Origin: Paracoccaceae bacterium
GTDB lineage: Bacteria > Pseudomonadota > Alphaproteobacteria > Rhodobacterales > Rhodobacteraceae
DNA length: 64,000 bases
Assembly (NCBI GenBank): GCA_002708925.1
Contig: PAPN01000006.1
Span: forward strand, 58,648 to 122,647
Direction of reading: 5' to 3'
Position numbers and translations under genes: made by a program. Shown piece by piece: positions 1 through 64,000 of this stretch (position 1 is the first letter of the stretch; the number at the start of each line of letters is the position of its first letter). The notes beneath the pieces are model-generated. The model worked only from the letters and a program-made list of their open reading frames with translations. It searched no databases and was not told where the DNA came from.

Positions 1-1323
1 ATTTTCATCCACCAGACCGGCCGCTTGCAGCCAGGCTTCGAATTCCGGCGCGGCGCGCAGCCCGAAACTGTTGCGCAGATAGGCAATGTCATGAAAGGAC
101 AGGCTTTGATAATTCAGCATGATGTCATCGGCCCCCGGCACGGCAATCAGGAAATGGGCGCGCGCATCGGCCAGCAGGGTCATCAGCACATCCATATCGT
201 TCTGATCGGCCTCGGCGTGGTTGGTATAGCACACGTCACAGCCCATCGGCAGGCCCATCAGCTTACCGCAGAAATGATCCTCCAGCCCCGCGCGGATGAT
301 CTCTTTGCCATCATAGAGGTATTCCGGCCCGATAAAGCCCACCACCGTGTTCACGATCAGCGGATCCACCGCCCGGCAGACCGCATAGGCGCGCGCCTCA
401 AGCGTTTGCTGATCCACCCCGTGATGCGCATTGGCCGACAGGGCCGAGCCCTGCCCCGTTTCCAGATACATCACATTATTGCCCACGGTGCCGCGGTTCA
501 GGCTCAGCGCGGCGGCGCGCGCCTCTTGCAGCATGGACAGGGTGACGCCGAATCCCTCGTTCGCGGCCTGCGTACCGGCCACCGATTGAAACACCAGATC
601 AACGGGGGCGCCGCGCTCGATCATCTGCAAACTGTTGGTCACATGGGTCAGAACGCAGGTCTGGGTGGGGATGTCATAGCGGGTGCGCAGCTCCTCTAAC
701 ATATCCAGCAGGGCCGAGGCCGTGGGGATGTTATCCGTCGCCGGGTTGATGCCGATCACCGCATCGCCCACCCCATAGGACAGCCCATCCAGCGTCGAGG
801 CCGCGATCCCGCGCAGATCGTCCGACGGATGGTTCGGCTGCAAACGCGAGCCGATCCGCCCCGGCAGCCCCAAACTGGTGCGAAACCCGCTGCGTACCTC
901 GATCTTGCGGGCCACGGCGATCAGATCACGGTTGCGCATCAGCTTGGACACGGCGGCGGCCATTTCCGGGGTAATGCCGGGCGCCAGACGGGCCAGAGCA
1001 CTGCCCGTCGCCGCATCCGACAGTAACCAGTCGCGAAACGCGCCCACCGTCATATGCGCCACGGGGGCAAAAGCGGCCGTATCATGCGTGTCCACAATCA
1101 GCCGCGTGACCTCGTCCTGTTCATAGGGGATCAGCGCCTCTTGTAAAAAGACATCCAGCGGCAGATCGGCCAGCAGCATCTGCGCGGCCACCCGTTCCAC
1201 ATCGCTGCGCGCGCAAATCCCGGCCAGCGCATCCCCCGATCGCGCAGGCGTCGCCTTGGCCATTACCTGAGCCAGCCCCTCGAACACCCAGGTCTGTTGG
1301 TTCAGCGCGATCTTATAGCTCAC
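1..1323 (-). CDS. eutB: Ethanolamine ammonia-lyase large subunit, 3' end cut by window edge
   Basis: EutB is the heavy subunit of the adenosylcobalamin-dependent enzyme that converts ethanolamine to acetaldehyde and ammonia. The minus-strand reading frame starts at a GTG (1323-1321) with an AAGGAAG ribosome binding site about 10 bases upstream, and runs open to the window edge, giving 441 codons. The family is usually about 450-465 residues, so only the last residues are missing. Family landmarks include VSYKIALNQQTWVFEGLAQVM at the N-terminus (split here as VSYKIAL/NQQTWVF), GINPATDN in the middle, and GPEYLYDGKEIIRAGLEDHFCGKLMG near the end. The small subunit eutC would be expected just beyond base 1 and cannot be seen. 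The B12 locus at 17-31 kb could supply its cofactor. The identity is recognised from memory of the family. Confidence 0.93.
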   Translation of the reverse strand, partial: MSYKIALNQQTWVFEGLAQVMAKATPARSGDALAGICARSDVERVAAQMLLADLPLDVFLQEALIPYEQDEVTRLIVDTHDTAAFAPVAHMTVGAFRDWLLSDAATGSALARLAPGITPEMAAAVSKLMRNRDLIAVARKIEVRSGFRTSLGLPGRIGSRLQPNHPSDDLRGIAASTLDGLSYGVGDAVIGINPATDNIPTASALLDMLEELRTRYDIPTQTCVLTHVTNSLQMIERGAPVDLVFQSVAGTQAANEGFGVTLSMLQEARAAALSLNRGTVGNNVMYLETGQGSALSANAHHGVDQQTLEARAYAVCRAVDPLIVNTVVGFIGPEYLYDGKEIIRAGLEDHFCGKLMGLPMGCDVCYTNHAEADQNDMDVLMTLLADARAHFLIAVPGADDIMLNYQSLSFHDIAYLRNSFGLRAAPEFEAWLQAAGLVDEN

Positions 1324-1546
1324 GGAGGGCGGCTTCCTTTGTTTACGTGACGCGATGTTGCGGCTGGCTCAATTCCGGGGGCAAGCAAAAAATTACTGTC
1401 AGGCAGAATTTTTTCGCAACAGTCTAGCAAACTGTCCGCATTCGGGCGTTTACGCCGCCCCATGCCGCCCTGCGTGTTGACTTTGGCCCGTCGCGCCACA
1501 AACTGCGGGCGCATCTGTTCAGGACTTCTGAAACCCCGAGAGCGCA

Positions 1547-2329
1547 TTGCAGAACCGGTATCATATCATTCGCCCGAACGGGGCCAGCGCCCCCTGCGCC
1601 GAATCCCTGCTGGCTCTGCGCGCGGATCTGGATCATTGCCTTGATCTGGCCAGCAAATGGCATCTGGCACGCGGCTTTTTGGCCGGGCTGGGAGTCGATC
1701 TGCCGATCTATATGTACCTGCGCCCCTCGGCTCCGCAGGATCGGCCGATGATTTTCTCGGCCATGCCCGATTGGTGGGCCGACCACTATCTAGAGGCAGA
1801 GCTGGCCGCCACCGACCCCTTTTTCAAGACCTGCCACACCCTGGCCCCAGTCCCCACCGGGCGCGATTATGTTCAGGAAAATGCCTATATGCTGTCCGCG
1901 GAGGAGGCCGAATTTATCCGCCAGGCAGGCGAGACCGGGCTGCGCAGCGGGGTGTCCTGCACGGTGCGGCGGGCCAATGCGGGGCATTTCGGCGGCTGGA
2001 ACTTCGGCTCGTGCCTGCCCCGCCCGGAATACGAGGCGCTCTTGCGTGAACACGGGGCCGGGCTGCATCTGGCCGGGCTGCTGGTGCATCAGTCCTTTCA
2101 AGAAAGCGCGGCGCAGACCGCCCCGCCGCCCTCATGCCTGTCCCCGCGCGAACGCGAATGCCTGCTCTGGCTGGCGCAAGGGCTGCGCACGGCCCAAATC
2201 GCCGATCAGATCGGGCTGGCCAGCGTCACGGTCGATCTGCACCTGAAAGGCGCGCGCAAAAAACTGGAGGCCGCCACCCGAGAAGAGGCCCTGGCCAAGG
2301 CGATCATGTCGGGTGAAATCAGCCTTTAG
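1547..2329 (+). CDS. LuxR-type regulator with autoinducer-binding domain (LuxR solo)
   Basis: This 260-residue protein has the two-domain layout of acyl-homoserine-lactone receptors. The N-terminal ligand domain keeps the W77-xxx-Y81 pair and D90-P91 at the same spacing as W57, Y61, D70 and P71 of TraR, and a GLRSGVS segment near residue 131. The second conserved Trp (TraR W85) is not evident. The C-terminal GerE helix-turn-helix spans about 195-260, beginning LSPRERECLLWLAQG. The frame is closed by a TGA just upstream, so the TTG at 1547 is the first possible start; a later start would cut the ligand domain. No luxI synthase is present in the window, so it is a solo here. A near-perfect lux box lies 37 bases after its stop codon, upstream of the next two genes. 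Confidence 0.88.
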   Translation: MQNRYHIIRPNGASAPCAESLLALRADLDHCLDLASKWHLARGFLAGLGVDLPIYMYLRPSAPQDRPMIFSAMPDWWADHYLEAELAATDPFFKTCHTLAPVPTGRDYVQENAYMLSAEEAEFIRQAGETGLRSGVSCTVRRANAGHFGGWNFGSCLPRPEYEALLREHGAGLHLAGLLVHQSFQESAAQTAPPPSCLSPRERECLLWLAQGLRTAQIADQIGLASVTVDLHLKGARKKLEAATREEALAKAIMSGEISL

Positions 2330-2365
2330 GCCGCGCGCGGGCAGCCCCCGCCCCTGCCGGCTGAC

Positions 2366-2385
2366 ACCTATGGATTTCCATAGGT
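2366..2385. promoter_or_regulatory. lux-box-like 20-bp palindrome
   Basis: The arms ACCTATGGA and TCCATAGGT are perfect inverted repeats separated by TT. This gives a 20-bp element with the ACCT...AGGT ends and the dimensions of a lux box. It lies between the LuxR gene and the operon starting at 2505. A half-site CTATGG recurs at 2438-2443. Binding by the neighbouring LuxR protein is inference. Confidence 0.75.
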
Positions 2386-2409
2386 CCATGTTTTTAATGG
2401 ATTTTTGAA

Positions 2410-2440
2410 TTGACAAGCCCGGACCTGCCCCCCTTATCTA
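2410..2440 (+). promoter_or_regulatory. Candidate sigma-70 promoter downstream of the lux box
   Basis: A consensus -35 TTGACA (2410-2415) is followed after 18-19 bases by a weak -10 (TTATCT or TATCTA, 2434-2440). The lux box centre would then be about 70 bases upstream of transcription start, a class I activator distance. The weak -10 fits an activator-dependent promoter. Confidence 0.5.
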
Positions 2441-2504
2441 TGGGCATTTACGCAGGCCAATTACTGCCCTGAAAGGTCTGCAACCATTTCGATTGGAGCC
2501 CTTA

Positions 2505-4799
2505 ATGCTGCGCATTCCAAAGGCCATTTTGGCCTGTTTGATCCTTGTGTTTCCGCATATCGGCCAGGCTTTCACCCTCTCGCCCGATCTTGAAACCCGC
2601 GTCGCGCGGAACAGCCAGATTCTAAGGGATCTCGCTGACAGTATCCCCGCGCATCTCCACGACCCCGAGGCCCTGGCCGACCATCTGGACTATCAGATTT
2701 CGGCCGCCGCCGAGCACGTCCGGACGCAAATCCATTATGATCCCTACCTGGGCGTTTTGCGCGGCCCCTCGGGGACGATTTCGGCGCAGGCCGGCTCGTC
2801 CTGGGATCAGGCCGTTCTGCTGGCCGGGCTGATCAACACCATGGCAGGCGAGGCCCAGCTGGTGCGCGGCGCCCTATCTGCCGAGGATGCGCAGCGCTTG
2901 CTGGGGCAGGCTCTGGCCCCGCGCCCCAGATTCGCGCCTTTGATCTCCGAGGACAGGCTAGAGACGCTGCTGACCCCTGCGCTGGGGGCTGGCTGGGTGG
3001 CCCGCGAACGCGCGCGGCTGGCCGGACAATCCCACAATCCCCGTCAGACCATCGACGCCCAGGCGCGTCTTTTGCAGCACTCCCTGGATCAAAACCAGCT
3101 GCACGCCCCCCCAAACCTGAAGGCGCATCTTTCTGAAATCGCTCGGAATTACGTGTGGGTACGGTATCGGGAAACGCCCTCGGACGCGTGGATCGACGTG
3201 CATCCGGCCTTCGGTAAGCTGCGCGCACCGCAGGTGCAGCCCACCGCGTATCTGGCCGATCAGGTGCCACAAGAGCAATTGCATAAAATCGCGGTCCGCA
3301 TGGATATCGAACGCCACGAGGCCGGGCGCTTGCATCGCGAATCCCTGATGCAGACCTATGAGACCCCGGTGGCCAATCAAGCCTTGCGGCAACTAACCAT
3401 CGGCATTTCCCCGGCCACCGTCGGCACGGATCAGGAAGCCCCCTATTTCGTGCCCGTTCTGAATGGGCAGGCCGCGCCGGACGCGCGCGCCTTTGGCCTG
3501 TTGGGGCTGACGGTCAAAGCGGCGGATGCCGCCGCAGGCCCCGACATTTTCCAGACGATTTCAGGCAAGCTGGCAGGGGGGCAGGGCATTCTGAGCGATA
3601 CCTCAGCCCCCGAAAACACCCCAGGCCAAGGGGCCCCGCGTCTGACCGGCGCTCTGCTGACCATCAGCACCTGGGGCCCTGGCCTGCCCCGCCGGGACGA
3701 GACCCGCCGCCTGTTCGATTTCCGCGATGAAAGGCCGGAAACCGCCAGCTCTCATATCACGTTCGAAGGCATCGTGGACATCAGAACCGGCGCTGAAAAC
3801 GGCGCGTGGCGGACGATTGCCGGGCTGCGCAGCCAGGCTCAGGCGCTTGGCCAGATCCCGTATTACGCAGCCCTGATGCGCCAACAGACTTCTGCCGAAG
3901 AGCTGATCGCAACCGGGGCCATCAGCTATGGGACGTCCCCGATGCCCTGGTCGGACATGGCCTTTTTGGGGCAGATGCTGGCCCCCGATTTTCACCCTCA
4001 GGCCCGCGCCGTGCGCACCGGGGCCTTCGTCAGTATGCGCCGCGCTTTCGAGCAGACAACCCAGGCCGGGCTGCTGGTCACGCGGATGGATATTCTGCAC
4101 GCGCCGGTGATGGGGCTGGCGCGCACGCAGGGGACGGCCACGCAACAGGCAGAAGGGCAGCAAACGGGCGGGCACCTGATCGCCGCCCCCGAACAGGCCC
4201 TGCGGCAGGGCCTGAAAGAAACCCTGATCGAGCAATACTTCTCCACCTCGGACAATTCGGAATTCTGGATGCAGGGCCCTGTCGAAACCGTGCTGCGCAG
4301 CCCCGGCGATCTGAAAAACTGGCTGGAGGGGCGCGCAATCGACACGCTGACCACGGATCGCATGAACGCAGATCTGAAACATGGGCGGGCGCTGTTACTG
4401 GTGGGGCAGGATTCGGATCTGCGCTGGTGGCGGTTCGATCCCTCAACCGGGCATATCCTGGGGATGAGCGCCGCCGGGGGCTCGGAATTCGTGGAATATC
4501 TGACCGGAGCCATCAGCCTGGGCATCGCGATGGCCTTTGCGATCAAGGGCGGGAATGACTGTCAGGCCAATTACGCGGGCGACGACGACATGACGGGGTG
4601 CTGTCTGGTCGGGAACAGTATGCTGGCCGTCGCCGGCGGGGCCATCGGCGCCGGGGCCGGCGTGGCCATCGCTGGCCTGGGGCTCAGCGCGCTTGGCGGT
4701 CTGGCTGTGGGCGTGACATTCGAATTCGTTCTGGATTCGGTCATGCTGATCCCCGGCACCGCCACCGAGGGCGTCTGCAACACGGTTCTGGGGCGGTGA
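2505..4799 (+). CDS. Secreted/envelope protein with degenerate transglutaminase-like domain
   Basis: The ATG at 2505 has a GGAG six bases upstream, so it is preferred over the in-frame TTG at 2493; it gives 764 residues. A signal peptide is clear (MLRIPKAILACLILVFPHIGQA, cut after about residue 22). Residues about 50-240 resemble the transglutaminase core: the segment GSSWDQAVLLAGLINTM (97-113) sits where the active-site Cys normally lies, NYVWVRY (215-221) where the His lies, and WIDVHPAFG (229-237) at the Asp strand. Cys and His are replaced by Ser/Trp and Tyr, so enzyme activity is unlikely. Near residue 640 is a WWRFDPSTGHILG motif. The C-terminus has a hydrophobic segment (about 660-680), a short loop with three Cys, then a long glycine-rich hydrophobic stretch (about 704-748), suggesting membrane insertion. 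It lies 2 bases upstream of the VWA gene, so the two are co-transcribed. The function is unknown. Confidence 0.72.
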   Translation: MLRIPKAILACLILVFPHIGQAFTLSPDLETRVARNSQILRDLADSIPAHLHDPEALADHLDYQISAAAEHVRTQIHYDPYLGVLRGPSGTISAQAGSSWDQAVLLAGLINTMAGEAQLVRGALSAEDAQRLLGQALAPRPRFAPLISEDRLETLLTPALGAGWVARERARLAGQSHNPRQTIDAQARLLQHSLDQNQLHAPPNLKAHLSEIARNYVWVRYRETPSDAWIDVHPAFGKLRAPQVQPTAYLADQVPQEQLHKIAVRMDIERHEAGRLHRESLMQTYETPVANQALRQLTIGISPATVGTDQEAPYFVPVLNGQAAPDARAFGLLGLTVKAADAAAGPDIFQTISGKLAGGQGILSDTSAPENTPGQGAPRLTGALLTISTWGPGLPRRDETRRLFDFRDERPETASSHITFEGIVDIRTGAENGAWRTIAGLRSQAQALGQIPYYAALMRQQTSAEELIATGAISYGTSPMPWSDMAFLGQMLAPDFHPQARAVRTGAFVSMRRAFEQTTQAGLLVTRMDILHAPVMGLARTQGTATQQAEGQQTGGHLIAAPEQALRQGLKETLIEQYFSTSDNSEFWMQGPVETVLRSPGDLKNWLEGRAIDTLTTDRMNADLKHGRALLLVGQDSDLRWWRFDPSTGHILGMSAAGGSEFVEYLTGAISLGIAMAFAIKGGNDCQANYAGDDDMTGCCLVGNSMLAVAGGAIGAGAGVAIAGLGLSALGGLAVGVTFEFVLDSVMLIPGTATEGVCNTVLGR

Positions 4800-4801
4800 T
4801 C

Positions 4802-7800
4802 ATGCGTATTGCTGTCTCGGCCCTGCTGATCGCTCTTTTGCCCATGCCCGGCCTGTCCGAGGGGCTTGTCGATCTGTCCGCCATGCCCGGCGCGCAGCCT
4901 GATACGCCTCCGGTTTCGGCCCGGCACATCGCCCTGCCGCCAGATGGCAGCTATGAAACGCAGCTCGATCTGAGCGGATCTGCCCTGTTTCAGCTGGACG
5001 CCGACGATCCGACCGCGCTGTATGAAATCTCGGCCGAGGCGATGCAGCCGATCGGCCTGACCATCGAGCTGAACCGGCTGAGCCTGAATGAAAAGGGGCA
5101 GGCCACCAAGCGGGAGGTGCTGCTGTCGGACAGCTCTTTGGGGATGGGGGACCGGGTGGCGCGGCTGCGGCCCAGTCTGCTGGTGCCGGGGACGTATTTT
5201 ATCGGGCTGGCCGCGATGGCCCAGACACGGACAAGCCTGCGCATTCGCCGCCTGGCCGCGCCTGTGTTCGTCACCGACGATCAGAAAATCGGCCCCGACA
5301 GCGCCGGGGCCGCGCAGCCAGGCAGCCTGTGCCTGACCCCGGATTTGCCGGCGGGCACGCCAGAAAGCCCGCAAGTGCATGATATCGCCCTGATCGGTGC
5401 GCCGCAGCAGCATCTTGAACTCTGGCTAACCGCAGAAGGCCAGGAACTGGCCCGCCGCGCAGGCGAGGGGCGGATCGCTCTGACCGGGCTGAAACCTATT
5501 GAAAATGCACAGTTTTGCCTGCGTGCGCGCAACGCCCCGCCAGACCACCCCGGCCATTGGCGTTTGCAAATTTCGCGCTCGGATGACGCCGGGCACGAGG
5601 TGGATGACAACCGGCCCTCTCCCCTGCCCGTGGGGAAGACAATTCAGGCCATTCTGGACGGATCGGACCGCGACACCTTTCAATTGCCTGCCCTGCCGGA
5701 TCAGAGGGGCTATGCGCTGTCGCTACAGGCCGAAGCCCCCCTGCGCCTATGTCTGAACGCACCGCAGGGCGAGGAATGCTGGACCGGCGCAGATCTGAAC
5801 ATCGCGCCCACCGTGGCAGGCGATCTGGTGCTGTCCCGTGGCCGCGCCGAGGGCACGCGCTACCGGCTGAGTGCGCGTGAAATCGCGATACCCAAACGCG
5901 CCCGCCCCGAACCCAACCAGGATCCGACCAGCTGGCCGCCGCTGGACGGTCGCGTTCTGGTTCAGGGACACCTGACCCAAGAAGAGCGCGACAGCTTTGC
6001 CTTTCTGACCGGGGATGTCGCGCAGATGTGGCGACTGCAAGTCACGGGCGACGGGGTAAGCCAGGCTCTGCTGACGGATGCCCTGGGCGAGACAGCCGCA
6101 GACATCCGGCGCAATGCCCGTCACGGGCCCCGTTTACCGGCGCGCGATCTCTATCTGCCGGCGGGGACGGCGCAGATCAGCCTGCGCGGCCTTGGGGACT
6201 ATCGCGTTCTGGCCAAACCGCTTGGCCCGCCCCGGCCCAATTCCGAGCGCGAACCGAACGATGACGCCGCCAAGCCCCGCCGACTGACGATTGGCACACC
6301 GCTGGTTGGTACGCTGCGCGACGGGGACCGCGATCATTTCGGATTTTACCTCAGACGCGCGGCGGAAATGCGCGTCACCGTCAGCCCTCCGGCGGGCGCG
6401 CGGTATGAGCTGGACATCAGCAGCGCCGGGCGGCCCTCTTCTGCCGGGTTTCACCGCGAAAAAGCCACCGCCCCGCATCTGGAGAAAACGGTCCTGCTGC
6501 CCCCCGGCGAGCATGTCTTGCGACTGCTTCCGCTGGACCCAAGCCCCGCCGAATACAGCGTTGCGATCGACTATGTGAACCCGTTTGGCGACGCCGAGAC
6601 CGCTCAGATGTCTGCGGTTGCTCCGACGCTTCGGGCTTTCTCGCGCTTTGCGCAGTCCGGCCAGTTGCCCGTCACGATCCGCAACCTGTCGGATCGGCAA
6701 ATTCAGGGCCGTTTGCAGGGCTGGTCTGCCGATCCGGCGCTGCACCTGTCGGCTCAGGCCCTGACGCTTGGGCCGGGGCAGGTGCAAACCGTGCCCATGG
6801 TCTTTGCTGCGGCGCCGGATTTGAACGCCGGAAAACTGCCCGTGTTTGTGGCGATCACCGACGCGCAGGGGCAGGCGCTGGGGTCTGCGCCTGTGGCGTT
6901 TGCAGCCACGCCCGAGGCCCCCGCTCAGGCTCCGGCACAGGCAAAACACGTGCCCGACGCGCTCCGAGGTGGCATCAACCTGGCTCAGGCCGCGCTGGGG
7001 GCCAGATGGCTGCCCACCGACACGGCCCAGATTGACGAAACCGGAGACTACGCCCGCGGCAACCCGGCGCAGGCGCGGGGTTTTCCTGTGCTGCTGAACG
7101 GCGTGATTGCGCAGGGCACCCCCCCTGTGGACCAAGAGGCCTATCTGTCCGCCAACAACGCCCCGCACAGTCTGGCCCCGGTTCTGGCCTTACCAGAGGG
7201 GCGGGAATTTCCCGTGGCCGGCATCGCGATTGACACACGGATGCTGGCGGCAGGGGACGCGTTGCACCGCTTTGCTGTCGATCTGTCGCACGATGGCCAA
7301 AGCTGGGCCGAGGCCCTGACCGGCACCCATGATCTGTGGGGGCAAACCGCCTATTACACATTGCCAGACGGGCCCCGGATGGCGCGTTTTGTCCGGCTCC
7401 GAGCGCTGGATCGGCGGCGGCCTCCGACCGGGCAGATCGCCGTGAACGGATTCGAAGTCATCGCCCAGCCCGGCCATTCGGGGCTGGGGCCGCTCAATCT
7501 GGCCGATCGCAGGCTGGGTGGCTGGGCCAGCGGCGGCCGTCAGCATCTGCTGGGCCCCGGTTTTCTGCACGCTCCGATCCGGCCCGACCAGCCGGCAAAC
7601 CAGCTGATCGCCCCCGAGGGCACCGCCGATCACAACGTGATTTTCAGCTTCCTGAACACCCGCTCTGCGCAGCTGGCAGCGCTGGAGTTCACCTACCCGC
7701 ACACCCTGCCCGATGCGCCGAATTTCGCAGCAACTGCCGTGGTCCAGCCGCTGCTGAACACGCCGCTGGATGCCCCCGCCAAGCCCGTTACAATCGGGCT

Positions 7801-9679
7801 GCCAACCGCCCCAAAACCCGGAGAAATCATACAGCTGCCCTGGCCCGGCACGCTGCCTCTGCGCGGGTTGCGCATCAGTTTTCAGGCCCAAAACCCGGAA
7901 ACCACGCAGCTGCACCTGCCGACTCATATCGCGGTTCTGGAACGCCCCGAAGGCAAGGATTATCTATCCGCGTTAGGCACTTACGGGCAGTATGCGACAC
8001 AGCGCACGCCTCCTGCCCCCCGGTCAGAGACACAGCGCGCGCAGCGCGTGCGCCCGCTGCCGCTGAATGACAAGTTTCAGCCCGGACAGGTCGAATTCGC
8101 CAGGCATCAGGACATCTGGAGCCTGGAAATCACACAGCCCGCCGCCCGTCTGGACATCCGCACCCAGGGCGCGCCGGGATTTGTGCCGACCGTGGTGCTC
8201 AGGGATGGGACGGGCACGCGTATTGACCCGCTTCCGTCCGAACGCCCTGACGATCCGCAGGTCACGCTGCACAGCTTTGCCCTGACGGCTGGGCACTATC
8301 GTGTGGAAATCCAAGAGTCCCGCCGCAACACGGTTTTCCTGATTGATCAAAGCCCCTCGGTGCTGGGGTATCTGCCGCTGATCCGCCGCGGGGTGATTGA
8401 TTTCGCCGATGCGCTGCAACCGGGCCGGGACCGCGTGAATTTCCGGGCTCTGGGGCGTGATTGGGCGACGCGGGACTGGTTCTCGGACACGGTTCTGCTG
8501 CGCAAGGCCCTGGCCACATACCCCCGCGAGGGCACCAGCACAGCCGAGGCCAGCCTGATCGACGCCGCCGACAAACTGCAAGATCAAGAGGGCAGCCGCG
8601 CGATCGTGCTGATCACCGACGCGGACAGCGATTATCATGGGGAGTTGCCGCAAAAACTGGCCGCCTCGGGCGCGCGGATTTACGTGATCAAGGTCAGCTC
8701 GGGCGGGATGTGGCAGGATCCGACCACCGCGCAACATGCTGCGGCCTTCTGGGCGGGGGCGACGGGCGGCGAGGTCTGGCCCGTGCTGCGCAGCGAGGAT
8801 ATTTCGACCGGGTACGCCCGTGTCGCGGCCCGCCTGCTGGGCCCCAAATCTTACCGGATCGCGGCCAGCGCGCAGCCGGTCAGCCTTGAGCCCGGACGTC
8901 TGCGCGTGCTGGAAACGGCCCGCGCGCAGAACGATGACCCGGCCGCGCGCCCTGCTGCCATGCTGATTATCTTCGACGCTTCGGGCAGTATGCTCAGACG
9001 GCTGGACGGACGCCGCCGGATCGAGATCGCGCGCGACTCGGTCAGCGCTTTTCTGGCCGGTTTGTCCGCCCAAAGCCCCAAAGAGCAGCCCCTGTCCGTG
9101 GGCTTGCGCGTGTTTGGCGGCCCACCTGAATCCTGCCAGACCCGCCTGGCCGTCGCCCCCTCTGCCGATCTGAGCCAGACAGAGGCCCAGGTGCAGCTGA
9201 TCCGTCCACAGAACAAGGCAAAAACCGCCATTGGCGCCTCGCTCAGGGCGGCGCGGCAGGATCTGGCCAATTGGACAGGCCCCGCCAGCATCCTGCTGAT
9301 CACCGATGGCGAAGAAACCTGCGAGGGCGACCCGCTGGCGGAAATTCAGGCCCTGCGTGCAGCGGGTATCGACACGCAGGTGGATGTGGTCAGCTTTGCT
9401 CTGGACCCTGAAATTGACCGCGCCACGTTCCACAGCTGGGCGCAGGCCGGTGGCGGTATCTTTATCGAGGCCGACTCGGGCGCGGATCTGCTGGCAGCGC
9501 TGCGCGAGACCCGCAAGCTGGGATTCGCGCTGTATCAGAAGGGAAAACTGATCAGCCGGGGGCAAGCCGGCGGGGCGGAAATCCCGCTGAAACCGGGCTG
9601 GTACGAAGTGCTGTTCGATGGCGCCGAAATCCCTGTGCCGGTTCAGATTTTACCGGGCCAGGAAACCGTGATCGACTGA
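4802..9679 (+). CDS. Giant secreted protein with PPC-like repeats, discoidin-like region and two VWA domains
   Basis: The ATG at 4802 follows the previous stop by 2 bases and opens a signal peptide (MRIAVSALLIALLPMPGLSEG), giving 1,625 residues. Three PPC-like beta-sandwich repeats, each with an acidic/Asn turn and a 'G...L...DRD.F' strand, begin near residues 260, 370 and 480. A discoidin-like (F5/8 type C) region lies at about 755-890. VWA domain 1 starts near 1175 with the MIDAS sequence DQSPS and continues to VLITDADSD. VWA domain 2 starts near 1384 with the canonical DASGSM, with a supporting Thr-containing segment and LLITDGEE. Both are metal-binding type. No sortase, autotransporter or clear membrane anchor is seen, so it is probably periplasmic or exported. 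The likely role, from domains only, is adhesion or assembly of a surface complex with its operon partner. Confidence 0.75.
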   Translation: MRIAVSALLIALLPMPGLSEGLVDLSAMPGAQPDTPPVSARHIALPPDGSYETQLDLSGSALFQLDADDPTALYEISAEAMQPIGLTIELNRLSLNEKGQATKREVLLSDSSLGMGDRVARLRPSLLVPGTYFIGLAAMAQTRTSLRIRRLAAPVFVTDDQKIGPDSAGAAQPGSLCLTPDLPAGTPESPQVHDIALIGAPQQHLELWLTAEGQELARRAGEGRIALTGLKPIENAQFCLRARNAPPDHPGHWRLQISRSDDAGHEVDDNRPSPLPVGKTIQAILDGSDRDTFQLPALPDQRGYALSLQAEAPLRLCLNAPQGEECWTGADLNIAPTVAGDLVLSRGRAEGTRYRLSAREIAIPKRARPEPNQDPTSWPPLDGRVLVQGHLTQEERDSFAFLTGDVAQMWRLQVTGDGVSQALLTDALGETAADIRRNARHGPRLPARDLYLPAGTAQISLRGLGDYRVLAKPLGPPRPNSEREPNDDAAKPRRLTIGTPLVGTLRDGDRDHFGFYLRRAAEMRVTVSPPAGARYELDISSAGRPSSAGFHREKATAPHLEKTVLLPPGEHVLRLLPLDPSPAEYSVAIDYVNPFGDAETAQMSAVAPTLRAFSRFAQSGQLPVTIRNLSDRQIQGRLQGWSADPALHLSAQALTLGPGQVQTVPMVFAAAPDLNAGKLPVFVAITDAQGQALGSAPVAFAATPEAPAQAPAQAKHVPDALRGGINLAQAALGARWLPTDTAQIDETGDYARGNPAQARGFPVLLNGVIAQGTPPVDQEAYLSANNAPHSLAPVLALPEGREFPVAGIAIDTRMLAAGDALHRFAVDLSHDGQSWAEALTGTHDLWGQTAYYTLPDGPRMARFVRLRALDRRRPPTGQIAVNGFEVIAQPGHSGLGPLNLADRRLGGWASGGRQHLLGPGFLHAPIRPDQPANQLIAPEGTADHNVIFSFLNTRSAQLAALEFTYPHTLPDAPNFAATAVVQPLLNTPLDAPAKPVTIGLPTAPKPGEIIQLPWPGTLPLRGLRISFQAQNPETTQLHLPTHIAVLERPEGKDYLSALGTYGQYATQRTPPAPRSETQRAQRVRPLPLNDKFQPGQVEFARHQDIWSLEITQPAARLDIRTQGAPGFVPTVVLRDGTGTRIDPLPSERPDDPQVTLHSFALTAGHYRVEIQESRRNTVFLIDQSPSVLGYLPLIRRGVIDFADALQPGRDRVNFRALGRDWATRDWFSDTVLLRKALATYPREGTSTAEASLIDAADKLQDQEGSRAIVLITDADSDYHGELPQKLAASGARIYVIKVSSGGMWQDPTTAQHAAAFWAGATGGEVWPVLRSEDISTGYARVAARLLGPKSYRIAASAQPVSLEPGRLRVLETARAQNDDPAARPAAMLIIFDASGSMLRRLDGRRRIEIARDSVSAFLAGLSAQSPKEQPLSVGLRVFGGPPESCQTRLAVAPSADLSQTEAQVQLIRPQNKAKTAIGASLRAARQDLANWTGPASILLITDGEETCEGDPLAEIQALRAAGIDTQVDVVSFALDPEIDRATFHSWAQAGGGIFIEADSGADLLAALRETRKLGFALYQKGKLISRGQAGGAEIPLKPGWYEVLFDGAEIPVPVQILPGQETVID

Positions 9680-9696
9680 GCCTGCTTCTGCAAGGC

Positions 9697-9721
9697 CACA
9701 TGTTCAAGGCACATGTTCAGG
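9697..9721. repeat. Tandem direct repeat at a convergent junction
   Basis: CACATGTTCAAGG is followed at once by CACATGTTCAGG. The pair covers the short space between the VWA gene stop (9679) and the end of the opposing Popeye-like gene (9717), and overlaps the latter's last codons. No hairpin terminator with a T-run is visible here. Confidence 0.6.
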
Positions 9722-10439
9722 ACACAAGTCGGGCCTCGGACTGCCGTTTCGCTGGCGGCACCGGCGCGTGGCTGTGCGGCCAGCTGCGCGCCAATTTGTG
9801 GCTCATGTCCTTGTTGAACATCGCCGAAACCGCATTCGCCAAAGGCAAGGACCGATCCATCATCCGATACAGCCGCGCGCGATCCCAGCGCACATACTGC
9901 GCCCCCGCCCCCAACAGAACCGAGGCGCTGGCAACGGCCCCGCGCCCCTGAACGAAGGAAATCTCGCATAGGAACTGCTGCGGCTGAATGCGTATTCTCT
10001 GCCCCGAGCGGCTGAGGAAGACCGGGCCCTTTTGCACGAAATACAGCGCTTCGGGCTCAAACCCCTGGTGGCACAGCTCTTGGGGGGCTTCGGTTTCGTG
10101 CCAGGTGGCGCAACGCATGATCCGCCGGAACTGGCCCGGCGTCAGGGTTGGGAAATGCCCATACAGCTCTTTATAGTCGTGCGACATGCCGATCGTCGAA
10201 CGATCCATGACCGACCGCAGAATCGAGTAGACATTCGCGATCGCAATGCAGGTGCTGGCATAGATCGCATCCCACAAGGGCGTGTCCGCGATGGTGAAAT
10301 AATACAGCAGATAGCACCCGGTTCCGGCCAGCAGAAAGGTCCGCAGCAACAGCCCTTCGCGCATCAACAGGCCGATCACATAGAACAGCAGCGCGCCATT
10401 GGCGAAAAGAGACGGAGAAAGAGCGATTTCAGTCGGCAT
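9717..10439 (-). CDS. Popeye-domain-like membrane cyclic-nucleotide-binding protein
   Basis: The 240-residue protein begins with about three hydrophobic helices (residues 10-75) and continues as a cyclic-nucleotide-binding beta-roll (about 105-205). The order and several motifs match Popeye (POPDC) proteins: an HDYKELY linker after the helices, QFLCEISF at the phosphate-binding cassette position, YVRWDRARLYRMM, and a C-terminal NAVSAMFNKDMSHKLA helix. The usual arginine of a CRP-type cassette is not evident and the vertebrate DSPE and FQVT motifs are altered, so ligand preference is uncertain. It lies 100 bases downstream of an adenylate cyclase on the same strand, which suggests a cAMP receptor at the inner membrane. 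The Popeye assignment is by eye. Confidence 0.68.
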   Translation of the reverse strand: MPTEIALSPSLFANGALLFYVIGLLMREGLLLRTFLLAGTGCYLLYYFTIADTPLWDAIYASTCIAIANVYSILRSVMDRSTIGMSHDYKELYGHFPTLTPGQFRRIMRCATWHETEAPQELCHQGFEPEALYFVQKGPVFLSRSGQRIRIQPQQFLCEISFVQGRGAVASASVLLGAGAQYVRWDRARLYRMMDRSLPLANAVSAMFNKDMSHKLARSWPHSHAPVPPAKRQSEARLVS

Positions 10440-10539
10440 CGGTGCAATCTTTTTATCAGATGGTTAAGATTGTCCGATCCCCGGATCCGAAAACAAGTCG
10501 GGAATGCCTTACCTGCCCCCGGCGCAGATTCCACCAGAC

Positions 10540-11865
10540 CTAGGGGCGCAGCGTCCAGATTGCGACCTCGCCCAACCCCTTGAGCGTCAGCATCCGCGGG
10601 CCCTCGACTTGCAGCGCCCTTCCGGCCAGCGCCCGAGTCTGCCCGGACAGTTGCACACTGTTCCGAGGGGCCGTCGCCTGAAGTCTCTGGGCCAGATTGA
10701 CCGTGCCGCCCCAGATATCGTAATGCGGCCGCGTGCGCCCCATGACCCCGGCAATCACCGGGCCGGAATGCACGCCCACCCGCACACCCAGATCCAGCCC
10801 TTCGCGATGTGCGAAATCCCGAACCGCACGCACGATTTCAGCCCCCAGCTGACACAGGGCGGCCGCATGGTCCGGATTGGCCTGACTGACCCCCGCAACC
10901 GCAAGATAGCCATCCCCCAGCGATTTGATCTTCTCTGCGCCATGCGCCTGGGTCAGCCGGTCAAATTCGCCAAACAGCACGTCCAGCATCCGCACCAGAG
11001 CAGCAGGAGTCTGGGTGTCCGCCAGCTTGGAGAACCCCTCCAGATCCGCGAACAGAACGCTGGCCTGCGGAACATGATCCACGATGGTCTGCGCGTCCTT
11101 TTCTTTCAGCCGATCAATGACATGATCGGGATAGACCGCCCGCATCAGGCGATCGACCTGCTGCTTTTCCCGCCCCAGGGCCATGTTGGCCCGCCGCAAT
11201 TGCCGATGAGCTGAACGGAACAGGAAATACAGCAGGCATGTGACCGCAGCAAAGGCGATCCCCTCGACCAGACCCAGCGGTTTTTTCCACGGGCTGTGGA
11301 ACAGATACCCCTGCGGGTTCACTGCGGATCGGGCGGACTCGAGACTGACCAGCGGCAGGATTTCATCCAGCATGGCCAGTCCAACAACCCCGATCAGGCA
11401 CAGCCAGAACCACGGGACAGACCGACGCGGCCCGAACACGACAACCGCCGCACAGGGCACCACCAGAAAGGCCAGAACATCGCCTTCGCGCGTGCCATTG
11501 AGCAGCACAAAGAACCCCATCAGCGACAGATAAGCCGGCACAAAGATGCGAAACAGCGCCTCGACCGAACGCAGCCGCCAGAACGCCAGAAGGGACAGCA
11601 GCTCGACCCCGATGATCACCCCGTCGAAAATTTTCAGAAAATCCGAGCGTTCAGGCACCAGAAAATAACTGAGCGAGACACAGAATGTCGCCAGCACCAC
11701 CACCACCGACATCGCTTTGAGATCGCGCAGATGCACCGGATCGTGTGGCACCTGCCCCAGCGTGATCAGATCGCTTAATCGAGCCCGCCTGCGCGGAGCT
11801 GTCTTCGTCGCCCGTGTCAACCCCGTCATCCAAATCTGCGGATGATACGGCGTAACCTCGGCCAA
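10540..11865 (-). CDS. Membrane class III adenylate cyclase
   Basis: The protein makes cAMP from ATP. From a TTG at 11865 it is 441 residues; an in-frame ATG at 11829 is an alternative start. Residues 50-215 form about six transmembrane helices, 235-262 the transducer helix (LMRAVYPDHVIDRLKEK), and 265-441 the cyclase homology domain. All catalytic positions are visible: metal-binding Asp274 (FADLEGF) and Asp318 (SLGDGY), adenine-selecting Lys314 and Asp383 (YDIWG), and transition-state Asn390 and Arg394 (NLAQR). It should therefore be active as an adenylate rather than guanylate cyclase. It is first in a two-gene transcription unit with the Popeye-like protein. Confidence 0.92.
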   Translation of the reverse strand: MAEVTPYHPQIWMTGLTRATKTAPRRRARLSDLITLGQVPHDPVHLRDLKAMSVVVVLATFCVSLSYFLVPERSDFLKIFDGVIIGVELLSLLAFWRLRSVEALFRIFVPAYLSLMGFFVLLNGTREGDVLAFLVVPCAAVVVFGPRRSVPWFWLCLIGVVGLAMLDEILPLVSLESARSAVNPQGYLFHSPWKKPLGLVEGIAFAAVTCLLYFLFRSAHRQLRRANMALGREKQQVDRLMRAVYPDHVIDRLKEKDAQTIVDHVPQASVLFADLEGFSKLADTQTPAALVRMLDVLFGEFDRLTQAHGAEKIKSLGDGYLAVAGVSQANPDHAAALCQLGAEIVRAVRDFAHREGLDLGVRVGVHSGPVIAGVMGRTRPHYDIWGGTVNLAQRLQATAPRNSVQLSGQTRALAGRALQVEGPRMLTLKGLGEVAIWTLRP

Positions 11866-11949
11866 ACCACCCTTTACAAAGAAGATTTCAAATGCCGGGC
11901 AGAGTGGATCAACACGTCAGACGAGGCAAGGGGTTTGTCCGCAACACAG

Positions 11950-13185
11950 CTAAGGGCGCGGAACAATCCCCTCGGCCACCCAGCGATCAAACTGCGCCAG
12001 AACGGCCTGCGAAAACGCGGGATCGTTGATATGTGCCTTCAGCGAAATCAGCTGCGTCGAGGGCGGGCAGGCCTGCGTCATTTCCTGCACGAACGCCTGC
12101 AACCCCTCGGGATGGCACAGCGCGGCACCGGGCGCGTCCAGGGCGTGGGTGCCGCCCGTGGGCAGAAAAAACACCGATGGGCCCTGGGCCTGCGCCAACC
12201 GCCTGGCCAGCGCCTGGGCCACTTTGCGCCGCCCCCCCGCATCCAGAACCACCGAGGTCAGCAGCCGGTTGTGCGCGTGGCTCTCCAGTTGTTCCAGCGC
12301 GGCGGGCATCGGCTGCCATCCGGGCAGATCCACCAGATCATAGCCCCCCGCAGACACCATCTGCGGCACCCCCGCCCGCCCTGCCGCCGTCAGCCGCGTT
12401 TTACCCGCATGAAGCGCCGAGCCATGGATGAAATTCCCTACCTCTTGTGTGGCGAAATCCATCACACAGGCAAACGCCCCCTGCGCGGCCAGATTTTCGA
12501 ACGCCCGCCCGCCCATCCCGGTGGCGTGGAACACGGCAACCTCATAACCGCGCGCCTCTAATGCGGGTTTCAGCGGCACCATGTATGTCAGAAAGGACTT
12601 ACCGAAAGAGGTCATGCCGATCAGCGGACGCGTGGCATCGCGCCGCTGAACCGCACGGGCAGCCCCCAGAACGGCCCCCGCCGCCTGCGAGAGAGACGCC
12701 TTGCACAGCGAATTCAGCCCATACAGCCCGCCGGCCCACAGGATCATCTGAATATCCGCCGCCAGGCGCTCGGCCGGGATCAGCGGCGAAAAAGAGACCG
12801 TCGAGACCACGTATTTCGGCACGCCCAAAGGCACCGCGTTGCACACATCCAGCGCCAGATCGGTGCCCATCGTGCCCCCCAGAACCAGCACCCCGTCAAA
12901 CGCCCCTTCGGCATACAGGTGCGCCGTCAGCTGGGCCGCGCCCCGCGCCATGATCTGCATGGCAGAATTTTCATCCCCCCCGCCAATGGCCTGCGCGATC
13001 GAGCCCCCCGCCGCCTCGGCCACCTGATGTTTCGAATACTCCACAGGCTGAGCAGGATCGCCCAGAACGCTGACATCCATTGCCACAACGCGCCCGCCCT
13101 GCGTTCGGATCACCTCGGCGATATAGCGCAGCTCGTCCTCTTTGGTGTCATAGGTTCCCACGATCAGAATTGTACGCTCAGCCAT
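11950..13185 (-). CDS. UPF0261 / Tm-1-like ATP-binding family protein
   Basis: The 411-residue protein matches the UPF0261 (Tm-1-like) family throughout: an N-terminal nucleotide-binding fold with ILIVGTYDTKEDEL, a GGTMGTDLA loop near residue 105, KYVVSTVSF, GMTSFGKSF, and a C-terminal FHATGMGGRAFE domain. The molecular function in bacteria is not established; some family members are linked to catabolic clusters. It starts 12 bases after the aldehyde dehydrogenase stop codon and is certainly co-transcribed with it. It is therefore probably part of the same IclR-controlled pathway. Confidence 0.88.
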   Translation of the reverse strand: MAERTILIVGTYDTKEDELRYIAEVIRTQGGRVVAMDVSVLGDPAQPVEYSKHQVAEAAGGSIAQAIGGGDENSAMQIMARGAAQLTAHLYAEGAFDGVLVLGGTMGTDLALDVCNAVPLGVPKYVVSTVSFSPLIPAERLAADIQMILWAGGLYGLNSLCKASLSQAAGAVLGAARAVQRRDATRPLIGMTSFGKSFLTYMVPLKPALEARGYEVAVFHATGMGGRAFENLAAQGAFACVMDFATQEVGNFIHGSALHAGKTRLTAAGRAGVPQMVSAGGYDLVDLPGWQPMPAALEQLESHAHNRLLTSVVLDAGGRRKVAQALARRLAQAQGPSVFFLPTGGTHALDAPGAALCHPEGLQAFVQEMTQACPPSTQLISLKAHINDPAFSQAVLAQFDRWVAEGIVPRP

Positions 13186-13197
13186 CCTGCGCCCCCC

Positions 13198-14685
13198 CTA
13201 CAGCTTAATCCAGGCGGATTTCAAATTCAGAAATTTATCGAATGCGTGCAAAGACTTATCATACCCATTCCCCGATTGCTTCATACCGCCCAGCGGCACT
13301 GTCAGGTCCGAGCCCCCATAGGTATTCACATGTACCAGCCCCGATTTCACCCGGCGAATCATCCGGTGCGCGCGCGACAGATCCGCCGTCCAGATGCCCG
13401 CCGCCAACCCGTAATCGGTGGCATTCGCGATCTCGATGGCCTCGTCCTCATCCTCGAAGGCGATCACTGCCAGAACCGGGCCGAACACCTCTTGCTGGGC
13501 CAGAGGATCGCTGGCCTGCACCCCGGTGATGATGGTCGGAGCCATGAAATACCCGCCCGTGTCCTGCAAAATCCGCTGACCGCCGGTGACGACCTGACGG
13601 CCGGCGGCGCGGGCGTCCTCCACGAAGCGCAGATTTTGCCGCAACTGCCCTTCGGAGTTCACCGCGCCCGCATCCGAGCGCATGTCCAGCGGATCGCCCA
13701 CGATCATCGCCTCGGCCAGCTGAGTCAGACGCAAGACAAACGCATCGTGAATGCTGCGCTGCACCAGCAGCCGCGTGCCCGCAATACACACCTGCCCCGC
13801 GTTGCGGAACGCCCCGTTGACGGCGGCTTTGGCGGCCTCTTCCAGATCAGGTGCATCGGCGAAAACGATGTTGGGGGATTTGCCGCCCAGCTCCAGATAG
13901 ACCCGCTTGAGGTTTGATTTCGCGGCATTTTCCAACAGACGCCGCCCCACCCCGCCGGACCCGGTGAACACGATCACGTCAATATCATAAGACAGAGACA
14001 TCGCCTGACCGACCTGCGCGCCGGGGCCGGTAACCACATTCAGAACGCCCGCAGGCAGGCCCGCTTGCAGGGCCAGTTCGGCCAGACGCACCAAGCTTAA
14101 CGAGGCTGTCTCGGCCGGTTTCAGCACCACCGTATTCCCCGCCGCCAAGGCCGGCGCCAGTTTCCACGCAGCGATCATCAGCGGAAAATTCCACGGGACA
14201 ATCGCGCCAACAACGCCCACGGGTTCGCGATGTATCAGGCCCAGAGCACCGGGCGCGGTGGGGGCGATCTGCCCGTAAATTTTATCAATCGCCTCAGCGT
14301 AATAGCGGATTGTCTGCACCGCGCTCAGCGGTTCGGCCTTGAGCGCCATGCCGATCTCGGTGCCGTTATTGCGCACCCCCAGAACGGCCAGTTCCAGCGC
14401 GTTCTGTTCAATCAGATCGGCCCAGCGTAGCAGGATCGCCTTGCGCGTGGCGGGGGGCAGATCCGCCCAGCGGCCATCGTCAAAAGCCCGGCGCGCGGCC
14501 TGAATCGCGGCCTCGGCATCGGCGGGGCCTCCGCGAGCCATCGTCGTCAGCACCGTCCCATCCAGAGGCGAGACCACCTCCATCACCGCACCATCGAGCG
14601 ACGGGCAAAGCGCCCCGTCAATCACGTGCTGCGCGGGCGGAACAGGGGCATCCCGCAGCGCGTCGATTTTGGATTGGTCCAGCAT
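13198..14685 (-). CDS. NAD(P)-dependent aldehyde dehydrogenase
   Basis: This is a full-length ALDH superfamily enzyme (495 residues) oxidising an aldehyde to the acid. The catalytic Cys is in GQVCIAGTR, the general-base Glu in LELGGKSP, the Rossmann loop in FTGSGGVGR, and the nucleotide-binding PWNFPLM segment is present. The ATG at 14685 is preferred because GAGGTG lies just upstream; a GTG at 14691 is an alternative. Similarity in feel is to betaine-aldehyde or gamma-glutamyl-aminobutyraldehyde dehydrogenases. With the divergent class III aminotransferase it could oxidise the semialdehyde made by transamination of an omega-amino acid or polyamine, but the substrate is not decidable here. 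Confidence 0.92.
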   Translation of the reverse strand: MLDQSKIDALRDAPVPPAQHVIDGALCPSLDGAVMEVVSPLDGTVLTTMARGGPADAEAAIQAARRAFDDGRWADLPPATRKAILLRWADLIEQNALELAVLGVRNNGTEIGMALKAEPLSAVQTIRYYAEAIDKIYGQIAPTAPGALGLIHREPVGVVGAIVPWNFPLMIAAWKLAPALAAGNTVVLKPAETASLSLVRLAELALQAGLPAGVLNVVTGPGAQVGQAMSLSYDIDVIVFTGSGGVGRRLLENAAKSNLKRVYLELGGKSPNIVFADAPDLEEAAKAAVNGAFRNAGQVCIAGTRLLVQRSIHDAFVLRLTQLAEAMIVGDPLDMRSDAGAVNSEGQLRQNLRFVEDARAAGRQVVTGGQRILQDTGGYFMAPTIITGVQASDPLAQQEVFGPVLAVIAFEDEDEAIEIANATDYGLAAGIWTADLSRAHRMIRRVKSGLVHVNTYGGSDLTVPLGGMKQSGNGYDKSLHAFDKFLNLKSAWIKL

Positions 14686-14775
14686 GGTCACCTCGTTTCA
14701 GCCTTGTGCAGATCGCAATCGGAATGGGCCGCAGCACATATTGCCGGGCCTGGCAGATGCTTTGGCCCACCCAAA

Positions 14776-14792
14776 GGTTCATTATGTGAACC
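14776..14792. promoter_or_regulatory. Palindromic candidate IclR operator
   Basis: GGTTCA, a 5-base spacer and TGAACC form a perfect palindrome in the divergent region between the aldehyde dehydrogenase and iclR-type genes. A second, slightly imperfect copy overlaps it (TGAACC-AGT-GGTTTCA, ending near 14801). Spacing and position suit an IclR-family operator controlling both directions. Confidence 0.55.
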
Positions 14793-14840
14793 AGTGGTTT
14801 CATTTATTCTTGCGCAGCGATTTCTTTTCTGTCAACATCC

Positions 14841-15692
14841 GTGACAGATAAACCCGCAAATTCTGCCGAACGGAGCCCGCCACCCTTGGGAACGATCACC
14901 AAAGCCCTTGAGTTAATGAACTTTTTCTCACGCCATAAGCCCGAGATCGGATTAACCGATTTCGTTCGGCTGGCCGGGCGGGACAAGGCCACCGTGCATC
15001 GGCATCTGACGGAATTGCTGGAAAACGGCTATCTTGAGCAGCACCCTCAGACCCGCGCCTATCGTTTGGGGCCGGCGATTCTCAGGCTGTCGGGCGTGCG
15101 CGAGGCAACGCATCCGGTGCGCTCGGTTCTGCGGCCGATTGTGACGCAGATCGCCCAATCGGTGGGCGAGCTGACCCATGTTTCCCTGTTGCAGGGCCAG
15201 ACGCTTTCGCCCGTCTACCACGCCGACCCGCAGGTTCACGCCACGCAGGTTGCCTTTGACGAGGCCGAAACCCTGCCGCTGCACGCCACCGCATCGGGCA
15301 TTGCAACTTTGGCCTATTCGGACGCGTCATTTGTATCTGAGATTCTATCACAGGATCTGCGCGACATCACCGGGCAGACCATCACAGACCCGCAGGCGAT
15401 CCGCGATCTGCTGCACCAGACACGGCAAAACGGTTTCAGCGCATTGGGCAAGGCCTTTGATCTTGAGGTCACCTCGGTTGCGGCCCCGCTGTTCGGCCCC
15501 GAGGGCAACGTGATCGGCGCGGTTTCGATCGCCATTCCGAACCTGCGCGAAAGCCCTGAAAAACAAACAGAAATATGCCAACACCTGGCCCATGCCCAGG
15601 CCTGGATCACTGGCTCTCTGGGCGGTGTCTCTCCGCCTATGTATCGCAACATCCGGTCAGACCATGACCCCGCCCCCAAGAGGCCCACATGA
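14841..15692 (+). CDS. IclR-family transcriptional regulator
   Basis: The 283-residue protein starts at a GTG. The N-terminal winged helix covers about 10-75 (TITKALELMNFF, DKATVHRHLTELLENGYL), and the remainder is the IclR effector-binding domain (ALGKAFDLEVTSVAAPLFGPEGNVIGAVSIA). It is transcribed divergently from the aldehyde dehydrogenase operon and its stop codon overlaps the start of the aminotransferase gene by four bases, so it is co-transcribed with that enzyme. It most likely controls both arms of the divergon through the palindrome just upstream of its start. Confidence 0.93.
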   Translation: MTDKPANSAERSPPPLGTITKALELMNFFSRHKPEIGLTDFVRLAGRDKATVHRHLTELLENGYLEQHPQTRAYRLGPAILRLSGVREATHPVRSVLRPIVTQIAQSVGELTHVSLLQGQTLSPVYHADPQVHATQVAFDEAETLPLHATASGIATLAYSDASFVSEILSQDLRDITGQTITDPQAIRDLLHQTRQNGFSALGKAFDLEVTSVAAPLFGPEGNVIGAVSIAIPNLRESPEKQTEICQHLAHAQAWITGSLGGVSPPMYRNIRSDHDPAPKRPT

Positions 15693-17041
15693 AAGATTCC
15701 AACTTCCTGAAGGAAAAGAACGCCCGCACCATCTGGCACCCGATGGCCCATCCCGCCGACAGCCAGGCCAACCCGCCCGATATCATCGTGGGCGGCGACG
15801 GGGTGACAATCACCGATGTGGACGGACACCGCACCGTGGACGCCGTGGGCGGGCTGTGGAACGTGAACCTTGGGTTTTCCTGCGCGCCGATCAAACAGGC
15901 CATCGCGGAACAACTGGAACGGCTGCCCTATTACTCGATCTTCCGGGGCACCACGAACGACCAGGTGATCGAACTGGGCGAGATGCTGGCCGATTTCTTT
16001 GCCCCCGACGGGATGAGCCGGGCGTTCTTTACCTCGGGCGGGTCGGATTCAGTAGAGGTGGCGCTGCGTCTGGCCCGCCAATATCACAAGCTGCGCGGGG
16101 ATGCCGGGCGGGTCAAAACCCTGTCGCTGAAAAAGGGCTATCATGGCACCCATACCTTTGGTGCCTCGGTCAATGGCAACGCCAATTTCCGCACGCAATA
16201 CGAACCCCTGCTGCCCGGCTGTTATCACATCCCGGCCCCCTATACCTATCGCAACCCGTTCAACGAATCCGATCCGGCCCGGCTGGCGCAGCTGTGTCTG
16301 GCCGCGCTGGAGGACGAGATCGCCTTTCAGGGGGCAGGCACCATTGCCGCGATGATCATGGAGCCAATCCTGGGCGCGGGCGGGGTGATTCCACCGCATG
16401 AAAGCTTCATGCCCGGTGTGCGGGCGCTGTGTGACAAACACGGGATCCTGCTGATCTCGGATGAGGTGATCACCGGCTTTGGCCGCACCGGCAGCTGGAG
16501 CGGCGCGCGGCACTGGGGCGTGCAGCCTGACCTGATGTGCACCGCCAAAGCCATCACCAACGGGTATTTCCCCTTCGGTGCGGTGATGATCTCCGATCAG
16601 GTGGCCGAGGTGTTTGAATCCGATCGCTCGGCGGCTGGGTCTATCGGGTCGGGCTATACCTATTCGGGCCATCCCGTGGGGGCCGCCGCTGCCATCGCCT
16701 GCCTGCACGAAACCCAGCGCCTGAACGTCAAGGATAACGCCGCCCTGCGCGGTCAGGAACTGTTCGACGGGCTGAATGCGCTGAAAGACAAGCATGACGC
16801 CATCGGAGACGTCCGGGGCGGCCACGGTCTGATGCTGGCGCTGGAACTGGTCAGTGATCGCAGCACCAAGGCCGCCATTGACAAACCCCTGATCGGACAG
16901 GTCCACCGCGTGACCTATGAAAACGGTGCCATGGTCCGGGTGTCGGGGAACAATATCATCCTGTCTCCTCCGTTGATCCTGTCCTCGGACAACGTGCAGA
17001 CCATCCTGATGGCATTGGACAAAGGGCTGGCCGCGCTTTGA
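15689..17041 (+). CDS. Class III PLP-dependent aminotransferase
   Basis: This 450-residue enzyme belongs to the omega-amino acid:pyruvate aminotransferase group. Visible landmarks are FTSGGSDSVEVALRLARQY for phosphate binding, GYHGTHTFGASVNGN, the ISDEVITGFGRTG Asp that contacts PLP, and TAKAITNGYFPFGA, which contains the Schiff-base Lys. It would transfer the terminal amino group of a substrate such as beta-alanine, GABA, taurine or putrescine; the sequence does not settle which. The ATGA overlap with the IclR gene and the divergent aldehyde dehydrogenase point to a transaminate-then-oxidise catabolic route. Confidence 0.92.
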   Translation: MKDSNFLKEKNARTIWHPMAHPADSQANPPDIIVGGDGVTITDVDGHRTVDAVGGLWNVNLGFSCAPIKQAIAEQLERLPYYSIFRGTTNDQVIELGEMLADFFAPDGMSRAFFTSGGSDSVEVALRLARQYHKLRGDAGRVKTLSLKKGYHGTHTFGASVNGNANFRTQYEPLLPGCYHIPAPYTYRNPFNESDPARLAQLCLAALEDEIAFQGAGTIAAMIMEPILGAGGVIPPHESFMPGVRALCDKHGILLISDEVITGFGRTGSWSGARHWGVQPDLMCTAKAITNGYFPFGAVMISDQVAEVFESDRSAAGSIGSGYTYSGHPVGAAAAIACLHETQRLNVKDNAALRGQELFDGLNALKDKHDAIGDVRGGHGLMLALELVSDRSTKAAIDKPLIGQVHRVTYENGAMVRVSGNNIILSPPLILSSDNVQTILMALDKGLAAL

Positions 17042-17113
17042 TACCCGCCCTTGTTTAATCCCCGTCCCCGCCCGTAGCGCTTGACAATCCCTGCGGACTT
17101 GCCGCAGTAACAC

Positions 17114-17322
17114 CCTGTGTTGGTTCCTGTCTCAGGACAGGCGAAGAGGGAATGCGATACGCCGATATGGCCCCGTCAGGGCCCCGGCCAAGCGCAGCCG
17201 CCCCCGCGACCGTGACCGGAAAGGTTGCCTGACCACTGGCCTCTGATTGGGCCGGGAAGGTGGGTAAACCGCTGGGATGTTTGAAAAAACGCCCCTGAAT
17301 CCGCAAGCCGGGAGACCTGCCA
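17114..17322 (+). ncRNA. Cobalamin riboswitch 1
   Basis: The element shows the cobalamin riboswitch layout: a 5' arm near 17117 (TTGGTTCCTGT), the B12-box region GCCGCCCCCGCGACCGTGA (about 17197-17215), an extended peripheral domain, and the closing AAGCCGGGAGACCTGCC (17305-17321). It lies about 115 bases upstream of the DUF1636-cobW-cobN operon and should lower its expression when adenosylcobalamin is abundant. The interval 17042-17435 between genes holds this riboswitch and the following expression platform (including a possible hairpin near 17335-17410) and no gene. Confidence 0.93.
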
Positions 17323-17435
17323 GCACAGGATGTAACGGGCGAACGGGGTGTTTCGCGACCGGCTGATGGTCTGCCGTTCGCACGCGCATTCCCTGCTGGC
17401 CTTCCCCCTTTTGCCACAACGAAAGTGAGGGAAGG

Positions 17436-17831
17436 ATGACTCAGGTCACCGTCACCGTCTGCATCACCTGCCGCCGCGCAGGGCAGGATGCCGATGCCCC
17501 CGATTCTCAGGATGAACGGGCCGAACGGCCCGGCGCGCGACTGCTGTCCGCGCTGGCCGATTCTGATCTGCCGGCGGGTGTCGCTCTGCGTCCGGTTCAG
17601 TGCCTGTCGGCCTGCGCCCGCGGATGCGCCATGGTGATCGAGGGCGGCGCAGAGCGCTGGACTTATCTCTATGGCGATCTCAACCCCGACACGCATGTCC
17701 GGCAAATTCTGGACGGGATCGCGGCCTATGCGGCCAGCGCGGACGGTCTGGTTCCCTGGCGCGCCCGCCCCGAGGTTTTCCGCAAACAATCCATCGCCCG
17801 CATTCCCCCCAAAGAGGCCCCCCATGTCTGA
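17436..17831 (+). CDS. DUF1636 cysteine-rich protein of the cobalamin operon
   Basis: The 131-residue protein has paired cysteines C9-x2-C12 and a second cluster C56-x3-C60-x3-C64, a ferredoxin-like or metal-binding arrangement. The family (DUF1636, 'metal-binding protein') is found at the head of cobalamin operons next to cobW. Its exact job is unknown; metal handling for cobaltochelatase is a reasonable inference. It is the first gene after riboswitch 1, has an AGGGAAGG ribosome binding site, and overlaps the start of cobW by 8 bases. Confidence 0.85.
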   Translation: MTQVTVTVCITCRRAGQDADAPDSQDERAERPGARLLSALADSDLPAGVALRPVQCLSACARGCAMVIEGGAERWTYLYGDLNPDTHVRQILDGIAAYAASADGLVPWRARPEVFRKQSIARIPPKEAPHV

Positions 17832-18858
17832 TCTGGTCAAAATCCCCGTCACCGTCATCACCGGATTTCTGGGGGCTGGTAAAACCACTCTGATCCGCCA
17901 TCTGATGGCCCATAACCAGGGCAAACGCCTGGCCGTTCTGGTGAATGAGTTCGGCACGGCGGGCGTGGATGGCAATATCCTGAAAACCTGCGCGGATGAA
18001 AACTGCCCTGCGGAAAACATTGTCGAGCTGGCAAACGGCTGCATCTGCTGCACTGTGGCCGATGATTTCATCCCCACGATCGAGGCCCTGATGGCCCTGC
18101 CCGAAACGCCCGATCACATCCTGATCGAGACCTCTGGGCTGGCGCTGCCCAAACCCTTGCTCAAGGCCTTTGACTGGCCCGCGATCCGCTCGCGTATCAC
18201 GGTGGACGGGGTCGTGGCCCTGGCCGATGCCGAGGCCGTCGCGCGCGGGCTGTTTGCCTCGGATCCGGGTGCCGTTCAGGCCCAGCGCGAGGCCGATGAC
18301 AGCCTGGATCATGACACCCCCCTGTCCGAGGTCTTCGAGGATCAGATCGCCTGCGCCGACATCGTGCTGCTGTCCAAGGCCGATCTGGCCGGGGTCTCCG
18401 GCATTGCTGCCGCCCGGCAGGTCATCGACGCCAGAACGCCGCGCAAACTGCCGGTTCTGCCGATGGCCGAGGGCGTGATCGACCCGCGCATCGTTCTGGG
18501 CATTGGTGCCGCCGCCGAGGACGATCTGGATGCCCGCCCCAGCCATCATGACGGGCATCACGATCACGAGCACGACGATTTCGACAGCATCGTGCTTGAA
18601 ACCGCGGAATTCGCCGATCAGGACATGTTGGAGGCCGCCGTCCTGCGCCTGGCGCAAGAGCAGAACATCCTGCGGGTCAAGGGCTATGTCGCCATTCAGG
18701 GGAAACCGATGCGCCTGTTGGTTCAGGCCGTCGGAGAACGAATCCGCAGCCAGTACGACCGCCCCTGGGGCTCTGCCCCACGCCAAAGCCAGCTGGTGGT
18801 CATCGCCGAGCACGACAATATCGACGCCGCCGCCATTCGCGCCGTTCTGGAAGGCTGA
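17824..18858 (+). CDS. cobW: CobW GTPase metallochaperone for cobalt
   Basis: CobW is a G3E-family GTPase thought to deliver Co2+ to the cobaltochelatase. The ATG at 17824 places the P-loop GFLGAGKTT at residues 14-22, the metal-binding CxCC motif (NGCICCTV) at 73-76, and a His/Asp-rich metal-binding patch (SHHDGHHDHEHDDFD) near 240, followed by the CobW C-terminal domain. Length is 344 residues, normal for the family. It is directly upstream of cobN, with a 6-base gap. Confidence 0.95.
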   Translation: MSDLVKIPVTVITGFLGAGKTTLIRHLMAHNQGKRLAVLVNEFGTAGVDGNILKTCADENCPAENIVELANGCICCTVADDFIPTIEALMALPETPDHILIETSGLALPKPLLKAFDWPAIRSRITVDGVVALADAEAVARGLFASDPGAVQAQREADDSLDHDTPLSEVFEDQIACADIVLLSKADLAGVSGIAAARQVIDARTPRKLPVLPMAEGVIDPRIVLGIGAAAEDDLDARPSHHDGHHDHEHDDFDSIVLETAEFADQDMLEAAVLRLAQEQNILRVKGYVAIQGKPMRLLVQAVGERIRSQYDRPWGSAPRQSQLVVIAEHDNIDAAAIRAVLEG

Positions 18859-18864
18859 TCCTGA

Positions 18865-21800
18865 ATGCACGTCGTCTTTCGCGAAAGCCACGGGCTCGAT
18901 CAGAGCGCCCTGCCGCAGGATTTGGGCCACAGCCCTGCGGACATGGTGGTGCTGTCCTTTTCGGACAGCGACCTGGGCGCTTTCGCGGCGGGGGGGCGGC
19001 AGGGGGGCGGGGCTTTGCCCAGCCTGCGCCTGGCCAATCTGGTGGCGCTGAAACACCCGCTGTCCGTGGACACCTATGCCGAACAGACCCTGCACGGCGC
19101 CAAGGCCATTCTGGTGCGTCTGATCGGTGGCGAAAGCTATTGGCCCTATGGGCTGGCCACGGTGCAGGATCTGGCGCGCAGGCGGGGCATTGCCTTGGCC
19201 ATTCTGCCCGCCGACGGCCGCCCCGATCCCCGCCTAGAGCAGCTCTCGACCGTTCCGGAACAAACGCTTGGACAGTTGCAAACCCTGTGCGACACGGGCG
19301 GAGCCCTGGCCGCGCGTGCGGCGCTGACGCTCTTGGCGCGCAGCGCGGGGCTGCCCGCCCCCGATGCCCCCAAGGCTGCCGCGTTACCTCAGGCCGGGGT
19401 CTATTTGCCCAAGCACGGCCCCTGCCCGGCCCCTGCTCCGGACGGACGGCCACGGGCGCTGATCTCATTCTATCGGACCTACCTGACGGCGGCGGATACC
19501 GGCCCGGTTGACGCGCTGATCCATGCGTTCGAAACCCAAGGCTTTCAGACCATCGGCCTGTTTGCCGCCAGCCTGAAAGGCCCCGCTGCGCCGCAGGTCG
19601 CGCAGCTGATCGCCGATTATCGCCCCGACCTGATCGTGAATGCCACCGCCTTTTCCGCCAAAGGCCCCGCAGGTCAGCCCTCGCCTCTGGAGGCGGCCGG
19701 CTGCCCGGTGTTTCAGGTCGCTCTGTCCACATCCCGCCGCAAGGACTGGGCCGGGTCCGAACGCGGGCTTTCTCCGGCGGACCTGGCCATGCATGTGGTC
19801 CTGCCCGAGGTGGACGGGCGCATTTTCGCCGGTGTCGCCAGTTTCAAACAGCCCGAGAAACGTGACCCGGATCTGGAGTACAGCCGGTTTGCCCACAGGC
19901 CCGACCCCGCGCGCATCGCCGCCATTGCGCAGCACGCCGCCGCCTGGCACCGGCTGCGCAAACGGCCAAATACGCGTAAAAAACTGGCGCTGATCCTGTC
20001 CACCTATCCGGGCAAAACCTATCAGATGGCGCACGCGGTGGGGCTGGATACGCTGGGCTCGGTTCCGGTGATCATGCGCGCGCTGGCCCAGCAGGGCTAT
20101 GATCTGCACCAGATTCCAGACCTGGCGCAACGCCTACAAACCGCGCGCCTGCGCTGGCCCATGGCCGATTACCTGGCAGCCCTGTCGCGCCTGCCCGAAA
20201 GTTTGCAAAACGATCTGACCGCCTGCTGGGGCAGCCCGGAAAACGACCCTGCCGTGCACGAGGGCGCCTTTGAATTCGCAGCGCTCAGGGCTGGGAACGC
20301 CCTAATTGCGCTTCAGCCCGAGCGCGGCGCGCAGGCCACACGCGCGGACGATTACCACGACCTGAGCCGCACCCCGCGCCACGGCTATGTTGCCTTTTAT
20401 CTGTGGCTACACGGGCAAAGCGACGCGCTGATCCATCTGGGCGCGCATGGCACATTAGAGTGGCTGCCCGGCAAATCCGTCGCCCTGTCGGAAACCTGCT
20501 GGCCCGAAGCGCTGACCGGCGCGATGCCAGTGATCTACCCCTTTATCGTGAATGACCCCGGCGAGGCCGCCCAGGCCAAACGCCGGATCGGCGCGGTCAC
20601 GCTGGGCCATGTGCCGCCGCCTCTGGCGCATTCGAACCTGCCGCGCGATCTGGCCCATCTTGAAACTCTGCTGGATGAATATTCCACGGCCGACGGGCTG
20701 GATCCGGCCCGCCGGGACCGTCTGATCGCGGATATCCGCGCCGAGGCCCAGGGACGCGGTGTCGAGACCGATCTGGGCCTGCCCGAACAGGCCTCGGCCG
20801 CCGAGGCCATCCCCCGCATTGATCGTTTTGTCTGTGATCTCAAGGAAAGCCAGTTCGGCGAAGGCCTGCATGTGTTCGGCACCGGCCCGCACGGACAGGC
20901 CGAACTGACCGGCCTGCAACAGGCCCTTTCGGGGCGGTTCGTCCCGGCCGGGCCGTCCGGATCCCCCTATCGCGGGCGCAGCGATGTGCTGCCGACGGGG
21001 CGGAACCTTTTTACCACCGATCCGCGCGCCGTGCCCTCGCGGGCGGCCCATGCGCAGGGGATCAAACTGGCCGAGGAACTGCTGCGCAAACACCTGCAAG
21101 ACCACGGCGACTGGCCCAAGGGGCTGGTGATTGATCTGTGGGGCTCGGCCACGATGCGCACCGCCGGCGAGGAATTTGCCATGGCGCTGCACCTGGCCGG
21201 GCTGGCGCCGCGCTGGGATACGCAATCGGACCGGCTGAACGGGTTCGAAATTCTGCCGCTTGCCCTGCTGAACCGGCCCCGGATCGACGTCACCCTGCGC
21301 GTGTCGGGCCTGTTTCGCGATGTGTTCCCCGGACTGGCGCAGATGTTTGAAACCGCCGCCGCGCAATTGGCGCAACGCGACGAGGAAACCGCCGATAACC
21401 CCTACAGCCTGCGCAGCCCACGGGTGTTTGGCCCTGCTCCGGGGCGCTATGGGCTGGGTATGGGCGCGCATCTGGACAGCTACTCTCGGGACAGTCGCGC
21501 CGCCGCAGGCGAGGCCTGGCTGAATGCCTCGGATCATGCGATTTCCGCAACCGGCCAGATCACCCCCGCCCGCCCGGAACTGGAGACCCGGCTGCGCGGC
21601 GCCGACAGTTTCGTGCACCTTCAGGATCTGCCGGAAACCGATCTTCTGATGGCGGCGGATTATGCCGCGCACGAGGCCGGATTTGCCGCCGCAATGGCCC
21701 GTATCGGTGCCCCGCCCCCCGCGCTGTATCATCTGGATGCCACCCGTCCGGACACCCCCCGCGCGCGCGCGCTACCAGAAGAGATCGCCCGCGTGGTGCG

Positions 21801-22107
21801 CGCCCGTGCCGCCAATCCAGACTGGGTGGACAGCATGATGGCGCACGGGTTTCGCGGCGCAGCCGAGATGGCCGCCACGCTGGATCACATGGCCGCTTTT
21901 GCCCATCTGGCAGGGGCAGTGCCCGCCCATCTGTTCGATCTTTATTTTCAGGCGACACTTGCGCGCGAGGATGTCACCGCCTTCCTGCACCGCACGAACC
22001 CGCAGGCGCTAAGCGCCCTGCGCGATCGGTTTCAGGCCCTGCTGGAATCGGGGCTGTGGCAGACCCGCCGCAACGCCATCCTTGCCCGATTGGAAACCCT
22101 GCCATGA
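18865..22107 (+). CDS. cobN: Cobaltochelatase subunit CobN
   Basis: CobN is the large subunit of the ATP-dependent, aerobic cobaltochelatase (CobNST) that inserts cobalt into hydrogenobyrinic acid a,c-diamide. This protein is 1,080 residues, somewhat shorter than the roughly 1,250 of classical CobN. The family core is evident: GYVAFYLWLHGQSDALIHLGAHGTLEWLPGKSVALSE contains the conserved HxGxHGTLEW metal-site region (written here in part), followed by PVIYPFIVNDPGEAAQAKRR and NLFTTDPRAVPSRAA. Partners CobS and CobT are not in the window. The cobG start overlaps its stop by four bases. Confidence 0.95.
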   Translation: MHVVFRESHGLDQSALPQDLGHSPADMVVLSFSDSDLGAFAAGGRQGGGALPSLRLANLVALKHPLSVDTYAEQTLHGAKAILVRLIGGESYWPYGLATVQDLARRRGIALAILPADGRPDPRLEQLSTVPEQTLGQLQTLCDTGGALAARAALTLLARSAGLPAPDAPKAAALPQAGVYLPKHGPCPAPAPDGRPRALISFYRTYLTAADTGPVDALIHAFETQGFQTIGLFAASLKGPAAPQVAQLIADYRPDLIVNATAFSAKGPAGQPSPLEAAGCPVFQVALSTSRRKDWAGSERGLSPADLAMHVVLPEVDGRIFAGVASFKQPEKRDPDLEYSRFAHRPDPARIAAIAQHAAAWHRLRKRPNTRKKLALILSTYPGKTYQMAHAVGLDTLGSVPVIMRALAQQGYDLHQIPDLAQRLQTARLRWPMADYLAALSRLPESLQNDLTACWGSPENDPAVHEGAFEFAALRAGNALIALQPERGAQATRADDYHDLSRTPRHGYVAFYLWLHGQSDALIHLGAHGTLEWLPGKSVALSETCWPEALTGAMPVIYPFIVNDPGEAAQAKRRIGAVTLGHVPPPLAHSNLPRDLAHLETLLDEYSTADGLDPARRDRLIADIRAEAQGRGVETDLGLPEQASAAEAIPRIDRFVCDLKESQFGEGLHVFGTGPHGQAELTGLQQALSGRFVPAGPSGSPYRGRSDVLPTGRNLFTTDPRAVPSRAAHAQGIKLAEELLRKHLQDHGDWPKGLVIDLWGSATMRTAGEEFAMALHLAGLAPRWDTQSDRLNGFEILPLALLNRPRIDVTLRVSGLFRDVFPGLAQMFETAAAQLAQRDEETADNPYSLRSPRVFGPAPGRYGLGMGAHLDSYSRDSRAAAGEAWLNASDHAISATGQITPARPELETRLRGADSFVHLQDLPETDLLMAADYAAHEAGFAAAMARIGAPPPALYHLDATRPDTPRARALPEEIARVVRARAANPDWVDSMMAHGFRGAAEMAATLDHMAAFAHLAGAVPAHLFDLYFQATLAREDVTAFLHRTNPQALSALRDRFQALLESGLWQTRRNAILARLETLP

Positions 22108-23246
22108 CCGCGCCCAAGATATACGGCTGGTGCCCCGGCGCGTTGCGCCCCATGGTCTCGGGGGATGGGCTGGTGGTGCGTATCCGCGCCCCGCTGGGAC
22201 GGCTGAAGCCAGATCAGACCGCCGGAATCGCCGCTCTGTCCCTGCGTCACGGAAACGGGCTGATTGATCTGTCCGCGCGCGCAAACCTGCAACTCCGCGG
22301 CATCCAGAAGGCCGAATATGCGCCTCTGATCAACGGGTTAAAACGCCTTGGCCTGATTGATGCCGATATCCGGCGCGAAAGCCGCCGCAACCTGATGATC
22401 GCCCCGTTCTGGCGCAGGCAGGACGATACCTATCGCGTGGCCAGATCTCTTGCTCAGGCTCTGGCCCGGCCCGACGCGCCGGATCTGCCCGGAAAATTCG
22501 GGTTCGCCGTGGATTGCGGCCCGGCCCCCGTGCTGTGTGCCAGCCCGGCCGATATCCGGATCGAGCGCGCGGCCACAGGTTTGATCTGCCGCGCCGACGG
22601 GATGGAGATGGGCCTGCAAACAGACGCCGGATCGGCCGCGCAGGTGGCCCTGGATCTGGCAGACTGGTTCCTGAAAACGGGCGGGGCCCGCGCTGGACGA
22701 GGCCGCATGGCCCAGCATCTGGCCACCACCGCCCTGCCCAAACGGCATGACATCCCGCGCCTCGCTGCCGCGACGCCTCCGGGGCCGGGGGTGGGCACAC
22801 ATGGTGCGCTCGTTGCTCTGGAATTCGGGCAGATCCACGCCCAGACCCTGGCCGCGCTGGCACCTTTGGGCCCGATACGTCTGACACCCTGGCGGATGCT
22901 GCTGCTGGAACAGGCGCACAGGCTGCCCGCTCATCCCCAGCTGATCACCCATCCGCACGATCCGCGCCTGTCTATCAGCGTCTGCACCGGAGCGCCCGGC
23001 TGCAAACAATCGCTGTCCGAAACCCGTGCTCTGGCGCGCAAACTGGCGGGCGTTCTGCCGCGTTATGCGTCCAGGCCGGTGCATATTTCCGGCTGCGCCA
23101 AAGGCTGCGCGCATCCGCAGCCCTGCGCGGTGACGCTGACCGCAACAGGGCCGGATCGCTTTGATCTGATCCGCAATGGCCGCGCGGCAGATGCCCCCGC
23201 CCGAACCGGCCTGCACCCCCACGACATTCTGAACGGAGAGCTGTGA
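22104..23246 (+). CDS. cobG: Precorrin-3B synthase
   Basis: CobG is the oxygen-dependent iron-sulfur enzyme that prepares precorrin-3A for ring contraction, and it marks this as the aerobic cobalamin pathway. The 380-residue protein has the sulfite/nitrite reductase-like fold with cofactor-ligand cysteines C-x5-C (CTGAPGC, near residue 293) and C-x3-C (SGCAKGCAHP, near residue 330). The ATG at 22104 overlaps the cobN stop (ATGA). Confidence 0.92.
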   Translation: MTAPKIYGWCPGALRPMVSGDGLVVRIRAPLGRLKPDQTAGIAALSLRHGNGLIDLSARANLQLRGIQKAEYAPLINGLKRLGLIDADIRRESRRNLMIAPFWRRQDDTYRVARSLAQALARPDAPDLPGKFGFAVDCGPAPVLCASPADIRIERAATGLICRADGMEMGLQTDAGSAAQVALDLADWFLKTGGARAGRGRMAQHLATTALPKRHDIPRLAAATPPGPGVGTHGALVALEFGQIHAQTLAALAPLGPIRLTPWRMLLLEQAHRLPAHPQLITHPHDPRLSISVCTGAPGCKQSLSETRALARKLAGVLPRYASRPVHISGCAKGCAHPQPCAVTLTATGPDRFDLIRNGRAADAPARTGLHPHDILNGEL

Positions 23247-23876
23247 ATGCCTCATATCTATGAAACCAACGGCGCGGCGATTTATGCCGAAAGCTTTGCC
23301 ACCATCCGGCACGAAGCCGATCTGGCCCGCTTTGACCGCGACGAGGAATCCGTGGTGGTGCGGATGATCCACGCGGCTGGCATGGTCGGGCTTGAGGAAC
23401 ATGTGCGTTTCTCGGATGGGATGGCGCATACCGCGCGGGCCGCGCTGGCAGAGGGCGCGCCTATCCTGTGCGATGCCTTCATGGTGGCCGAGGGCATCAC
23501 CCGCCCCCGCCTGCCGGCCCGAAATCCCGTCATCTGCACCCTGCGCGACCCGCAGGTGCCTGACATGGCCCGCGCCATGGGCAACACCCGTTCGGCCGCC
23601 GCGCTGGAATTGTGGCGCCCGCATTTACAAGGCGCGCTGGTGGCCATCGGCAACGCGCCGACAGCCCTGTTTCACCTGCTGAACATGCTGGAAGATCCGG
23701 CCTGCCCGCGCCCCGCCGCGATCATTGGCTGCCCCGTCGGCTTTGTCGGCGCCGCCGAAAGCAAAGAGGCCCTGATACAGGCCCCGCCCTGCCCCGCGAT
23801 GATCGTGCGCGGCCGTCTGGGCGGCTCGGCGATGACTGTGGCCGCTGTGAACGCTCTGGCAAGCTGGAAGGAATAA
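23247..23876 (+). CDS. cobH: Precorrin-8X methylmutase
   Basis: CobH migrates the methyl group from C-11 to C-12, giving hydrogenobyrinic acid. The 209-residue protein carries the catalytic His42 in RMIHAAGMVGLEEHVRFS, and the conserved GNAPTALFHLLNML and GCPVGFVGAAESKEAL segments. The start codon follows the cobG stop without a gap. Length is typical. Confidence 0.96.
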   Translation: MPHIYETNGAAIYAESFATIRHEADLARFDRDEESVVVRMIHAAGMVGLEEHVRFSDGMAHTARAALAEGAPILCDAFMVAEGITRPRLPARNPVICTLRDPQVPDMARAMGNTRSAAALELWRPHLQGALVAIGNAPTALFHLLNMLEDPACPRPAAIIGCPVGFVGAAESKEALIQAPPCPAMIVRGRLGGSAMTVAAVNALASWKE

Positions 23877-23878
23877 TC

Positions 23879-24595
23879 ATGGGCAAGGTTATCTGTGTGG
23901 GCCTCGGCCCCGGTGATCCCGATCTGATGAGCGTCAAGGCCCACCGGCTGATCTCGGGTGCCAGCCACGTCGCCTATTTCCGCAAAAAAGGCCGCGCGGG
24001 ACGGGCCCGTAAAACAGTCGAGGGGCTGATAAACCCTGCGGCGACCGAATGGGCGATGGAATATCCCGTCACCACCGAGCTGCCCTTTGACTCGCCCGAA
24101 TATACGCGGCTTCTGTCCGGGTTTTACGATGACTGGGCCACGCGTCTGGCGGATCTGTCCGCCGCACAAGACATTCTGGTTCTATGCGAGGGCGACCCGT
24201 TTTTCTTTGGCTCTTTCATGCACTTACACACGCGCCTTCAGGGCCGCGCACAGATCGAGATCATCCCCGGCATCACCGGCATGTCCGGTTGCTGGACAGC
24301 CACGGGCACGCCGATCACCTGGGGCGATGACGTGTTGACAGTTGCGATGGCCACGCTGCCCGAACAGGAACTGGCCCGCCATGCGGCCAACACCGATGCG
24401 CTGGTTGTGATGAAGATCGGCCGCAACCTGCCCAAGCTGAAACGCGCCCTCAGCGCCGCCGGACGGATGCAAGACGCCTGGCTGGTCGAGCGCGGTACGA
24501 TGCAGGGCGAGACGGTTCAGAAACTCTCGGACGCGCCCGAAACCGTCCCCTATTTCTCGATCGTGCTGATCCATGGCCAGGGGCGGCGCCCATGA
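23879..24595 (+). CDS. cobI: Precorrin-2 C20-methyltransferase
   Basis: CobI uses S-adenosylmethionine to methylate C-20 of precorrin-2. The 238-residue tetrapyrrole methylase begins MGKVICVGLGPGDPDLMS, followed by GDPFFFGSFMHLHTRL and PGITGMSGCWTATGTPI, all CobI/CbiL-type signatures. The ATG at 23879 follows the cobH stop by 2 bases; an upstream frame extension runs into cobH and is not used. Its stop overlaps the cobJ start by four bases. Confidence 0.95.
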   Translation: MGKVICVGLGPGDPDLMSVKAHRLISGASHVAYFRKKGRAGRARKTVEGLINPAATEWAMEYPVTTELPFDSPEYTRLLSGFYDDWATRLADLSAAQDILVLCEGDPFFFGSFMHLHTRLQGRAQIEIIPGITGMSGCWTATGTPITWGDDVLTVAMATLPEQELARHAANTDALVVMKIGRNLPKLKRALSAAGRMQDAWLVERGTMQGETVQKLSDAPETVPYFSIVLIHGQGRRP

Positions 24596-25329
24596 GCGGC
24601 TGGGTTCAAATCGCGGGTCTGGGCCCCGGAGATACGCAGCTGATCACCCCAGAGGTACAGCACGCGCTGTCCCAGGCAACCGATGTCATCGGCTATATTC
24701 CCTACGTGCGCCGGATTGCGCCTCGTCCGGGGCTGACCCTGCACGCAACCGACAACCGGGTCGAACTGGAGCGCGCGGCACATGCGCTGGAACTGGCCGC
24801 GCAGGGGCATCGCGTGGTGGTTGTCTCTTCGGGGGATCCGGGGGTGTTCGCCATGGCCTCGGCCCTGTTCGAAGCGCTGGAGGCCGGGCCGGATCGCTGG
24901 CAGGATCTGGACATCCGCGTCCTGCCCGGCATTACCGCCATGCTGGCCGCCGCTGCCCGGCTGGGGGCCCCTCTGGGCCATGATTTCTGTGCGATCAATC
25001 TAAGCGACAATCTCAAGCCCTGGCCGCTGATTGAAAAGCGGCTCAGGCTGGGCGCGCAGGCCGATTTCGCCATGGCCTTCTATAATCCGCGCTCCAAAGC
25101 ACGTCCCCATCAATTCGCCCGGACCCTGGACATCCTGCGCCAGGAATGCGGCCCCGATCGGCTGATCTCGTTTGCGCGCGACGTCTGCAAACCGGGGGAA
25201 ACCCTGACCACCGTTCGCCTGTCGCAGGCACATCCTCAGATGGCCGACATGCGCACCGTGGTGCTGCTGGGGAATTCACAGACGCGGCAGGTGGGGCGGC
25301 ATGTCTACACCCCCAGACGCTCCGGATGA
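24592..25329 (+). CDS. cobJ: Precorrin-3B C17-methyltransferase
   Basis: CobJ methylates C-17 and drives ring contraction to precorrin-4. The 245-residue protein shows IAGLGPGDTQLITPE, VIGYIPYVRRI, SSGDPGVFAMA, and the AMAFYNPRSKARPHQ segment typical of CobJ/CbiH. It overlaps cobI by four bases. Its last 25 bases overlap the end of cobK on the opposite strand. Confidence 0.96.
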   Translation: MSGWVQIAGLGPGDTQLITPEVQHALSQATDVIGYIPYVRRIAPRPGLTLHATDNRVELERAAHALELAAQGHRVVVVSSGDPGVFAMASALFEALEAGPDRWQDLDIRVLPGITAMLAAAARLGAPLGHDFCAINLSDNLKPWPLIEKRLRLGAQADFAMAFYNPRSKARPHQFARTLDILRQECGPDRLISFARDVCKPGETLTTVRLSQAHPQMADMRTVVLLGNSQTRQVGRHVYTPRRSG

Positions 25330-26051
25330 TCCAGCCAATGCAGCACCTGCTCCAGCCCTGTCAGAACCGTGCCAGCCGGCGCAACCGGACGATCCACCAG
25401 GATCACCGGCAAGCCCAATTCGCGAGCGGCCACCAGCTTTGCCATGGCCCCGTCCCCGCCCGCATTCTTGGCCACGATCAGCTGGATCCGGTGGGCGCGC
25501 ATCAGCGCAATATCGCCGGGCACATCGAACGGCCCGCGTGCAATTTCCGCCTGCCAGTGCCGCAAGGGCACGTCCTGCGGCGCATCCACCAGCCGCAGCA
25601 GATACCGATGCTGAGACCGCGCAGAGAACAGCGCCAGCGCCTGTTTTCCGATCGCCAGAAACACCCGCGCGGGGGCCTCGGGCAGGGCTGCAACGGCGGC
25701 CTGCATATCGGAAACATGATGCCAGATGTCACCAGCGCCAGCCTGCCAGGGCGGGCGTTGATACGTCACCAGATCCACCCCCAGCGCCGCGCAGGCGGCC
25801 TGTGCGTTCCGGCTCATCCCAGAGGCAAAAGGATGTGTTGCATCAATCACTTGCCGCACGTTTTCAGCCTGCAAGAAAGCCTGCAACCCCGCGCATCCTC
25901 CGAAGCCGCCAACCCGTGTGGGCAAGGGCTGCGCGACGGGTCTGGCCGTCCGTCCGGCATAGGAAAACACCGCGTCCGCCCCGCGCTGTGCCAAGGCGCG
26001 CGCCAGCTCCGAGGCCTCGCTGGTGCCGCCAAGCAGAAGGATGCGCGCCAT
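25305..26051 (-). CDS. cobK: Precorrin-6A reductase, inverted within the cob operon
   Basis: CobK reduces the macrocycle of precorrin-6A with NADPH. The 248-residue protein has the N-terminal Rossmann-like motif ILLLGGTSEASELA, VIDATHPFASGMSRNA, and the C-terminal KNAGGDGAMAKLVAARELGLPVILVDRP, all diagnostic. It is the only gene of the locus on the minus strand. It overlaps cobJ tail-to-tail by 25 bases, and its ATG (complement of 26049-26051) shares two bases with the cobL ATG at 26050. Its promoter must therefore lie within cobL. Confidence 0.95.
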   Translation of the reverse strand: MARILLLGGTSEASELARALAQRGADAVFSYAGRTARPVAQPLPTRVGGFGGCAGLQAFLQAENVRQVIDATHPFASGMSRNAQAACAALGVDLVTYQRPPWQAGAGDIWHHVSDMQAAVAALPEAPARVFLAIGKQALALFSARSQHRYLLRLVDAPQDVPLRHWQAEIARGPFDVPGDIALMRAHRIQLIVAKNAGGDGAMAKLVAARELGLPVILVDRPVAPAGTVLTGLEQVLHWLDHPERLGV

Positions 26052-27252
26052 GTGTGAAAACCTCTCTGATCCTGCGTGGCTGACCCTGATCGGGCTGGGC
26101 GAAGATGGACTGGCCGGGCTGCATGATGCAAGCCGAAAGGCATTGCATGACGCCCAGCTGATTTTCGGAGGCCCGCGTCACCTGACCCTGGTGAACGCAG
26201 GCCCGCGCGGGCGGGCCTGGCCCGTGCCGTTTTCCATTGAGCCGGTGCTACGGGCGCGCGGCAAACGCGTGGTGGTGCTGGCCTCGGGCGATCCGTTCTG
26301 GCACGGTGCCGGAGGCAGCCTGACCCAGCACCTGACGCCCGCCGAATGGCAGTGCTTTCCCGCGCTTTCCTGCGTTGCCCTGGCCGCTGCGCATCTGGGG
26401 TGGCGGGCTCAGGATGTCCAGGCAGTCGCGCTTCATGCCGCTCCGTTCGAGCACCTGATCGCGCATTTGAACGCGGGGCAGCGCCTGTTCTGCACCCTGC
26501 GCGACGGGCTGGCCCCGCGTGCCCTGGCCCAGTGGCTGACCCAGCAGGGTTTTGGTGCCAGCCGCATGACGCTGCTTGCCGCACTGGGGGGGCCACGAGA
26601 GCAGATCCACACCAGCCGGGCCGATCGGTTCGACCTGCCCCAGACCCCCGCCCCGGTCATGGTGGCCTTGCAGATTGAGGGCCGGGCCGGCCTGCCCCAA
26701 AGCCCCGGCCGCGACGCCGATCTGTTCGCGCATGACGGCCAGATCACCAAAGGCCCGATGCGCGCCCTGACCCTGGCCGCGCTGGCCCCCCGCGCGGGGC
26801 AGCATCTGTGGGACATTGGCGCGGGCTCGGGCTCGGTTTCGGTGGAATGGGCGCTGGCGGCGACGGGGGCCAGTTCCTCGGCAGTCGAGCCCCGCGCAGA
26901 TCGCATTCAGAACATCACCGAAAATGCCCGCCGCTTTGGCCTGCTGGACCGGATCACTCCGCATCTGGGCGCGGCCCCCCAGATATTCCCGCAACTCCCG
27001 CCGCCCGATGCAGTGTTTCTGGGCGGAGGCGGGTCCGAATCCCTGTTCCGCGCGCTGTGGGACATCCTGCCGCCGGGCACCCGCGTGGTTGCCAATGCCG
27101 TCACGCTGCAAAGCCAGGCCCTGCTGACCCGGTGGCAGGACGCACAGGGCGGCTCGCTGATGAAAATCGACCTGGCCATGGCGCAGCCTCTGGGGCGGGG
27201 CCAGGGGTGGCAGGCCGCGCGCAGCCAGCTGCAATGGAGCGTTCTGCGATGA
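26050..27252 (+). CDS. cobL: Precorrin-6Y C5,15-methyltransferase (decarboxylating)
   Basis: CobL is the bifunctional enzyme that methylates C-5 and C-15 and decarboxylates the acetate side chain. The 400-residue protein has the CbiE-type tetrapyrrole methylase domain in the N-terminal half ([27 protein letters not shown]) and the CbiT-type methyltransferase domain in the C-terminal half ([17 protein letters not shown] near residue 252). The ATG at 26050 fits the family N-terminus; in-frame starts at 26023 or 26041 lie inside cobK. It overlaps cobE by four bases. Confidence 0.93.
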
Positions 27253-27620
27253 TTGTTGCCGGAATTGGAATGCGCAGCACGGCGCAGCAGGCACAGGTGC
27301 ACGCCGCGCTGAAAATGTCCACGCACCCGATTGCCGCGCTGGCCTGTCTGGAGCAGCGGGCCGCGCCGCTAAGGCCACTGGCGCAACAGATGGGCCTGCC
27401 GCTTTTCACGCTCAGCGAACAGCAGATCGCGGGCGTTCCGACCCACACACAATCCCCCCGTATCCTGGCGCGTTTCGCAACCGGATCGGTGGCCGAGGCC
27501 ACGGCGCTGGCCGCGCTGTCCCCTCAGACCGGACAACAGACCACACGGCTGATCGCTCCGCGCTGGGTATCCGCTTGCGGCCACATCACCATCGCCCTTG
27601 CAGAAGGATCCACCAAATGA
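27249..27620 (+). CDS. cobE: Cobalamin biosynthesis protein CobE (CbiG C-terminal-like)
   Basis: The 123-residue protein corresponds to the C-terminal domain family of CbiG. Key segments are [14 protein letters not shown] at the start, [32 protein letters not shown], and a closing ITIALAEG. In the aerobic pathway CobE is associated with handling of precorrin intermediates, and its exact reaction is not settled. It has four-base overlaps with cobL and with cobM, so translation is coupled. Confidence 0.9.
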
Positions 27621-28402
27621 CCGTCCACTTTATCGGAGCCGGCCCCGGCGCGCCCGATCTGATCACCCTGCGCGGGCGCGACCTGATCGCGGCCTGCCCT
27701 GTGTGTCTCTATGCGGGTTCGCTGGTGCCCGAGGCGCTGTTACAGCATTGTCCGCCCGGTGCCCGGATCGTGAACACCGCGCCGCTGTCGCTAGATCAGA
27801 TCATCGCGGAAATTCAGACCGCTCATCGGGCCGGACAGGATATCGCCCGTCTGCATTCGGGGGATCTGTCGGTCTGGTCCGCCATGGGCGAGCAATTGCG
27901 CCGCTTGCGCGCCCTGGACATTCCCTATCGGATCACCCCCGGCGTGCCTGCCTTTGCGGCCTCGGCGGCGGCGCTTGGGGCTGAGCTGACCCTGCCCGGC
28001 GTGGCGCAATCGCTGGTGCTGACGCGGACCTCGGGGCGGGCCTCGGCCATGCCCGAGGCCGAAACGCTGGAGAATTTCGCCGCCACCCAGGCCACGCTGG
28101 CGATTCACCTGTCCGTGCATGTGCTTGAGGATGTCGTGGCGCGGCTGACCCCCGCCTATGGGCCCGAGTGCCCGGTGGCCATTGTCTGGCGCGCCAGCTG
28201 GCCCGATCAGCGCCTGCTGCGCGCCACGCTGGCAACGGTGCTCGACGCCACGCAGGGGGAACGCGGCCGCACCGCGCTGATTCTGGTGGGGCCTGCCCTG
28301 GGGGCGCAGGATTTCGACGAAAGCTGCCTTTATGCCGGGGATTATGACCGCCGGTTCCGCCCCGTGGGCACGCACCCGCGCTTTCCGGAGGGCACGCAAT
28401 GA
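27617..28402 (+). CDS. cobM: Precorrin-4 C11-methyltransferase
   Basis: CobM methylates C-11 of precorrin-4. The 261-residue protein begins [20 protein letters not shown] and contains [28 protein letters not shown] and the [20 protein letters not shown] region expected of CobM/CbiF. It overlaps the cobE stop and the cobB start by four bases each. Confidence 0.96.
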
Positions 28403-29745
28403 GCCTGCCCTCTGGTCTGATGATCTCGGCGCCCTCTTCGGGGACCGGGAAAACCACGCTGATGCTGGGGCTGCTGAATGCGCTCAGCCGCCAGGGGCTG
28501 ACGGTGCAGCCCTTCAAAAGCGGCCCCGACTATATCGACCCCGGCTTTCACCGGGTGGCGGCGGGGCGGCCCTCGTTCAACCTGGACAGCTGGGCCATGA
28601 CGCCCGGCGATCTGAGCCAATGGCTGCAACAGGCGCAGGGGGCGGATCTGGCGCTGGCCGAAGGGTCGATGGGCCTGTTCGATGGCGTCGCCCGCCCCGG
28701 CGAGACCGGCAATGGTGCCAGCGCCGATATCGCCGCCCGGACCGGATGGCCGGTGGTGCTGATGCTGGATGTCTCTGGTCAGGCGCAATCGGCGGCCGCC
28801 ACGGCGCTGGGGTTCCGCCAGATGCGGCCCGATGTCCGGCTGGCGGGCGTCGTGCTGAACAAGGTGGCCAGCCCCCGCCATGAACATCTGCTGCGTCTGG
28901 GCATGGAACAGGCAGGCATCCCGGTTCTGGGCGCGCTGCCCCGGCGCGGCGCGGTCGAGCTGCCCGAGCGGCACCTGGGATTGGTTCAGGCCGAAGAGCA
29001 GCCCCAACTGAAGGCTCTGTTGCAGGCCGCCGGGGATTTCATCGCCCAACACATCGACATTCCGGCCCTGCTGGCGGCGGCTGGCGGCACGCAGGCCAAC
29101 GCGGCCCCGCTACATCTGCCGCCGCCTCCGGGGCAGCGGATTGCGCTGGCGCGCGATGCGGCGTTTTCCTTTGTATATCCGCATCTTCTGCACAGCTGGC
29201 GCCGGGCCGGAGCCGAAATTCTGTTCTTCTCGCCTCTGGCCGATCAGGCCCCGGACCCAAGCGCCGATACCTGCTGGCTGCCCGGAGGCTATCCGGAATT
29301 GCACGCCGGGGCGCTGGCGGCGGCCGAGCAATTCCACACCGGGCTGCGCCGCTTTGCTGAAACCCGCCCGGTCCATGGCGAATGCGGCGGCTACATGGCC
29401 ATGGGCGCCGGGCTGGTCGACAAGGAAGGCACCCGGCACCGGATGGCCGGGCTTTTAGGGCTAGAGACCAGCTATGCCAGGCGCAAAATGCATCTGGGAT
29501 ACCGCCTGGCCCGGCTGAAGTCCGCGATGCCCGGCCTGCCTGCGGGCACGGCGCTGCGCGGGCATGAATTCCACTATTCCACAATCCTGGCCCAGCCGGA
29601 TGATCCCCTGGCCCATGTCGAGGATGCCAATGGCGCCGAGGTGCCGGAAACCGGATCGCGCCGAGGCCATGCCAGCGGAACCTTTTTTCACCTGATCTCG
29701 GGGGCGTCCAGCCCCATCCAGAAAGGAGGCCAACCCCACAGATAA
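28399..29745 (+). CDS. cobB: Hydrogenobyrinate a,c-diamide synthase
   Basis: CobB amidates the a and c carboxylates using ATP and glutamine. The 448-residue protein has the P-loop [12 protein letters not shown] at about 13-24, the [13 protein letters not shown] segment, and the C-terminal glutamine amidotransferase domain with nucleophile Cys329 in [11 protein letters not shown]. It is the last gene of the transcription unit that starts at riboswitch 1, and riboswitch 2 follows at once. Confidence 0.95.
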
Positions 29746-29759
29746 CTCGGCCCGGCGGC

Positions 29760-29914
29760 TCCTATCGGTGCTTGCACCTGGGATGAAAAGGGAACGCGGT
29801 GCAAATCCGTGACTGCCCCCGCAACTGTAAGCGACGAGCAAACCGCACTGCCACTGAAGACCTCGGGAAGGCGCGGCCAGCGATGATCCGCAAAGTCAGG
29901 AGACCTGCCGCCAC
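29760..29914 (+). ncRNA. Cobalamin riboswitch 2
   Basis: A compact, canonical cobalamin riboswitch: a 5' arm TATCGGTGC near 29763, GGGAACGCGGTGCAAATCCGT (29790-29810), the B12 box GACTGCCCCCGCAACTGTA (29811-29829), GAAGACCTCGGGAAGGC, and the closing AAGTCAGGAGACCTGCC (29893-29909). It lies 70 bases upstream of the CbiM-type transporter gene and should repress it when cobalamin is high. Confidence 0.96.
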
Positions 29915-29982
29915 ACGACATCCTGGCCCGTTTCGGGCCGTATCACACAATCGCCGTCGGGGAAGACGGCAAGGAGACTAAA

Positions 29983-30660
29983 ATGCATATCGAACCTGGA
30001 ATCGTAACCGGCGCGAAAATCGTGCTGTCTTATGCCACGGCCGCTGGCGCCGGCGCGCTGGTGCTTAGATCGGCCTATGATCTGATCCGCGCCAGCGGGG
30101 TGCTGGCCTTTGCCGGACGCGCGCTGATCGCCACCGTCCTGACCTTTGTGTTCTTCGAGATCCTGCCGCATTTCCCGGTCGGCGTCAGCGAGGTGCATTT
30201 CATCCTCGGCTCGACCCTGTTTTTGCTACTGGGTGCCGCGCCGGCGGCCGTTGGTCTGGCGCTGGGGCTGCTGATTCAGGGCCTTGTGTTCGCGCCCTTC
30301 GATCTGCCGCAATATTTCATCAACGTGACCACCCTGCTGGTGCCTCTGTGGCTGGTCAAAGAGCTGGCCCAACGCATCATCGCCCCCGGCACGGCCTATG
30401 TGGATCTGAAATACACGCAGGCGCTGGCGCTTTCGACGGCCTATCAGGGCGGCGTGGTGGCCTGGGTCGCGTTCTGGGCCTTTTACGGACAGGGGGTCGG
30501 CGCGGAAACCCTGGCCTCGGTCCTTGCCTTTGGCGGTGCCTACATGCTGGTCGTGATCATCGAGCCCCTGGCGGACCTGGCCGTTCTGGCGGCGGCCAAA
30601 TCGGCACGGGATCTGACCCGCACGCCACTGTTCAACGCCCGCCTGCACAGCGGCAGCTAA
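29983..30660 (+). CDS. cbiM: CbiM-family cobalt transport membrane protein
   Basis: This 225-residue hydrophobic protein has about six to seven membrane helices and the substrate-specificity features of CbiM/NikM. The N-terminus is MHI, in which His2 is a metal ligand in the family, and a second His (His72, in GVSEVHFILG) sits at the position of the conserved GTSGH motif. It should import Co2+ for corrin synthesis. CbiN, CbiQ and CbiO genes are absent from its surroundings, so either it works alone or the rest is elsewhere. It is directly controlled by riboswitch 2 and has an AAGGAGA ribosome binding site. Confidence 0.82.
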   Translation: MHIEPGIVTGAKIVLSYATAAGAGALVLRSAYDLIRASGVLAFAGRALIATVLTFVFFEILPHFPVGVSEVHFILGSTLFLLLGAAPAAVGLALGLLIQGLVFAPFDLPQYFINVTTLLVPLWLVKELAQRIIAPGTAYVDLKYTQALALSTAYQGGVVAWVAFWAFYGQGVGAETLASVLAFGGAYMLVVIIEPLADLAVLAAAKSARDLTRTPLFNARLHSGS

Positions 30661-30668
30661 CGCTTCCG

Positions 30669-30692
30669 GCGTGGCCCTTCCTGGGGCCACGC
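30669..30692 (+). repeat. Intergenic hairpin between cbiM and cobF
   Basis: GCGTGGCCC and GGGCCACGC form a perfect 9-bp stem with a 6-base loop, just before the cobF ribosome binding region. There is no T-run, so it may modulate message stability or partial read-through rather than act as a full terminator. Confidence 0.6.
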
Positions 30693-30711
30693 ACACCAAG
30701 GATTTCTACCC

Positions 30712-31488
30712 ATGTACACCCTGTCGCTGGTCGGTATCGGCACCGGCAATCCGCAGCATCTGACCTTACAGGCGATCGAGGCGCTCAATGCCTGCGATCT
30801 GATCCTGATCCCGCGCAAAGGCCGGAACAAAGACGATCTGGCTCAGGCCCGGCGGGAAATCTGCCAGCGGGTCTTGCGACCCGGCGGGCCGAAACTGGCC
30901 GAGTTCGATCTGCCGCGCCGCGACGACAGCACCCCCGATTATCACCAGGGTGTCGCGCAGTGGCACGATGCCATCGCGGAAACCTGGCGGTCTGAAATCC
31001 GTGCCCATCTGCCCGATGGCGGGCGCGTGGGGTTTCTGGTCTGGGGCGATCCGTCGTTATATGACAGCACGCTGCGCATCGCCGCACGGCTGGAAAACCA
31101 CCTGCCGCTCAGGGTAAGCGTCATTCCCGGCATCACCTCGGTGCAGGCGCTGACGGCGGGACATGCCATCGCGCTGAACCGGATCGGAGCGCCCATCACC
31201 ATCACCACCGGCCGCCAATTACGCGATCACGGCTGGCCGGACGGGGCCGACACCGTTGTCGTCATGCTGGACGGGTCTTGTGCCTTCCAAAGCCTGAGCG
31301 GCAGCGCCTATCACATCTGGTGGTCGGCCTATGCCGGAATGACACAGGAAATCCGCCTGTCCGGACAGCTGGCACAGGTCTCGGACCGGATTCGGCAGAC
31401 GCGCGCGCAGGCGCGGGCACGGAACGGGTGGATCATGGATATCTACCTGTTGCGCAAACTGGACTGCCCCTCTGCCATGCCCAGATAG
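30712..31488 (+). CDS. cobF: Precorrin-6A synthase (deacetylating)
   Basis: CobF methylates C-1 and releases the two-carbon unit, a step specific to the aerobic pathway. The 258-residue protein begins MYTLSLVGIGTGNPQHLTLQA and has ILIPRKGRNKDDL, VWGDPSLYDSTLRI and PGITSVQALTAGHAIALN. It probably shares the riboswitch 2 transcript with cbiM. Its 3' end overlaps the convergent TetR gene by 46 bases. Confidence 0.96.
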   Translation: MYTLSLVGIGTGNPQHLTLQAIEALNACDLILIPRKGRNKDDLAQARREICQRVLRPGGPKLAEFDLPRRDDSTPDYHQGVAQWHDAIAETWRSEIRAHLPDGGRVGFLVWGDPSLYDSTLRIAARLENHLPLRVSVIPGITSVQALTAGHAIALNRIGAPITITTGRQLRDHGWPDGADTVVVMLDGSCAFQSLSGSAYHIWWSAYAGMTQEIRLSGQLAQVSDRIRQTRAQARARNGWIMDIYLLRKLDCPSAMPR

Positions 31489-32075
31489 CCCTGCGCCGCC
31501 CGCAAAATCCGTGTCTCAAGCGTGCTGACCTCGGTCGGTCCGAACACCCCGGTTGCATCCGTCATACCATAAGTCAGCGCAGACAGATCCCGCGCGGCCT
31601 CGGCCGGGCGGGGAACGGCATGGTTGGCCAGCGCCTGGCTGACAACCTGAAGGATCGCCCGCTTGAGCGCCCGCGTTTCCTCTTCCATGGGCAGGGTCGC
31701 CTCAGCATAGCTGAGCGAGCGGACCAGAGCAGGCCGCTGCTGCCAATGCGCGGTTCCCGCGCGGATCAGCGCGCGCAGCACGCAGGTTAAATCCTGCCCT
31801 TCGGATTGGGCAGAGGCAGTCTGGAGCGCGCCAAGCAAAGTCTTGCGTTTCTGCCGGATCAGCGCCGCCAAAAGAGCCTCGCGCGCGGGGAAATACTGAT
31901 ACAGGCTGCCGATACTGACCCCGGCCCGCTGCGCCACCGCATTTGTGGTGAATCCCTGAAGCCCCTGCTCTTCCAGAATATGAGCCCCCGCCTGCAAAAT
32001 CGCGCTGACCGTCGCGCGGGCACGGGCCTGACGCGGTTTTTTTCTGGGGTTTAGGAAGGTTTCCGCCGACGCCAT
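31443..32075 (-). CDS. TetR-family transcriptional regulator
   Basis: The 210-residue protein has the TetR helix-turn-helix (AVAQRAGVSIGSLYQYFPAREALLAAL, about residues 45-72) after an Arg-rich start, and a C-terminal ligand domain of unspecified type. It is divergent from the PmtA-like methyltransferase; a TGAGC-N4-GCTCA palindrome lies in the short shared region. It probably represses itself and the methyltransferase. Its 3' end runs into cobF on the other strand. Confidence 0.9.
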   Translation of the reverse strand: MASAETFLNPRKKPRQARARATVSAILQAGAHILEEQGLQGFTTNAVAQRAGVSIGSLYQYFPAREALLAALIRQKRKTLLGALQTASAQSEGQDLTCVLRALIRAGTAHWQQRPALVRSLSYAEATLPMEEETRALKRAILQVVSQALANHAVPRPAEAARDLSALTYGMTDATGVFGPTEVSTLETRILRAAQGYLGMAEGQSSLRNR

Positions 32076-32094
32076 GAAATACGAGTTTCCGATA

Positions 32095-32108
32095 TGAGCC
32101 TTTGCTCA
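32095..32108. promoter_or_regulatory. Candidate TetR operator
   Basis: TGAGC-CTTT-GCTCA is a perfect inverted repeat lying 20 bases upstream of the TetR start codon and 40 bases upstream of the divergent methyltransferase. The assignment rests on position and symmetry only. Confidence 0.4.
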
Positions 32109-32147
32109 CATTATTGTGGTATCCAAGACAGATGCAAGGGTAGCGCG

Positions 32148-32741
32148 ATGACCGACACTGTTCTGTTCCTCAAGGCCTGGATCGGCGCGCCGTTGCGCGT
32201 GGCCTCGGTGGTCCCTTCGGGGCCCCGGCTGGCGCATCTGATCACCGCCCGCATCGGCCCCGACACCGGGCCCGTGCTGGAACTGGGGCCGGGAACGGGC
32301 GTTTTCACCCGCGCCCTGCTGAAAGCGGGGGTGGCCGAACGGAACCTGACCCTGATCGAGGCCGAGGATAGCTTTGCCGATCTGCTAAGCCTCAGGTTTC
32401 CGCAGGCCCGGCTTTATCGGATGGATGCAGGCGGCCTGCGGCACCTGCCCCCCGCCAGCCGCCAGCATGGAGCGGCCATCAGTGGCCTGCCGCTGCTGTC
32501 CATGCCCCAAAGCCAGGTGCTGCGGGTGCTGGCCGGCGTTTTCGCCCAACTGCGGCCCGGCGCGGCGCTGTGGCAATTCACCTATGGCCCGCGCTGCCCG
32601 GTGCCTGCGCGCATCCGGACGGGGCTGGGCCTGCGCACCCAAAGAGCCGGCCACACCTTGCGCAATTTTCCCCCGGCCACGGTCTGGCAGATCACCCAAG
32701 AGCCGCCCCATATCGGGCGCCCCAGGCCTCGTAACGGCTGA
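32148..32741 (+). CDS. PmtA-like phospholipid N-methyltransferase family protein
   Basis: The 197-residue protein has the S-adenosylmethionine-binding motif PVLELGPGTGVFTRALL (42-58) after a short FLKAWIGAPLRVASVVPSGPRLA segment that is typical of the phosphatidylethanolamine N-methyltransferase (PmtA) type found in alphaproteobacteria. It also has a later ISGLPLLSMP motif in place of the usual Asn-Pro-Pro-type segment. The likely substrate is phosphatidylethanolamine at the inner membrane, but other small methyltransferases share the fold. It is divergent from, and probably controlled by, the TetR gene. Confidence 0.75.
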   Translation: MTDTVLFLKAWIGAPLRVASVVPSGPRLAHLITARIGPDTGPVLELGPGTGVFTRALLKAGVAERNLTLIEAEDSFADLLSLRFPQARLYRMDAGGLRHLPPASRQHGAAISGLPLLSMPQSQVLRVLAGVFAQLRPGAALWQFTYGPRCPVPARIRTGLGLRTQRAGHTLRNFPPATVWQITQEPPHIGRPRPRNG

Positions 32742-32853
32742 TTGCCTGGCCTGAACCCATCATTCTTGCGCCTGAAACGGTCAAATCTGTGTGCAGGGCT
32801 GGGCCTGCGGGGCTGCTGTATTAAACTGCGGCCAGACCAGATAAGGAGCCCCA

Positions 32854-33756
32854 ATGATCAGCGATCAGACGCTTTTACGGCTGGAATCCGAAGTCTCGCA
32901 GGCCATGTCTGCGGGGCAGATTGCGCGCAACATCGGCGTGAACGGGTGCCAACAGACCCAGAGCCTGACAGACATGGACATGGCCCAGCCGATTGTGATG
33001 TTCCCGATCAAGGGACGCAAACGGATCGCGGTGGGCCCCCAAATCTACGACGTCCAGGCAGGAGAGCTGCTGGTGCTGCCCCCCAACACGCGCTTTGATC
33101 TGCAAAACATCCCGGCGGTGGGAACGGGCCGTTTTCTGGGGGCCTCATTGGTGTTCGATGCCCCCACGGTTGAGCTGTTTCACAAGATTTATGGCCCCGA
33201 GCTGACCAACTGGCAGATGTCTGCGAAATGGCGCACCGCCGGGTCGGACGCGCTGTTTTCGCTGATTGCGGACTGGCTGGCACATGATCGGAAGTTTGGC
33301 TCGGATCGCGCACAGACCCGGCACCGCCTGGCCGAAATCCTGCTACTGCTGGCCCGGCAGGGGGTGGCTGGAAACCTGCTGGGATCGGGGGCCGAGACAC
33401 TGCGTGATCGGATTCGCAGCCTGTTCGCAGCCGCCCCCGCACAGGACTGGCGGATCGCGGATCTGACCGCGAAACTGGCCATGAGCGAAAGCACCCTGCG
33501 CCGCCAATTGCGCAGCGAAAACACCAGCTTCCGCGCTTTGCTTGAAGATGCGCGGCTAAGCCATGGGGTCGAGCTGGTGATGATGTCGGACATGCCCATC
33601 GGCCAGATTGCCTTTGACTGCGGCTACCAGTCGCAATCGCGCTTTTCCGAGCGGTTTCGCCTGCGGTTCTCGCTCAGCCCGACCGAGCTGCGCGCCACAC
33701 AGACCCAACCCGCCGGCCATGTGGTTCAGATGGACAGCTATCGCCCCGCGCCCTGA
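32854..33756 (+). CDS. AraC-family transcriptional regulator
   Basis: The 300-residue protein has a cupin-like N-terminal domain (a beta-rich region with VGPQIYDVQAGELLVLPPNTRF) and a C-terminal double helix-turn-helix, with WRIADLTAKLAMSESTLRRQL and IGQIAFDCGYQSQSRFSERFR as the two recognition units. It lies 89 bases upstream of a secreted beta-propeller gene on the same strand and may control it. The inducer cannot be inferred. Confidence 0.92.
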   Translation: MISDQTLLRLESEVSQAMSAGQIARNIGVNGCQQTQSLTDMDMAQPIVMFPIKGRKRIAVGPQIYDVQAGELLVLPPNTRFDLQNIPAVGTGRFLGASLVFDAPTVELFHKIYGPELTNWQMSAKWRTAGSDALFSLIADWLAHDRKFGSDRAQTRHRLAEILLLLARQGVAGNLLGSGAETLRDRIRSLFAAAPAQDWRIADLTAKLAMSESTLRRQLRSENTSFRALLEDARLSHGVELVMMSDMPIGQIAFDCGYQSQSRFSERFRLRFSLSPTELRATQTQPAGHVVQMDSYRPAP

Positions 33757-33845
33757 CCGAAACAGGCGCGAGATTGACCGTCCGCGGCGCGCAAACACAG
33801 GCCCGAACGGGCATTTCTTTCCTCACATATCTGGAAAGGAAGCTT

Positions 33846-34808
33846 ATGAAACTCTCGCTGACCCCTTTCGCGCTGATCGGCGCGCTTGTCTCTTTTGTGC
33901 CGGCGGTCGCCCAGTCCGGCACTGCCATCCCCCTGCCCGACCCCGCCTTTGCCCCCGAGGGCATTTCGGCCGATGCCGATGGCAACCTGTATACCGGCAG
34001 CCTGACCCAGGGCCGCCTGATCGCGATCTCGGCCAAAGATCACAGCGTGCGCGATTTCGCCCCCGCCGGTGCAAATGGCATGGTCACGGTTGTGGGCCTG
34101 CACGTGGCGGGGGACACCGTGTTCGCCTGTTCCTCGGATCCGGGGATCAGCGCGCTGACCGGCACCGCCGCCCCCGCTCTGGTGGCCTTTGACCGCGTCA
34201 CCGGCGCGGCCTCGGGGCGGTACGAGCTACCCGCTGGCGGTGCCTTCTGCAATGACATCGCCCAATTGCCGGACGGCACGATCCTGGCCACCGACAGCTT
34301 TGCGCCGCGGATTTATGCGCTTGCACCGGGGGGCGATCAGTTGGAAATCTGGCTGGAGGATGCGCAATTCAGCGGCGAGGGTTTCAACCTGAATGGCATC
34401 GCCTATGACGACGGCGCGGTCTATGCGCTGCGCTATAACACCGGCACGCTGCACCGGATCGCCATCGAGCAGAACGGCCAGTCCGGAGCCGTCAGCCAGG
34501 TGGCCCTGCCGCGAAATATCCATGGCGCGGACGGGCTGACGGCCCTGGGCAACGGCCGGTTTCTGATCGTCGAAGGCGGCGGTTTGTCTGCTGGCGCGAC
34601 AGGCGCCCTGCTGGGTGTCACGCTGAACGGCGACGCTGCCACAATCGACACGATCGCGGCGGATCTGAACGTGCCCACGACGGCCACGGTGATCGGAACG
34701 CAGGCCTATGTGATCGAGGGCCAGCTGGATCACCTGTTCGACCCGTCCGCAGGCCCCGCCGATCCATACCGGATCTTGAAAATCCAGCTGCCCGCCGCCT
34801 ATCGCTAA
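33846..34808 (+). CDS. Secreted SMP-30/gluconolactonase-like beta-propeller protein
   Basis: The ATG at 33846 follows an AAAGGAAG ribosome binding site and opens a signal peptide (MKLSLTPFALIGALVSFVPAVAQS), giving a 320-residue periplasmic protein. The pattern of repeats is that of a six-bladed propeller: APEGISADADGNLYTGSL, GGAFCNDIAQLPDGTILATDS, LNGIAYDDGAVYALRYNTG and GADGLTALGNGRFLIVEG. The asparagine/aspartate metal-site residues expected for SMP-30 lactonases (the Asn of CND and of FNLNG) are plausible. The substrate is unknown. Confidence 0.75.
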   Translation: MKLSLTPFALIGALVSFVPAVAQSGTAIPLPDPAFAPEGISADADGNLYTGSLTQGRLIAISAKDHSVRDFAPAGANGMVTVVGLHVAGDTVFACSSDPGISALTGTAAPALVAFDRVTGAASGRYELPAGGAFCNDIAQLPDGTILATDSFAPRIYALAPGGDQLEIWLEDAQFSGEGFNLNGIAYDDGAVYALRYNTGTLHRIAIEQNGQSGAVSQVALPRNIHGADGLTALGNGRFLIVEGGGLSAGATGALLGVTLNGDAATIDTIAADLNVPTTATVIGTQAYVIEGQLDHLFDPSAGPADPYRILKIQLPAAYR

Positions 34809-34823
34809 GACAGTCTGGATGAC

Positions 34824-34849
34824 GACCGGCCAGAGCAATCCGGCCGGTC
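34824..34849 (+). terminator. Hairpin terminator after the beta-propeller gene
   Basis: GACCGGCC and GGCCGGTC form a perfect 8-bp stem around a 10-base loop, 15 bases after the stop codon, followed by a weak T-containing tail. It would separate this transcript from the opposing exporter operon. Confidence 0.6.
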
Positions 34850-35015
34850 TTGGGTATTGAGGGGTATTTTCAGTTCTTGGGGCACCAAGGAGTGCGGGCA
34901 ATCATCCGGTTGCGCCGCGCCCCTTCACCACGAACATTCGGGCAGACAAGCCACCGCTGGCAGATTCTGATGAGCGGAATTTCCAATCCTGTGCGCCCGC
35001 GCCTGCGGCCATTCA

Positions 35016-36224
35016 TCATTGATGACGCAATGCTTCAATCGGATCCAGATGCGCGGCACGACGCGCTGGAAAATACCCGAAAACCACGCCAACCGCCGCT
35101 GAAAACAGGAATGCAATGGCCACGATAAACGGATCGGGGCTGAACGGGATGACCATGATGTTGGACGCTACGGCTGCAAGCCCCAGCCCCAACAGGATGC
35201 CAATGACTCCACCGATCATCGACAGCACGACCGCCTCAACCAGAAACTGGAGCAGCACCTGATGCGCCGTGGCCCCAACCGCCAGTCGGATGCCAATTTC
35301 GCGGGTGCGCTCGGTGACCGAGACAAGCATGATGTTCATGATCCCGATCCCACCAACCAACAGGCTGACAGCCGCCACAGCCGATAGCAAACCAGTCAAA
35401 ACGTCGGTAATCCCGGTCAGCATAGACGCCAGCTGTTTCATGTCGCGGACATTAAAATCGTCTTCTTCGCCGTCACTGATCCTGCGCCGCTCGCGCATCA
35501 GCACCTCGACATCGACCACGGCGCGCTCGGTGGACACGCCATCGACCACCGCCAGATAGATCATCGAAACATCTGACGTCCCAAGAACCCGGCGCTGCAA
35601 GGCCTTGATCGGCATCAAAACGATATCATCCTGATCCGAACCGAAGCTCGACGCGCCCTTTGCCTCCAGCAAACCGATGACTTCACACGAGACACTCTTC
35701 AAGCGCAATGTCTCACCGACCGGATCGAAATTTCCCATCAGTTCTTGGCGAACGGTTTCACCGATGATGCAGACCGCCTTGCCCGAGTTTTCCTCAGACG
35801 GCAAAAAACTGCGCCCGCGCACCACCGGCCAATCCACCACGTCCAGATAGCGCGCATCGGTGCCGGCCACGGATGTACGCATGTCCTCGGTGCCATAGAC
35901 CGCGTTCAGCGTGGTCTGTGTATAGGGCGCGGCGGTGCGAATGCTGGACAGTTGATCCACCAGCGCCTCGACATCCTTCAGTTCAAGCGATGCCGCGACG
36001 GAACTGTTCCCCGGCCCCATCCGCCCTGCCCCTGGCAACACCATCAATACATTGGTGCCCAGCTTTTCAACATCCGCCGTGACCTGATCGGAACTGCCCT
36101 GGCCTACAGTGACCATAGCGATGACCGCCGCCACACCGATCACGATGCCAAGCACGGTCAGGATCGAGCGCATCGCATTGCGAAAGATGGCCTGGATCGC
36201 CAGGTGAACGGTTTCCCGTATCAT
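35016..36224 (-). CDS. MacB-type ABC transporter permease
   Basis: The 402-residue protein has the MacB/FtsX layout: an N-terminal helix (IFRNAMRSILTVLGIVIGVAAVIAM), a large periplasmic domain (about 45-275), then three helices with the conserved VGGIGIMNIMLVSVTERTREIGIRLAVGA motif and a C-terminal PARRAAHLDPIEALRHQ. It uses the mechanotransmission mechanism known for this family. The ATPase is a separate gene whose stop overlaps its start by four bases. It is likely to export a small hydrophobic compound or peptide across the outer membrane with a TolC-type channel that is not in the window. Confidence 0.93.
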   Translation of the reverse strand: MIRETVHLAIQAIFRNAMRSILTVLGIVIGVAAVIAMVTVGQGSSDQVTADVEKLGTNVLMVLPGAGRMGPGNSSVAASLELKDVEALVDQLSSIRTAAPYTQTTLNAVYGTEDMRTSVAGTDARYLDVVDWPVVRGRSFLPSEENSGKAVCIIGETVRQELMGNFDPVGETLRLKSVSCEVIGLLEAKGASSFGSDQDDIVLMPIKALQRRVLGTSDVSMIYLAVVDGVSTERAVVDVEVLMRERRRISDGEEDDFNVRDMKQLASMLTGITDVLTGLLSAVAAVSLLVGGIGIMNIMLVSVTERTREIGIRLAVGATAHQVLLQFLVEAVVLSMIGGVIGILLGLGLAAVASNIMVIPFSPDPFIVAIAFLFSAAVGVVFGYFPARRAAHLDPIEALRHQ

Positions 36225-36979
36225 GCGCCCTGCCTTTCGTGGTTGAAGACTTCTTCGGGGGTGCCGGTGCGTTCTATACGCCCGTCCACCATCCAGATCA
36301 CCCGGTGGGCATAGGCCGCCATGTCTTCTTCATGCGTGACCATGACGATGGTTATCCCTTCGCGCTGGTTAAAATCGCTTAGCAGCTCCATGATTTCGAG
36401 TGACCGTTTGGTATCGAGATTGCCAGTAGGTTCATCCGCCAGGATGACCTGCGGGCTGCCGATCAGGGCACGGGCAATGGCGACCCGCTGTTGCTGCCCC
36501 CCCGAAAGCTGAGAGGGATCATGGTGTTCGCGCCCCTTGAGCCCGACCTTCGCCAGAGCCTGCATCGCCTGTGCGCGCCGTTCACCGGCCGGCACGCCCT
36601 TGTAGATCAGCGGCAGTTCAACATTGTCTATCGCCGAGGTGCGCGCCAGCAGGTTGAACCCCTGAAACACGAAACCAAGATAGTTGCGACGCAACAAAGC
36701 GCGCTGATCCCGCGTCAGATCGCCCACCTGCACCCCGTTGAACAGGTAACTGCCACTGGTGGGGCTATCGAGACAGCCGATGATGTTCATCGCGGTCGAT
36801 TTTCCAGATCCCGACGGGCCCATGATCGCGACGAACTCGCCCGGTGCGATGGTCAGATCGACGCCATCCATGGCGCGCACTTCAGCTTCGCCACTGCCGT
36901 AAACCTTGGAAATGTCCCGCAACGCGATCACGGGAGTGTCGCGGCCCACGTTGCTGCCCGTGCCCGTATCACTGCTCAC
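36221..36979 (-). CDS. MacB/LolD-type ABC transporter ATPase
   Basis: The 252-residue ATPase starts at a GTG one base after the adaptor gene stop. It has the Walker [10 protein letters not shown], signature [15 protein letters not shown], Walker [13 protein letters not shown] and the H-loop MVTHEE. It energises the adjacent permease; in classical MacB the two domains are fused, here they are split. Confidence 0.95.
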
Positions 36980-36980
36980 G

Positions 36981-38234
36981 TTACTGGCCCTCGATCATGT
37001 CGGTGATCACTTGATCCCCGGCCTGCACCTCACCGGCAAGAATGATCGTGTGCAGACCATCCGAATCTCCTTTTTCAATCGTGATCTCAACGATGTCCTT
37101 GCCGCGCAACACCCACAGCGTATGATCGGACACGGCCCTAGCGGCGCCAGGCCTCGAAGGCATGATCAGCCCCAGCAGACCACCGCCGCCCTCATCGTCC
37201 GCGATCTCGGCCTCGATGACCTGGGGCGGAGCAAAGCGCAGCGCAGCATTGGGCACCAGCAGCACGTCTTCGTAATGTGCGGCAATAATATCGGCGGTGG
37301 CCGTCATGCCGGGGCGCAGCAAAAGCGCCTCATTGTCTACGGACAAAATTGCCTTGTATGTCACAAGCCCATCGGTGCTTTCCGACGCATAGCGCACCAT
37401 GGATATTTCCGCCGGGAAAACCGCATCGTCATAGGCATCGACGGTGAAGCTTGCGGAATCCCCTTTGGCAATCCGACCGATGTCGGCCTCGGCAACATCG
37501 ACCTGCAATTCCATCTGCGCCAAGTCCTCGGCAATTGTGAACAGCTCGGGCGCAGACAGGCTGGCAACGACGATCTGTCCGACATCGACAGCGCGATCCA
37601 ACACGATTCCGTTGATCGGCGACACGATGGTGGCCTTGTCCAGAATGGCCTGCTGCGCATCAAGCTGGGCCTGCGTCAGATCCACATTGGCCTGCGCACT
37701 GGCAACGCCGGCACGAGCCCGGTTCAACGCGGCCTGCGACGTGATCAGATTAACATGCGAGGTGACGCCGCGTTCATCCAGTTGCTTCACAACCTCAAAA
37801 TCCGCTTGCGCTTCCAGAAGGCTGGCCTGCGCGCTGGCCAGTTGCGCCTCGGCCACCGCTTGGCTGGCAATCTGGACGGCCAGTTGCGCGTTCAGCTGCA
37901 CCGTGTCCAGCTTGGCCAGAACCTGGCCAGAGGTGACCCGATCGTTGAAATCCACCAGTACCTCGGCGATGGTCCCAGTTTGCTCGGATGACACTTCGAC
38001 ATTATTGGTGGGCTCTATCGTTCCGGTTGCGGTGACCGTCACCGTCAGATTCCCACGGCTGGCGGCCTCGGTCACATAGACCACCCCCGAGCGTTCTTCG
38101 GTCTGTTGCATCCACCAGACCCCAAGCGCCCCGAGAAGGACAGCAGCCCCCACCCATCCCAGCCAGGCTGGGAAGCTCCGACTGGCCTTTCCCAGACCAA
38201 GGGACATTTCAATTTCGCGCTGTGTTTCGTTCAT
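36981..38234 (-). CDS. macA: MacA-like periplasmic adaptor (HlyD family)
   Basis: The 417-residue membrane fusion protein has one N-terminal transmembrane helix (about 22-42), a biotinyl-lipoyl region (VEVSSEQTGTIAEVLVDFNDRVTSGQVLAKLD and the return half SPINGIVLDRAVDVGQIV), a coiled-coil hairpin between them (about 115-200) rich in Ala, Gln and Leu, and beta-barrel domains. It would connect the permease to an outer-membrane channel. It is first in the operon macA-ATPase-permease. Confidence 0.93.
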   Translation of the reverse strand: MNETQREIEMSLGLGKASRSFPAWLGWVGAAVLLGALGVWWMQQTEERSGVVYVTEAASRGNLTVTVTATGTIEPTNNVEVSSEQTGTIAEVLVDFNDRVTSGQVLAKLDTVQLNAQLAVQIASQAVAEAQLASAQASLLEAQADFEVVKQLDERGVTSHVNLITSQAALNRARAGVASAQANVDLTQAQLDAQQAILDKATIVSPINGIVLDRAVDVGQIVVASLSAPELFTIAEDLAQMELQVDVAEADIGRIAKGDSASFTVDAYDDAVFPAEISMVRYASESTDGLVTYKAILSVDNEALLLRPGMTATADIIAAHYEDVLLVPNAALRFAPPQVIEAEIADDEGGGGLLGLIMPSRPGAARAVSDHTLWVLRGKDIVEITIEKGDSDGLHTIILAGEVQAGDQVITDMIEGQ

Positions 38235-38267
38235 GGCTCGATTTCCGTCGATTTGAACAGTTTCCCC

Positions 38268-38289
38268 CTGTTACGACACTCGGTAACAG
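38268..38289. promoter_or_regulatory. Candidate operator upstream of the exporter operon
   Basis: CTGTTAC, an 8-base spacer and GTAACAG make a perfect 7-bp inverted repeat, 34-55 bases before the adaptor start codon. The size suits a dimeric repressor such as a TetR-type protein. No regulator gene is adjacent. Confidence 0.5.
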
Positions 38290-38794
38290 AGTTGCATGAC
38301 CTGGATCATACAACGCCCCGGTTTCGGAATTCCGTCGCTGTTTGGCTGTCCGGAGACATGAACACGCCATCATACCGGATGGTAGAGAACACAAAACTAC
38401 AGGGCGCAGCGCATGGCAGCACGAACGGGCCATCAGATTTCAAGTAATGGCCAAGATGACCACGCGCCGCATGTTCAAGTGTCAACGAGCGCATTATTCC
38501 CTGCGGCTTCGGTGTCCACATGTGCGCATGACATACCATCAACTGGGAACATCGACACATAGATATGCAATATAAACGATGCTGCTTCTGCGCACTCCTC
38601 GGAAGAGTAACGCCTACCATCTAGCGAGCTGGCTTCGTGGTCGTAAGGCGGGAAATCTCTGCGTGTCCTGAGCAAACAGCACGGACCGACACCACAAACG
38701 ATATCCAAGTGGATCAAGTCGACCGGACGCACGATCAAGCCACGAAATTCAAACCAAAAATATGATCACGCCCGCATGTATGCGCTGATTGATG
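38290..38794. other. Gene-poor relic region, no supportable gene
   Basis: Base composition is visibly less GC-rich than the neighbours and every frame is short and interrupted. One fragment (about 38665-38799, plus strand) would read LSKQHGPTPQTISKWIKSTG followed by KYDHARMYALIDDG, which resembles a helix-turn-helix of a mobile-element or DNA-binding protein, but it has no start codon and stops quickly. It is probably decayed horizontally acquired DNA. Confidence 0.5.
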
Positions 38795-39325
38795 ATGGAT
38801 GAGCTGATCAATGCGCTTAGATCAACTTTGAAGGACAAGTCGCCTGCTCTGCTGGATACGCAAATCTTCTCCAGTCTGGCAGGCTCGGCCCTCAGCGATT
38901 GGTAGGCAACCGCAAAGCCCGAACGGAAGTGCAGATAGACCAGTTTGAACGTCGATTAGATATGGTGGATGCGGCATCTTGGTCTGCCAGGTGTGCGGAC
39001 AGCTTCAAGATATCAGAAGGTCTTCGATCATGTCGCGAGGTCTGGGGCTGCAAAAACACTGGTTGGCGAGCCACCGCGCCGCCTTCTGGCAGATATGCAG
39101 TGGGATCCAGCTAATCCCGTCCCACTCTCAAATCTCTCGCAACTTATAATCAATGGTGTCTGTCGCGCGGGAAATAGTTACTTCCATGGCGAAAAGTTCA
39201 CTGGTGGACAGGCTGGGCAATGGAAGCGCGACGCCAAGCTCATAGAAGAAGCTCCTGCCCTACTGAAAGAGGCTCAAAATTCGCATTCAACCAGCCTGGA
39301 AGCATTGTTACTTCTGTTTAGGTAG
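38795..39325 (+). pseudogene. Frameshifted HEPN-like gene remnant
   Basis: Three short segments in two frames read as one plausible protein. The first is MDELINALRSTLKDKSPALL from ATG 38795 to a stop at 38903. The second is VGNRKARTEVQIDQFERRLD in the next frame (about 38902-39015). The third runs to 39325 and contains PPRRLLADMQWDPANPVPL, then VCRAGNSYFHGEKF and RDAKLIEEAPALLKEAQ. The R-x6-H pattern in the third segment and its surroundings look like HEPN-type proteins with a terminal 'RNNLFHGGK' motif. At least one frameshift separates the last two segments, so it is unlikely to be functional. Confidence 0.42.
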
Positions 39326-39728
39326 CCCAAACTCGTAGCCCGCCAGTCTTCATTTGAACCGTGCCTCAGCCAATTCGAATGTCCGGAATGCGGGCACGCG
39401 TGTGACGGTTGGGCTTGGTGGCCGGTCCCGCGTTGGAAAATCCCCCAAGGTGGAAGCCGCAGGGATCTTGGTGAGACTATGGAGAAAGTGCGCGGGCAGT
39501 TGCTGTGACGGCGTTTCCGGCGGACCGTTTGGCATTTTTCACGGCGCTACCGCCGTCCCAGCATAGCTTAGGCGTTTTCCGTGCGTCGCCATCCTAAAAA
39601 TCCAGCGAAGCATCACGTACGGGGGCGAACCGGATACTCGCGGTTTACCCACAATCATCCGGTTCGCGGTGATTGGGTCAGTTTATGACGTAAAAGCCAA
39701 TTTCGCCTGACGTCTTATAAGGGGGAAG
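39326..39728. other. Non-coding stretch before tRNA-Arg
   Basis: No convincing gene is seen in this 400-base stretch. Short open frames at 39354-39566 exist on both strands but have no family resemblance, ribosome binding site or partner. It contains the inverted repeat at 39625-39667. Confidence 0.5.
39625..39667. repeat. 11-bp inverted repeat near tRNA-Arg
   Basis: GCGAACCGGAT (39625-39635) and ATCCGGTTCGC (39657-39667) are perfect inverted copies with a 21-base spacer. It may be a stem-loop or a trace of a mobile element next to the tRNA gene. Confidence 0.6.
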
Positions 39729-39805
39729 TGGCGGACCGAGGAGGATTCGAACCCCCGACCCCCTGATTCGTAGTCAGGTACTCTATCCAGCTGAGCTATC
39801 GGTCC
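39729..39805 (-). tRNA. tRNA-Arg (anticodon ACG)
   Basis: Read on the minus strand, the acceptor arm GGACCGA pairs with TCGGTCC, the D arm is GCTC...GAGT, the anticodon loop CTACGAA gives ACG for arginine, and the T arm has TTCGAAT between GGGGG and CCTCC. The discriminator is G and CCA is encoded (39729-39731). A large relic region abuts its 3' side, as often happens at integration sites. Confidence 0.97.
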
Positions 39806-39899
39806 GTGGAGGCGGGGTTTAAGCCTTGCTGCGGACATTGGCAAGAGCAAAAATCGCAGATTTCCCGAAGTTTTTTCGCCCCTCGTGTTTGCCCTTATT

Positions 39900-41285
39900 T
39901 TACTGGGTGGCCTCGCCTTTGGGCAGCGCGATTTCAAAGGATGTGCCTTCGGGCCCCGTGTAATCCAGGCGCAAATCACCGCCATGGCCGCGGATCAATT
40001 CCTGCGCGATGGCCAGCCCCAGCCCGGTGCCGCCCTTGCTGGCTCCGCCCTGGAAGGGTTTGAACAGATGTTCCTGGGCCTTAGCGGGCAATCCGGGGCC
40101 GGTATCGGTGACGCGGATCAGCCAGCAGGCATCGTCCTCTTCCGCATGAACCGAGATTTCCCCCCCCGCGCCCCGCTGCGCGAGAGCCTGCCGGGCGTTG
40201 CGCACAAGGTTGAAGATCACGCGATAAAGCTGTTCAGGATCGGCCCGCACCTGCATGGCGCCGGGGACGTCCTCGGCGAAGGAAATGTCATGCTCGCCCA
40301 CGGACAGGCGTTCGCTGTCGATCACGTCACTGACGATATCGGCCAGGAAAATGCGGCTCAGGCGAGGGGCGGGTTCCTCGGCCTTGCCAAAGGCCAGCGT
40401 GGATTCGCACAGATGCACCGCGCGGGTGATCGAGTTCACCAGCTTGGGCGCCAGACGTTTGACACCGGGATCTTCGGACATTTCGATCCGGTCGGTGAAC
40501 AGCTGCGCGCTGGTCAGGATATTGCGCAGATCGTGGCTGATCTTGGCCACCGCGCCGCCCAGCTGGGCCAGGCGCTCCTTTTGCTTCAGCGCGCCGGTCA
40601 GCTGGGTCTGCATCGTGGCCAGGGCCTCCTCGGCCTCGCGCAGCTCACGCAGAGAGGACGTGGGGGTGATGATCCGGCGGGCGTCCTCGGGGTTGGCGGC
40701 ATAGGATTGCATATGCCGCACCACGCCTTTGATCGGCTTCACCAGGAACATGCGGACAGCAAGAAACAGCAGCACCGCCGTAAAGGCCGAGATCACAGCA
40801 GAGAGCACCAAAATCCGCAGCCCGTAATCAATCATCGCCATCCGCAGGGGGGCGGTCTGCATCGTTACCTCGATCAGCAGGCCGGCCTCGCGGACCGGAT
40901 CGCCGATCACGCGGATCACCCGGTCCTCGGTATCGAACAGGCGCATCATCGCGTCGCGGATCAGATCGAAGGCCGGGGCCTCGCGCAGGTCGAACGTGGC
41001 GTGAATCGGCTGCGGCAGGGGCGAGGACAGGATCAGCTGGCGCGCCTCATCGCGGCGCAGCACCACGTTGAACACCTCGGCGTTGCGCAGCAGCTCTTCC
41101 TCCAGATCCATCGAGATCATGTCATCGGCCAGCAACGCCAGGCTGGCGATCTGCGCCCGTTCCAGCCGCGACAGCAGGTAATCCTCGCGAAAGCGCGCGA
41201 TGGACGGGACAAAGATCAGCACTTCGGCCAGCATCACGAAGATGACCGTCAGGATCAGGAATCGGCCCGAAAGCGAGTTCAGCAT
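39900..41285 (-). CDS. Sensor histidine kinase
   Basis: The 461-residue protein has an N-terminal membrane helix (about 8-28), a periplasmic sensor region (about 30-150), a second helix (155-180), a HAMP-like linker, and a kinase core. The phosphorylated His251 lies in KISHDLRNIL, the N box in NLVRNARQAL (about 359-368), and the G boxes in VTDTGPGLP and GGTGLGLAIAQEL. No response regulator gene is adjacent, so the partner is unknown. It follows the flavoprotein gene by 18 bases and is probably in the same operon. Confidence 0.93.
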   Translation of the reverse strand: MLNSLSGRFLILTVIFVMLAEVLIFVPSIARFREDYLLSRLERAQIASLALLADDMISMDLEEELLRNAEVFNVVLRRDEARQLILSSPLPQPIHATFDLREAPAFDLIRDAMMRLFDTEDRVIRVIGDPVREAGLLIEVTMQTAPLRMAMIDYGLRILVLSAVISAFTAVLLFLAVRMFLVKPIKGVVRHMQSYAANPEDARRIITPTSSLRELREAEEALATMQTQLTGALKQKERLAQLGGAVAKISHDLRNILTSAQLFTDRIEMSEDPGVKRLAPKLVNSITRAVHLCESTLAFGKAEEPAPRLSRIFLADIVSDVIDSERLSVGEHDISFAEDVPGAMQVRADPEQLYRVIFNLVRNARQALAQRGAGGEISVHAEEDDACWLIRVTDTGPGLPAKAQEHLFKPFQGGASKGGTGLGLAIAQELIRGHGGDLRLDYTGPEGTSFEIALPKGEATQ

Positions 41286-41303
41286 ATCTGCTCCGTTATC
41301 GGG

Positions 41304-42716
41304 TCATGGCAGCCAGCGTTGGACGAACCGCACCACCCGTTTGACCTTCATGTTATCAAACAGTTTCGGAGAGAAATAGGCACCCGCTGCCCGCTTGTTA
41401 ACCTCGGCAATGGTCGGATAGGGCGCAATCATCGCAGAAATCCCTGCCATCTTGATGCCATTGGCGATGGCCAGCGACCAAGTGGCGATCAATTCGCCCG
41501 CCTGATGTCCCACGATCGAGGCCCCGACGGGCCGCCCCTTGACCACCATCACCTTGATCAGACCCTTTGTCTGGCGAATGGCGATGGCGCGGTCGTTGTG
41601 GTGATATTCGAACCGCGCGACTTCCAGCCTATCGCCGTGTTTTTCACGCGCCTGTGCCTCGGTCAGGCCCACTTGCGCCATCTCGGGATCGGTATAGGTA
41701 GCCCAGGGGATATGCGCGGTTTTCACCTTTGCGGGCAGGCCGAACAGGACCTCTCGGATGATCAGGCCCGCGTGATAGCCCGCAACATGGGTGAACTGCA
41801 GCCCACCGGCGACGTCCCCGATGGCATAGACCTTCTTGTTCGAGGTCCGCAGGCGATCATCGACGGTGATCCCGCTGCGTTCGTAGTCGATACCCGCCGC
41901 TTCCAGGTTCAGCTTGTCGATATTGGGTCTGCGCCCGACGGCCATCAGCAGATGCGAGCCGGTCAACTCCCCCGCCTCAGTATGAACGGTGACGCCCCCC
42001 GCCCCGCTGATCCGCTGCGCCTGCGCGTCCTCGACGATCTGCACACCCTCGGCGCGCAGAGCATCCAGGGCAATCCCGGCCAGTTCAGGGTCATCCTTAC
42101 CCAAGGCCTTGGCCCCTTCGATCACCGTAACCTTGCAGCCCAGCCGAATATGGGCCTGCGCCATCTCCATCCCGATGGGGCCTGCGCCGATGATCAGCAG
42201 GTGGTCAGGCTTTTCGCGCAGATCGAACAGGGTTTCGTTGGTCAGATAGGGCACCTGATCCAGCCCCGGAATCGGCGGCACGAACGGGGACGAGCCCGTA
42301 GCGATGATCACCCGCCGGGCGGTGATGGTATGCTCGCCCGCTTGCACGGTACGCGGGCCGGTAAAGCGGCCAAATTCGCGGATCACCCGCACGCCCAGAC
42401 CTTCGAACCGTTCCTGACTGTCCACCGGGGCGATGGTGTCGATCACCGAGGCTACGTGATCCTTGGCCTTGGCGTAGTCCACCTGCGCCGGCACGGGGCT
42501 GACCCCCATCGCAGCGCCCGCCGTCATCGCATGGGCCGCATGGCCCGCGGCCAGCAAAGCCTTGGAGGGCACACAGCCATAGTTCAGGCAGTCTCCGCCC
42601 ATTTTATGCCCTTCCAGCAGGGTCACATCCGCCCCCATCTGCACCGCGCCCGCCGCCACCGACAACCCGCCCGAGCCCGCACCGATCACCAGCAAATCCG
42701 TCTTTATCTTAGCCAT
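41304..42716 (-). CDS. Mercuric reductase-like FAD/NAD(P)-dependent oxidoreductase
   Basis: The 470-residue protein is a class I pyridine nucleotide-disulfide oxidoreductase. It has the FAD motif LLVIGAGSGGLSVA, the redox pair GGDCLNYGCVPSK, an NAD(P) motif IIGAGPIGMEMA, YAIGDVAGG and a dimerisation domain. It lacks the N-terminal metal-binding domain and the C-terminal Cys pair of true MerA, so reduction of Hg(II) is not supported. The ATG at 42716 overlaps the stop codon of the upstream membrane protein gene by one base, a pairing seen in many proteobacteria. Confidence 0.92.
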   Translation of the reverse strand: MAKIKTDLLVIGAGSGGLSVAAGAVQMGADVTLLEGHKMGGDCLNYGCVPSKALLAAGHAAHAMTAGAAMGVSPVPAQVDYAKAKDHVASVIDTIAPVDSQERFEGLGVRVIREFGRFTGPRTVQAGEHTITARRVIIATGSSPFVPPIPGLDQVPYLTNETLFDLREKPDHLLIIGAGPIGMEMAQAHIRLGCKVTVIEGAKALGKDDPELAGIALDALRAEGVQIVEDAQAQRISGAGGVTVHTEAGELTGSHLLMAVGRRPNIDKLNLEAAGIDYERSGITVDDRLRTSNKKVYAIGDVAGGLQFTHVAGYHAGLIIREVLFGLPAKVKTAHIPWATYTDPEMAQVGLTEAQAREKHGDRLEVARFEYHHNDRAIAIRQTKGLIKVMVVKGRPVGASIVGHQAGELIATWSLAIANGIKMAGISAMIAPYPTIAEVNKRAAGAYFSPKLFDNMKVKRVVRFVQRWLP

Positions 42717-43459
42717 TATGCAGCCTTCCCGCCCCGCAGGGCCTTGATCACGATGGGCAGCGCCGCCAGCGCGCACAGGCCCAGAATGGGCAGCAGGATC
42801 TGCGGCTCGAATATGATGCCCAGGTTCGGGGTCTCTCCACGAGCGAACACCTCGCCCAGCCCCGCGCCCACCGAAGTATAGACGACGCCGCCCGGAATGA
42901 TGCCCAGAAAGGTCGAGATCGCAAAGCGCGGCAAAGGCACCCCCACCAGCGCAGGCACCAGATTGGCCACAAAGAACGGCACCGCCGGCACCAGACGGAT
43001 CAGGAACAGCATGGACCACTGGTTTTCGTCGATCCCATCCTTGATTTTCTTCACCGCGCCCTGACTGCTTTGCATCCGGGCGGCCAGACGTTCGCCCAGC
43101 CCCCAGCGCGCCGCCAGAAAGATCCCCACCGCGCCGATCGTGGCGGCGGTGATGTTGAACAATGCGCCGGGGAAGGTGGCGAACAGGAACCCGCCCGTCA
43201 GCGTGGCCACCGTCGCCCCAGGCAAGGAAAACACCACAATGCCCACGTAAACGAGCATGAACACCAGCACCGTCGCCGCATAGTGCGCATCCCGGAACGC
43301 CAGCAGCGCCTGGCGGTTGTCGCGCAGGGTCTCGAAGCTCAGGTAATCGCGCAGCAGATAGCCCCCCACCAGCGCCACGCCCACAATCACCATCAAAGGC
43401 AGCATCCGCTCCCAGCTTCGAGCTTGTTTTTCCTGTTTGTTTCCCACAATTTTCCCCAT
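42716..43459 (-). CDS. TVP38/TMEM64-family membrane protein
   Basis: The 247-residue protein has about five to six helices and the family (SNARE-associated/DedA-like) signature FSLPGATVATLTGGFLFATFPGALFN, with LLRLVPAVPFFVANLVPALVGVPLPRFAISTFLGIIPG-type sequence in the second half (seen here as LFLIRLVPAVPFF). It may act as a lipid scramblase-like or transport protein; the family's role in bacteria is not settled. It is the first gene of the minus-strand unit with the flavoprotein and kinase. Confidence 0.92.
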   Translation of the reverse strand: MGKIVGNKQEKQARSWERMLPLMVIVGVALVGGYLLRDYLSFETLRDNRQALLAFRDAHYAATVLVFMLVYVGIVVFSLPGATVATLTGGFLFATFPGALFNITAATIGAVGIFLAARWGLGERLAARMQSSQGAVKKIKDGIDENQWSMLFLIRLVPAVPFFVANLVPALVGVPLPRFAISTFLGIIPGGVVYTSVGAGLGEVFARGETPNLGIIFEPQILLPILGLCALAALPIVIKALRGGKAA

Positions 43460-43625
43460 TCTCGGTTGCAGCCAAAATGCGGGCAGGACGCGCCAGATGA
43501 TAGGGGGATCACGCCGGGTTGATCGGCGGTGACTTCTAACGCCGCGTTTTCACGGGTTTTGCGGGGGCTTGAAACATTTGCCCCGAAAAGAGCCATATTT
43601 TTGTTGCAAAACCCCGATCAGGGAT

Positions 43626-43654
43626 TTGACATAGTCCGGGCCTCCCCCTATAGG
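43626..43654 (+). promoter_or_regulatory. Sigma-70 promoter for the rpmH operon
   Basis: TTGACA (43626-43631) is followed after exactly 17 bases by TATAGG (43649-43654). It lies 70 bases upstream of rpmH and would drive rpmH-rnpA-yidD-ttcA. Confidence 0.75.
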
Positions 43655-43723
43655 ACGGGCTTCGGATACCACGGGCCGGGCGAATCCGCTTGTCCAGCCC
43701 CCAGATGATTTGGAGACGGAGCG

Positions 43724-43858
43724 ATGAAACGCACCTACCAGCCCTCGAACCTGGTTCGCAAGCGCCGCCACGGATTCCGCGCCCGCATGGCCACCAAAGC
43801 CGGTCGCAAGATCCTGAACGCACGCCGCGCACGCGGCCGCAAGTCGCTGAGCGCCTAA
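43724..43858 (+). CDS. rpmH: 50S ribosomal protein L34
   Basis: This 44-residue basic protein starts [18 protein letters not shown] and ends [18 protein letters not shown], matching L34 along its whole length. It opens the conserved rpmH-rnpA-yidD-yidC gene order. The start is preceded by GGAGACGGAG. Confidence 0.98.
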
Positions 43859-43878
43859 GCTTAGCCGACCTGACGGAC

Positions 43879-44295
43879 ATGACACCGCCGGAGGCCCCTA
43901 TGGATGGCAGTGCCAGCCCTGGGGATGCGCCCCCGGCGGTTTCCGTTTGTCTTGAGGTTCTGAAAAACCGCTCGGATTTCCTGCGCGCGTCCAAGGCGCG
44001 GCGGCAGGGCACCCGCGGCATGATGGTTCAGGCGCGCAAACGGCGCGCTGACGAGCCCGCGCAGGGAATCCGCGTGGGCTTTACCTGTTCCAAGAAGGTC
44101 GGCAATGCCGTGGCCCGCAACCGCGCCAAACGCAGATTGCGCGAGGTCGCCCGGATGCTGCTGCCCACCCACGGCCGCGCCGGATGGGACTATGTGCTGA
44201 TCGGACGCGCGGGAATGACCGCCCAGCGCCCCTTTGAGGATCTGCAAGCCGACCTTATCTATGCGCTGAAGAAGCTGCATCAGGATCGCGCATGA
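43879..44295 (+). CDS. rnpA: Ribonuclease P protein component
   Basis: RnpA helps the RNase P ribozyme remove 5' leaders of tRNA precursors. The 138-residue protein contains the family features [22 protein letters not shown] and the RNR-like motif [19 protein letters not shown]. The ATG at 43879 (20 bases after rpmH) is one option and ATG 43900 another; the conserved part begins later. Its stop overlaps yidD by four bases. Confidence 0.95.
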
Positions 44296-44528
44296 CACCG
44301 CTTGCCCATATCGTCGCCCTGCCCGTTCGGGCGTATCGGCTGATCTTCAGCCCCTGGGTCGGGCATAATTGCCGTTATCAGCCCACATGCAGCGCCTATG
44401 CGCTGGAGGCGCTGGAAAAACACGGCGCGCTCCGGGGCAGCTGGCTGACGATCCGCCGCATCGGGCGCTGTCACCCGCTGGGCAGCGATGGCTATGACCC
44501 GGTTCCTGCCCCCAAAGAGAAGAAATGA
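44292..44528 (+). CDS. yidD: Membrane protein insertion efficiency factor
   Basis: The 78-residue protein has the YidD hallmark sequence [30 protein letters not shown], with the CxxxPTCSxY core, and [12 protein letters not shown] at the end. It assists YidC-mediated membrane protein insertion. It overlaps rnpA and ttcA by four bases each. Confidence 0.97.
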
Positions 44529-45400
44529 CCATGCTGGACGACGCAGACGACATCCACCCGCTGTTTCACGGTGCGCCCAAATCGGCCGATTTCAAGAAGC
44601 TGCGCAAGCGGATCGTCCGCAACACCCGCGAGGCGATCGAGCAATACGGCATGATCGAACCGGGCTCCAAATGGCTGGTCTGCCTGTCCGGCGGGAAGGA
44701 CAGCTATACCCTGCTGGCCGTCCTGCACGAGCTGAAATGGCGCGGCCTGCTGCCGGTCGAACTGCTGGCCTGCAATCTGGATCAGGGTCAGCCGGGCTTT
44801 CCGGCCACAGTGCTGCCCGAATTTCTGGAAAAAATGGGCGTTCCGCACCGGATCGAGTATCAGGACACCTACTCGGTTGTGATGGATAAGGTGCCCCAGG
44901 GCCGGACCTATTGCGCGCTGTGTTCGCGCCTGCGCCGGGGCAATCTGTACCGAATCGCCCGCGAAGAGGGATGTTCCGCAGTTGTTCTGGGCCACCACCG
45001 GGACGACATTTTGGAAACTTTCTTTATGAATCTGTTCCACGGAGGGCGTCTGGCCACCATGCCGCCCAAGCTGGTGAACGAAGAAAAAGACCTGTTCGTA
45101 TACCGACCGCTCGCACATGTTGCCGAGGCCGATTGCGAGAAATTCGCCCGTCTGATGAACTATCCGATCATTCCGTGCGATCTGTGCGGATCGCAGGACG
45201 GTCTACAACGCCAGCAGGTCAAGCAAATCATTGATAAATGGGAGAAAAACTCTCCCGGCCGCCGTCAGGTGATGTTCCGCGCGCTGACCAATATCCGGCC
45301 CTCTCATATGCTGGATCCGGGGCTGTTCGACTTCGCGGGGCTGGCCCTGGGTGCGAACAATTTTCAGCAAATAGACACCGAAATTCCACAGCTGCGTTAA
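44525..45400 (+). CDS. ttcA: tRNA 2-thiocytidine(32) synthetase
   Basis: TtcA thiolates cytidine 32 of certain tRNAs with an iron-sulfur cluster and ATP. The 291-residue protein has the PP-loop [10 protein letters not shown] (about 55-64), the CALC cysteine pair near 137 and the CDLCGSQ pair near 219, and [19 protein letters not shown] 44525 overlaps yidD; ATG 44531 is an alternative. Confidence 0.95.
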
Positions 45401-45458
45401 GAGTGCATTGAGACTCGGCGGCCTAGCTTTCCGGTGAACCTGGAAAGAGAGGCCCCAC

Positions 45459-46982
45459 ATGTCGCATTCCCGCCTGCCGGCTCTGTCCCTTTTGCGGACA
45501 AAACTGCGCTATGCCGTCACCGGCCCGCATATTCTGGCATTTCTGCCGGCAGCGGTGCTGGGGGCCTATTGGATTGGGGGCGAGGGGTACCTGCTGGGGA
45601 TTTCACTGGGGTTTCCCGTGCTCTACGCGCTGGCGGGTGGATTTGGGCAGTTTGCCCGCCCCCAACCCACCGAAGAATTGCCCTCTCCGGATGTGATTCT
45701 GGAAAGCCGCTTGCAGGACGCGCATCAGCATCAGAAGGCATTTGGCTGTTTTCTGGTCGCCCTGGATGACTTTGACGAGTTGCTGGACCGATACGGGCAT
45801 AGCGCTACAGATCGCGTGATCGAGCGTGTCTCTGACCGGATCAGCGCGACATTGCGGCATGGTGATCTTGTGCTTCGGGTCGAGGACGATGTTGTGGCTG
45901 TCATCCTGTCCCCGGTGCGTCTTCTGGATCTGGAGGCGGCGATTCAGCTCTCGCGGCGCCTGCAAGCCGCAATCGAAGAGCCGATCTCGATGGATGCAAC
46001 TAGCGTATACATCTCTTGCTCGATCGGTTTCAGCCTAAGCCAGCAGAATGCGCATCGTAACGGTATGAAGATGCTGAAAAACACCATGGCCGCCCTGGAT
46101 GACGCACGCGCGAATGCCCCGTCCGCCATCCGCGCCTGGACGGAAGGTATGAAATCACAGCGCCTGACGGGATCCACCCTGGCCGATCAAGCCGCGCGGG
46201 CGCTTGAGAATGGTCAGATCCATCCCTGGTTTCAGCCGCAGATTTCAACCGACACAGGCCGCATCACGGGGTTTGAAGCGCTTGCCCGATGGGTCCATCC
46301 GGAACAAGGCATCATCCCCCCCGGCGATTTCCTGCCCGTTCTGGAAAACAATGGCATGCTGGAACGCTTGGGCGAGGTCATGCTGTCCCGTTCGCTTGCG
46401 GCCTTGACCGAGTGGGATTTGGCGGATGCCCATGTGCCCATGGTCGGTGTCAATTTTGCCGAGGCCGAGCTGCGAAACCCCAAACTCATAGAGAAAATCC
46501 GGTGGGAGCTGGACAAATACGAGCTTGCCCCCGATCGCTTGGCCGTTGAGGTGCTGGAAACGGTGGTGGCCGCATCCCCGGATGATGTTATTGCTCGCAA
46601 TATCAATGCGCTTTCCGCCATGGGCTGTTCTATTGATCTGGACGATTTTGGCACAGGGCACGCGTCCATTTCATCGATTCGCAGATTTGCCGTGCAGCGG
46701 ATCAAAATTGACCGCTCATTTGTCATGAAGGTGGACCGTGATCCGGAACAGCAGCGCATGGTAACCGCGATCCTTTCCATGGCCGAACGCCTTGGACTGG
46801 AAACCTTGGCCGAAGGTGTGGAAACCGCTGGCGAGCACGCGCTGCTGGCTCAATTGGGGTGCGGCCATGTCCAGGGGTTTGGCATCGCCAGGCCGATGCC
46901 TTTTGAACAAACCCTGGACTGGATTCGCGCGCATGAAGCCAAGGTCAAAGAGCCACCTTTGATCGGCCGCAAACAAATCTGA
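45459..46982 (+). CDS. Cyclic-di-GMP phosphodiesterase with degenerate GGDEF domain
   Basis: The 507-residue protein has two membrane helices (about 24-65), a GGDEF-fold domain (about 90-225) and an EAL domain (about 245-495). The GGDEF signature is replaced by VEDDV (141-145), so it cannot make c-di-GMP. The EAL domain keeps its catalytic set: E273 in FEALARW, NFAEAEL, the EVLET Glu, DDFGTG, KIDRSF, EGVET and QGFGIARP. It is therefore a phosphodiesterase, possibly regulated by GTP binding or by the degenerate domain. It sits between ttcA and yidC. Confidence 0.92.
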   Translation: MSHSRLPALSLLRTKLRYAVTGPHILAFLPAAVLGAYWIGGEGYLLGISLGFPVLYALAGGFGQFARPQPTEELPSPDVILESRLQDAHQHQKAFGCFLVALDDFDELLDRYGHSATDRVIERVSDRISATLRHGDLVLRVEDDVVAVILSPVRLLDLEAAIQLSRRLQAAIEEPISMDATSVYISCSIGFSLSQQNAHRNGMKMLKNTMAALDDARANAPSAIRAWTEGMKSQRLTGSTLADQAARALENGQIHPWFQPQISTDTGRITGFEALARWVHPEQGIIPPGDFLPVLENNGMLERLGEVMLSRSLAALTEWDLADAHVPMVGVNFAEAELRNPKLIEKIRWELDKYELAPDRLAVEVLETVVAASPDDVIARNINALSAMGCSIDLDDFGTGHASISSIRRFAVQRIKIDRSFVMKVDRDPEQQRMVTAILSMAERLGLETLAEGVETAGEHALLAQLGCGHVQGFGIARPMPFEQTLDWIRAHEAKVKEPPLIGRKQI

Positions 46983-47089
46983 CCCCGCAAATAGCCACAT
47001 CCCCAGGGGAAAACCGGGATTCCACTTGACCTTTTGGGCAGCACTCTGTTGAACCGGCCTGTACTTCACCAGGACAGGCTAGGATCCCG

Positions 47090-48880
47090 ATGGACGATCA
47101 GAATAAGAACATCATTTTGGCAACAGCGCTCAGCTTTGTCGTCATCCTTGTATGGTTCCTCCTCTTCCCGCCGCCTGAGGCCCCCGCCGAGGATCCTAAC
47201 GCACCTGTTGCTGCGGCCGAAGTGACCAGCCCATCGGCCCCCGCACCTGTTGCCGCCGCCACCGACCCTGCGCAGGCAACCCCAGCCGAGACCGCCCCGG
47301 ATGCGCCGCGCGTTGCGATTGAAACCCCGCGTGTCAAAGGCTCGATTTCACTGCTGGGGGGGCGCATCGACCAGCTTGCACTGAAAGATTACAACGAAAC
47401 GCAAGAGCCTGAGTCTGACATCGTGACCGTTCTGTCTCCGATCGGAAGTGAAAATGCCTACTACGCGCTGTTCGGGTGGGCCGCAGGCGCTGGGCTCTCG
47501 CCCGAGGATGTACCCGGTCCGAACACGCTGTGGTCCATTGCCGGAACTGGCGCGCTGACGCCGGACACGCCCATCACGCTGAACTGGGACAATGGCAAGG
47601 GGCAGGTTTTCCATCGCGTGATCTCCATTGATGCCGATTACATGTTCGCGATTGAACAAAGCGTCACCAACACTGGCGCCAATGCGGTCAGCCTGGCCCC
47701 TTATGGGATTCTGGCCCGTCATGGCGAACCTGCGAATGCCAAGAAATTCTTTATTCTGCACGAGGGCACCGTCGGCATGGCCGATGGAGAGCTGACGGAA
47801 ACCAGCTATTCTGATCTGGAGGATCTGGATTTTAACGCCCGCGAGGGCGCCCGCGCCGACGTGACCCAAGTCGCCGAAACCGGCTGGATCGGGTTTACCG
47901 ATCATTACTGGATGTCGACTCTGATCCCGTCTTCTGGCACCCCGTTCAAATCCGCAGTCAAATATGACGAACGCCGCGATATTTTCCAGGCCGAAGCCGT
48001 CCAGCCAACCCAGACCATCGCGCCGGGGCAGACCGGCACCGCCCGGACGCAGCTGTTTTCGGGTGCCAAGGAATGGGAGGCAATCCGCGCCTATGAAAAG
48101 GCCGGCGTCGCCAAATTCGTGGATTCGATTGACTGGGGTTGGTTCTTCTTCCTGACCAAACCGATCTTCCAGGCGCTGCACTTCTTGCACGGGTTCATTG
48201 GTAACATGGGCTGGTCGATCATCGCGCTGACCATCGTGATCAAGGCTGTCGTCTTCCCGCTGGCGTATAAATCCTACGCCTCGATGGCGAAGATGAAGGA
48301 ATTGCAGCCCAAAATGGAAGAGCTGAAGCAAAATGCCGGCGACGACCGCGCCAAATTGCAGCAGGCCATGATGGAGCTGTACAAGAAGGAAAAGGTGAAC
48401 CCCGCCTCGGGTTGTCTGCCGATCCTGATCCAGATTCCGATCTTTTTCTCGCTCTATAAGGTGATTTTCGTCACGCTGGAACTGCGCCACGCGCCCTGGC
48501 TGGGTTGGATTACCGACCTCAGCGCGCCGGATCCCAGCTCGATCCTGAACCTGTTTGGCCTGCTGCCCTATGCCACCCCCGGCCCCGACAGCGTTTTTGC
48601 CATCGTCAGCCTGGGCATCCTGCCGATCCTGCTGGGGGTCTCGATGTGGTTGCAGCAAAAACTGAACCCAGCACCCACCGATCCGACCCAGGCGATGATC
48701 TTTGCCTGGATGCCCTGGGTGTTCATGTTCATGCTGGGCAGCTTTGCCAGCGGTCTGGTCCTGTACTGGATCACCAACAACACCATCACCTTTACGCAGC
48801 AGTATCTGATCATGCGCAGCCACGGGTACAAACCCGATGTGTTCGGCAATATCAAGAACAGCTTCAAACGAAAGAAATGA
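47090..48880 (+). CDS. yidC: Membrane protein insertase YidC
   Basis: YidC inserts proteins into the inner membrane. The 596-residue protein has the N-terminal helix MDDQNKNIILATALSFVVILVWF, a Pro/Ala-rich linker (25-80), the periplasmic beta-supersandwich domain (about 85-345), and the conserved C-terminal helices (SIIALTIVIKAVVFPLAYKSYASMAKM, NPASGCLPILIQIPIFFSLYKV, and the last helices near residue 550). The C-terminal SFKRKK is basic, as usual. The MOSC gene start overlaps its stop by four bases. Confidence 0.97.
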   Translation: MDDQNKNIILATALSFVVILVWFLLFPPPEAPAEDPNAPVAAAEVTSPSAPAPVAAATDPAQATPAETAPDAPRVAIETPRVKGSISLLGGRIDQLALKDYNETQEPESDIVTVLSPIGSENAYYALFGWAAGAGLSPEDVPGPNTLWSIAGTGALTPDTPITLNWDNGKGQVFHRVISIDADYMFAIEQSVTNTGANAVSLAPYGILARHGEPANAKKFFILHEGTVGMADGELTETSYSDLEDLDFNAREGARADVTQVAETGWIGFTDHYWMSTLIPSSGTPFKSAVKYDERRDIFQAEAVQPTQTIAPGQTGTARTQLFSGAKEWEAIRAYEKAGVAKFVDSIDWGWFFFLTKPIFQALHFLHGFIGNMGWSIIALTIVIKAVVFPLAYKSYASMAKMKELQPKMEELKQNAGDDRAKLQQAMMELYKKEKVNPASGCLPILIQIPIFFSLYKVIFVTLELRHAPWLGWITDLSAPDPSSILNLFGLLPYATPGPDSVFAIVSLGILPILLGVSMWLQQKLNPAPTDPTQAMIFAWMPWVFMFMLGSFASGLVLYWITNNTITFTQQYLIMRSHGYKPDVFGNIKNSFKRKK

Positions 48881-49626
48881 GCCGTCTTGCACATATCGTT
48901 CGGCATCCGATCAAATCGGTCGGGTACGAGGAGATCGAAAGCGCGTCCCTGACAAAGGGGCGCGCTCTTCCCTTTGATCGGCACTGGGCCATCGCGCACG
49001 AAGCCGCCAGTTTCGGTGCGCAGCCGACCCAGTGGGCCTCGAAACGCAATTTCGTGCGCGGCGCGGCGGGGCATCCGCTGATGGCCATCCGCGCCCAGAC
49101 CGATACAAAGTCCGGCACCGTCACGCTGACCCATCCGCAAGCGCAGCCGGTTACGCTTGACCCATTGGCCCAGGCCGATCAGCTGATCGACTGGATCCGC
49201 CCTTTCTGGCCCGACACCCGCCCCGCCCCTGCCAGCGTGGTGCACCTGCCCGATCAACCCTTCGGCGATATGCCCGATCCGTTTGTGTCGCTGCTCAGCC
49301 TTAGTTCGCTGCGGGCGCTCAGCCATCGCAGCGGCGCTGATCTGTCCATCCACAGGTTCCGCGGCAATCTATGGGCCGAGGACTGGCCCCCCTTCCACGA
49401 ATTTGACCTGATCGGTAAGACGCTCCGCATCGGTGGGGCACAATTGCGCGTGGTGGCGCGGATCACCCGCTGTCAGGCCACCACCGTCAACCCGAACACG
49501 GGGCGCTCGGATGTGGATACACTGGGCGCATTGAACCGGGCCTATGACCACCAGGATTTCGGCGTCTTCGCCCTGATCACCCAATCCGGCCCCATCGCCC
49601 GCAACGACGCAATCGAGGTTCTGTAA
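48877..49626 (+). CDS. MOSC domain protein
   Basis: The 249-residue protein has the MOSC N-terminal beta-barrel (RLAHIVRHPIKSVGYEEI) and the C-terminal MOSC domain with the conserved Cys in RITRCQATTVNPNTG. MOSC proteins carry molybdenum-cofactor-linked sulfur chemistry, but this member's substrate is unknown. ATG 48877 overlaps yidC (ATGA) and its TAA overlaps the engB start by one base. Confidence 0.9.
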   Translation: MSRLAHIVRHPIKSVGYEEIESASLTKGRALPFDRHWAIAHEAASFGAQPTQWASKRNFVRGAAGHPLMAIRAQTDTKSGTVTLTHPQAQPVTLDPLAQADQLIDWIRPFWPDTRPAPASVVHLPDQPFGDMPDPFVSLLSLSSLRALSHRSGADLSIHRFRGNLWAEDWPPFHEFDLIGKTLRIGGAQLRVVARITRCQATTVNPNTGRSDVDTLGALNRAYDHQDFGVFALITQSGPIARNDAIEVL

Positions 49627-50276
49627 TGCAACTCCCCTTCCCCCAGGCAGAAGAGCCCGACGACATCACCCGCGAAAAAGGCCGCCTGCTCTTTGCCGGC
49701 GAGACCGAGTTCCTCAAGGGGGTCGTCGCCATGAACGGACTGCCCCCCGCCGACCGGATCGAGGTCTGCTTTGCCGGCCGTTCAAACGTAGGAAAATCCA
49801 GCCTTATCAACGCGCTGACAGGGCGCAAGGGGCTGGCCCGCGCCTCCAACACCCCTGGTCGCACCCAGGAAATCAACTTCTTCACCGCAGGCACAGACCA
49901 CTACCTCGTGGACCTGCCCGGCTATGGCTTCGCCAATGCGCCGGTGGCCGTCGTGGAAAAATGGCAAAAACTGCTGAAACAGTACCTCTCGGGCCGCCAG
50001 AATCTGCGCCGCGCCTTCGTCCTGATCGACGCCCGCCACGGCATCAAGAAAGTAGACGAGGAAATCATGTCCCTGCTGGACAGCGCCGCCGTCACCTTCC
50101 AATGCGTGCTCACCAAAACCGACAAGGTCAAAGCCAAAGATCGTGATCGCATCCTGACCCAGGTGCGCGAACGCCTGTCCAAACACCCCGCCGCCTTCCC
50201 CGAAATCGTCCTCACCTCTTCGGAAAAGGGCGACGGCATCGCCACCCTGCGCGCCATCATCGCAACGCTGATCTGA
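49626..50276 (+). CDS. engB: Ribosome biogenesis GTP-binding protein EngB/YsxC
   Basis: The 216-residue GTPase has G1 AGRSNVGKSSLI, G3 DLPGYGFA and G4 TKTDKVK, all in the expected order. It is needed for assembly of the large ribosomal subunit. ATG 49626 shares one base with the MOSC stop codon. Confidence 0.96.
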   Translation: MQLPFPQAEEPDDITREKGRLLFAGETEFLKGVVAMNGLPPADRIEVCFAGRSNVGKSSLINALTGRKGLARASNTPGRTQEINFFTAGTDHYLVDLPGYGFANAPVAVVEKWQKLLKQYLSGRQNLRRAFVLIDARHGIKKVDEEIMSLLDSAAVTFQCVLTKTDKVKAKDRDRILTQVRERLSKHPAAFPEIVLTSSEKGDGIATLRAIIATLI

Positions 50277-50298
50277 CAGGGTCGGCCGCCGCACGCTT

Positions 50299-50318
50299 CC
50301 CTCCCCAGAAGGGGAGGG
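50299..50318. terminator. Bidirectional hairpin between engB and the SDR gene
   Basis: CCCTCCCC and GGGGAGGG form a perfect 8-bp stem with an AGAA loop. It lies between two convergent genes and is a strong candidate transcription barrier for both, although it lacks a T-run. Confidence 0.6.
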
Positions 50319-50375
50319 CCAGGGAGGGGGTCAAGCATCGTGCCACGCCGCAGGCGTGCCCGTTGGATCACGCCG

Positions 50376-51110
50376 TCAGACGTGCTGCCCGCCGTTCACC
50401 TCGATCTCCGTCCCCGAAATATACGAGGACGCATCCGTACACAGGAAAAAGATCGCATCGGCCACCTCGCTGGTCTGCCCCAGACGGCGCAGCGGGATTT
50501 CCTCAGCCAGCTTATCCGTCCCCGGAGACAAGATCGCCGTTTCGATCTCACCGGGCGCAATCGCGTTCACCCGCACCCCCATCGGGCCGAAATCATTGGC
50601 CATTTCCCGCGTCAGTGCCTTCAGCGCGGCCTTGGATGTCGCATAGGCCGCCCCGGCGAACGGATGCACCCGATACCCCGCGATCGAGGTCACATTCACC
50701 ACGGCCCCCTGCGCGGCGGCCAATTCCTCGCGCAGCCCCCGCGCCAGCACCACCGACGCGAAAAAGTTCACATGAAACACATGCCCCCAGGTCATCAGGT
50801 CGGTGTCAATCGTGTTCAGCCGCTCTCCGTTCGGGCCCTTGGGCGAGATCCCGGCATTATTCACCAGCGCATCCAGCCGCCCGTCCAGCCGATCCCGAAT
50901 TTCCTCGACCTTGTTAATCGTATCCGTGGGATCGGCCAGGTCGATCTGCACGTGATTTTCCGCGCCGCCGCCCCAGGGGCATTCCTTGGGAAAAGGCGCG
51001 CGCGAGCAAGTGATCACCCGCCAGCCGGCATTGTTGAACCGGCGCACGGTGGCATGGCCAATCCCGCGGCTGGCCCCGGTCAGAAGAAGCGTTTTTCGAC
51101 GATCTGTCAT
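50376..51110 (-). CDS. Short-chain dehydrogenase/reductase
   Basis: The 244-residue protein has the SDR cofactor motif TGASRGIG (11-18), NNAG near residue 89, catalytic Ser and YxxxK (YATSK) and the C-terminal GG. It is an NAD(P)-dependent oxidoreductase of unknown substrate, similar in kind to 3-oxoacyl-ACP reductase or gluconate dehydrogenases. The ATG at 51110 is supported by the family N-terminus; an open frame continues upstream into argB on the other strand but is not coding. Confidence 0.93.
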   Translation of the reverse strand: MTDRRKTLLLTGASRGIGHATVRRFNNAGWRVITCSRAPFPKECPWGGGAENHVQIDLADPTDTINKVEEIRDRLDGRLDALVNNAGISPKGPNGERLNTIDTDLMTWGHVFHVNFFASVVLARGLREELAAAQGAVVNVTSIAGYRVHPFAGAAYATSKAALKALTREMANDFGPMGVRVNAIAPGEIETAILSPGTDKLAEEIPLRRLGQTSEVADAIFFLCTDASSYISGTEIEVNGGQHV

Positions 51111-51224
51111 GGTAAGAATCCCAAATTGGATAGGCCAGACCCTAGCACCGCACGCCAGAGTTTCAACGTAGCACTTGGAACTCGGCCCAATCCCCGCTAA
51201 CACAGGGCGAATTTCGGGACGCAA

Positions 51225-52124
51225 ATGATGAAGAAGCAGAACATGAACCGCGATTGGATCGCCACCGCCCGCACCCTGTCCGAGGCCCTGCCCTACCTGC
51301 AACGCTTCACCGGCGCTGTGGTTGTCGTCAAATTCGGCGGCAACGCCATGGGCAACGACGAGGCCATGGCCGATTTCGCCCGCGACATGGTTCTGATGCG
51401 ACAGGTTGGCGTGAACCCGGTCGTCGTGCATGGCGGCGGCCCGATGATCAATGACATGCTGAAAAAGCTGGGGATCGAGAGCGATTGGGTCCGCGGCAAA
51501 CGCGTCACCGACAAGGCCACGGTCGATGTGGTGGAAATGGTGCTGGCCGGGCTGGTGAACAAGCGCATCGTCCAGGCCATCAACGACGAAGGCGGCCGCG
51601 CCGTCGGGATCTCGGGTAAGGACGATGATCTGATGGTCTGCGTCGCCGACGACCCTGAATTGGGCTTTGTCGGTCGTCCGGTAGAGATGAACGTCCAGGT
51701 GATCCACGATCTGTGCGCGGCGGGCATCATCCCCGTCATCGCCCCCGTGGGCACCGGCACGGCAGATGGCGAAACCTTCAACGTCAACGGCGACACCGCT
51801 GCCGGCGCCATCGCGGGCGCGCTTCAGGCCGATCGCCTGCTGCTGCTGACCGATGTGCCCGGCGTCAAAGGCGCCGATGGCGAGGTGATGACCCAGATTT
51901 CTCCCGAGCAGGTCCGCGAGATGATCGCCGAGGGCACCATCGCCGGCGGCATGATCCCCAAGACCGAAACCGCGCTGGACGCCCTGTCGCGCGGCGTGCG
52001 CGCGGTGGTCATTCTGGACGGGCGGATGCCCAATGCCACCCTGCTCGAGCTGTTCACCGAACACGGGGCGGGCTCGATCATTCGCTCGACCGCGCCGCGC
52101 GTGAAACCCACGCACGAGGAATGA
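51225..52124 (+). CDS. argB: Acetylglutamate kinase
   Basis: ArgB phosphorylates N-acetylglutamate in arginine synthesis. The 299-residue protein has [33 protein letters not shown], and the [12 protein letters not shown] region, all matching the family. ATG 51225 is near a second ATG at 51243 and either is possible. Its stop overlaps the next start by four bases. Confidence 0.96.
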
Positions 52125-52759
52125 GCCCCACCTACGCCACCATCACCCAGGCCGCCCCCGCACGTCACCTGGCCGTGCGCGGGGCGTTTCACCCCGATGA
52201 TCTGCCCGGCGTGGGCACGCTGATCCTGCTGGCCCCGGACGAGCCCCGCTTCTGGCCCGCCTTTACCGCCAGTGCCGAATACCGGGACGGCCAGCCCGAC
52301 CCGATGGACCGCTGGTCTGCCCGCGTGATAGGTGCTTGGGCCAAGCAGCTGAACGCAAAGGCCTTTTTCCCCTTTGGCCGGCCGCCCCATGCTCCTTTTT
52401 TCCGCTGGGCCACCCTGTCCGGCCGCGCCTGGCCCTCGCCCATCCAACTGTTGGTGCATGATCAGGCCGGGCTGTTCGTGTCCTATCGCGGCGCACTTGG
52501 CCTGCCCGAGCGGATCGCCCTGCCGCCCCTGCCCGATGCGCCCTGCGCCGCCTGCGCCCGCCCCTGCGCCACGGCCTGTCCTGTGAACGCCTTTGAGAAC
52601 GGGCAATATGACGTGCCCGCCTGCAAATCCCACCTGAGCACCCCCGCCGGGCAGGCGTGCATGACCCAAGGCTGCGCCGCCCGCCGCGCCTGCCCGGTCA
52701 ACGCCCGGTTTGGCCGGCTGCCCGAGCATTCCGCATTCCACATGAGGGCCTTTCTATGA
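52121..52759 (+). CDS. Ferredoxin-domain protein related to the QueG C-terminus
   Basis: The 212-residue protein carries two iron-sulfur type cysteine runs: [13 protein letters not shown] (about 132-144) and a later CK...[13 protein letters not shown]. Together with a [11 protein letters not shown] segment, this resembles the C-terminal 2[4Fe-4S] module of epoxyqueuosine reductase. The full-length cobalamin-binding N-terminal domain of QueG is not present in normal form. It overlaps argB and the sixA-like gene by four bases on each side. The role is unknown. Confidence 0.78.
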
Positions 52760-53256
52760 ACCTGCGCCTGATCCTGATGCGCCACGCCAAATCCGCCTGG
52801 GATGACCCCACCCAGACCGACCATCAGCGCCCCCTGAATGCCCGAGGCCGCGCCTCGGCCCCCGCCATGGGGGAGTGGCTGCGCAGGCAGGGCCATGTCC
52901 CCGATCTAGCCCTGGTCTCGGACGCCACGCGGACGCAAGAAACCTTTGCGCGGTTGGGGCTGGACTGTACCGTGCAGTTCTTACCCGCGCTGTATCACGC
53001 CGGAGCGGCAAGGATGATGGACGTACTGCAAGGTGCGGGCAGTGCCCCAACCGTGCTGATGCTGGGCCACAATCCCGGCATCGCGGAATTTGCCGACCGC
53101 TTGCTGCGCCAGCCGCCCGGCCACCCCCAGTTTTTCCATTATCCGACCTGTGCGACACTGGTTGCGGAATTTTCGGGGCAGGATTGGGCAGAGGTGGGAT
53201 TTGGCACCGGAACGGCGCTGGATTTCGCCATCCCCCATGATCAGCTGAACGGCTGA
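52756..53256 (+). CDS. SixA-like histidine phosphatase
   Basis: The 166-residue protein has the histidine phosphatase signature LMRHAKSAW (7-15), LVSDATRTQET and GHNPGIAEFA (second catalytic His). The family removes phosphate from phosphohistidine or small substrates. ATG 52756 overlaps the stop of the preceding iron-sulfur gene. Confidence 0.88.
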   Translation: MNLRLILMRHAKSAWDDPTQTDHQRPLNARGRASAPAMGEWLRRQGHVPDLALVSDATRTQETFARLGLDCTVQFLPALYHAGAARMMDVLQGAGSAPTVLMLGHNPGIAEFADRLLRQPPGHPQFFHYPTCATLVAEFSGQDWAEVGFGTGTALDFAIPHDQLNG

Positions 53257-53265
53257 GCCGGGTGC

Positions 53266-53286
53266 AAAATTCTGATCCAGAATTTT
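53266..53286. repeat. Inverted repeat downstream of the phosphatase gene
   Basis: AAAATTCTG, a 3-base loop and CAGAATTTT form a perfect 9-bp stem, 10 bases after the stop codon. Confidence 0.65.
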
Positions 53287-53288
53287 GA

Positions 53289-53311
53289 CCGGAATTTTTC
53301 AAAAATTCCGG
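53289..53311 (+). terminator. AT-rich perfect hairpin
   Basis: CCGGAATTTTT and AAAAATTCCGG form an 11-bp perfect stem around one base. The run of Ts in the left arm and As in the right make a symmetrical terminator-like structure. A GGGCCTCCGGCGGGAGTA segment follows at once, to about 53327. Confidence 0.55.
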
Positions 53312-53348
53312 GCCTCCGGCGGGAGTATTTTTATCAGAAAGAAACGCA

Positions 53349-53378
53349 AAAGGCGCGCCCGGAATGGGACGCGCCTTT
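53349..53378 (-). terminator. Rho-independent terminator of the aap operon
   Basis: On the minus strand, AAAGGCGCG and CGCGCCTTT form a 9-bp stem around a 12-base loop, followed by TTTT-like sequence. It lies 18 bases after the AapP stop codon. Confidence 0.8.
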
Positions 53379-53395
53379 GCAGTTTTCTGTGTGGA

Positions 53396-54187
53396 TCAGT
53401 GCCCAAGGATCTGCGACAGAAACAATTTGGTCCGTTCCGATTTGGGATTATTAAAGAACTCTTCGGGTTCGTTCTGTTCCACGATTTGCCCCTGATCCAT
53501 GAAGATCACGCGGTTGGCGACCTGACGGGCAAAGCCCATTTCGTGGGTGACGCAGAGCATGGTCATGCCTTCCTCGGCCAGCTCGATCATGGTGTCGAGG
53601 ACTTCTTTGATCATCTCGGGGTCCAGCGCCGAGGTGGGTTCGTCAAAGAGCATGATCCGCGGTTTCATGCACAGCGAACGGGCGATGGCCACGCGCTGTT
53701 GCTGACCGCCCGACAATTGGCCGGGGTATTTATTGGCCTGATCGGGGATTTTCACCTTTTCGAGGAAGTGCATGGCCGTTTCCTCGGCCTCTTTGCGGGG
53801 CACTTTGCGGACCCAGATCGGGGCCAGGGTGCAGTTTTCCAGGATGGTCAGGTGCGGAAAGAGGTTGAAGTGCTGGAAACACATCCCCACCTCGGAGCGG
53901 ATCTTGTCGATGTTTTTCAGATCCGAGGTCAGCTCCGTGCCGTCCACGATGATGCGCCCGGCCTGGTGCTCTTCCAGGCGGTTGATGCAGCGGATCAGCG
54001 TCGATTTGCCCGAGCCCGAAGGCCCGGCGATGACGATGCGTTCGCCGCGGTTCACGGTCAGATTGACATCGCGCAGAACGTGGAACGATCCGTACCACTT
54101 GTTCATGTTGGTGATTTCGATGGCCACCTCATCCGAGACGGTCATTTTCGAGCGGTCGATATCGCGTTCAATGGCTAGTTCAGACAT
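53396..54187 (-). CDS. aapP: General L-amino acid ABC transporter ATPase
   Basis: The 263-residue ATPase has Walker [10 protein letters not shown], signature [15 protein letters not shown], Walker [14 protein letters not shown] and CVTHEM, typical of GlnQ/AapP/BztD proteins. It powers uptake of amino acids with AapQ, AapM and AapJ. It follows aapM by 11 bases. A terminator hairpin follows. Confidence 0.96.
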
Positions 54188-54198
54188 GTGCGATCTCC

Positions 54199-55500
54199 TT
54201 AATGGTGGTCAGTCCGGAGCTTGCGCTCCAGGTACATCGAGTAGCGGGACATGGAGAAACAGAAGACGAAGAACAGCAGGGCGATGAAGCCATACAGTTC
54301 CCAGACGACTCCGTTCCAGGCCGCATCCGCGCGGATGGCGTTCGACAGGCCCAGCGGGTCCAGCAGGCCGATCACGGACACCAGCGTGGTGTCTTTGAAC
54401 AGGCCGATGAATGTGGACACGATGCCGGGGATCGAGATTTTCAGCGCTTGCGGCATGATGATCAGACGTTGTGCCTGCCAGTAGTTCAGGCCCAGGCTGT
54501 CTGCGCCCTCGTACTGGCCTTTGGGCAGGGCTGCCAGGCCGCCCCGGATCACCTCGGCCATATAGGCGGCCGAGAACAGGGTTGCCATGATGATCACGCG
54601 CATGATGATGTCGAAATTCGTGCCCGGCGGCATGAAGATGTTCAGCAGCGTCGAGGCCACGAACAGCAACGTGATCAGCGGGACGCCGCGGATGAACTCG
54701 ATAAAGCCGACGCAGAGCGATTTGACGATCAGCAGGTCCGACTGACGCCCCAGCGCCAGCACGATCCCGATCGGCAGGGACACCGCGATGGCAACCACGC
54801 CGATGGTGATCGACAGCATCATCCCGCCAAAAAAGCGGCTTTCGACGGGTTCAAGCCCGATGCCGATGACCGCCCCCAATGCGCCAGAAATCGGCGAGGC
54901 CAGAAACAGCCACCAGATCAGCGCCGCAGCAACGCCCGCAATGATACCAGCCAGGCTGCCCATGGTCTTATCGACCAGTTTGAAGACAACATAGCCGATG
55001 ACAAACCCCGCAGCCGCCGCCAGCGGGCCCCAGATGGTGCCGCCCCACAGCAGCCAGGGCATCAGGAACGGATACACGGCGGTGAAATAGCCCAGCTTGG
55101 CCGGCACCTTATCCGAAAACAGCACCGGCGCCAGGGCGACGGCCAGCAGGATAAAGGCCAGGATCGGCCGCCAGTATTCATCGGCCGGGTAGAAACCGAA
55201 AAGCAACTGCACCCAGCGATCTCGGATCACGCCCCAGCAGGCTCCGTGGCCTTCATGGCCCAGGCCTGCCAGGATCTCGCGGCACTCGGACAGCGAGGCG
55301 GCGTTCCAGGTCGGGGACCAGGCCCAGCCCAGCAGGAAGCCCAGCACATAGACAACGAAAACACCGCAGATCACCGTGATAACCGAGTTCACCCAGCCCG
55401 AGAACAGGTTCTCGCGCATCCAGCCGATCACCCCGACCGAGCTGGCCGGCGGTTCCTGCTGAGGCAGCATTTCCGTGCGAACAAAAGAAATATCGCTCAT
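54199..55500 (-). CDS. aapM: General L-amino acid ABC transporter permease AapM/BztC
   Basis: The 433-residue permease has several membrane helices, a non-cytoplasmic N-terminal insertion (about 70-225) characteristic of AapM/BztC, and the conserved EAA region ([21 protein letters not shown]). It starts 1 base after the aapQ stop. Confidence 0.94.
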
Positions 55501-55501
55501 A

Positions 55502-56749
55502 TCACCGCTCCACCAGTTTGACGCTGTTATTGTACCAGTTCATCACCACCGAAATGGCCAGGCTGATCGCCAGATAGATCAGCATCCCGATCAGAACGGT
55601 TTCCAGCTCGCGGCCGGTCTGGTTCAGGGTGATGCCCATCAAGGTGCCGGTCAGGTCCATGTAACCGACGGCAATCGCCAGCGAAGAGTTCTTGGTCAGG
55701 TTCAGATATTGCGAGATCAGCGGCGGGATGATCACCCGCAACGCCTGCGGCAAAATCACCAGGCTCATGACCCGGTTGGGGCGCAGGCCCAGGGCACTTG
55801 CCGCCTCGGTTTGCCCTTTTGAGATCGCCAGAATCCCCGCCCGGACGTTTTCCGCAATAAAAGCAGCGGTATAAAGCGACAGGGCCAGCCACAGGGCGAT
55901 CAGCGAGTTCCGCATATAAATGCCGCCCTTGAAGTTAAAGCCCTTCAGCTCGGGATAGCCCAGATAGAACCCCAGAAAGACCAGAACCGCGATCAGCGGC
56001 ACCAGAATGGCTGCCAGGCTCAGGTACCAGGTGGTCGGGCGGGCGCCCGTGGCCTCTTGGATGGCATTGGCGCGTTTGTTGATGAAATGGCGCACGGTAA
56101 ACCCGATGGCCAGCGCGATCAGAACCGCGATCAAGTCAATCGAGATGTCAAACCGCAGGCTGGAGTCGCCAAACAGGTGGATATTGCCCAGACTGTTCGA
56201 AAACAGCGGCTCGGGGACGTAAAAGCCCCGGTTCGTCGCGACGACAGCGCCGGTATCCACCCCGCGGAATGCCCGCGGCGCGGGCAGGGTCTCGATCAGG
56301 ATGGCCATGCTGAACACGATCCACAGCAGGACGGGAACATTGCGGAACATCTCGACATAGACGGTCATGATGCGGGCAATCAGCCAGTTTCTGGACAGGC
56401 GCAAAACGCCGATGACCACGCCCAAGACGGTGGCGGTGATACAGCCCATGACGGCCACCAGAATGGTGTTCAGCAGCCCCACAAAGGCCGCACGCAGATG
56501 GGTGCTTTGCGAATTATAGTCGATCAGACGCTGGTTGATATCATAGCCTGCGGGCTCGCTCAGGAAACGGAAGCTGGGCTCTTTGCCCAGATCCTGAAGA
56601 TTCGCCGCAGTGTTGCTGATCAGCCAAGCGAACAGCGACATGAACCCGATCATCGCCACAACCTGAATGGTCATGGACCGATACCGGGTGTCGTAAATCA
56701 GCATAGATAGCCGAAACGACTCCTTAGGAGGGTCGGTCAGTGTTGTCAT
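55502..56749 (-). CDS. aapQ: General L-amino acid ABC transporter permease AapQ/BztB
   Basis: The ATG at 56749 gives 415 residues. The permease has several helices, the EAA motif VRAGILAISKGQTEAASALGLRPNRVM, and a central variable region (about 180-250). It is the companion of AapM. A further in-frame extension upstream has no support. Confidence 0.94.
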   Translation of the reverse strand: MTTLTDPPKESFRLSMLIYDTRYRSMTIQVVAMIGFMSLFAWLISNTAANLQDLGKEPSFRFLSEPAGYDINQRLIDYNSQSTHLRAAFVGLLNTILVAVMGCITATVLGVVIGVLRLSRNWLIARIMTVYVEMFRNVPVLLWIVFSMAILIETLPAPRAFRGVDTGAVVATNRGFYVPEPLFSNSLGNIHLFGDSSLRFDISIDLIAVLIALAIGFTVRHFINKRANAIQEATGARPTTWYLSLAAILVPLIAVLVFLGFYLGYPELKGFNFKGGIYMRNSLIALWLALSLYTAAFIAENVRAGILAISKGQTEAASALGLRPNRVMSLVILPQALRVIIPPLISQYLNLTKNSSLAIAVGYMDLTGTLMGITLNQTGRELETVLIGMLIYLAISLAISVVMNWYNNSVKLVER

Positions 56750-56834
56750 TGGGTTTTTCCCCGTCTTTCGGCCTTGTTTTTTTGTGCCGGTTCGCAGACC
56801 GATGGCCGAATTATTCACGTATCATATAGAGGAG

Positions 56835-56862
56835 GAAGGGCGCGAGTTACCCCGCGCCCTTC
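56835..56862 (-). promoter_or_regulatory. Stem-loop between aapJ and aapQ
   Basis: GAAGGGCGCG and CGCGCCCTTC form a 10-bp perfect stem with an 8-base loop. This position, between the binding protein and permease genes, often carries a message-stabilising or attenuating structure that lets the binding protein be made in excess. Confidence 0.6.
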
Positions 56863-56878
56863 GATCTTTGGTGCCGTC

Positions 56879-57895
56879 TTAGCGGAACGGCGGTGCGTAC
56901 AGCAGGCCACCTTCGGTCCATTGCGCGTTCAGGCCGCGCGACAGGCCGATCGGGGTGCTGGAGCCGATGTTCTTTTCGAACAGCTCACCGTAGTTGCCGC
57001 CGACCTTGATGGCCGCCATGGCCCAGCCCGCGTCCAGACCCAGCATTTCGCCCAGGGTGCCTTCGGTACCCAGGATGCGGTTCACTTCGGGATTGTTGGT
57101 GCCTTTGGCCAGCTCGTCGATATTCGCCGAAGTGATGCCCATTTCTTCTGCCGCGATCAGCGCGTTCAGAGACCAGCGCACAACGTCGCCCCACTCGTGA
57201 TCGCCATGACGGACCAGCGGGCCCAGCGGCTCTTTCGAGATGATTTCGGGCAGAACCACATGCGCCGACGGATCTTCGAAGGTGGCGCGCGTGGCCGCCA
57301 GACCCGAGGCATCGGTGGTGTAAACGTCACAGGCACCGGCCAGGTACTGCTGCTGAGCTTCGGCGTTGGTTTCGATCGGAACCGGCTCGTAGCTGATGTT
57401 GTTCGAGCGGAAGAAATCCGCCAGGTTCAGCTCGGTGGTGGTGCCGGTCTGGATGCAAACGGTGGCACCATCCAGTTCTTTGGCGGACGAAACGCCCAGC
57501 TCTTTGGGCACCATGAAGCCCTGACCGTCATAGTAGTTCACGCCGACGAATTCGAACTTCAGGTCCACATCGCGCGAGAAGGTCCAGGTGGTGTTCCGGG
57601 CCAGCATGTCGATCTCGCCCGAGGCCAGCGCGGTAAAACGGGTTTTACCAGTGGTCGGCACGAATTCGACGGCTTCACCGTCCCCCAGAACCGCGGCGGC
57701 AACAGCGCGGCACACACCGACGTCAAAGCCGTCCCAGTGGCCATTCGCGTCGGGCGCAGCAAAGCCAACCAGGCCGGTGGTCACGCCACAGCGCAGCTTA
57801 CCGCGGGCTTTAACGTCCTCCAGCGTGCCAGCGGCAGCGGCACCAGCGGCCAGACCAGCAATGGTCAGCGCGCCAAGAAATACGGATTTTTTCAT
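56879..57895 (-). CDS. aapJ: Amino acid ABC transporter substrate-binding protein
   Basis: The 338-residue protein has a signal peptide (MKKSVFLGALTIAGLAAGAAAA) and the AapJ/BztA form of the solute-binding fold (KLRCGVTTGLVGFAAPDANGHWDGFDVGVCRAVAAAV, VEFVPTTGKTRFTALASGEIDMLARNTTWTFSRD). It is the periplasmic receptor for the transporter encoded downstream. A possible promoter with a TTGACC (58022-58027, minus strand) is in the 200 bases upstream. Confidence 0.94.
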   Translation of the reverse strand: MKKSVFLGALTIAGLAAGAAAAGTLEDVKARGKLRCGVTTGLVGFAAPDANGHWDGFDVGVCRAVAAAVLGDGEAVEFVPTTGKTRFTALASGEIDMLARNTTWTFSRDVDLKFEFVGVNYYDGQGFMVPKELGVSSAKELDGATVCIQTGTTTELNLADFFRSNNISYEPVPIETNAEAQQQYLAGACDVYTTDASGLAATRATFEDPSAHVVLPEIISKEPLGPLVRHGDHEWGDVVRWSLNALIAAEEMGITSANIDELAKGTNNPEVNRILGTEGTLGEMLGLDAGWAMAAIKVGGNYGELFEKNIGSSTPIGLSRGLNAQWTEGGLLYAPPFR

Positions 57896-58097
57896 GTTTA
57901 CCTCTTCCTGATTATCCGCCGATTTTGCTCGACGGTTAAACCGATCCTGTCAGATCGGGGTCGAAACTGGAAAGGGATTTTCCCATTCAGTGATCGAAGT
58001 TTGGGCGCATTCGCGGGAAAAGGTCAAGGGACTGATCAAGAAATCGGCAGCCCATTCCGTCAGCTGACGCTAAGGCAAGCCAAAATAAGTGATCAAA

Positions 58098-58823
58098 TTA
58101 ATCACCCGGCTGCGCGGCCTGGCAAAGGTCAAAGAATCGCTTGGCATGAAAGAAGGCCTGACGCTTGATTTCCGCGTGTTCGGCGGCCTCTTCGTCCTTG
58201 CCCCATTGCTCTTCCTGCCAGGTCTCATCGACGCGGGACAGGGCCCAGATTTCCTCGATTGGGTGCAGGTCCGCGACGGCTGCGAACCCCAGGATCAACG
58301 AGCCGCTCAGCCCCACAAGATCGTGAAAGGCCGCCAGCTGGAACGGGGACATCTCCGCGACGCGCCTGTGCAGCGCCTTCAGAACCTGCGGTTCCTGCGC
58401 CACATGCATCACGCCGGACGCCACCGTCAGACGCGCCTTCAGAGAATCAGCCGCCCAGTCCAGCACCGGATCCCACAGCGCGGCCTGACGCTGGATCAGC
58501 GGCTCGGGGGCATCGGCGCGATAGCACAGCAAATCCGTCCCGCCATAATCGGCGATCAGGCTGGCGACCTCGGCGTGCTGCGTCGCGACCTTGTCCAGCG
58601 CCGCATTGGCCGAGCGCGTCACCGGCATCGTGTTCGGGTCCACCTCGCCCTCTTGAGCGTCCCATTCGGCAGCAATCGCCTGCGCCATTTCCAGGGTCGG
58701 CACCACCAAAGACGTTTTCGCCGGGGTCTTCACCAAACGCCCGTCCAGCAACACGGCAAAGCCGCCCTCATAGGGTTCGGCGGTGCTTTCTTTCCAGAAC
58801 CGTTTTGCTTTCCATGCGCTCAT
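58098..58823 (-). CDS. ATP12-family F1-ATPase assembly chaperone
   Basis: The 241-residue protein matches the ATP12 family that protects the alpha subunit during F1 assembly: RFWKESTAEPYEGGFAVLLDGRLVKTPAK, EWDAQEGEVDPNTMPVTRSANAALD, and SGSLILGFA. The family is shared by mitochondria and alphaproteobacteria. The start at 58823 fits the family N-terminus and lies 4 bases after the HAD gene stop codon. Confidence 0.93.
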   Translation of the reverse strand: MSAWKAKRFWKESTAEPYEGGFAVLLDGRLVKTPAKTSLVVPTLEMAQAIAAEWDAQEGEVDPNTMPVTRSANAALDKVATQHAEVASLIADYGGTDLLCYRADAPEPLIQRQAALWDPVLDWAADSLKARLTVASGVMHVAQEPQVLKALHRRVAEMSPFQLAAFHDLVGLSGSLILGFAAVADLHPIEEIWALSRVDETWQEEQWGKDEEAAEHAEIKRQAFFHAKRFFDLCQAAQPGD

Positions 58824-58827
58824 GTCT

Positions 58828-59502
58828 TTATCCCCATAGCTCGGTGATGGCCTTGGCCAGGTCGGGCACCTCATGCACCAGCCGGTCCGCGCCGTCCAGC
58901 CTGTCGGGCGCGTGATACCCCCAGCTGACCCCGATCGCCCGCACCCCAGCCGCGCGGGCCATCGTCATGTCAAATTCCGTGTCGCCGATCATCACCGTGC
59001 TGTCCGGCCCCACGCCCATTTCCTCCATCGCCGCCAGCAGCATCGCCGGATGCGGCTTCGAGGGATGATGATCCGCCACCTGCTGCGTCAGAAAGGTCTG
59101 CTCCAGCCCGTGCCCGGCCAGCAAAGCATCCAGGCCGCGCCGGGATTTACCCGTCGCCACCCCCAGCAGGAATTCCGGCACCGCACCGACCTGCGCCAGC
59201 ATCTGCGCAATCCCCGGATACAGGGGGCTGCTCTGTTTCGTGCCCAAGGCCGTGCGGCGCTGGTGATAGGTCTCCTTATACCCCTGCACCATCGCATCAT
59301 AGCTGGCCTGGCTCAGCCCCGGCCGCAGCTGCGCAATCGCCACATCCAGCGACAGCCCGACAATGGCCAGGATGTCGGCGCGCGCCGGCGGTTCCTGATC
59401 CACCATCGCAAAGGCCGCCCCCATCGAGGCGACAATATCGGCCTGGCTGTCCACCAGCGTGCCGTCCACATCGAATATGATCAGACGCAGGGGCGCGCTC
59501 AT
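58828..59502 (-). CDS. HAD-family phosphatase (phosphoglycolate phosphatase-like)
   Basis: The 224-residue protein has HAD motif I FDVDGTLVDS (9-18), the ATGKSRRGLDALL segment and motif IV VMIGDTEFDMTMA. It is a small hydrolase, often annotated as Gph, though substrate is not evident. It overlaps the pseudouridine synthase gene by four bases. Confidence 0.93.
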   Translation of the reverse strand: MSAPLRLIIFDVDGTLVDSQADIVASMGAAFAMVDQEPPARADILAIVGLSLDVAIAQLRPGLSQASYDAMVQGYKETYHQRRTALGTKQSSPLYPGIAQMLAQVGAVPEFLLGVATGKSRRGLDALLAGHGLEQTFLTQQVADHHPSKPHPAMLLAAMEEMGVGPDSTVMIGDTEFDMTMARAAGVRAIGVSWGYHAPDRLDGADRLVHEVPDLAKAITELWG

Positions 59503-60542
59503 TGCAGGCTCTCGAACGGGTCATCGGCGGCCAGATCCTCGGTCCAGCCGAAGGTGTCCCAGCTGTCCGCCATATGCGGCGGCAGAGGCGCGGTGAACGT
59601 CATCACCTGCCGCGTCCCCGGATGTTCAATGGTCAAGGTACGCGCGTGCAGGTGCAGTTTCTTGCTGATGATCCCGCCCAATTGCGCGCCCCAGCCATCG
59701 CCCAGGTTTTCCTGCCCCGAGCCCCCGTATTTGCCATCGCCGATGATCGGATGCCCGATCTCGGCCATATGCGCGCGCAGCTGGTGGGTGCGTCCGGTGA
59801 CGGGCTCCATTGCCACCCAGGCCGCGCGCCCGGCCACTCGATAGAGCGTGGCATAAAGCGTATGCGCACGTTTTGCGCCGGGCGTGTCGGCCACATCGCG
59901 CGGATGGACGGCGTGCATCTTCTCTCCCTCGCCGCCGCGCCCGTGGCCCGCGGCCTTGACCAGCCCGTACTTGATCTCGCCCAGATAAGGGTGCGGCACC
60001 CCCGCCACCAAGGCCCAGTAGATTTTCCGCGTTTCCCGGTGCCGGAAAGCCGCAGTCAGCCGCGAGGCCGCCTCGCGCGTGCGGGCCAGCATCAGAACGC
60101 CGCTGGTATCCTTATCCAGACGGTGCACCAGCCGGGGTTTTTCGTCATAGTCAAAGCACAGCGCCTCGGACAGCCCGTCCACATGGCGCGCCTGTTTGCT
60201 GCCGCCCTGAACGGGCAGACCGGCGGGCTTGTTCAGCACGATGATGTCATCGTCCTTATAAAGCACCGAATCCTGCATCATCCGTGCATCGGCCTGCGAG
60301 ATCCGCGACTTCAGCACAGGTTTCTGCGCGCCCGGCGTGGGCAGAGGCGGAATCCGCAGCTCTTGGCCCACTTCCACGCGGGTGTTCGCCTTGCAACGAC
60401 TGCCATCAACGCGCAGCTCGCCCTTGCGGCACATTTTCTCGATCTGCCCCTGGCCCAGATGCGGGAACTGGCGCTTTAGCCAACGGTCCAGGCGCTGGTC
60501 GCCCTCGCCTTCGGCGACTGTGATCATCTGTACTCGGCTCAT
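59499..60542 (-). CDS. RluC/RluD-type pseudouridine synthase
   Basis: The 347-residue protein has an N-terminal S4 RNA-binding domain (QRLDRWLKRQFP, IEKMCRKGELRVDG) and the catalytic domain with the Asp in HRLDKDTSGVLML and the RTHQLRAHMAEIGHPIIGD motif. It isomerises uridines in 23S rRNA. The exact target (RluC type) cannot be fixed by eye. Confidence 0.94.
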   Translation of the reverse strand: MSRVQMITVAEGEGDQRLDRWLKRQFPHLGQGQIEKMCRKGELRVDGSRCKANTRVEVGQELRIPPLPTPGAQKPVLKSRISQADARMMQDSVLYKDDDIIVLNKPAGLPVQGGSKQARHVDGLSEALCFDYDEKPRLVHRLDKDTSGVLMLARTREAASRLTAAFRHRETRKIYWALVAGVPHPYLGEIKYGLVKAAGHGRGGEGEKMHAVHPRDVADTPGAKRAHTLYATLYRVAGRAAWVAMEPVTGRTHQLRAHMAEIGHPIIGDGKYGGSGQENLGDGWGAQLGGIISKKLHLHARTLTIEHPGTRQVMTFTAPLPPHMADSWDTFGWTEDLAADDPFESLQ

Positions 60543-60916
60543 TGCATCATCCCTCGTGCCAGCAGCAGCCCCAAACCCAACGCCCCCAGCGAGCACAGCA
60601 CCGAGACCGCCACATAGGCCGCCGCAATCCCGTGCTGCCCGCGTTCCCACAGCGTGATCGCATCCAGCGAAAAAGCCGAGAACGTGGTGAAACCGCCCAA
60701 AACGCCCGTCATCAGCAAAGGCGCGAAACGGTTCGCGCTGAAATGGCCCAGCACCACGACTATAACCCCCATGGCAAAACTGCCCAGGATGTTCACCGCC
60801 AGCGTCCCCCACGGGAAACCGGGCCCCATCAGCCGTATCGCGGCCAGGCCAGTCAGGTATCGCCCCGAGGCACCGATTGCGCCGCCCAGGGCCACTTGCA
60901 GAAGCGTTGTCATCAT
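60539..60916 (-). CDS. crcB: Fluoride ion channel CrcB
   Basis: The 125-residue protein has four membrane helices and the CrcB/Fluc hallmarks GGAIGASGRYL, NILGSFAMG and GGFTTFSAFSLD. It exports fluoride as a dual-topology dimer. ATGs at 60916 and 60913 are both possible. No fluoride riboswitch is seen upstream. Confidence 0.95.
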   Translation of the reverse strand: MMTTLLQVALGGAIGASGRYLTGLAAIRLMGPGFPWGTLAVNILGSFAMGVIVVVLGHFSANRFAPLLMTGVLGGFTTFSAFSLDAITLWERGQHGIAAAYVAVSVLCSLGALGLGLLLARGMMQ

Positions 60917-60970
60917 GGCGCTCGTGTGAGCGTCCGCCCGCAAAATGTCAAGCCACGCTGCCCTTTTGCG

Positions 60971-62281
60971 CTAACCGCGCTTGGCGCGCAGCTTGCTGAA
61001 ATAGGCGACACGTTTTTGCAATTCGCGTTCGAACCCGCGTTCGACCGGCTGATAAAGCGCGGGCCGATCCACCCCATCGGGGAAATAATTCTGCCCCGAA
61101 AAACCATCCTCGGCATCGTGATCATAGGCATAGCCATCGCCATAACCCTGATCCTTCATCATGGATGTCGGCGCGTTCAGGATATGTTTGGGCGGCATGG
61201 CCGAGCCGGTTTTCTTGGCCAGCCGCATCGCCGCCTTATAGCCCGCATAGCCCGCGTTGGATTTGGGGGCCAGCGCCAGATATGTGACGGCCTGCGCCAG
61301 CGCCAGCTCGCCTTCGGGGCTGCCCAGCCGCTCATAGATTTCCCAGGCGTGCAGGCAGACCGATTGCGCCTGCGGGTCGGCCAGGCCAATATCCTCGACT
61401 GCCATGCGCGTGATCCGGCGCGCCAAATAGCGCGGATCCTCGCCCCCGGTCAGCATCCGCGCCAGCCAATACAGCGCCGCATCCGGATCGGACCCGCGCA
61501 CCGATTTATGCAGGGCTGAGATCAGGTTGTAATGCTCGTCCCCGCCCTTGTCATATTTGGCCGCGCGCCGCATCAGACGTGCCGACAGGCCCTCGGTGTC
61601 CAGTTTGCCGTCTACCGTCCAGGCGCTGACCTGCTCGATCAGGTTCAGCAGCGCGCGCCCATCGCCATCGGCCATTTCCAGCAGCGCCTCGCGCGCCGGG
61701 CCGGTCAGAGGCAGCGCGCGGTCCAGCTCTTTTTCCGCCCTCTGCGCCATCCGCTCCAGATCGGTCAGCGACAGCCTCTCCAGCACCAGCACCTGCGCCC
61801 GGCTGAGCACAGCGGCGTTCAGTTCGAACGAGGGGTTTTCCGTCGTCGCCCCCACCAGCAGGATCGTGCCGTCCTCCATATGGGGCAGGAAACTGTCCTG
61901 CTGCGCCTTGTTAAAGCGGTGGATTTCATCCACGAACAAGAGCGTCCCCTGCCCGTTCGCGGCGCGAATCCGGGCGGCCTCGAACACTTTCTTCAGGTCC
62001 GGCACCCCGGTGAAAATCGCGCTGATCTGAACGAAATGCAGGTCGGTTTCATCCGCCAGCAGCCGCGCAATCGTGGTTTTCCCCACCCCCGGCGGGCCCC
62101 ACAGAATAAGCGACGACAAAGAGCCCGCAGCCAGCATCACCCCCAAGGGTGCCTCGGCCCCCAGCACCTGTTCCTGTCCGATCACCTGATCCAGCGATTG
62201 CGGACGCAGCCGATCCGCCAAAGGACGATGGGTAGAGGCCGGCGCAGCGGCCGGAGTGCCAGAATCAAACAGGTCAGCCAT
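60971..62281 (-). CDS. rarA: Replication-associated recombination protein A
   Basis: The 436-residue AAA+ ATPase has Walker A WGPPGVGKTT (61-70), Walker B LLFVDEIHRFNKAQQD, sensor 1 GATTENPSFE and the C-terminal MgsA tetramerisation domain (KKTGSAMPPKHILNAPTSMMK, GYGDGYAYDHD). It acts at stalled replication forks. It lies 3 bases after the protease gene. Confidence 0.95.
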   Translation of the reverse strand: MADLFDSGTPAAAPASTHRPLADRLRPQSLDQVIGQEQVLGAEAPLGVMLAAGSLSSLILWGPPGVGKTTIARLLADETDLHFVQISAIFTGVPDLKKVFEAARIRAANGQGTLLFVDEIHRFNKAQQDSFLPHMEDGTILLVGATTENPSFELNAAVLSRAQVLVLERLSLTDLERMAQRAEKELDRALPLTGPAREALLEMADGDGRALLNLIEQVSAWTVDGKLDTEGLSARLMRRAAKYDKGGDEHYNLISALHKSVRGSDPDAALYWLARMLTGGEDPRYLARRITRMAVEDIGLADPQAQSVCLHAWEIYERLGSPEGELALAQAVTYLALAPKSNAGYAGYKAAMRLAKKTGSAMPPKHILNAPTSMMKDQGYGDGYAYDHDAEDGFSGQNYFPDGVDRPALYQPVERGFERELQKRVAYFSKLRAKRG

Positions 62282-62284
62282 GGG

Positions 62285-63661
62285 TCACAGCCTGAACCGC
62301 ATCCGCACCCGCTTCAAGCCACGTTGCACATCCAGCGAAAGGGTTTTCATCCGGCTGTTCAGGATCGTGTGAACGTCCTGGGTGGTTTGAATATCCTCTC
62401 CGTTGATGCGCGCCAGAATATCGCCGGGGCGCAGCCCGGCCCGCGCGCCATAAGGGCCAGGAGCCTCGACCACGACGCCCACCGCAGACAGAGGCAGACC
62501 GAATTCCGCCAGCACGCCAGGGTTCACATTGGCCACCGTCAGACCGGGCAGAACGCTGCGGTCGCTCAGCACCCGCCGATCCCGGCCGGGGGTCTCAGGG
62601 GCGATCCGCAGGGGCACAGGCACCACGCGTTCCTGCCCCCCGCGCACAAAGGCAATCTGCGCCTCGGTGCCCAGCCCGGCGACGCTCATGCGGAACAGCA
62701 TCTCGGCGGGGGTATTGACGGTTTCCCCATCCACGCGCAGCACCACATCGCCGGAACGCAGGCCCGCCTCGGCAAAGGGGCTGTCGGGATGCAACTGAGA
62801 CAGCACGATCCCGCCCGGCAGATCCAGCCCCAGCCCCGCCGCCATATCCGCATCCACGGGCTGGCCGCTCATCCCGGCCCAAGGGCGCTGAAACGCGGGA
62901 TTGCCCGCCCGCGCCTGCGCCACGAACTGCGCCACCAGATTGGCCGGAATCGCAAAACCGATCCCGTTCGACCCACCCGAGCGCGTCAGAATCCGCGTAT
63001 TCACCCCGATCAGCCGCCCATTCACATCAATCAACGCCCCGCCGGAATTGCCCGGATTGATCGCGGCATCCGTTTGCAGGAAATACCCGCGCGCGCTGCC
63101 CACCGCCGCGCCCGAACGCGCCAGCCCGGACACGATTCCGCTGCTGACCGTCTGGCCCACGCCGAACGGGTTACCGATGGCCAGAACCAGCTCGCCAACC
63201 TCCACCCGGTCACTGTCGCGCAGGGTCAGATGCGGCATATCCTCGGCGCCTTCAAGTTGCAGGACCGCCAGATCCGATTCCTGATCCGACAGCATCACCT
63301 GCGCATCGAATTCGCGCCGATCTGTCAGAACCACCCGGATTTCCGTTGCCTCGCCCACGACATGGTAATTCGTCACCACGATCCCATCGCCAGACAGAAT
63401 CACCCCCGAGCCCAGCGAATTCTGCACCCTTTGGCGCGGTTGCCCCAGATTGCCAAAAAACTGTCGGAAAAACGGGTCATTCTGAAACGGGCTGGAGCGC
63501 TCGGCCACGATGCGCTTGGCATAGATATTCACCACCGCAGGGGCGGCCTGTTTCACCAAAGGGGCAAAGCCCAGCTGGATTTCCATCTGGCTTTGCGGGA
63601 CACGGGTATCCGACCAGACCGGCGTGGCCAGGATCAGAAGGACGCTCAGAATTCGCAGCAA
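62285..63661 (-). CDS. Periplasmic serine endoprotease of the DegQ/HtrA family
   Basis: The protein (458 residues) starts at a TTG with GGAGG upstream. It has a signal peptide (MLRILSVLLILATPVWS), the trypsin-like domain with His in NYHVVGEA, Asp in SDLAVLQL and Ser in NPGNSGGAL, and two PDZ-like domains (about 260-355 and 370-455). The length and Ser motif are those of HtrA family proteases for envelope protein quality control. Confidence 0.93.
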   Translation of the reverse strand: MLRILSVLLILATPVWSDTRVPQSQMEIQLGFAPLVKQAAPAVVNIYAKRIVAERSSPFQNDPFFRQFFGNLGQPRQRVQNSLGSGVILSGDGIVVTNYHVVGEATEIRVVLTDRREFDAQVMLSDQESDLAVLQLEGAEDMPHLTLRDSDRVEVGELVLAIGNPFGVGQTVSSGIVSGLARSGAAVGSARGYFLQTDAAINPGNSGGALIDVNGRLIGVNTRILTRSGGSNGIGFAIPANLVAQFVAQARAGNPAFQRPWAGMSGQPVDADMAAGLGLDLPGGIVLSQLHPDSPFAEAGLRSGDVVLRVDGETVNTPAEMLFRMSVAGLGTEAQIAFVRGGQERVVPVPLRIAPETPGRDRRVLSDRSVLPGLTVANVNPGVLAEFGLPLSAVGVVVEAPGPYGARAGLRPGDILARINGEDIQTTQDVHTILNSRMKTLSLDVQRGLKRVRMRFRL

Positions 63662-63805
63662 GGGAACCTCCGGTTTTCTTCGGATATGTCGGTCTGGCGC
63701 TGTGATTTCAAGCGCTCGGGTTTCAAGCGCCCTGCGTCAGACGTCAGCGTACCCTGAAAAACGCACGCTCTGAACGGCCGGTTTGCCGCATATGCCTGCA
63801 CCAAA

Positions 63806-63837
63806 CAAAAAGGCCCCGCCAGGTCTGGCAGGGCCTT
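63806..63837 (-). terminator. Rho-independent terminator of the rplQ operon
   Basis: On the minus strand, AAGGCCC-TGCCAG and CTGGC-GGGGCCTT form a stem with one mismatch, followed by TTTTTG. It begins 24 bases after the rplQ stop codon. Confidence 0.85.
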
Positions 63838-63860
63838 GGGCTGTGCGTGTTGCGCAGCGC

Positions 63861-64000
63861 TTATTCTTCGACAGCTTCTTCCGCTTCCAGGCGGGCTTTG
63901 TCAGCCGCACCTTTGGCCGAGACGTCGCGGTCAACGAACTCGATGATCGCCATCGGAGCCATGTCGCCATAGCGGAAGCCGGCCTTCAGGATGCGGATGT
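63861..64000 (-). CDS. rplQ: 50S ribosomal protein L17, 5' end cut by window edge
   Basis: The frame reads [25 protein letters not shown] near the window edge and ends in an acidic tail EEAVEE before TAA. This matches the C-terminal part of L17 (RILK.GFRYGDNAPMAIIELV). The upstream part lies beyond base 64000. It is followed by the terminator at 63806-63837. Confidence 0.93.

Follow-up and report, generated by a model that had tools for sequence, protein, structure and literature searches.

A predicted LuxR operator ahead of genes for a transglutaminase-fold pseudoenzyme and a giant VWA protein in a Paracoccaceae bacterium

Introduction

LuxR solos are numerous, and it is seldom that the operator, the target and the signal of such a regulator are known jointly. 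The canonical lux box has the form NNCT-N12-AGNN, which is matched by the box described in this study in its 20-bp length, its dyad symmetry and its CT-N12-AG ends, and from which its inner bases depart. The closest described regulators, as presented in two surveys of LuxR solos (PMC4338825, PMC10134790), combine autoinducer-binding and GerE domains, the absence of an adjacent luxI and a 20-bp palindrome in a neighbouring gap, properties that are shared by the locus investigated here, which is part of a 64-kb stretch of DNA (the window). In contrast to these systems, the core of the box here reads GG(A/T)TTTCC, the neighbouring genes encode large, apparently exported proteins, luxI genes are present elsewhere in the genome and a Trp of the ligand pocket is absent.

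The first of the two downstream gene products shares the predicted fold of its residues 49–260 with the LapG/transglutaminase-like proteins 4fgq, 4fgo and 3isr, three matches tied at Z 9.0–9.4, but it is much longer and carries Ser or Ala at the position of the Cys. The second resembles Proximal thread matrix protein 1 of the mussel byssus in its tandem VWA domains (Foldseek E 2.4e-15), whereas the placement of the domains differs, with an rmsd above 20 Å over the whole length, and further parts, discoidin-like, Ig-like and PPC-like, are present in the giant bacterial protein. Type I-secreted RTX giants finally provide a comparison, since RTX repeats are found in the putative targets of related LuxR proteins from genome G133 and Thalassospira, whereas the two large proteins of the window have apparent signal peptides and no Pfam match to RTX. 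In literature searches we have found no paper on a LuxR protein with ACCTATGG, none on the combination of VWA domain, quorum sensing and LuxR in Rhodobacter, and nothing that we recognised as the module of pseudoenzyme and VWA giant. A search for LuxR with a CCTATGG palindrome matched work on Vibrio cholerae.

Results

Organization of the locus and identity of the regulator

A preliminary description of the window had placed a LuxR gene before a palindrome and two large genes, an arrangement that we could confirm on the DNA and that comprises the following features:

1547–2329, + strand: LuxR-type regulator gene, 260 aa, TTG start (Pfam; nearest solved chains)
2366–2385, + strand: 20-bp operator-like palindrome of the NNCT-N12-AGNN lux box form (uniqueness and conservation beside related LuxR genes)
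2505–4799, + strand: 764-aa pseudoenzyme of transglutaminase/LapG fold, predicted to be exported, with a hydrophobic stretch at its C terminus
2649–3284, + strand: transglutaminase-like domain, residues 49–260 of the 764-aa protein (range of the structural match on the model)
4802–9679, + strand: giant, apparently exported protein of 1,625 aa with PPC-like (by eye), Ig-like and discoidin-like parts and two VWA domains
7199–7411, + strand: discoidin (F5/8 type C)-like stretch, residues 800–870 of the 1,625-aa protein
8309–8881, + strand: first VWA domain, residues ~1170–1360, limits by eye (second VWA stretch; integrin I-domain matches)
8939–9511, + strand: second VWA domain, residues ~1380–1570, limits by eye (best VWA_2 stretch; fold matches)

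The palindrome begins 37 bp past the stop codon of the LuxR gene, the ATG of the operon follows 119 bp further on, and 2 bp separate the two large genes. The signal peptides of both large proteins were assigned by eye, and a search for a sigma-70-type promoter between positions 2200 and 2600 gave no match.

The assignment of the regulator as LuxR-type receptor is borne out by both diagnostic Pfam domains, Autoind_bind (52.8 bits) and GerE (50.6 bits), which score above their cut-offs, and the closest solved chains are those of RhlR, TraR, SdiA and LasR. Among the residues that count as important in the AHL pocket, the Tyr, the Asp-Pro and the Gly are kept in all eight aligned LuxR members, and a Trp is absent at the position of the FWEP motif of LasR in an alignment by eye. 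No luxI adjoins the gene, which is the hallmark of an orphan or solo regulator at this locus. The claimed absence of luxI thus holds within the window but does not extend to the genome, which contains three LuxI-family matches and four autoinducer-domain matches above cut-off; the three are located on contigs C37, C50 and C55, whereas the window belongs to C20, and one of them adjoins a different LuxR.

A palindrome that recurs beside related LuxR genes

The box, ACCTATGGA-TT-TCCATAGGT, is a perfect 9+2+9 palindrome. It is the sole place in the window within three mismatches of its sequence, compared to an expectation of 0 in 100 shuffles, and when the 175-bp gap was shuffled 5000 times, 6 shuffles produced perfect arms of 9 bp around a 2-nt spacer. 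In the 64 kb this geometry is unique; spacers of 0–6 yield 11 sites. In seven stretches of the source genome around LuxI and LuxR genes, three CT-N12-AG sites reach 8 of 10 symmetric positions, and none exceeds this value.

The box is found beside related LuxR genes in five genomes, with 0, 1, 2, 3 and 5 mismatches to the window box, one of these loci being on a Thalassospira plasmid. The LuxR proteins of the box-bearing relatives are 28–36% identical to the regulator of the window. The palindrome is thus conserved in the LuxR loci of four other genomes, across distantly related bacteria, and because of this recurrence it looks like a LuxR operator, as predicted from sequence. In pairwise comparisons of the five loci, 14–19 of 20 bases are shared in the box and 1–8 of 20 in each 20-bp flank. 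Leave-one-out scores of the box range from 16.0 to 28.3 in the five loci and do not exceed 11.6 beside 19 control LuxR genes, and 931 kb of other DNA contain no 20-mer within four mismatches of the box and three at five. A search with a pattern built on the first two boxes gave a single site in each of the two genomes of origin, at the box loci, and the exact form ACCTATGGNNNNCCATAGGT was detected in one of 376 genomes of the class, the source genome, while its reversed control gave 0 in the source genome and among the other entries listed. The variant in G021 departs from the CT-N12-AG ends. The longest reading frames of L103 and L104 run over the box, whose intergenic position there hinges on the choice of start codons.

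Since the palindrome follows the LuxR gene, it might merely constitute an intrinsic terminator, as would be consistent with its distance from the stop codon, a fold of −10.8 kcal/mol, a T run behind it and a terminator-like score in a simple pattern scan. However, the box is located 5′ of LuxR in each of the other four loci, adjoining an oppositely read gene, and is for that reason not a shared LuxR terminator; it folds weakly in three of these four (−3.4 to −6.9), and its base sequence is conserved beyond pairing alone. We thus regard a terminator devoid of operator function as very improbable, although the window box could double as one.

Outside these loci, the box was not found beside the regulators that we inspected. 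The nearest relative of the window LuxR, from G133 (49% identity), is accompanied by a giant gene with no convincing box near it, the best site scoring at background level (13.4). A search of the class with a LuxR profile at E 1e-25 matched 12 of 228 genomes including the source genome; nine of the other 11, G064 among them, were inspected and revealed no intergenic box. The highest score, 15.4, falls within the L149 LuxR gene, and scores are 9.6 or less otherwise, with 2.8 as best value within 600 bp of LuxR in L113 of G064. Three LuxR genes in the inspected genomes adjoin LuxI-like genes, as judged by eye. Plasmid searches with LuxR yielded loci from Thalassospira, Phaeobacter and Qingshengfaniella, the latter two without a box, and a search of the genus around G363 matched one of two genomes, G363 itself.

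The box is oriented alike in all five loci, towards the gene of a large, apparently exported protein, so that the order of LuxR, box and large gene recurs. Four of six loci of the subgroup have a VWA gene no more than 5 kb away, compared to 0 of 25 other LuxR loci, and the remaining two subgroup loci, from G133 and Thalassospira, adjoin giants with RTX repeats. The 25 controls are those of 35 given loci that yielded a LuxR frame under the overlap rule, with L069, L114, L115, L117, L127, L128, L129, L132, L147 and L150 dropped; the 19 control genes of the score comparison were counted in like manner. That the subgroup forms one clade is not established, as two changes are needed and a single clade appears in 2% of 200 bootstrap trees.

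Domains of the two large proteins

The 764-aa protein alone has no Pfam match, whereas Transglut_core is matched by 9 of its 20 aligned relatives. In a comparison with VIA-align, in which the absence of other folds is not meaningful, residues 49–260 of its model adopt a transglutaminase-superfamily fold (Z up to 9.4 over 119–127 residues); Foldseek returned no match for the model at E 0.001 or better. The position of the active-site Cys is occupied by Ser or Ala in all 20 sequences, in line with the initial reading of a transglutaminase fold that lacks catalytic residues, and an active transglutaminase or LapG protease was rejected on this basis.

In the 1,625-aa protein, VWA_2 scores 47.3 bits in two stretches, the better one at residues 1387–1504, and the DxSxS motif of VWA domains is present. 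The second VWA region shows fold matches of Z 19–22, and the first matches integrin I-domains at model residues 573–751. Both proposed VWA domains are thus upheld. The discoidin-like part reaches 16.8 bits for F5/8 type C, below the cut-off of 28.2; 13 of 14 relatives match at E 0.01, and the model gives discoidin fold matches. The PPC-like repeats have no Pfam PPC match in this protein, and the term therefore rests on reading of the sequence. Neither exported protein has a PADLOC match up to E 1 or an NCBIfam match, and a role in anti-phage defence was dismissed.

The matrix-type folds of the giant protein favour a role in adhesion. Alternatively, the pair might serve as an envelope assembly or chaperone system: hydrophobic helices predicted with low confidence at residues 672–745 could anchor the first protein in the inner membrane, the fold matches include membrane VWA proteins of the BatB and aerotolerance types, and the first protein does not always have the same partner. 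Conversely, the giant protein is matched best by discoidin folds and by a matrix protein with tandem VWA domains, and the targets of sister LuxR proteins bear RTX repeats. We thus consider an envelope assembly system unlikely, though a serious competitor of the adhesion-type function that we prefer.

Distribution of the two-gene pair

Paired genes for the pseudoenzyme and the giant discoidin/tandem-VWA protein recur at 19 further loci, which belong to three phyla. Of 23 genome-contig loci, 16 have the two genes side by side, as do L056, L057 and L058, which substantiates the view of the two genes as a unit. For this count L055 and L076, whose contigs are equal in length, were taken as one contig, both being included in the 931 kb and in the 27 loci that were checked for the box; L084 and L090 represent one isolate, and a weak opposite-strand match in L074 was excluded as partner. 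An RHS protein is found near the pseudoenzyme of G044. A profile of the 764-aa protein matched one of 385 genomes of the class, the source genome, and the module is therefore sparse. A plasmid search with the 764-aa protein gave no match. With the 1,625-aa protein 88 plasmid records were matched, none over more than 80% of the query; a divergent Indioceanicola copy extends over 61%, and all others among the matches listed cover the VWA part only.

In the available DNA of the 19 other pair loci we found neither a LuxR nor the box. The proposal that LuxR, box and pair constitute one system is consequently not supported, as the pair is widespread without the two other elements. This distribution would also fit a box that is a LuxR operator next to an operon that is a bystander or mainly otherwise controlled; elsewhere, where the box lies between divergent genes, it could serve luxR alone and may chiefly autoregulate it. 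In the window, however, the box is downstream of luxR and 119 bp ahead of the operon ATG, and is therefore no luxR promoter site, and in five of five loci it points towards the large gene. A bystander operon hence appears improbable to us, if less so than the terminator, compared to an operon under the control of LuxR.

Discussion

Judged from these comparisons, the locus is composed of two independent modules, a predicted regulator with its box and the pair of pseudoenzyme and giant protein. The former would be a cassette that, in further Alphaproteobacteria, also stands ahead of genes for different large exported proteins, the latter a separate cassette that elsewhere occurs without LuxR, is apparently not intrinsically LuxR-controlled and has presumably been joined by the LuxR cassette here. 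In the mechanism that we propose, the orphan LuxR would bind the 20-bp box at 2366–2385 and, in response to a small-molecule signal, control and most likely activate the downstream operon. The operon would export a catalytically dead transglutaminase/LapG-fold protein together with a giant discoidin/tandem-VWA protein, most likely for surface or matrix adhesion, a role suggested by the predicted folds, with the pseudoenzyme holding or ordering its giant partner. We regard this proposal as a whole, LuxR-box control of an adhesion-type pseudoenzyme/giant operon, as somewhat favoured. A wider reading, which we offer tentatively, would define a subgroup of LuxR proteins, so far undescribed and having a distinct ACCTATGG(A/T)TTTCC-centred operator, as a dedicated chemical switch by which Alphaproteobacteria control giant extracellular proteins; at this locus the switch might have captured a phylum-spanning module of a dead LapG-fold holder and a VWA-discoidin protein.

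Regulator, operator and target class can all be named from sequence at this locus, and gel shifts, reporter assays and ligand screens can therefore begin at once. The locus thus makes it possible to test whether chemical sensing is linked to the cell surface, and it allows a widespread and uncharacterised exported pair to be told apart from its local regulation and to be studied separately.

An orphan LuxR gene and a palindrome shared between loci

The source genome is a 3.42-Mb draft (83% complete, 5% contaminated), whose contig C20 carries the following features:

1547-2329, LuxR gene
2366-2385, 20-bp palindrome (box), inside the gap between the LuxR gene and the first large gene
2505-4799, + strand, first large gene, encoding a 764-residue protein
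4802-9679, + strand, second large gene, encoding a giant protein of 1,625 residues

A gap of 175 bp separates the LuxR gene from the ATG that starts the first large gene. The second large gene follows the first after 2 bp, and by eye both proteins carry an apparent N-terminal signal peptide. Apart from the box, the 64 kb contain no perfect palindrome with 9-bp arms and a 2-nt spacer, and among 5000 shuffled versions of the gap 6 have one. The preliminary description had no luxI in view, which is correct for the surroundings of the window LuxR but does not extend to the genome, where three LuxI-family matches are located on other contigs, one adjoining its own LuxR. We thus refer to the window LuxR as an orphan, as it may not be a solo in the strict sense.

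A LuxR profile search of 345 family genomes matched six at E 1e-25, including the source genome, with the sixth (G050) being clearly weaker (92 bits). In genome G021, whose LuxR is 28-30% identical to the window LuxR depending on the alignment used, the gene is divergent from one encoding an 866-residue VWA protein and the gap carries ACATAAGGATTTCCTTATCT. The pattern TANGGATTTCCNTA occurs once in the source genome and once in G021, both times at the LuxR locus, and its backward control 0 and 1 times. LuxR is also divergent from a gene for a 1,221-residue VWA protein sited behind a 300-residue gene in G345 (box ACCTATGGTTTTCCTTAGAT) and from a 928-residue VWA gene in G363 (box ACCTATGGATTTCCGTAGAT); in both, the box is overlapped by the longest reading frames, and whether it is intergenic hinges on the start codons. 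On the Thalassospira marina plasmid pCSC3H3, three tandem LuxR genes (L106, 7983-10630) diverge from a 10.7-kb gene encoding a protein with RTX repeats, with ACCTATGGTTTTCCATAGGT in between. These tandem genes are closely related, and besides the strong box before the first, a weaker one at 9808 precedes the third.

The palindrome is therefore conserved in relatives, as it recurs beside related LuxR genes at four other loci whose flanks are not alike: pairwise, the boxes have 14-19 bases in common and the 20-bp flanks 1-8. In the alignment of the five boxes 14 of 20 columns are invariant, and the TTT core points to the large gene in all five. A pattern scan labels the window palindrome terminator-like, as expected if it terminated the LuxR gene; however, at the four other loci the box sits on the 5' side of LuxR, with a weak hairpin at three of them. 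Since a shared operator accounts for all five loci and a terminator for one, we favor the operator reading, and the window palindrome could serve as both.

Leave-one-out box scores within 600 bp of LuxR range from 16.0 to 28.3 at the five box loci, compared to a maximum of 11.6 beside 19 other LuxR genes. In 931 kb of other DNA, the 20-mers closest to the window box are three with 5 mismatches, none having 4 or fewer. Together with G133, whose LuxR is nearest to that of the window (49% identical), the box loci constitute six, of which four contain a VWA gene within 5 kb, compared to 0 of 25 other LuxR loci. These six cluster on the tree (0 of 500 shuffles as low), yet they need two changes and form a single clade in 2% of 200 bootstrap trees, and thus define a subgroup, not a proven clade. 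In G133 we found no site above background: a 5-mismatch site about 116 bp ahead of the first start of the neighboring gene, which encodes a 3,121-residue FG-GAP/Calx-beta/VWD/RTX protein, scores 13.4, within background. The lack of a convincing box beside the nearest LuxR counts against the operator reading, as does the rarity of exact-ended boxes, seen in 1 of 376 class genomes, the source genome itself.

According to a 2015 survey of LuxR solos, promoter palindromes are found in alphaproteobacterial marine strains without the CT(N12)AG motif (PMC4338825), and these may overlap with the window-type box. Searches of an open-access collection of papers gave no earlier record of the box or of the gene pair.

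The two-gene pair recurs elsewhere, with no LuxR found

The 764-residue protein is present in 5 of 345 family genomes and 2 of 101 relatives, and a profile of it matched 1 of 385 class genomes (source genome counted in each); the 8 other genomes of the genus gave no match. When a four-sequence alignment of the protein was run against public genome contigs, 23 loci were recovered. A relative of the giant protein adjoins in 16 (downstream in 13, upstream in 3), whose record titles name Pseudomonadota, Desulfobulbaceae or Desulfobulbus, and Thermomicrobiales; it was not seen in the other seven, where some contigs are short.

With L056, L057 and L058 (Indioceanicola profundi plasmid), there are 19 pair loci other than the window. 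A LuxR profile (E 1e-4) detected no LuxR gene in the available flanking DNA of any of them; since upstream DNA is below 2 kb in six (L075, L077, L078, L082, L086, L087), 13 provide a fair test of the upstream side. The one profile match among the 23 loci is a helix-turn-helix-only hit in L089, itself without partner. Across 27 loci with the first gene where no autoinducer-type LuxR was found, box-like sites reach a top score of 13.7, compared to 30.4 in the window. The pair is thus conserved and elsewhere stands without LuxR in the DNA covered, and the initial idea that LuxR, palindrome and two-gene block form one system is not supported.

Several loci deviate from this organization. In G044 (L050, 6607-17950), a relative of the first protein is encoded near a 1,648-residue RHS-repeat protein and a 1,307-residue protein, without giant VWA partner, and a second copy in this genome is broken by a TAG. 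In an Acidobacteria contig (L088, 7046-12040), the equivalent region is, by eye, part of a 1,218-residue frame after a TIR-like gene. G021 encodes a 617-residue protein (L049, 9940-11793) related to the C-terminal part of the giant protein (32% identity over residues 1021-1625). It is perhaps a truncated remnant and adjoins genes that by eye resemble an insertion-sequence pair.

Predicted properties of the two proteins

Where transglutaminases have their cysteine (residue 99 in the window protein), 20 of 20 aligned relatives carry Ser or Ala; Transglut_core matches 9 of the 20, with the window protein itself unmatched. Its model (mean pLDDT 72.6) resembles Legionella LapG, 3isr and others with Z of 9.0-9.4 over 119-127 residues. 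As these matches are tied, we regard LapG as a fold neighbor and not as a family assignment, with LapG's catalytic Cys position being Ser or Ala in relatives of our protein. Residues 672-745 are helical in the model, at low confidence, and hydrophobic by eye.

For the giant protein, modelled over residues 600-1625 (mean pLDDT 76.6), the top Foldseek matches are a mussel matrix protein with tandem VWA domains (E 2.4e-15) and proteins containing discoidin domains, among them factor VIII and a sialidase; its single VWA domains reach Z of 19-22. VWA_2 matches 14 and F5/8 type C 13 of 14 relatives, and the PPC label was assigned by eye.

On the minus strand, 9717-11865 holds two neighboring genes, one for a Popeye-domain-like protein (POPDC1-3, 30.1 bits, passing the cut-off of 28.1), the other encoding an adenylate/guanylate cyclase catalytic domain (146.7 bits); the two may form a pair of cyclic-nucleotide receptor and maker.

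Signal and proposed mechanism

Tyr, Asp-Pro, Gly and Trp residues are important for the ligand pocket of LuxR-type proteins. By eye, the Tyr, Asp-Pro and Gly are kept in all eight aligned LuxR proteins, and none has a Trp at the LasR FWEP position. The ligand of the window LuxR may be an AHL of the organism, a foreign AHL or something else.

Box, pair and motifs are conserved. We propose that signal-bound LuxR would bind 2366-2385 and raise transcription of the operon, whose two products would be exported. Perhaps anchored in the membrane through its C-terminus, the catalytically dead protease-fold protein would bind or order the giant protein, which would contact sugars or matrix with its discoidin-like and VWA domains.
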